This document shows, one piece after another, positions 1 to 16,742 of a stretch of DNA of 16,742 bases. This DNA comes from Flavobacteriaceae bacterium. GTDB taxonomy: Bacteria; Bacteroidota; Bacteroidia; Flavobacteriales; Flavobacteriaceae. The position numbers were made by a program, and so were the translations under genes. The notes below the pieces were generated by a model. That model made no database searches, had not been told where the DNA came from, and saw only the letters and a program-made list of their open reading frames with translations. The stretch covers positions 1 to 16,742 of the forward strand of contig NZQO01000036.1 of the NCBI GenBank assembly GCA_002693605.1, written 5' to 3'. Each line of letters starts with the position of its first letter. Position 1 is the stretch's first letter.

Positions 1-579
1 ATGGCCTTTGCTACTGAAGATTACGAGCGGGCCGAATTTCTCTTCGACTCACTGGTTACCCACGTGGCACGGGGAACGTATATGGACAATTTCAGAGTCC
101 GGAAAGCCTCGGGGCGCAAAATTGACTTCTACGATTTCGACAAGCCCGTTTTCCTCATGACCTATGCCGCCTGGTGCACCCCTGGAATTGGCGAAATACC
201 CGCGCTAAATAAAATTGCCGACACCTATTATGATAAGGTACAGGTGGTGGTGCTATTTTGGGATAACAAGAAAAAGGTGAAAGAGGTTGCGGCCGACTAT
301 AGTAACGATATAACCTTGTTGTACGTAGACGAAGCCGAGAACAAGCACGACCATATAATTGAAACCCTAAAACATAGCCTTGGTTTCCCCACTACCTTTT
401 TCATCGATAGTGATAAGAAGATCATGGATATTCGGCGTGGAGTGCTTCACCCCTATGGCGAATCGTACGAAACGTCCTTTAACCTTAACTATTCGGCTTT
501 CCTTAGTGGCATTTCTACCTTTCACGGGATTGATATGACAGAAGAGGAACTTGCCGCAAAGAAAACCCCAAGACCTTAG
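1..579 (+). CDS. TlpA/thioredoxin-like protein, probably 5'-truncated, lacking the resolving cysteine
   Basis: This reads as a thioredoxin-fold protein of the TlpA/redoxin type. The active-site region is AAWCTPGIGEIPALN, and the usual cis-proline lies in GFPTTFFID (Pro130). In most TlpA relatives the motif is WCxxC, but here the second cysteine is Gly62, leaving Cys59 as the only cysteine of the motif. Classical dithiol-disulfide exchange is therefore unlikely; a monothiol, peroxidase-like or purely structural role is possible. The reading frame is open from the first base of the window. Residues 1-4 (MAFA) look like the end of a signal peptide cleavage site, so the true start may lie to the left and the protein is probably exported. 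The stop is separated by a single base from the stop of the convergent TauE/SafE gene. The fold is a confident call; the start and the function are not. Confidence 0.75.
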   Translation: MAFATEDYERAEFLFDSLVTHVARGTYMDNFRVRKASGRKIDFYDFDKPVFLMTYAAWCTPGIGEIPALNKIADTYYDKVQVVVLFWDNKKKVKEVAADYSNDITLLYVDEAENKHDHIIETLKHSLGFPTTFFIDSDKKIMDIRRGVLHPYGESYETSFNLNYSAFLSGISTFHGIDMTEEELAAKKTPRP

Positions 580-580
580 G

Positions 581-958
581 CTATTTATCGAAAAATAGCT
601 TGATTGCCGCTACCAGCAAGACGATTCCGAAAATTTTCTTCAGTACAGATTGATCCAGCGATATGGCAAACTTAGAGCCCAGGTACCCCCCTACCACAAA
701 GGCGAGCGCCATAACAATGGCAAATTTCCAGTTTACGTGCCCGGCATCATAATAATTGTAGGCCGCCAAAAAAGTGACGGGAATGGCCAAGACCGCCAGG
801 CTTGTACCTTGGGCCTCGTGCTGGCTGTACCCCAACAATAAAATCATTAGCGGAATCATTATGACTCCCCCTCCAACGCCCATAAAACCACTTAAAATTC
901 CGGCCATCAAACCAATGACCACCAAGGTAAGCACTAGAGTTAAATTCATAGATCGCAT
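581..958 (-). CDS. Half-size TauE/SafE family membrane permease
   Basis: This small polytopic membrane protein of 125 residues belongs to the sulfite exporter TauE/SafE family. The N-terminal signature GILSGFMGVGGGVIMIP (about residues 20-36) is the family's glycine-rich first-helix motif, and about four hydrophobic segments follow. Full-length members usually have about 250 residues made of two homologous halves; this one is a single half, so a working transporter would presumably be a homodimer. The substrate (an organosulfur compound or another small anion) cannot be read from sequence. The ATG directly abuts the TAA of the upstream lytic transglycosylase gene, so the two are almost certainly cotranscribed. 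A second in-frame Met at residue 4 is an alternative start. It converges with the thioredoxin-like gene, with no visible terminator between them. Confidence 0.85.
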   Translation of the reverse strand: MRSMNLTLVLTLVVIGLMAGILSGFMGVGGGVIMIPLMILLLGYSQHEAQGTSLAVLAIPVTFLAAYNYYDAGHVNWKFAIVMALAFVVGGYLGSKFAISLDQSVLKKIFGIVLLVAAIKLFFDK

Positions 959-1894
959 TTATTGACCCGTTACGGTATACTGGCCCTTTTCCGGAATTTC
1001 AATTAAATATTCCTTTCCCGAGGAATTCTTCAGGTAGGTCTCCCTAAGCCACGGATTGTGAATTTTCAGGATTTTATATGAAATACCATGTTGCTTGGCA
1101 AATTCGGCAAAATCTGTAACCGGGGTATCGACCTTAACCTTGTAGGTAGGAATGGGATGGTAAAGGTCTTGTTGCCTAAAATTGAACCCGTATTTTTGAG
1201 GGTTGCTCATAATTTCCTTGAATGCCAGGATGCGGAATACATACCTGCTGGTTTCATCGTTCAGTAATAGGTTGTAATAATTTTCGTTCGATTTTTGACG
1301 GTCCACTTGTTTGCTTACCCCATAATTTCCGGCATTGTATGCCGCAGCCGCCATGGTCCAACTTCCGAAGCGCTCCTTGGAACTTTTAAGATATTCGGCC
1401 GCAACCTTCGTCGCTTTTTCCAAATGGTAGCGTTCATCAACGTAATCGTTAATTTCCAAACCGTACTCGCGGCCCGTACTCTTCAAAAAATGCCAAAAAC
1501 CTGCGGCACCCGCTGGCGAGCTGTTATTTTCGAGTCCGCTTTCGGCCACGGCAAGATATTTGAAATCATCTGGCAGTCCATATTTTTCAAGAAGAGGCTC
1601 CAGGATGGGAAAGTATCTATTGGCCCGCTTCAATATTAACAAACCGTTAGACTGCCAATAGGTATTTACCAACAGTTCCCTATCGAACCGTTCCCGAATA
1701 TCCGGATCGTCAAGGGGCACCGGTTCGCCGGCGAATTCCATCGAATCGGGTATGGGCAGTGCGTAGACGTTATAGTCGTTAACTAGTTTCTTCTCAAGGT
1801 TTTCATTGGTATCGGGCTCCTGCACGGCGTTGATCGATATGGCGACTACGCCAACCAAAAGCACCAACAGCCCTATTTTGGATAAAAATTTCAT
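959..1894 (-). CDS. Lytic murein transglycosylase (SLT domain, MltD-like)
   Basis: This is an exported peptidoglycan-cleaving enzyme. Residues 5-24 form an N-terminal hydrophobic signal or anchor segment. The SLT lysozyme-like domain covers about residues 95-235. It contains the catalytic glutamate Glu118 in AVAESGLENN, the following SPAGAAGFWHF motif, and AAAAYNAGN at 182-190, all diagnostic of family 1 transglycosylases. Enzymes of this family cut the MurNAc-GlcNAc bond and leave a 1,6-anhydro end, typically during wall remodelling. The C-terminal 60 residues (about 250-305) resemble a degenerate LysM-type binding module (ISYKILKIHNPWL), which I infer rather than see clearly. The gene lies 62 bp downstream of the alpha/beta hydrolase and its stop touches the TauE/SafE start. 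It is shorter than E. coli MltD, so I give no gene symbol. Confidence 0.9.
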   Translation of the reverse strand: MKFLSKIGLLVLLVGVVAISINAVQEPDTNENLEKKLVNDYNVYALPIPDSMEFAGEPVPLDDPDIRERFDRELLVNTYWQSNGLLILKRANRYFPILEPLLEKYGLPDDFKYLAVAESGLENNSSPAGAAGFWHFLKSTGREYGLEINDYVDERYHLEKATKVAAEYLKSSKERFGSWTMAAAAYNAGNYGVSKQVDRQKSNENYYNLLLNDETSRYVFRILAFKEIMSNPQKYGFNFRQQDLYHPIPTYKVKVDTPVTDFAEFAKQHGISYKILKIHNPWLRETYLKNSSGKEYLIEIPEKGQYTVTGQ

Positions 1895-1956
1895 AGCTCT
1901 TACTTTTTTCTAAAGATAAAAAATATACAACGGCTTTTAAAGAAAAGAATATATGA

Positions 1957-2619
1957 TTAGCCTGAAATAATTTCAATTAGCTTTTCTGAAATCAATTTGC
2001 CCTTGTTAAGAAGCATTACGTGCGTCCCACCCTCCACAATTATACAATTTTCGATCTTTTTAATGGGAAATACGATGTCCTCATCGCCGTGAATATGGAG
2101 CACGTTGGGCAACGGTTCCTTGCGCTGCCACGTCACCATATTTTTTATGGCCCAATCGAGGTATCGCTTGTCGCGCACATGGAGAAACTCCTGATACAGG
2201 CTGAGTCGTTTTTTGGTGCGCGGCCCAATGGCGAATTTGGTGAGGTCGTCTGCGCTTAGCATCAAACCCGTTGGAATTAACTTATACGCACCGGTTTTTC
2301 TGGCAAATTGCATTCTCGTGGGCAGTTCGCGGGCGGATTTTACGCTCGAGATGATAACCAATTTCTCTGGTTGCAGGACCGTGGCCATTTCCTGCGCTAC
2401 AACCCCACCAAAGGAAACTCCCACCAGTATGGGGTTTTCAACTTTAATACTGGCTGTCATGCGTTTGGCATAATGCGTAAGCGGCTCGTTTTTTTCGGGA
2501 ATTAGCCATTCCAGTATATGAATGTCGAACGAATTTTCCGGAAGTTTTATATTTTTGAAGATCTCGCTTCCGGCGGCCATGCCCGGCACAAAATAGACTT
2601 GTTTTTTTTGAGGAGCCAT
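1957..2619 (-). CDS. Alpha/beta hydrolase
   Basis: This is a compact alpha/beta-hydrolase of 220 residues without a signal peptide, so it is probably cytoplasmic. The nucleophile elbow is GVSFGG with Ser69. The acid is most likely Asp181 in HGDEDIVFP, and the histidine is His200 in GGTHVML near the C-terminus, so a complete Ser-Asp-His triad is present in the usual order. The oxyanion region is near VPGMAAG (11-17). The substrate is unknown; esterase, lipase-like or thioesterase activity would all fit. The gene is divergent from pirin across a 93-bp gap and is followed in the same direction by the lytic transglycosylase and TauE/SafE genes. The ATG is supported by the protein beginning directly with the first beta-strand. 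Confidence 0.85.
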   Translation of the reverse strand: MAPQKKQVYFVPGMAAGSEIFKNIKLPENSFDIHILEWLIPEKNEPLTHYAKRMTASIKVENPILVGVSFGGVVAQEMATVLQPEKLVIISSVKSARELPTRMQFARKTGAYKLIPTGLMLSADDLTKFAIGPRTKKRLSLYQEFLHVRDKRYLDWAIKNMVTWQRKEPLPNVLHIHGDEDIVFPIKKIENCIIVEGGTHVMLLNKGKLISEKLIEIISG

Positions 2620-2637
2620 GCGTAATAGCCAATTTCA

Positions 2638-2671
2638 TTGTAAAGAATACAATCGTTTTTTTGTAACTTTG
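2638..2671 (+). promoter_or_regulatory. Promoter for the pirin - GNAT operon
   Basis: TAACTTTG at 2664-2671 matches the Bacteroidota -7 element TAnnTTTG exactly. A TTG at 2638-2640 lies 23 bp upstream as a possible -33 element. Transcription would start near 2678, giving a leader of about 35 nt before the pirin ATG. The -7 match is seen directly; use of the promoter is inferred. Confidence 0.5.
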
Positions 2672-2676
2672 TTAGG

Positions 2677-2684
2677 CAAAGATA
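2677..2684 (-). promoter_or_regulatory. -7 promoter element for the alpha/beta hydrolase
   Basis: The minus strand reads TATCTTTG, an exact match to the Bacteroidota -7 consensus TAnnTTTG, about 58 bp upstream of the hydrolase ATG. A TTG lies 14 bp further upstream, which is closer than usual, so the -33 element is doubtful. The element points toward the pirin -7 element on the other strand, with 5 bp between them. Confidence 0.4.
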
Positions 2685-2712
2685 CCACACTCTTTCTGCA
2701 ATCGGGGCGTCT

Positions 2713-3429
2713 ATGAAGAAGATTTTACATCCGGCGAGCACCCGCGGATCGGCCAATTATGGTTGGCTGCAGGCTAACTATTCGTTCAGTTTTGCCAATT
2801 ACCATGACCCCGAACGCCTTCAGTTTGGGCTGTTGCGCGTTTTAAACGACGACACTGTGGCGCCCGGCGCCGGTTTCGGAAAGCATCCGCACCAAAATAT
2901 GGAAATCGTTACCATTCCGCAGCAAGGGAGCCTACACCACGAAGACTCAACCGGTGGCGAGGGCGTAATTAATGCTGGCGACATACAGGTAATGAGCGCG
3001 GGAAGTGGCGTGGAGCATAGTGAGAAAAACGCGAGCTCGACCGAGCCGGTTAAGCTTTTCCAAATTTGGATATTTCCAGAAATTCAGCACGTCAAACCAC
3101 GCTATGATCAAGCCAAGATCGAGCCTTTATTGCGAGAGAATGCCTTCAGTACAGTCGTAAAACCGAAAGCCCAAGCGGCAGAGGGCGAGTTGTGGTTACA
3201 CCAGCAGGCATACTTTTCAATAGGGAAATTTAACGACACCACCCAAACCACGTACACCCTTCACAACAAAACACACGGCGTATACGTTTTTGTAATTGAA
3301 GGTGAGGCCGCTGTAGATTCGCATATATTGCAGACGCGTGATGCCATTGGCGTATGGGAAACCGACACCGTGCCAATTACCGCCGCCGCAAATAGCCATA
3401 TATTGATAATTGAAGTCCCAATGAACTAA
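2713..3429 (+). CDS. Pirin family protein (bicupin, YhhW-like quercetinase type)
   Basis: This is a 238-residue bicupin of the pirin family. The metal-binding set of the N-terminal cupin is complete: His58 and His60 in GKHPHQNME, then His102 and Glu104 in GVEHSE. The family signature continues through LHHEDSTGGEGVINAGDIQVMSAGSG. The C-terminal cupin (about residues 150-238) is more divergent, as expected. Bacterial relatives such as E. coli YhhW show quercetin 2,3-dioxygenase activity in vitro, but the physiological role is generally unclear, so I do not assign a reaction. It is cytoplasmic, with no signal peptide. The GNAT-like gene follows after 15 bp and is likely cotranscribed. A good promoter candidate lies just upstream. 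Confidence 0.92.
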   Translation: MKKILHPASTRGSANYGWLQANYSFSFANYHDPERLQFGLLRVLNDDTVAPGAGFGKHPHQNMEIVTIPQQGSLHHEDSTGGEGVINAGDIQVMSAGSGVEHSEKNASSTEPVKLFQIWIFPEIQHVKPRYDQAKIEPLLRENAFSTVVKPKAQAAEGELWLHQQAYFSIGKFNDTTQTTYTLHNKTHGVYVFVIEGEAAVDSHILQTRDAIGVWETDTVPITAAANSHILIIEVPMN

Positions 3430-3444
3430 TTTAAAATACTCCCA

Positions 3445-3744
3445 ATGATTGAAGATGTAGAAATTACCGACAATGAATTCTTAAGACAATTCGAATTAGA
3501 GATCGGAGATAATATGGCGCGAATTGAATACGCACTGCAGGACAGGAAGATTTTTCTTACCAAATACGATATGCCAGAGGAGCTCGAGGAGCAAGGGTTT
3601 CGAGATATTTTCATCAAGGCGGTATTCGAGGAAGTGCGAAAGCGCAACATAAGCCTCGTGCCCACTAGCCCGGAAATTGCCGGATTTATGCGGAAAAACC
3701 GAAGAAAGTATCGCGACCTGCTTCCCGTGGGAATCAGCATCTAA
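3445..3744 (+). CDS. Small GNAT-like N-acetyltransferase (NATD1/YidJ-type)
   Basis: This 99-residue protein matches the small GCN5-related acetyltransferase family found in many bacteria and in human NATD1. It has an N-terminal strand pair (FELEIGDNMARIEYALQD), the strand FLTKYDMPEEL, and the acetyl-CoA loop region LEEQGFRDIFIKAVFEEVRKRN. It ends with the family pattern LVPTSPEIAGFMRKNRRKYRDLL. The canonical pyrophosphate loop (Q/RxxGxG/A) is only partly kept: EEQGFRD lacks the second glycine, so coenzyme binding may be weakened. It lies 15 bp after pirin, most likely in one operon. Its stop abuts the stop of the convergent mtaB gene with no spacer. The substrate is unknown. Confidence 0.8.
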   Translation: MIEDVEITDNEFLRQFELEIGDNMARIEYALQDRKIFLTKYDMPEELEEQGFRDIFIKAVFEEVRKRNISLVPTSPEIAGFMRKNRRKYRDLLPVGISI

Positions 3745-5079
3745 CTATGCCAATATAGGCATCTCCAATTGATTGAAGCGAACAAGGCCATCCGCATCTA
3801 TCTCGGTCAATTCTACCCGTTGCAGCGTATTGACCAGCGCCGGATTCCAAGGGGCCTTAACCTTAACGTAGTTTTCGGTAAACCCGTGAATGTAGCCCTT
3901 TTTGTTTTCACCCTCAAACAACACGGTTCGGGTGGTCCCCAGTTGGCTTTCATAAAACGCCCTACGCTTTTTCACCGATAAGCCGCGCAGCATCTTACTG
4001 CGTTTTTTGCGCGTTCGTAGCGAAACCCTACCTTCCATCGTTGCCGCCGGCGTATTATCCCGTTCCGAATAGGTAAAGACGTGCAAATAGGAAATATCGA
4101 GCGCGTTCAAGAAGTGGTAGGTTTCCAAAAATCGCTCCTCTGTCTCTCCGGGAAATCCTACGATAACGTCTACGCCAATACAGGCGTGGGGCATCACTTC
4201 TTTAATGCGACGCACCCTTTCGGCATATAGCTCGCGCATATAACGACGCCGCATGAGCTTTAGCAGGTCATTGCTTCCACTTTGCAGCGGAATGTGAAAA
4301 TGGGGCACGAAGGTACGGGAGGCAGACACAAAGTCGATCGTTTCATTCTTCAGCAAATTGGGCTCTATGGAAGATATTCGCAAACGGTCAATGCCCGGAA
4401 CGGTATCGAGGGCCTCGCACAGTTCGAAAAAGGTGTGCTCATGGCGCTTGTTCCCAAATTCTCCCTTGCCGTAGTCGCCAATATTGACCCCCGTAAGTAC
4501 AATTTCCTTTATATCTTGTGCGGCAATTTCCGCAGCATTTTCCAGGACGTTTTGCAAGGTATCACTTCGCGAGATGCCTCGTGCCAAAGGTATGGTACAA
4601 TAGGTACACTTATAATCGCAACCGTCCTGAACCTTGAGAAACGCGCGCGTACGATCTCCTATGGAGTAAGAACCCACATAGAAATCGGCTTCCTCAATCT
4701 CGCACGAATGGACCTCCCCCATATCGTTCTTGGAAAGGTCGTTCAGGTAATCGGTTATCTTAAATTTTTCGGTGGCTCCCAACACGAGGTCGACCCCGTC
4801 AACATCTGCCAGTTCTTCAGGTTTTAGCTGCGCGTAGCAGCCCACGGCGGCGACGAATGCATCGGGATTCTGCTTTTGGGCGTTCCTTACAATATTTTTA
4901 AAGCGCTTATCGGCATTTTCAGTGACGCTGCAAGTGTTGATAACGTAGATATCGGCATCCTGATTGAAATCGACACGTTGGAAACCCTCATCCTCAAAAT
5001 TTCGGGCAATGGTAGAAGTCTCGCTGAAATTCAGTTTGCAACCCAAGGTGTAAAATGCGACTTTTTTTGTAGCGTTCAT
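3745..5079 (-). CDS. mtaB: tRNA (N6-threonylcarbamoyladenosine(37)-C2)-methylthiotransferase MtaB
   Basis: This radical-SAM methylthiotransferase converts t6A37 to ms2t6A37 in ANN-decoding tRNAs. I start it at the ATG at 5079 (444 residues), because MNATKKVAFYTLGCKLNFSE is where the family begins; the 30 extra upstream codons overlap the opposite gene and promoter. The N-terminal UPF0004 domain carries the three auxiliary-cluster cysteines Cys14 (LGCKLN), Cys50 (NTCSVT) and Cys81 (GCYAQL). The radical SAM CxxxCxxC is Cys154, Cys158 and Cys161 in DGCDYKCTYCTIPLARG. A C-terminal TRAM-like RNA-binding domain follows from about residue 375. The TLGCKxN opening favours MtaB over MiaB or RimO. It is divergent from the peptide-binding lipoprotein gene and convergent with the GNAT-like gene. 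Confidence 0.93.
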   Translation of the reverse strand: MNATKKVAFYTLGCKLNFSETSTIARNFEDEGFQRVDFNQDADIYVINTCSVTENADKRFKNIVRNAQKQNPDAFVAAVGCYAQLKPEELADVDGVDLVLGATEKFKITDYLNDLSKNDMGEVHSCEIEEADFYVGSYSIGDRTRAFLKVQDGCDYKCTYCTIPLARGISRSDTLQNVLENAAEIAAQDIKEIVLTGVNIGDYGKGEFGNKRHEHTFFELCEALDTVPGIDRLRISSIEPNLLKNETIDFVSASRTFVPHFHIPLQSGSNDLLKLMRRRYMRELYAERVRRIKEVMPHACIGVDVIVGFPGETEERFLETYHFLNALDISYLHVFTYSERDNTPAATMEGRVSLRTRKKRSKMLRGLSVKKRRAFYESQLGTTRTVLFEGENKKGYIHGFTENYVKVKAPWNPALVNTLQRVELTEIDADGLVRFNQLEMPILA

Positions 5080-5092
5080 TCTCGTACTTTTG
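5067..5092 (+). promoter_or_regulatory. Promoter candidate for the substrate-binding lipoprotein gene
   Basis: TACTTTTG at 5085-5092 is an exact TAnnTTTG match on the plus strand, and a TTG at 5067-5069 lies 15 bp upstream, slightly closer than usual. Transcription would start near 5098, leaving a leader of about 40 nt. The -33 half lies inside the first codons of mtaB on the other strand. Confidence 0.4.
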
Positions 5093-5104
5093 GCAAGCGG
5101 GGTG

Positions 5105-5112
5105 CAAAAATA
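5105..5112 (-). promoter_or_regulatory. -7 promoter element for mtaB
   Basis: The minus strand reads TATTTTTG, an exact TAnnTTTG match, placed so that transcription would begin about 20 nt before the chosen mtaB ATG. This also supports the start at 5079. No convincing TTG is seen at the -33 position. The element faces the oppositely oriented element at 5085-5092. Confidence 0.4.
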
Positions 5113-5139
5113 CAAACTTAAATCGGTTCCCGAAAACCT

Positions 5140-6768
5140 ATGCCTAAGCTCCTTTTTAATATAATACACATCTTTTCAATAGGTTGCGCATTATTGTTCT
5201 GCTCTAGCTGCGACGCACCGCCCGAAATCGCGAACGACCATTTGGTTTTTCGGTACAACGAGCACAGTATAACCACCTCATTAGATCCAGCCTTTGCTCG
5301 AAATCAACAAAATATCTGGCCTACCAATCAATTGTTTAACGGGTTAGTCCAATTGGACGATTCGCTTACTATTCGGCCCGATATCGCGAAACGTTGGGAT
5401 GTGAACGATAGCACCAATACATATACCTTTACCCTGCGCAATGATGTGTTTTTCCACAAACATGCCGTTTTCGGAAAAGACTCTACCCGCCGCGTGGTTG
5501 CAAGCGATTTCTTGTATAGCTTCAACAGATTGACCGATGCGCAGGTGGCCTCGCCCGGAAGTTGGGTAATGGGTAACGTGGCTTCCTATCGCGCCCCCAA
5601 CGATACCACTTTGGTAATCGAGCTAACACAACCATTCCCGGCATTTCTGGGATTGCTGTCCATGCGCTACGCATCGGTAGTGCCCAAAGAGGCCGTGGAC
5701 TTCTACGGTAATGAATTCCGCAGCCATCCCGTGGGCACGGGCCCGTTTCAATTTAAACTGTGGGAAGAGAACGTAAAATTAGTGCTACGGAAAAACCCCT
5801 TGTATTTCGAAACCGATGAGGACGGCAACCAATTGCCTTATCTGGAGGCGGTTTCCATAACATTCCTGCCCGACAAGCAAAGTGAATTCCTACAATTCGC
5901 GCAAGGCAAGCTCGACTTGGTCTCTGGGCTCGATAATTCATACAAAGATGAAATTCTAACCAGCATAGGGGCGCTACAGCCGACCTATAAAGAGGATGTC
6001 GATTTAATAACCGGGCCATACCTGAATACCGAGTACCTTGGTATTTTTATGCCGGTGCAATCTCCCGAGATACAGTCAATCCATTTTCGGAGGGCCATAA
6101 ATTACGGTTTCGATAGGGTGGCCATGATCAAATATTTGCGAAACGGCATGGGCATTCCGGCTACCCACGGATTTATACCTAAGGGACTGCCAGGATTTAA
6201 CGAAATAGATGGATATGAATACAATCCTGCCAAAGCAAGACAGTTGTTGGAAAAGTACAAGGAGGAAACCGGCGATGCGGCACCGCAAATCACCATAGGC
6301 ACGAACAGCCAATATCTTGATATTTGCGAATACATACAGCGCGAACTTGAAAAAATAGGGATTTCGGTCACGATCGACGTGATGCCCCCTTCTACCCTAC
6401 GGCAGATGAAAAGTAGTGGCGAGCTGGATATTTTCAGGGCTAGTTGGATTGCGGATTATCCCGACGCCGAAAATTACCTGTCCCTCTTTTATTCGGAAAA
6501 CTTTACGCCCGATGGACCAAATTATACACATTATAAAAATGAAGTGTTTGACAGCCTTTACGTGAAGGCCCTTTCAATTTCAGACATACAAGAGCGAAAG
6601 GAACTGTATACCAAAATGGACAGCATCGTAATTAGCGACGCCCCCGTGGTACCGCTTTATTACGATATGGCAGTTAGGTTTGTTCGGAAAAATGTTTCGG
6701 GCTTAGGCATTAATCCCCAAAACTTTTTGGTCCTGAAAAGAACGCGCAAGGAACCACCCGCGAACTAA
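5140..6768 (+). CDS. ABC-transporter substrate-binding lipoprotein, family 5 (oligopeptide type)
   Basis: This is a 542-residue extracytoplasmic solute-binding protein of family 5 (OppA/DppA type). The N-terminus is a lipoprotein signal: hydrophobic residues 4-20 followed by CSSCDAP, with Cys24 the likely lipidated residue (a loose Bacteroidota-style lipobox). Family hallmarks include YNEHSITTSLDPAFARN near the N-terminus, WDVNDSTNTYTFTLRNDVFFH, RKNPLYFE, RRAINYGFDR and DIFRASWIADYPDAENYLSLF. The last is the conserved C-terminal lobe motif of peptide-binding members. The likely role is capture of peptides or a similar ligand at the membrane. No permease or ATPase gene is adjacent; a terminator follows at once, so it is monocistronic and its transporter partners are elsewhere, or it has another role. 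It is divergent from mtaB across 60 bp. Confidence 0.9.
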   Translation: MPKLLFNIIHIFSIGCALLFCSSCDAPPEIANDHLVFRYNEHSITTSLDPAFARNQQNIWPTNQLFNGLVQLDDSLTIRPDIAKRWDVNDSTNTYTFTLRNDVFFHKHAVFGKDSTRRVVASDFLYSFNRLTDAQVASPGSWVMGNVASYRAPNDTTLVIELTQPFPAFLGLLSMRYASVVPKEAVDFYGNEFRSHPVGTGPFQFKLWEENVKLVLRKNPLYFETDEDGNQLPYLEAVSITFLPDKQSEFLQFAQGKLDLVSGLDNSYKDEILTSIGALQPTYKEDVDLITGPYLNTEYLGIFMPVQSPEIQSIHFRRAINYGFDRVAMIKYLRNGMGIPATHGFIPKGLPGFNEIDGYEYNPAKARQLLEKYKEETGDAAPQITIGTNSQYLDICEYIQRELEKIGISVTIDVMPPSTLRQMKSSGELDIFRASWIADYPDAENYLSLFYSENFTPDGPNYTHYKNEVFDSLYVKALSISDIQERKELYTKMDSIVISDAPVVPLYYDMAVRFVRKNVSGLGINPQNFLVLKRTRKEPPAN

Positions 6769-6793
6769 AAAACCCGCCTTGGAGGCGGGTTTT
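6767..6793. terminator. Bidirectional rho-independent terminator
   Basis: A perfect 11-bp stem (AAAACCCGCCT / AGGCGGGTTTT) with a 3-nt TGG loop begins right after the stop of the substrate-binding lipoprotein gene. It is A-rich on the left and T-rich on the right, so it can end transcription from both the lipoprotein gene and the convergent DUF4168 gene, whose stop lies 18 bp away. Confidence 0.92.
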
Positions 6794-6811
6794 CGAAATA
6801 TAAGGTCTTCC

Positions 6812-7261
6812 TTATTTCTGCGTCAAGGTTTTAATGCGTTCCTGTAATTGCTGGTCTGTTTGCAATTGCGTTGCAATAGCCTGGTAACGCTCTATTGCCA
6901 ATCCCGACGAGGCCACGTGCGCTTCCATTTTCGCCTCGATCGTGGGCTGCATCGTTTCTATTTCGGCGATAATATTCTCATAGGCTTCCATTTCGGTAGC
7001 GGTAGCATCGATCGCTGCGTTCGCGTTCGCCGATGCCTTCTGAATTTCACTGAACCTGGCCACTTCCATTCCTTCTTCCTCAATAATGCCCATCATTTTC
7101 TGCTGGGCCTTTTGACCCTCCATTTGCACATCCTGGAACGCAGCCACGAACTGCTTCAGTTCGGTGTCGGTAATCCTTTCATCGCTCTGTGCGAAGGCGG
7201 TTGTACCCATGGCAAAAATGAATAGCACTAGGAGAAACTTTGCTTTTTTCAAAAAAATCAT
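6812..7261 (-). CDS. DUF4168 family exported protein
   Basis: This 149-residue protein has a clear signal peptide (residues 1-24, cleavage after TAFA) and a mature part that is almost all alpha-helix, rich in Glu, Gln, Ala and Met. The pattern ITDTELKQFVAAFQDVQ, a central EVARFSEIQKAS with an EMEAYENI repeat, and the closing LAIERYQAIATQLQTDQQLQERI matches DUF4168. The two similar blocks (EVARFSEI and LAIERYQAI) look like an internal duplication. The function is unknown; family members are periplasmic or outer-surface proteins found in flavobacteria, cyanobacteria and proteobacteria. It shares the bidirectional terminator with the lipoprotein gene. Only a weak -7-like sequence lies upstream. 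Confidence 0.85.
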   Translation of the reverse strand: MIFLKKAKFLLVLFIFAMGTTAFAQSDERITDTELKQFVAAFQDVQMEGQKAQQKMMGIIEEEGMEVARFSEIQKASANANAAIDATATEMEAYENIIAEIETMQPTIEAKMEAHVASSGLAIERYQAIATQLQTDQQLQERIKTLTQK

Positions 7262-7409
7262 TGTCTTTTATTTAAAATTATCAATATTAAGCCGGCAGTT
7301 TACGGCTTTAAATTGACGATTTCGAATAATTAAGAAAGAAATGCCCTGTTTTTAGAGGGATTTAACAATTCCGCACATCACGCTTAAACATAATTTCTGG
7401 GTCCTGCTC

Positions 7410-8585
7410 CTACTTTCGCCTGTATTTGGAAGTTTCCTCGAAAACGTGTTCGAGGATAGCGGCGTCCTGTTCGGTAAAATCGATATTGCGCCGCTCCATA
7501 ACTACCTTTGCTACCTCGAAGGCCTTGTCGGTCTTATAGGTGGTGGTACCCGCGCTTCCGTCCCAGCTGAAGCTTGGCACGAAATTTCTTGGAAAACCAC
7601 TTCCGAAGATATTCGCGCTCACGCCAACTACCGTACCTGTATTAAACATAGTATTGATGCCACATTTGCTGTGATCGCCCATCATTAATCCGCAAAATTG
7701 AAGTCCGGTGCGCGCAAAACCACCGGTTTCATAATCCCACAGCCGCACCTCGGCATAATTATTCTTTAGGTTGCTGTTGTTGGAATCTGCACCAATGTTG
7801 CACCACTCGCCAAGCACCGAATTGCCGAGAAAACCATCGTGCCCCTTGTTGGAAAACCCGAATATCACCGAATTGTTTACCTCGCCACCCACTTTGCTAT
7901 GCGGGCCAATTGTGGTGCCCGAGTAAATTTTAGCCCCCATCTTAACCGTGGCACCCTCACACAGTGCGAAGGGACCGCGAATCATAGCGCCCTCCATAAT
8001 TTCGGCATCCTTCCCTATGTAAATAGGCCCATCGGTGGCGTTTAATGAACAAAGGGGCAGAGTGGCTCCTTCCTCTATAAAAATAGGCTCCTTGCCAATG
8101 ACAACGACATTTTCGGGGATTGGCCGTGAGTTCCTATCGTGGGCAATCAATTGGAAATCGCGACGAATGGCCTCGTGGTTCTTCGCGAAAATATCCCACG
8201 TGTTTTCAATCCTAAGGATATCGTCCTCCACATATTGGGTGATTTCATAGGAATCGAAATCTACTTCCTGATCTTCCTTGGTATAAAAGGCAATAGGTTC
8301 ATCATCGTGAAATAGCGCCTGATTTTCCCGAAGGTTCTCAATATGTCCCACAAGCTCGGGGGTGGGCAAAAAGGAGGCGTTGATTAGAATGTTGTTTTCC
8401 AATTCCACCATCGGGTACTTTTCAGAAAGATAGTCCTCGGTAATGGTAGTAGTAGTAAACCCAAGGTACTTTTCCCATTTCTCGCGTATGGTCAAGATAC
8501 CGATGCGAATGTCGGCTACCGGACGGGTAAAAGTGAAAGGAAGCAGTTGGTTGCGCACGGCGCCGTCGAAGAGGATATAATTCAT
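7410..8585 (-). CDS. GlmU-like putative sugar nucleotidyltransferase with left-handed beta-helix
   Basis: This 391-residue protein is of the Bacteroidota 'GlmU family / putative sugar nucleotidyltransferase' type. I place the start at the ATG at 8585 (MNYILFDGAVRNQLLPFTFT), because this is where the conserved domain begins; 17 further codons upstream are open but not domain-like. The N-terminal half (about 1-165) is a nucleotidyltransferase-like domain with FTRPVADIRIGI, but it lacks the usual LxxGxGTRM nucleotide-binding signature. From about residue 166 a left-handed beta-helix of hexapeptide repeats follows (IGKDAEIMEGAMIRGP, AKIYSGTTIGPHSKVGG, GNSVLGEWCNIGADS), as in the acetyltransferase half of GlmU. 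A role in sugar activation for the envelope is likely but not shown. Its promoter sits directly behind the L31 terminator. Confidence 0.85.
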   Translation of the reverse strand: MNYILFDGAVRNQLLPFTFTRPVADIRIGILTIREKWEKYLGFTTTTITEDYLSEKYPMVELENNILINASFLPTPELVGHIENLRENQALFHDDEPIAFYTKEDQEVDFDSYEITQYVEDDILRIENTWDIFAKNHEAIRRDFQLIAHDRNSRPIPENVVVIGKEPIFIEEGATLPLCSLNATDGPIYIGKDAEIMEGAMIRGPFALCEGATVKMGAKIYSGTTIGPHSKVGGEVNNSVIFGFSNKGHDGFLGNSVLGEWCNIGADSNNSNLKNNYAEVRLWDYETGGFARTGLQFCGLMMGDHSKCGINTMFNTGTVVGVSANIFGSGFPRNFVPSFSWDGSAGTTTYKTDKAFEVAKVVMERRNIDFTEQDAAILEHVFEETSKYRRK

Positions 8586-8650
8586 AGTCAAGTTTTCAGA
8601 AAGGTGATACGTTAGTTGCAATAGGTTGCCGGGCATAGGGCACCGATATC

Positions 8651-8683
8651 CAAAAATAATATTTCTTGGGGTGGTAAAACAAA
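8651..8683 (-). promoter_or_regulatory. Promoter for the GlmU-like gene
   Basis: On the minus strand TTTG (8680-8683), a 21-bp spacer and TATTTTTG (8651-8658) form a good Bacteroidota promoter. Transcription would start near 8645, with a leader of about 60 nt. The -33 TTTG is formed by the end of the T-run of the preceding L31 terminator. Confidence 0.6.
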
Positions 8684-8708
8684 AAAGCCCTCGATTTCTC
8701 GAAGGCTT
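8681..8708 (-). terminator. Rho-independent terminator of the L31 gene
   Basis: On the minus strand a 10-bp stem (AAGCCTTCGA / TCGAGGGCTT, one G-U pair) is closed by a GAAA tetraloop and runs into six T residues. It lies about 20 bp beyond the L31 stop codon. Confidence 0.9.
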
Positions 8709-8730
8709 GTTTATTGTTGGGAAACAACTG

Positions 8731-8994
8731 TTAGTTGTTCTCCTCTTTTTTGAATTTCTTGTACTTGTTCTTGAACTTGTCGATACGACCGGCGGTATCG
8801 ATTAGTTTTGCCTTACCGGTATAGTATGGGTGAGAGGTCCTGGAAATTTCCAATTTCACCAAAGGATACTCGGTTCCGTCAACTTCAATCGTTTCTTTCG
8901 TTTCGGCGGTAGATTTAGTCAAGAAAACGTCATCGTTAGACATGTCCTTAAACGCTACTACTCTATAATTTTCAGGATGGATACCTTTTCTCAT
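8731..8994 (-). CDS. rpmE2: 50S ribosomal protein L31 type B
   Basis: This 87-residue ribosomal protein begins [20 protein letters not shown] and contains the family block [27 protein letters not shown]. Type B (zinc-independent) is assigned because there is no cysteine anywhere in the protein, while the zinc-binding type A form has a CxxC set, and because the length and the insertion between the two halves fit YkgM/RpmE2. It is part of the large ribosomal subunit near the central protuberance. The C-terminus is strongly basic ([11 protein letters not shown]). It is a single-gene transcription unit with its own promoter and terminator. Confidence 0.95.
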
Positions 8995-9020
8995 TGTATT
9001 CGATCTTTATTTTGAGAGTG

Positions 9021-9050
9021 CAAATTTAAGCATTTATTGTAAATTCACAA
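9021..9050 (-). promoter_or_regulatory. Promoter for rpmE2
   Basis: On the minus strand TTG (9048-9050), a 19-bp spacer and TAAATTTG (9021-9028) match the Bacteroidota TTG / TAnnTTTG promoter. The expected start near 9014 gives a short leader of about 20 nt before the L31 ATG. Confidence 0.65.
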
Positions 9051-9099
9051 TACTTATGCGAAAATTTTGAATTAAAAATTTCGGCACGTAACATTTTAC

Positions 9100-9107
9100 T
9101 ACTTTTG
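9100..9107 (+). promoter_or_regulatory. -7 promoter element for the DUF4199 - glycosyltransferase unit
   Basis: TACTTTTG is an exact TAnnTTTG match 35 bp upstream of the DUF4199 ATG. No clear TTG lies at the -33 position. Confidence 0.45.
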
Positions 9108-9142
9108 CTTACTAACTGCCAAAACCAACTAAATTTCAAATC

Positions 9143-9673
9143 ATGGAAAATCAAAAAGCCTCGGTGCAAAAAATTGCCCTCAACTACGGTTTAATCTTAG
9201 CCCTACTAACCATTGGCCTCTCGGTTGTGGTGTGGGTAATGGGCGCCCATATGGACCAGCCCTGGTGGCAATCGGCCCTGAATTTTATCTTTATGACCGC
9301 ATGCATTGTATACGGGCTTAAGGCTTTCAAGAAAGAAGGTGACGGGTTTATGAGCTTGGGCGATGCCCTAAAGACGGGCCTTGCCATCTCACTCGTTGCC
9401 GGGCTCATCGGCTCCATTTTTACCTATATATTTATTACGGTAATTGAGCCCGAGTTTATTAACCAGATGCTAGACGCCACCCGCGACAAGATGATCGAGG
9501 ATCAATCCAACATGACGCAGGAGCAAATGGACATGGCAATGGACATGACCGAAAAATTCATGAGCCCATGGTTTATGTTCGCAATGGGCCTTATTGCGTC
9601 GTTGTTTTTCGGATTTATCATTTCGCTGGTAGCGGGGCTGATAATGAAGCAGAACAGACCCTCATACGAGTAA
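9143..9673 (+). CDS. DUF4199 domain membrane protein
   Basis: This 176-residue integral membrane protein has four hydrophobic segments (about residues 14-34, 43-60, 77-100 and 143-170). The GDGFMSLGDALKTGLAISLVAGLIGSIFTYIF block is typical of DUF4199. A methionine- and acid-rich helical loop (about 113-140, with MTQEQMDMAMDMTEKFM) lies between the third and fourth segments. The function is unknown. The gene stops 3 bp before the family 2 glycosyltransferase, so the two are surely cotranscribed. A DUF4199 gene just before a DPM1-like glycosyltransferase is an arrangement I associate with flavobacterial genomes, suggesting a shared envelope role. Confidence 0.88.
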   Translation: MENQKASVQKIALNYGLILALLTIGLSVVVWVMGAHMDQPWWQSALNFIFMTACIVYGLKAFKKEGDGFMSLGDALKTGLAISLVAGLIGSIFTYIFITVIEPEFINQMLDATRDKMIEDQSNMTQEQMDMAMDMTEKFMSPWFMFAMGLIASLFFGFIISLVAGLIMKQNRPSYE

Positions 9674-9676
9674 CCC

Positions 9677-10624
9677 ATGAATATTTCCATTGTCATTCCC
9701 CTTCTCAACGAGGCGGAATCCATACAAGAACTTCACCGTTGGACTGCAGGCGTAATGCAGTCCAATGGTTTTTTGTATGAAATCATTTTTATAGACGATG
9801 GAAGCACTGATGGGTCTTGGGAGATTATAGACAAGCTGTCCCGCGAGCATCCCGAGGTAAAGGCCATACGCTTTTTGAAGAACTTCGGAAAATCACAGGC
9901 CCTGCACGCCGGCTTCGCGAAAGCTATTGGCGAGGTGGTCATTACCATGGATGCCGACCTGCAGGACAACCCAGAGGAAATACCCGAGTTGTACAAAATG
10001 GTCACCTCCCACGGGTACGACCTTGTCTCCGGTTGGAAGAAAAAACGGTACGATTCGGTCGTATCAAAAAACCTTCCTTCCAAATTATTCAATTTTGCGG
10101 CGCGGAAAACCTCTGGCGTAGCCCTGCACGATTTCAACTGTGGGCTCAAGGCCTATAAAAACGAGGTAATCAAGACCATTGAGGTAACGGGCGAGATGCA
10201 CCGTTACATACCCGTATTGGCTAAGAATGCCGGCTTCGGAAAAATTGGCGAAAAAGTAGTACTGCACCAAGCGCGAAAGTACGGTACCACCAAGTTTGGC
10301 GCCGAACGCTTTGTGCGCGGTTTCCTAGACCTTATCACTATTTGGTTTCTATCCAGTTTTGGCAAGCGCCCAATGCATCTTTTCGGGGCATGGGGGGCTT
10401 TCATGTTCTTTGTTGGCTTTCTGTTCGCGCTTTACCTGGGCATCGACAAACTCTTCATTGACCCAAAGGGCAGGTTAATTACGCAACGGCCCGAATTCTA
10501 CATCACGCTGACCGCCATGGTCATGGGCACCCAACTGTTCCTGGCAGGCTTTATTGGGGAGCTCATTCTTCGAAATAGAAAGGAAACGAAAAACTACATC
10601 GTTAAAGAACACCGAAACCTCTAA
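9677..10624 (+). CDS. Membrane-anchored family 2 glycosyltransferase (polyprenyl-phosphate type)
   Basis: This 315-residue GT-A glycosyltransferase resembles DPM1, GtrB and ArnC. The nucleotide-sugar site shows VIPLLNEAESI (6-16), IDDGSTDGS (39-47) and the DxD-type MDADLQDNP (91-99). The acceptor region includes RYIPVLAKNAGF (176-187) and HQARKYGTTKFG (197-208). Two C-terminal transmembrane helices (about 236-256 and 275-297) anchor it in the inner membrane, as in GtrB-type enzymes, which transfer a sugar from a nucleotide donor to a polyprenyl phosphate. The exact sugar is unknown. It follows the DUF4199 gene by 3 bp and precedes the phosphosugar mutase by 76 bp. Confidence 0.9.
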   Translation: MNISIVIPLLNEAESIQELHRWTAGVMQSNGFLYEIIFIDDGSTDGSWEIIDKLSREHPEVKAIRFLKNFGKSQALHAGFAKAIGEVVITMDADLQDNPEEIPELYKMVTSHGYDLVSGWKKKRYDSVVSKNLPSKLFNFAARKTSGVALHDFNCGLKAYKNEVIKTIEVTGEMHRYIPVLAKNAGFGKIGEKVVLHQARKYGTTKFGAERFVRGFLDLITIWFLSSFGKRPMHLFGAWGAFMFFVGFLFALYLGIDKLFIDPKGRLITQRPEFYITLTAMVMGTQLFLAGFIGELILRNRKETKNYIVKEHRNL

Positions 10625-10644
10625 GAATAACAAATTGGTTTCGT

Positions 10645-10652
10645 TATTTTTG
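10645..10652 (+). promoter_or_regulatory. -7 promoter element before the phosphosugar mutase
   Basis: TATTTTTG is an exact TAnnTTTG match 48 bp upstream of the mutase ATG. The only nearby TTG is too close (7 bp) to serve as -33, so this is a weak call. It may allow the mutase - exporter pair to be expressed separately from the glycosyltransferase. Confidence 0.35.
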
Positions 10653-10700
10653 CACTTTCTGCCGCCGCGCAGCCAAAGATAACCGCAATACAACGAATAC

Positions 10701-12419
10701 ATGATCTATGTAGACCCGAACACCCTGGAACGCGTCAATAAATGGCTAACGCCTTTTTTCGATTCGGAAACCCAACGCACCATCAAGGAAATGATCGCCC
10801 ACGACCCGAAAGGGCTAGAAGACAGTTTTTACAAGGACCTTGCCTTCGGAACCGGGGGTATGCGCGGAATTATGGGAGTTGGCGACAACAGGATTAACAA
10901 ATATACCCTGGGAAGGAATACACAAGGGCTTAGCAACTACCTGAAAAAACAATTTACGGGCGAAACTCTCAAGGTCGCCATCGCGTACGACTGTCGACAT
11001 AACAGCAAGGAATTGGCCCAGACCGTGGCCGAGGTTTTCACTGCCAACGATATACAGGTATACCTATTTTCGGAATTGCGGCCCACCCCCGAGCTTTCCT
11101 TCGCCGTAAGGCACCTAGAATGCCATTGCGGAATTGTGCTTACCGCCTCGCACAATCCGCCACAGTACAACGGCTATAAGGTGTACTGGCAGGACGGCGG
11201 CCAATTGGTGCCCCCGCAGGATGGAGAGATTATTTCCGAAATTAACGCGTTGGAGTATACCGATATTAATTTCGATGCCAACAACTCCCTCATCACGACC
11301 CTCGATGCCGAGGTTGATACCGCATTTGCCTCCGCCTCCATAAAGAACGGAAGTTTCAACACCCCGCAAGCTGCAAAGGATAATTTGAAAATTGTTTTTA
11401 CCTCATTGCACGGCACCTCCATTACAATGATACCCCGCGTCTTGGAAAGCGCCGGTTACAAAAATTTCAGTATCGTTGCCAAGCAGGCCGAGCCAGATGG
11501 CGATTTTCCTACGGTTAAAAGCCCGAATCCCGAAGAGCCCGAGGCACTGGACATGGCCTTGCGCCAAGCCGAGCGCGAAGGTGCAGACATCGTTATTGGC
11601 ACCGATCCAGACTGCGACCGGCTGGGAATTGCCGTACGCAACCCAGAAGGAAAAATGACATTGCTAAACGGCAACCAGGCCATGGTACTGAAAACGCACT
11701 TCCTCCTGCAGCAATGGGAGCGGGCAGGAAAACTGGATGGCAGGCAGTTCGTCGCTTCCACCATCGTTTCGACCCCTATGGTACGCATCGTGGCAGAAGA
11801 TTTCAATGTGCGCTACAAAGAAGGGCTTACCGGCTTCAAATGGATTGCCAAAATGGTGAAAGACTTTCCTAACCTAGAGTTTATTGGGGGGGGTGAGGAA
11901 AGTTTCGGCTATATGGTGGGCGACTTCGTTCGCGATAAGGATGCCGTCACCGCTACCCTACTGGCTTGCGAAATTGCCGCCCAGAAAAAGGCTTTGGGCA
12001 CGAGCCTCTACCACTATCTACAAGATATTTACACGCGGTATGGCTATTACGAGGAACATCTCGTTTCGCTCGTTAAGGAAGGAAAACAAGGCGCGGAGGA
12101 AATAGCCAAGATGATGCACGAACTGCGCGAGAACCCGTTTACCGAAATTGCCGATAGCAAGGTGGTGCGCATTGAGGACTACCAAAAGGGCGAAGCCCGC
12201 AACTTGGAAGATGGCTCCACCTCGGCACTCGACATACCAACTTCCAATGTATTGATATACTATACCGAAGATGGCAGCAAGATTGCCGCACGCCCCAGTG
12301 GCACCGAGCCCAAGATTAAATTCTATATGAGCGTGAATACGAAGGAGTACGACGCAAACGCCGCAACGGTCCTGCATAAGAAAATTGACTCTATTGTTAC
12401 CTACCTAAATATTCGTTAG
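10701..12419 (+). CDS. Phosphosugar mutase (phosphoglucomutase/phosphomannomutase family)
   Basis: This 572-residue alpha-D-phosphohexomutase interconverts hexose 1-phosphate and 6-phosphate through a phosphoserine enzyme. All four active-site blocks are present: FGTGGMRG (49-56), TASHNPPQYNGYK with catalytic Ser150, the Mg2+-binding TDPDCDRLG with Asp302, Asp304 and Asp306, the sugar-binding GGGEESFGY (397-404) and the phosphate-binding RPSGTEPK (531-538). The length matches the long PGM2/PgcA-like branch, which is often a phosphoglucomutase but can also act on mannose or ribose phosphate, so I give no symbol. The enzyme is cytoplasmic. The last base of its TAG stop is the first base of the GTG start of the ABC exporter, implying translational coupling. 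Confidence 0.93.
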   Translation: MIYVDPNTLERVNKWLTPFFDSETQRTIKEMIAHDPKGLEDSFYKDLAFGTGGMRGIMGVGDNRINKYTLGRNTQGLSNYLKKQFTGETLKVAIAYDCRHNSKELAQTVAEVFTANDIQVYLFSELRPTPELSFAVRHLECHCGIVLTASHNPPQYNGYKVYWQDGGQLVPPQDGEIISEINALEYTDINFDANNSLITTLDAEVDTAFASASIKNGSFNTPQAAKDNLKIVFTSLHGTSITMIPRVLESAGYKNFSIVAKQAEPDGDFPTVKSPNPEEPEALDMALRQAEREGADIVIGTDPDCDRLGIAVRNPEGKMTLLNGNQAMVLKTHFLLQQWERAGKLDGRQFVASTIVSTPMVRIVAEDFNVRYKEGLTGFKWIAKMVKDFPNLEFIGGGEESFGYMVGDFVRDKDAVTATLLACEIAAQKKALGTSLYHYLQDIYTRYGYYEEHLVSLVKEGKQGAEEIAKMMHELRENPFTEIADSKVVRIEDYQKGEARNLEDGSTSALDIPTSNVLIYYTEDGSKIAARPSGTEPKIKFYMSVNTKEYDANAATVLHKKIDSIVTYLNIR

Positions 12420-14242
12420 TGAAATATTTCAGAAAAATAATCAGGTATGCCCTGCCCTACAAAAAATACGCGTGGCTAAATATTATTGCGAACGTGTTTT
12501 ACGCACTCTTCGGGACCTTGGCCATGGTATCGTTATTTCCGATGTTGTCCGTGCTTTTCGACAATACCAAACGCCTAAAAACCGAACCCGTTTGGACCGG
12601 AATTGCCGACGCAAAGGATTATTTTGAAAATTACCTCAACTTTTTCGTAACGCAGCGTGCCGATGAAGGGCCCGGGCAAGTGCTGTTTTTCATGGTATTA
12701 TTGGTCATTGGAATGTTCCTGCTAAAAAATCTTTTCGGGTACTTGGCAATGTACTTTATAACCTACCTGCGTAACGGCGTGCTCAAGGACCTGCGAAACG
12801 AACTGTACCGAAAAACGGTAGCCCTGCCCGTTTCCTTCTATTCCGAAAAGCGCAAGGGCGACACCATTGCCCGTATTACCAGCGATGTGCTGGAAATACA
12901 GCACTCATTCCTCTCCATCCTCGAACTAATTGTACGGGAACCCCTCACTATTTTATTCGCCATTATTGCGATGCTGTTAATAAGCGTGAAACTTACCCTC
13001 TTCGTTTTCATCTTTATTCCCATATCGGGATTGATCATTTCACGGATTGGGAAAAGCCTGAAGAAAAAATCGGATAGGGTGCAGCGCGAGCAGGGATATT
13101 TCCTTTCCATACTTGAGGAAACCCTTGGCGGATTGAAAATTATAAAGGGGTTTAACGCAGAGGGCATCTTCAACCGGAAATTTCAGCAGTCGACCACGCG
13201 ATTTTATAAGTATTCGAATTCCCTCGTAAATAGACAAAATTTGGCCTCGCCTACTAGCGAGTTTCTAGGTATCGTGGTGATTGCCGTAATTTTATGGTAC
13301 GGCGGCCATATGGTATTGGTGGAAAACAGCCTGCAACCCGAACTATTTATCGTCTATATGGGCCTGGCCTATCAAATATTAACGCCCGCTAAGGCCATTA
13401 GCAAGGCTAGCTATGGTGTTAAAAAGGGAAATGCAGCCGCCGAGCGCGTACTTGAAATCCTGGAGACGGAAGCCAGCATACAGGATGCGCCAAACGCAAT
13501 CGAAAAAGCCTCGTTCAACGAGGCCGTTATACTCGACAATATTTCGTTTAAATATGAGGACGAATATGTGCTAAAGGACTTTTCGCTATCCGTTCCCAAG
13601 GGCCATACCGTGGCACTCGTAGGGCAGAGCGGCAGTGGCAAGAGCACCATCGCCAACCTAGTGACCCGCTTTTACGATGTTAACAGAGGAACCATTCGCA
13701 TTGACGGGACCGATATCAAGGAAATTAGCCAGCGTTCCCTCAGATCGTTATTGGGCCTGGTAACACAGGATTCCATACTGTTTAACGACACTATCAAGGA
13801 AAATTTATTGGTGGCCAAGGAAAACGCGACCGACCTAGAAATAGAGGACGCACTAAAGGTCGCTAATGCATGGGAATTCGTAAAGGCCTTGCCCCTCGGT
13901 ATCGATACCAATATAGGCGATAGCGGCAATAAGCTGAGCGGCGGGCAAAAACAGCGCCTAAGCATAGCCCGGGCCGTGCTGAAGAACCCGCCCATCATGA
14001 TTCTCGATGAGGCCACCTCTGCCCTCGATACCGAGAGCGAGCGCCTAGTACAGGATGCCCTGGAAAATATGATGAAAAACCGAACCTCCATTGTTATTGC
14101 GCACCGGCTTTCCACCATTCAGAATGCCGATACTATTGTCGTACTAAGCAAGGGAACAATCGTAGAGCAAGGTAGGCATAGTGAGCTATTAGCCAAGGAA
14201 GGCGTATACCACAACCTTGTTGCGATGCAGTCACTGGCATAA
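12419..14242 (+). CDS. ABC exporter, fused permease and ATPase (MsbA-like)
   Basis: This 607-residue half-transporter has an N-terminal six-helix exporter domain (about 1-335) and a C-terminal ATPase. The nucleotide-binding motifs are intact: Walker A GQSGSGKST (402-410), Q-loop Gln450, signature LSGGQKQR (506-513), Walker B IMILDEATSALD (526-537) and the switch His562. It should act as a homodimer in the inner membrane. Lipid A/glycolipid flippases and multidrug exporters share this form; linkage to a sugar mutase and glycosyltransferase favours a lipid or glycolipid substrate, but that is inference. The start is GTG, overlapping the mutase stop by one base (TAGTG). A bidirectional hairpin terminator follows about 67 bp after the stop. 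Confidence 0.92.
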   Translation: MKYFRKIIRYALPYKKYAWLNIIANVFYALFGTLAMVSLFPMLSVLFDNTKRLKTEPVWTGIADAKDYFENYLNFFVTQRADEGPGQVLFFMVLLVIGMFLLKNLFGYLAMYFITYLRNGVLKDLRNELYRKTVALPVSFYSEKRKGDTIARITSDVLEIQHSFLSILELIVREPLTILFAIIAMLLISVKLTLFVFIFIPISGLIISRIGKSLKKKSDRVQREQGYFLSILEETLGGLKIIKGFNAEGIFNRKFQQSTTRFYKYSNSLVNRQNLASPTSEFLGIVVIAVILWYGGHMVLVENSLQPELFIVYMGLAYQILTPAKAISKASYGVKKGNAAAERVLEILETEASIQDAPNAIEKASFNEAVILDNISFKYEDEYVLKDFSLSVPKGHTVALVGQSGSGKSTIANLVTRFYDVNRGTIRIDGTDIKEISQRSLRSLLGLVTQDSILFNDTIKENLLVAKENATDLEIEDALKVANAWEFVKALPLGIDTNIGDSGNKLSGGQKQRLSIARAVLKNPPIMILDEATSALDTESERLVQDALENMMKNRTSIVIAHRLSTIQNADTIVVLSKGTIVEQGRHSELLAKEGVYHNLVAMQSLA

Positions 14243-14305
14243 CTATTGCCAAGTATAATCAGGAAAATGTTGAAGCCTCCCCTTGTGGGCCCAAAAACTA
14301 GACCT

Positions 14306-14338
14306 AAAAAAAAGAGCGGTTGGGGCTCCGCTCTTTTT
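14306..14338. terminator. Terminator of sRNA copy A, also able to end the ABC exporter transcript
   Basis: An 11-bp stem (AAAAAGAGCGG / CCGCTCTTTTT) encloses an 8-nt loop. On the minus strand it runs into eight T residues, on the plus strand into five, so it probably works in both directions but better on the minus strand. Confidence 0.85.
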
Positions 14339-14388
14339 GATTTTGTCGTCGCAATTGGGGCTCGCGACAACTACATAAGTAAGTTAAG
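14306..14388 (-). ncRNA. Candidate small RNA, copy A
   Basis: On the minus strand a well-formed promoter is followed by about 83 nt ending in a rho-independent terminator, with no open frame. The predicted RNA has an unpaired leader containing ACTTATGTA. It is followed by a hairpin (TTGTCGCG / CG-A-CGACAA, loop AGCCCCAATTG, plus-strand 14343-14370), a short A-rich linker, and the terminator hairpin whose loop is again AGCCCCAA. Two loops showing the same C-rich sequence is a common design in trans-acting sRNAs that base-pair with G-rich targets. The structure is seen in sequence; expression and function are inferred. The 5' end is estimated from the -7 element and may be off by a few bases. 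It could belong to an already described flavobacterial sRNA family; I cannot check. Confidence 0.65.
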
Positions 14389-14394
14389 TTGAAT

Positions 14395-14426
14395 CAAATA
14401 TAGAATGTATTTTTATATCTACCAAA
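14395..14426 (-). promoter_or_regulatory. Promoter of candidate sRNA copy A
   Basis: On the minus strand TTTG (14423-14426), a 20-bp spacer and TATATTTG (14395-14402) form a near-ideal Bacteroidota promoter. No protein-coding gene lies downstream in this direction, which is the main reason to read the following hairpins as an independent small RNA. Confidence 0.65.
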
Positions 14427-14444
14427 TATTTTTTGCACTTAATC
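14426..14444. repeat. Upstream repeat block 1, copy A
   Basis: The 19-mer ATATTTTTTGCACTTAATC matches 14683-14701 at 18 of 19 positions. A related CACTTTATCGAT lies at 14457-14468. These blocks lie upstream of each candidate sRNA promoter and may be regulator sites or simply remnants of the duplication. Confidence 0.6.
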
Positions 14445-14491
14445 TGAACAAAATTACACTTTATCGATTTTTAGTTAAGCAATATTAATGT

Positions 14492-14533
14492 TTTTCCTAC
14501 ACGAAAATGTGTTTCATTTTTTCTATACGAAAA
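14492..14533. repeat. Repeated CCTACACGAAAA-type elements upstream of sRNA copy A
   Basis: TTTTCCTACACGAAAA (14492-14507) and TTTTTCTATACGAAAA (14518-14533) agree at 14 of 16 positions and are spaced by 26 bp. The 11-mer TTTTCCTACAC recurs exactly at 14716-14726 upstream of copy B. A regulator-binding role is possible but unproven. Confidence 0.5.
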
Positions 14534-14537
14534 AGAT

Positions 14538-14573
14538 AAAAAAACGGGTCAGCCCCCGCTAAGACCCGTTTTT
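14538..14573. terminator. Terminator of sRNA copy B
   Basis: An 11-bp stem (AAAAACGGGTC / GACCCGTTTTT) with a 12-nt loop runs into seven T residues on the minus strand and five on the plus strand. Inside the loop AGC and GCT could pair to leave a GGGG tetraloop on the minus strand. Confidence 0.85.
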
Positions 14574-14626
14574 ATTGCGTTCCCATTACAGTTGGGGCTG
14601 ATAATGGAGAACTATACATAAGTAGT
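14538..14626 (-). ncRNA. Candidate small RNA, copy B
   Basis: This is a second unit with the same layout as copy A, about 230 bp away. On the minus strand it has the ACTTATGTA leader, then a 10-bp hairpin (GTTC-T-CCATTA / TAATGGGAAC, plus-strand 14579-14612) with loop TCAGCCCCAACTG, then a terminator. The stem sequence is quite different from copy A yet pairing is kept, while the AGCCCCAA loop is unchanged; that pattern points to selection on RNA structure. Unlike copy A, the terminator loop is G-rich (TTAGCGGGGGCT) and complementary to the C-rich loops. The promoter is weaker than that of copy A, so the 5' end is less certain. It could be a functional paralogue or a decaying duplicate. Confidence 0.55.
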
Positions 14627-14632
14627 ATGGGA

Positions 14633-14659
14633 TAAATGTAGTAGATTAATTCCTACAAA
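14633..14659 (-). promoter_or_regulatory. Possible promoter of candidate sRNA copy B
   Basis: On the minus strand TTTG (14656-14659), a 15-bp spacer and TACATTTA (14633-14640) resemble the copy A promoter, with one mismatch in the -7 element and a short spacer. It is placed equivalently with respect to the ACTTATGTA leader. Confidence 0.35.
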
Positions 14660-14682
14660 AAAATATTTAATGCAGTTTGTCG

Positions 14683-14701
14683 ATATTTTTTTCACTTAAT
14701 C
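14683..14701. repeat. Upstream repeat block 1, copy B
   Basis: ATATTTTTTTCACTTAATC is the second copy of the 19-mer at 14426-14444, with one difference. It continues into CGAT, so that CACTTAATCGAT here parallels CACTTTATCGAT at 14457-14468. Confidence 0.6.
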
Positions 14702-14795
14702 GATAATATGTTTCCTTTTCCTACACTATAAGCACTGATTCCTAGCTTCCTTTAAACTATTTTAGCGGGTGATAGTCTTACCTTAAAACCGTTGC

Positions 14796-15347
14796 GTGAT
14801 ACAGGAGAGTGACTTACTAACCAATTTACAGACATCCGAGAAGAAAGAAACGGCATTTCGGCAACTCCTTGCGGCCTACAAGGAAAGATTGTATTGGCAT
14901 GTGCGCCGTATCGTGCTGGACCATGATGATGCCGATGATGTGCTACAGAACACCTTCATTAAGGTGTACCGGCATATCGACTCATTTAAAGGCGACAGTA
15001 AACTATACACCTGGATGTACCGTATTGCAACCAACGAGGCCCTCACGTTTCTTAAAATGAAGGCAAGGCGCAATCATATCACTTCCCAAGAGGTCCAACG
15101 ACAAGCGTTTTCAAATTTGGCAAGTGACATTTATTTTGAAGGCAGTGCCATTCAATTGAAACTGCAACAGGCCATTGCCACCCTACCGGAAAAGCAACGC
15201 CTGGTATTCACCATGAAGTACTTTGGCGCCCACACCTATGAGGAACTATCGGAAATACTCGAGATATCGGTTGGAGGCCTGAAGAGCAATTACCATATTG
15301 CGGTAACTAAAATAAAGGAGTTTTTAGCCGAAAATGAAACCTTTTGA
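14796..15347 (+). CDS. ECF-type RNA polymerase sigma factor
   Basis: This 183-residue sigma-70 family protein contains only regions 2 and 4. Region 2 spans about 28-88, with YKERLYWHVRRIV, the core-binding DDADDVLQNTFIKVYRHI and the -10-melting GDSKLYTWMYRIATNEALTFL. Region 4 spans about 122-176, with LPEKQRLVFTMKYFGAHTYEELSEIL and the recognition helix ISVGGLKSNYHIAVTKIK. The start is GTG: no in-frame ATG precedes the domain, and MIQESDLLTNLQ resembles the usual N-terminus of the group. It heads an apparent three-gene operon with a single-span membrane protein and a Spy/CpxP-like exported protein. By analogy with other ECF systems it is probably held inactive at the membrane until an envelope signal arrives. 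Confidence 0.92.
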   Translation: MIQESDLLTNLQTSEKKETAFRQLLAAYKERLYWHVRRIVLDHDDADDVLQNTFIKVYRHIDSFKGDSKLYTWMYRIATNEALTFLKMKARRNHITSQEVQRQAFSNLASDIYFEGSAIQLKLQQAIATLPEKQRLVFTMKYFGAHTYEELSEILEISVGGLKSNYHIAVTKIKEFLAENETF

Positions 15348-15370
15348 ACGTAACGTAGTCAAAACCACAA

Positions 15371-15871
15371 ATGAAGCCCAATAAACCACATACCGAAGGA
15401 TTCAAGGTTCCGCAGCACTATTTTGAGGAATTCGACGATAGGCTCTACGATCAGATTGATCTTCCTGTCTTATCGGGAGAGGCCGGTTTTGAGGTGCCGG
15501 AAAATTACTTCGTGGCTGTAGAACGCGACATACTAAAAGCCTTACCTTCAACAGAAAACCGCATCGAAAAACGGGTAATATCGCTCTATGCGCGATGGAC
15601 GCTCGCCGCATGTGCGGCCGCGGCGGTACTTTTGTTCGTTGTAATCCCATCAGTGATGGAGAACAGCATAGATATTGAGCGCCTCTCTCCAATTGCCATT
15701 GAAGGATATATTGAGGATAATCAGATAGAATATGATACTTACGACCTCACCCCATTCTTAAGCGAATCGGCGCTATCGGAAAATATAATTGATGACGAAC
15801 TGTTTTCCGATGCCAACCTGGCCGACTATCTACTGGAACATATTGATGAAACAACCCTAATTAACGAATAA
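15371..15871 (+). CDS. Single-span membrane protein, candidate anti-sigma factor
   Basis: This 166-residue protein belongs to no family I can name with certainty. Residues 1-72 are hydrophilic and would be cytoplasmic, residues 76-93 form one transmembrane helix (WTLAACAAAAVLLFVVIP), and the remaining 70 residues are very acidic and would be periplasmic. The cytoplasmic part holds a twice-repeated motif, GFKVPQHYFEEF (10-21) and GFEVPENYFVAV (39-50), which looks like a binding module. The layout (short cytoplasmic domain, one helix, periplasmic tail) and the position 23 bp after an ECF sigma gene are those of an anti-sigma factor. It has no zinc-binding HxxxCxxC motif. Function is inferred from context. 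Confidence 0.8.
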   Translation: MKPNKPHTEGFKVPQHYFEEFDDRLYDQIDLPVLSGEAGFEVPENYFVAVERDILKALPSTENRIEKRVISLYARWTLAACAAAAVLLFVVIPSVMENSIDIERLSPIAIEGYIEDNQIEYDTYDLTPFLSESALSENIIDDELFSDANLADYLLEHIDETTLINE

Positions 15872-15876
15872 TATCC

Positions 15877-16305
15877 ATGAAAAAACTGTTGATTATAGTA
15901 TTGTTGCTCCCTGCCTTGGCGTTATCCCAAGACGATCGCCACGAACGCATTAAGGCGCTTAAAACGGCCTATATAACCGAGGCGCTGTCCTTTACTCCAG
16001 AGGAAGCCGAGCAGTTTTGGCCGGTTTACAACAGCTATCAGGAGCAAATGCATGCCCTGCGCAATGCAGAACGCGAAGAAATACACCGAAACGACAAAAA
16101 TGGAGTGGAGGGCCTTAGCCTTTCCGAGGCCAAACGGTTGGTAGACCAGCTGCTAGACTACGAGCGAAGGGAGTGGGAGCTGGAAAAAACACTCATGGCC
16201 AATTTACAAAAGATTATGAGCCCGAAGAAAATTGTCCTCCTAAAAATTTCGGAAGAAAAATTTAAGCGCCGACTTTTAGAACGCTATAAGAGGGGAAAGG
16301 AATAA
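15877..16305 (+). CDS. Spy/CpxP-like periplasmic protein ('sensor of ECF-type sigma factor')
   Basis: This 142-residue exported protein has a clear signal peptide (about 1-17, ALALS then QDDRHE) and an all-helical, highly charged mature part. Blocks such as ERIKALKTAYITEALSFTPEEAEQFWPVYNSYQ and LEKTLMANLQKIMSPKKIVLLKISEEKFKRRLLERYK match proteins annotated in flavobacteria as sensors of ECF-type sigma factors. They resemble the CpxP/Spy chaperone-like family in carrying two LTxxQ-like helical repeats (here LSFTPEEAEQFW and IMSPKKIVLL). It starts 5 bp after the candidate anti-sigma gene. The likely role is to sense periplasmic conditions or damaged envelope proteins and feed this to the sigma/anti-sigma pair; the direction of signalling is not evident. 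Confidence 0.85.
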   Translation: MKKLLIIVLLLPALALSQDDRHERIKALKTAYITEALSFTPEEAEQFWPVYNSYQEQMHALRNAEREEIHRNDKNGVEGLSLSEAKRLVDQLLDYERREWELEKTLMANLQKIMSPKKIVLLKISEEKFKRRLLERYKRGKE

Positions 16306-16327
16306 AAAGATACCATCATTCCTAACC

Positions 16328-16546
16328 TTAAAACTCTAGTAGGTTGGCCCATTTCAAAATAAATAAGAATAAAAAGGTAAGGCCCGTGCTAATGTAAATC
16401 ACGCTTTGCCAATAGTACAATTTCGGCACCCATCTATTGCGTGCTTGTTTGCCGTATTCCCTTTCAAAATAACCCTTGGAAAATCTCCAAATTAAATAAG
16501 TGTTTACTAAGAAGATCAATATTGCCACTATCCATACCACTTCCAT
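16328..16546 (-). CDS. Small two-helix membrane protein, unknown function
   Basis: This 72-residue protein has two predicted transmembrane helices, about residues 4-20 (VWIVAILIFLVNTYLIW) and 47-66 (SVIYISTGLTFLFLFILKW), joined by a basic, aromatic loop (FSKGYFEREYGKQARNRW). I recognise no family. It starts 18 bp after the stop of the BNR-repeat protein upstream and is probably in the same operon. It converges with the ECF operon, with 22 bp between stops and no visible terminator. The coherent two-helix pattern and the tight spacing support a real gene. Confidence 0.7.
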   Translation of the reverse strand: MEVVWIVAILIFLVNTYLIWRFSKGYFEREYGKQARNRWVPKLYYWQSVIYISTGLTFLFLFILKWANLLEF

Positions 16547-16564
16547 ACTTGGTCCATTAAATCG

Positions 16565-16742
16565 TTATTTATTGAATAGGAGCTTAGAAATTTTTTGCGC
16601 GCCCGAGGCGAAAGCGACCGAGTCGTTAACGAATTCAATTGCGTAAAAACCTTCTGAAGAGAGCTCGTTCCAAGAGGCACCGGCATCGCTGCTGTAAGAA
16701 ATGCCGGGCGAACCCACTGCCACAATGGCCTCACCATTCCCG
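16565..16742 (-). CDS. C-terminus of a BNR/Ycf48-like repeat protein (partial)
   Basis: Only the last 58 codons lie in the window; the gene continues beyond the right edge. The frame reads GNGEAIVAVGSPGISYSSD at its start and contains the Asp-box SYSSDAGASW (S-x-D-x-G-x-S-W pattern), a mark of beta-propeller repeats in BNR/sialidase and Ycf48-like photosystem-assembly-type proteins. It ends in SVAFASGAQKISKLLFNK. Flavobacterial relatives are often named 'oxidoreductase' or 'WD40/YVTN/BNR-like repeat-containing protein' without biochemical proof. It is probably exported. A longer ATG-started frame on the same strand in another phase is a shadow of this one. Confidence 0.75.
   Translation of the reverse strand, partial: GNGEAIVAVGSPGISYSSDAGASWNELSSEGFYAIEFVNDSVAFASGAQKISKLLFNK

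Follow-up and report, generated by a model that had tools for sequence, protein, structure and literature searches.

The C-rich hairpin loops of the Staphylococcus aureus RNAs RNAIII and RsaE pair with the translation starts of mRNAs, partly loop to loop, as described in the available excerpts of two articles (PMC3053349, PMC8383071). For Rfp18 of Flavobacterium psychrophilum, the excerpted report describes the third stem-loop as the pairing region and predicts metalloprotease and secreted-protein mRNAs as targets (PMC9723704). The same excerpts give TAnnTTTG as the consensus of flavobacterial sigma A (PMC9723704).

We analyzed a stretch of 16,742 nucleotides (the window) from a member of the Flavobacteriaceae (assembly GCA_002693605.1, contig NZQO01000036.1). 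An earlier note, made from the letters alone, had described two minus-strand RNA units of like build in this DNA, and both direct reading and orthologous loci confirm them. These units, A and B, are probably paralogous trans-acting antisense small RNAs (sRNAs) that pair through their hairpin loops with the translation starts of mRNAs for surface lipoproteins. They represent a new sRNA family in a bacterial group with few understood regulators. No Rfam family scored above its gathering threshold in a scan of the window and 11 related loci, and no report of this sRNA family was found in a search of open-access literature that covered the opening parts of abstracts. A weak match to MicC lies far below the cut-off and was rejected. 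Elsewhere in the window (6706–6838), Rfam P9 gave two sub-threshold matches that overlap, one on each strand, and are probably plain terminators.

Flavobacteria do not rely on Shine–Dalgarno pairing, and to our knowledge sRNA regulation in these organisms is little explored. The locus bears on how flavobacterial sRNAs find translation starts, and it offers two sRNAs with two candidate target genes, along with seeds that are kept, lost, or switched across one family.

Two terminated RNA units beside an ECF sigma factor gene

Units A and B lie on the minus strand between an ABC transporter gene and a divergent ECF sigma factor gene. Promoter-like boxes precede both units and terminators end them, with boxes and leaders placed by reading the sequence. 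The hairpins are designated A1, A2, B1, and B2.

12419–14242, plus strand: ABC transporter gene (PF00664, PF00005), convergent with unit A
14306–14387, minus strand: unit A (sRNA A), about 80 nt, putative 5′ end
14306–14336, minus strand: A2, the terminator hairpin of A (14336–14311), with loop AGCCCCAA at 14327–14320 and a T-run to 14306
14345–14371, minus strand: A1, with loop GCCCCAA at 14361–14355; both-sided changes in 9 of 10 pairs
14380–14372, minus strand: leader of A, ACTTATGTA
14395–14425, minus strand: putative promoter of A, with TTG (14425–14423) and the TAnnTTTG −7 box TATATTTG (14402–14395)
14434–14466, minus strand: direct-repeat element before A, CGATAAAGTGTA (14466–14455) and AGATTAAGTGCA (14445–14434), 21 nt apart
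14537–14628, minus strand: unit B (sRNA B), about 85–90 nt, putative 5′ end
14543–14570, minus strand: B2, the terminator hairpin of B, with G-rich loop region TTAGCGGGGGCT at 14562–14551 and a T-run to about 14538
14579–14612, minus strand: B1, with loop AGCCCCAA at 14599–14592, followed by a conserved CTG
14623–14615, minus strand: leader of B, ACTTATGTA
14633–14658, minus strand: promoter-like boxes of B, TTG (14658–14656) and the −7 box TACATTTA (14640–14633)
14671–14702, minus strand: direct-repeat element before B, CGATTAAGTGAA (14702–14691) and CGACAAACTGCA (14682–14671), 20 nt apart, placed by sequence and orthologous pairs
14796–15347, plus strand: ECF-type sigma factor gene, divergent from unit B

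The two units, spaced 237 bp from loop to loop, share one build: direct repeats, a TAnnTTT-type box, the ACTTATGTA leader, a hairpin with a AGCCCCAA loop, and a terminator hairpin. The TTG stands 20 nt before the −7 box of A and just 15 nt before that of B. The loops had been claimed to be alike, and AGCCCCAA is indeed present three times, in A1, A2, and B1. However, the terminator loop of B is G-rich and complementary instead: the GGGGCU within AGCGGGGGCT (14560–14551) is the exact complement of AGCCCC. The region of the A terminator hairpin (14306–14338) carries T-runs on either strand, and transcription of the ABC transporter gene probably terminates there as well.

Conservation, covariation, and strand

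Related loci were collected with the sigma factor protein as query, and the best 80 of 324 candidates, all named, were examined. Stems and loops like those in the window are conserved at the same place in relatives. Both A and B are present at 28 of these 80 loci, and a 29th (L002), on a cut contig, has B only. Scores at the carrier loci are at least 55.6 bits for A and at least 47.3 bits for B, and position, order, and strand are all alike. Since 24 of the 28 A sequences and 19 of the 29 B sequences built the models, these match by construction; the remaining four A and 10 B units came to light through the models alone. Carrier genera include Altibacter, Ulvibacter, Marixanthomonas, Cochleicola, and Patiriisocius. 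Among the same 80, loci of Aequorivita, Allomuricauda, Flagellimonas, and Zeaxanthinibacter gave no A or B match, and a Pustulibacterium locus (L053) has a weak match of 24.5 bits near the right place.

A search of 397 genomes from the family found B in 32. For unit A, 142 genomes gave a match at E 1e-3, many of the weak ones being likely chance, and 34 reached E 4e-10. Beyond the family, a class-wide draw of 395 genomes searched for B under strict filters returned only the genome of the window. Twelve of the weaker A matches were inspected with their surroundings, and by eye 11 stand before the same ABC transporter gene; all but one of these 11 (G161) look like single units with CCCCAA-type loops. 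A-like single RNAs are therefore wider spread than the pair, which resembles a tandem duplication that arose in part of the family. In the single-unit loci L158–L160, L162, L164, L165, L168, and L169, terminator loops are mostly of the GCCC(C)AAA type. G343 and G167 likewise have A and lack a B match, and G076 has B and no A match.

Both RNAs are more stable than expected from their composition, with folding z scores of −7.06 (A) and −3.94 (B) and no equally stable shuffle among 200 for either. Alignments comprise 26 rows for A (25 distinct) and 21 for B (18 distinct). Paired cells make up 96.2% of the A alignment and 93.3% of the B alignment, values that are partly built in because the structures were derived from the same sequences; when the structure is slid along the alignment, they drop to 36%–71% and 30%–48%. 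Cells changed on both sides number 89 for A, compared with 28.1 in shuffles, and 24 for B, compared with 6.8. The earlier note had called the stem differences between the two paralogues covariation. Two pairing paralogues alone do not yet amount to that, but the orthologue alignments establish it, with compensatory change in all four stems. For example, the inner terminator stem of B changes in step from AGC/GCU to CGC/GCG in L013. This covariation rules out chance or a plain terminator. A coding role was likewise set aside, as short ATG frames within the units seem, by eye, not to be kept in frame.

Alignment cells that pair as G–U on the minus strand outnumber those that would do so on the plus strand by 58 to 2 for A and 22 to 11 for B. 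This excess of G–U over A–C cells indicates that the RNA is the minus strand. Covariation and G–U bias together support the earlier claim of structured minus-strand RNAs.

The same data bear on two cis-acting explanations. A bidirectional terminator of the ABC transporter gene (A2) accompanied by chance hairpins would fit the T-runs on both sides of A2 and its position just behind that gene. Yet the first hairpin of each unit covaries independently, both units are preceded by promoter-like boxes and direct repeats, and the G–U bias gives the minus strand, so we consider this reading extremely improbable. Equally improbable is a plus-strand 5′ leader of the sigma factor gene acting in cis in place of sRNAs. 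Unit B does lie ahead of the sigma gene, about 170 bp from its start, but the G–U pairs favor the minus strand, the promoter boxes face in the other direction, away from that gene, and neither RNAs nor repeats are found at 51 loci among the best 80 of 324.

The GCCCCAA loop of A1 is nearly constant (GCCCUAA in L019 and L031), and its stem differs in sequence from one species to the next. In A2, CCC(C) is kept in nearly all sequences, with the variants UUCCCCAA or UCCCCCAA in L003, L005, L006, and L008 and a loss in L044. The best conserved seed of B is the terminator G-loop: GGGG occurs in all 27 B units read, L022 having GCGGGGAC. The GCCCC of B1 is intact in 17 of these 27. Because the other 10 have lost the C-loop and kept the G-loop, intramolecular kissing between B1 and B2 is unlikely to be the sole reason for the G-loop. 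Beyond the units read, the B-position unit lacks the G-loop in G042 and G262, which rules out a universal G-loop. Both RNAs are conserved structured RNAs with accessible seeds.

A shared promoter element and candidate target leaders

One or more pairs of CGATNAARTGCA-like half-sites, mostly 20–21 nt apart, stand before the units at all 29 named loci with the RNAs; none of the 51 loci without them has such a pair. A genome search with a pattern for this element gave 29 sites in 16 genomes, compared with one for the reversed pattern. Thirteen sites are at the sRNA locus, the match in the window's own genome being 14438–14466. Among the 16 other sites, four precede a CAP-domain (PF00188) gene, three a 7TMR-DISM protein gene, and two a small gene of zinc-ribbon-like type; in G090, one site is upstream of a gene called Y here. 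Thus, the sRNA units and the CAP gene have a direct-repeat promoter element in common.

In repeat spacing and place, the element resembles the repeats of LytTR regulators, at least as excerpted (PMC6193735). LytTR-type promoter sites have direct repeats about 20–22 nt apart just upstream of the −35 region, and those found here are 20–21 nt apart. For Streptococcus mutans, the same excerpts report LytTR repeats that are 9-mers, mostly 12 bp apart (PMC6193735). At three loci (L201, L189, and L190, in G301, G194, and G209), the 7TMR-DISM membrane protein gene lies beside a fumC-like gene and has the same direct repeats upstream. Its product has a GerE (LuxR-type) match below the cut-off, and this GerE-like membrane protein is a candidate regulator of the element. 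In L175 and L198, the direct repeats before the small zinc-ribbon-like gene are reversed in orientation.

The CAP gene product has, judged by eye, lipoprotein character. Its leader is strikingly constant: an ATCA(U/A)GCCCCAAAUUUGAUG hairpin is followed by GCCCCCG or a close variant, with the AUG within a few bases. In 32 of the 37 leaders tabulated the hairpin shows GCCCCAAA, whose loop is GCCCCAA as in the sRNAs. A C-run of at least four between the hairpin and the ATG is found in all 33 G-loop genomes and in one of four without the G-loop. In the genome of the window (G000, contig 115), AGCGGGGGC of B and GCCCCCGCU of CAP form nine perfect pairs at −21.6 kcal/mol. Over 32 genomes, the duplex between B2 and the CAP leader averages −17.2 kcal/mol with a mean z of −1.46 against dinucleotide shuffles, of which 426 of 3200 (13%) pair equally well, making this a modest test. 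CAP duplexes with B1 (mean z 0.25) and A1 (−0.21) do not stand out against shuffled leaders.

Two further observations concern these leaders. L233 and L235 (G042 and G262) belong to the genus with no G-loop in its B-position unit, and their CAP leaders have neither GCCCC nor a C-run but instead carry hairpins with UUCCCAAA. A whalefall-1 match in L188 is below the gathering score and about 1.2 kb from the CAP leader, and was rejected.

Protein-sequestering RNAs such as CsrB and RsmY carry a repeated GGA loop motif. The recurrence of GCCCCAA could likewise reflect a decoy, in which an RNA-binding protein recognizes the GCCCCAA-loop hairpins and is mopped up in a CsrB/CsrA-like manner by A (two sites) and B (one), the CAP leader carrying the control site next to its start codon. 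The same loop is found in A1, A2, B1, and the CAP leader hairpin under a similar promoter element; its conservation extends to the AA, two bases left unpaired by the G-loop of B; and both A and the CAP hairpin retain it in G343 and G167, two genomes that gave no B match. We nevertheless regard such a decoy as unlikely, since it leaves unexplained the G-rich loop of B, the Y leaders and those of a further group, X, which bear the opposite sequence, and the fact that B1 changes together with Y.

A second alternative is that B mainly binds A, or the reverse, through G-loop and C-loop. The GGGGC of B2 is the complement of sequence in the A loops, both units are present at all 28 uncut carrier loci among the best 80 of 324, and the A1–B2 duplex averages about −14 kcal/mol. 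However, this duplex hardly beats shuffled B2 (mean z −0.4; 964 of 2700 as good), the CAP leader fits B2 better, Y is left unexplained, and A occurs without B in the two genomes just named and in single-unit genera, as does B without an A match in G076. An sRNA and anti-sRNA pair is compatible with trans-acting pairing at mRNA leaders; as the main role of these RNAs, we find it doubtful.

The Y gene encodes a lipoprotein-like protein of about 60 residues that matches no Pfam family above the cut-off. It was found in 30 of 58 genomes, comprising 29 of the 33 with the G-loop and one of the 25 others (G262). A single 60-residue query from a G-loop genome was used, so absence elsewhere may partly reflect distance. 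The Y leader carries UGGGG, matching the C-loops, just before the AUG in 18 of 30 cases; in several, UGGGG forms the loop of a small hairpin touching the start codon, as in UUACA-AUUGGGGC-UGUAAUG. In the window's own genome the element is CAUUUUUGGGGAAAUG, with UUGGGGA rather than UUGGGGC. Among the 12 leaders without the G-element, four occur despite an intact B1. At L271–L300, many Y promoters have a TGCATTTCAACGA-like half-site 38–39 nt and a CTTCAACTAAAA-like half-site 18 nt before TTTGGTA; these lie about 20–21 nt apart, a reverse-orientation variant of the direct-repeat arrangement.

The B1 C-loop and the Y G-element tend to occur together: intact and present in 16 genomes, intact and absent in four, lost and present in two, and lost and absent in eight (Fisher p 0.004, without correction for kinship; genomes in all target statistics are related, not independent). 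Duplexes between B1 and Y of the same genome reach −27.2 kcal/mol. The best of B1 and B2 on the Y leader of the same genome averages −15.6, compared with −8.0 for the region further upstream. When partners were permuted between genomes, B1 with Y was equaled in 2 of 20,000 permutations (8 of 5,000 with one genome per genus), and the best of B1 and B2 in 0 of 20,000 (1 of 5,000). With A1 added (28 genomes), 187 of 20,000 were as good. Pairing of A1 with Y is not genome-specific (own −13.04, permuted −13.31), and B2 alone does no better on Y than permuted partners (5,528 of 20,000).

Against shuffled leaders, B1 with Y (mean z −2.16) and A1 with Y (−1.55) stand out, with 723 of 3000 (24%) and 595 of 2800 (21%) shuffles, respectively, pairing equally well; B2 with Y (−0.23) does not. 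For three Y leaders without the G-element (G283, G063, and G278), the B G-loop is instead matched by C-rich sequence ahead of the AUG (−21.3, −14.7, and −14.5). Within one genus, B1 and Y differ between G156 and G336: the G336 pair (−9.2) is slightly better than the swapped pair on the same leader (−5.9), and G336 B1 on the G156 Y leader (−17.4) is better than on its own. The base before GCCCC in A1 and the base after GGGGC in Y are U/A in seven cases, A/U in six, U/U in three, and A/A in none (p 0.011, uncorrected).

Searching 13 genomes for TAnnTTTG followed by TTGGGGC within 32 bases gave 83 places, compared with 41 for the reversed pattern, and two recurring leaders, X and Y. Of 18 places inspected, 12 belong to these groups and six are inside coding regions or unshared. 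X comprises several different genes, six of which were inspected, probably with secreted products; they share the promoter CCTACGTATATTTG and a GC(A/U)GUUGGGG leader, whose element CAGUUGGGGC matches the conserved AGCCCCAACUG of B1. X-type leaders occur at 10 places in nine of the 33 G-loop genomes and in none of the 25 others (reversed pattern, 0). X is the weakest group of predicted targets, as a genome needs the CCTACGTATATTTG promoter to show such a leader at all. Searched for in the window's own genome, AGCCCCAA is not enriched (80 sites, compared with 90 for the reversed pattern). For GCCCCAA early in transcripts of 24 genomes, the shared sites recognized among the matches listed are A, B, the CAP leader, and one that resembles a coding start.

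Conserved complementarity to translation starts elsewhere is therefore present for CAP and Y, with modest shuffle scores, and is weaker for X. The earlier proposal that the C-rich loops are aimed at G-rich sites agrees with the UGGGG found beside the start codon in candidate target leaders. Its set of seeds was incomplete: the G-rich loop of B, best matched by the C-rich site of the CAP leader, was overlooked. It also held that targets need not be ribosome-binding sites; they are not Shine–Dalgarno sites, but the proposed ones do sit at translation starts.

A model for A and B and its relation to known systems

In the scheme that we favor, trans-acting pairing at translation starts, A and B would be made when the factor that reads the direct repeats is active. 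Each would be a separate minus-strand transcript that ends at its own terminator hairpin. Their hairpin loops would then display the seeds that begin pairing with mRNA leaders at the start codon: the C-rich GCCCCAA loops of A1, A2, and B1 with UGGGG at the Y start codon, and perhaps with X leaders, and the terminator G-loop of B with the C-run just before the CAP start codon or, in some genomes, before that of Y. Such pairing would most likely block translation start. Opening of the Y hairpin by A or B may instead lead to activation. Because the C- and G-loops match each other, A and B may also titrate one another.

A more tentative possibility, which we put forward with reservation, is a circuit of two polarities in which one factor induces CAP, A, and B, the G-loop restrains CAP, the C-loops restrain Y, and mutual titration sets the lipoprotein ratio. 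Here B would have gained its terminator G-loop by duplication, and Y would be a lineage-specific lipoprotein mRNA. If this is true, then loop–loop pairing would set the ratio of two envelope lipoproteins. The pair also illustrates how a duplicated sRNA could plausibly acquire a complementary seed.

RNAIII and RsaE resemble A and B in that C-rich hairpin loops, one of them in the terminator hairpin, pair with translation starts. Their host is unrelated, as is their sequence as far as the Rfam scan tells; the targets proposed here are not Shine–Dalgarno sites, and here a paralogue bears the opposite, G-rich seed in its terminator. Like CsrB and RsmY, these sRNAs have a repeated loop motif that is also found in an mRNA leader, although the motif is GCCCCAA and not GGA. 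Rfp18, as portrayed in the excerpted report, belongs to the same bacterial family and likewise has strong structure and a stem-loop predicted to pair with mRNAs (PMC9723704); by that description, its pairing region and targets differ from those proposed for A and B. As with the sRNA sponges described in excerpts (chb for ChiX; SroC for GcvB and MgrR), one RNA can pair with the seed of another (PMC8383071), but A and B are free-standing neighbors, each also fitting mRNA leaders.
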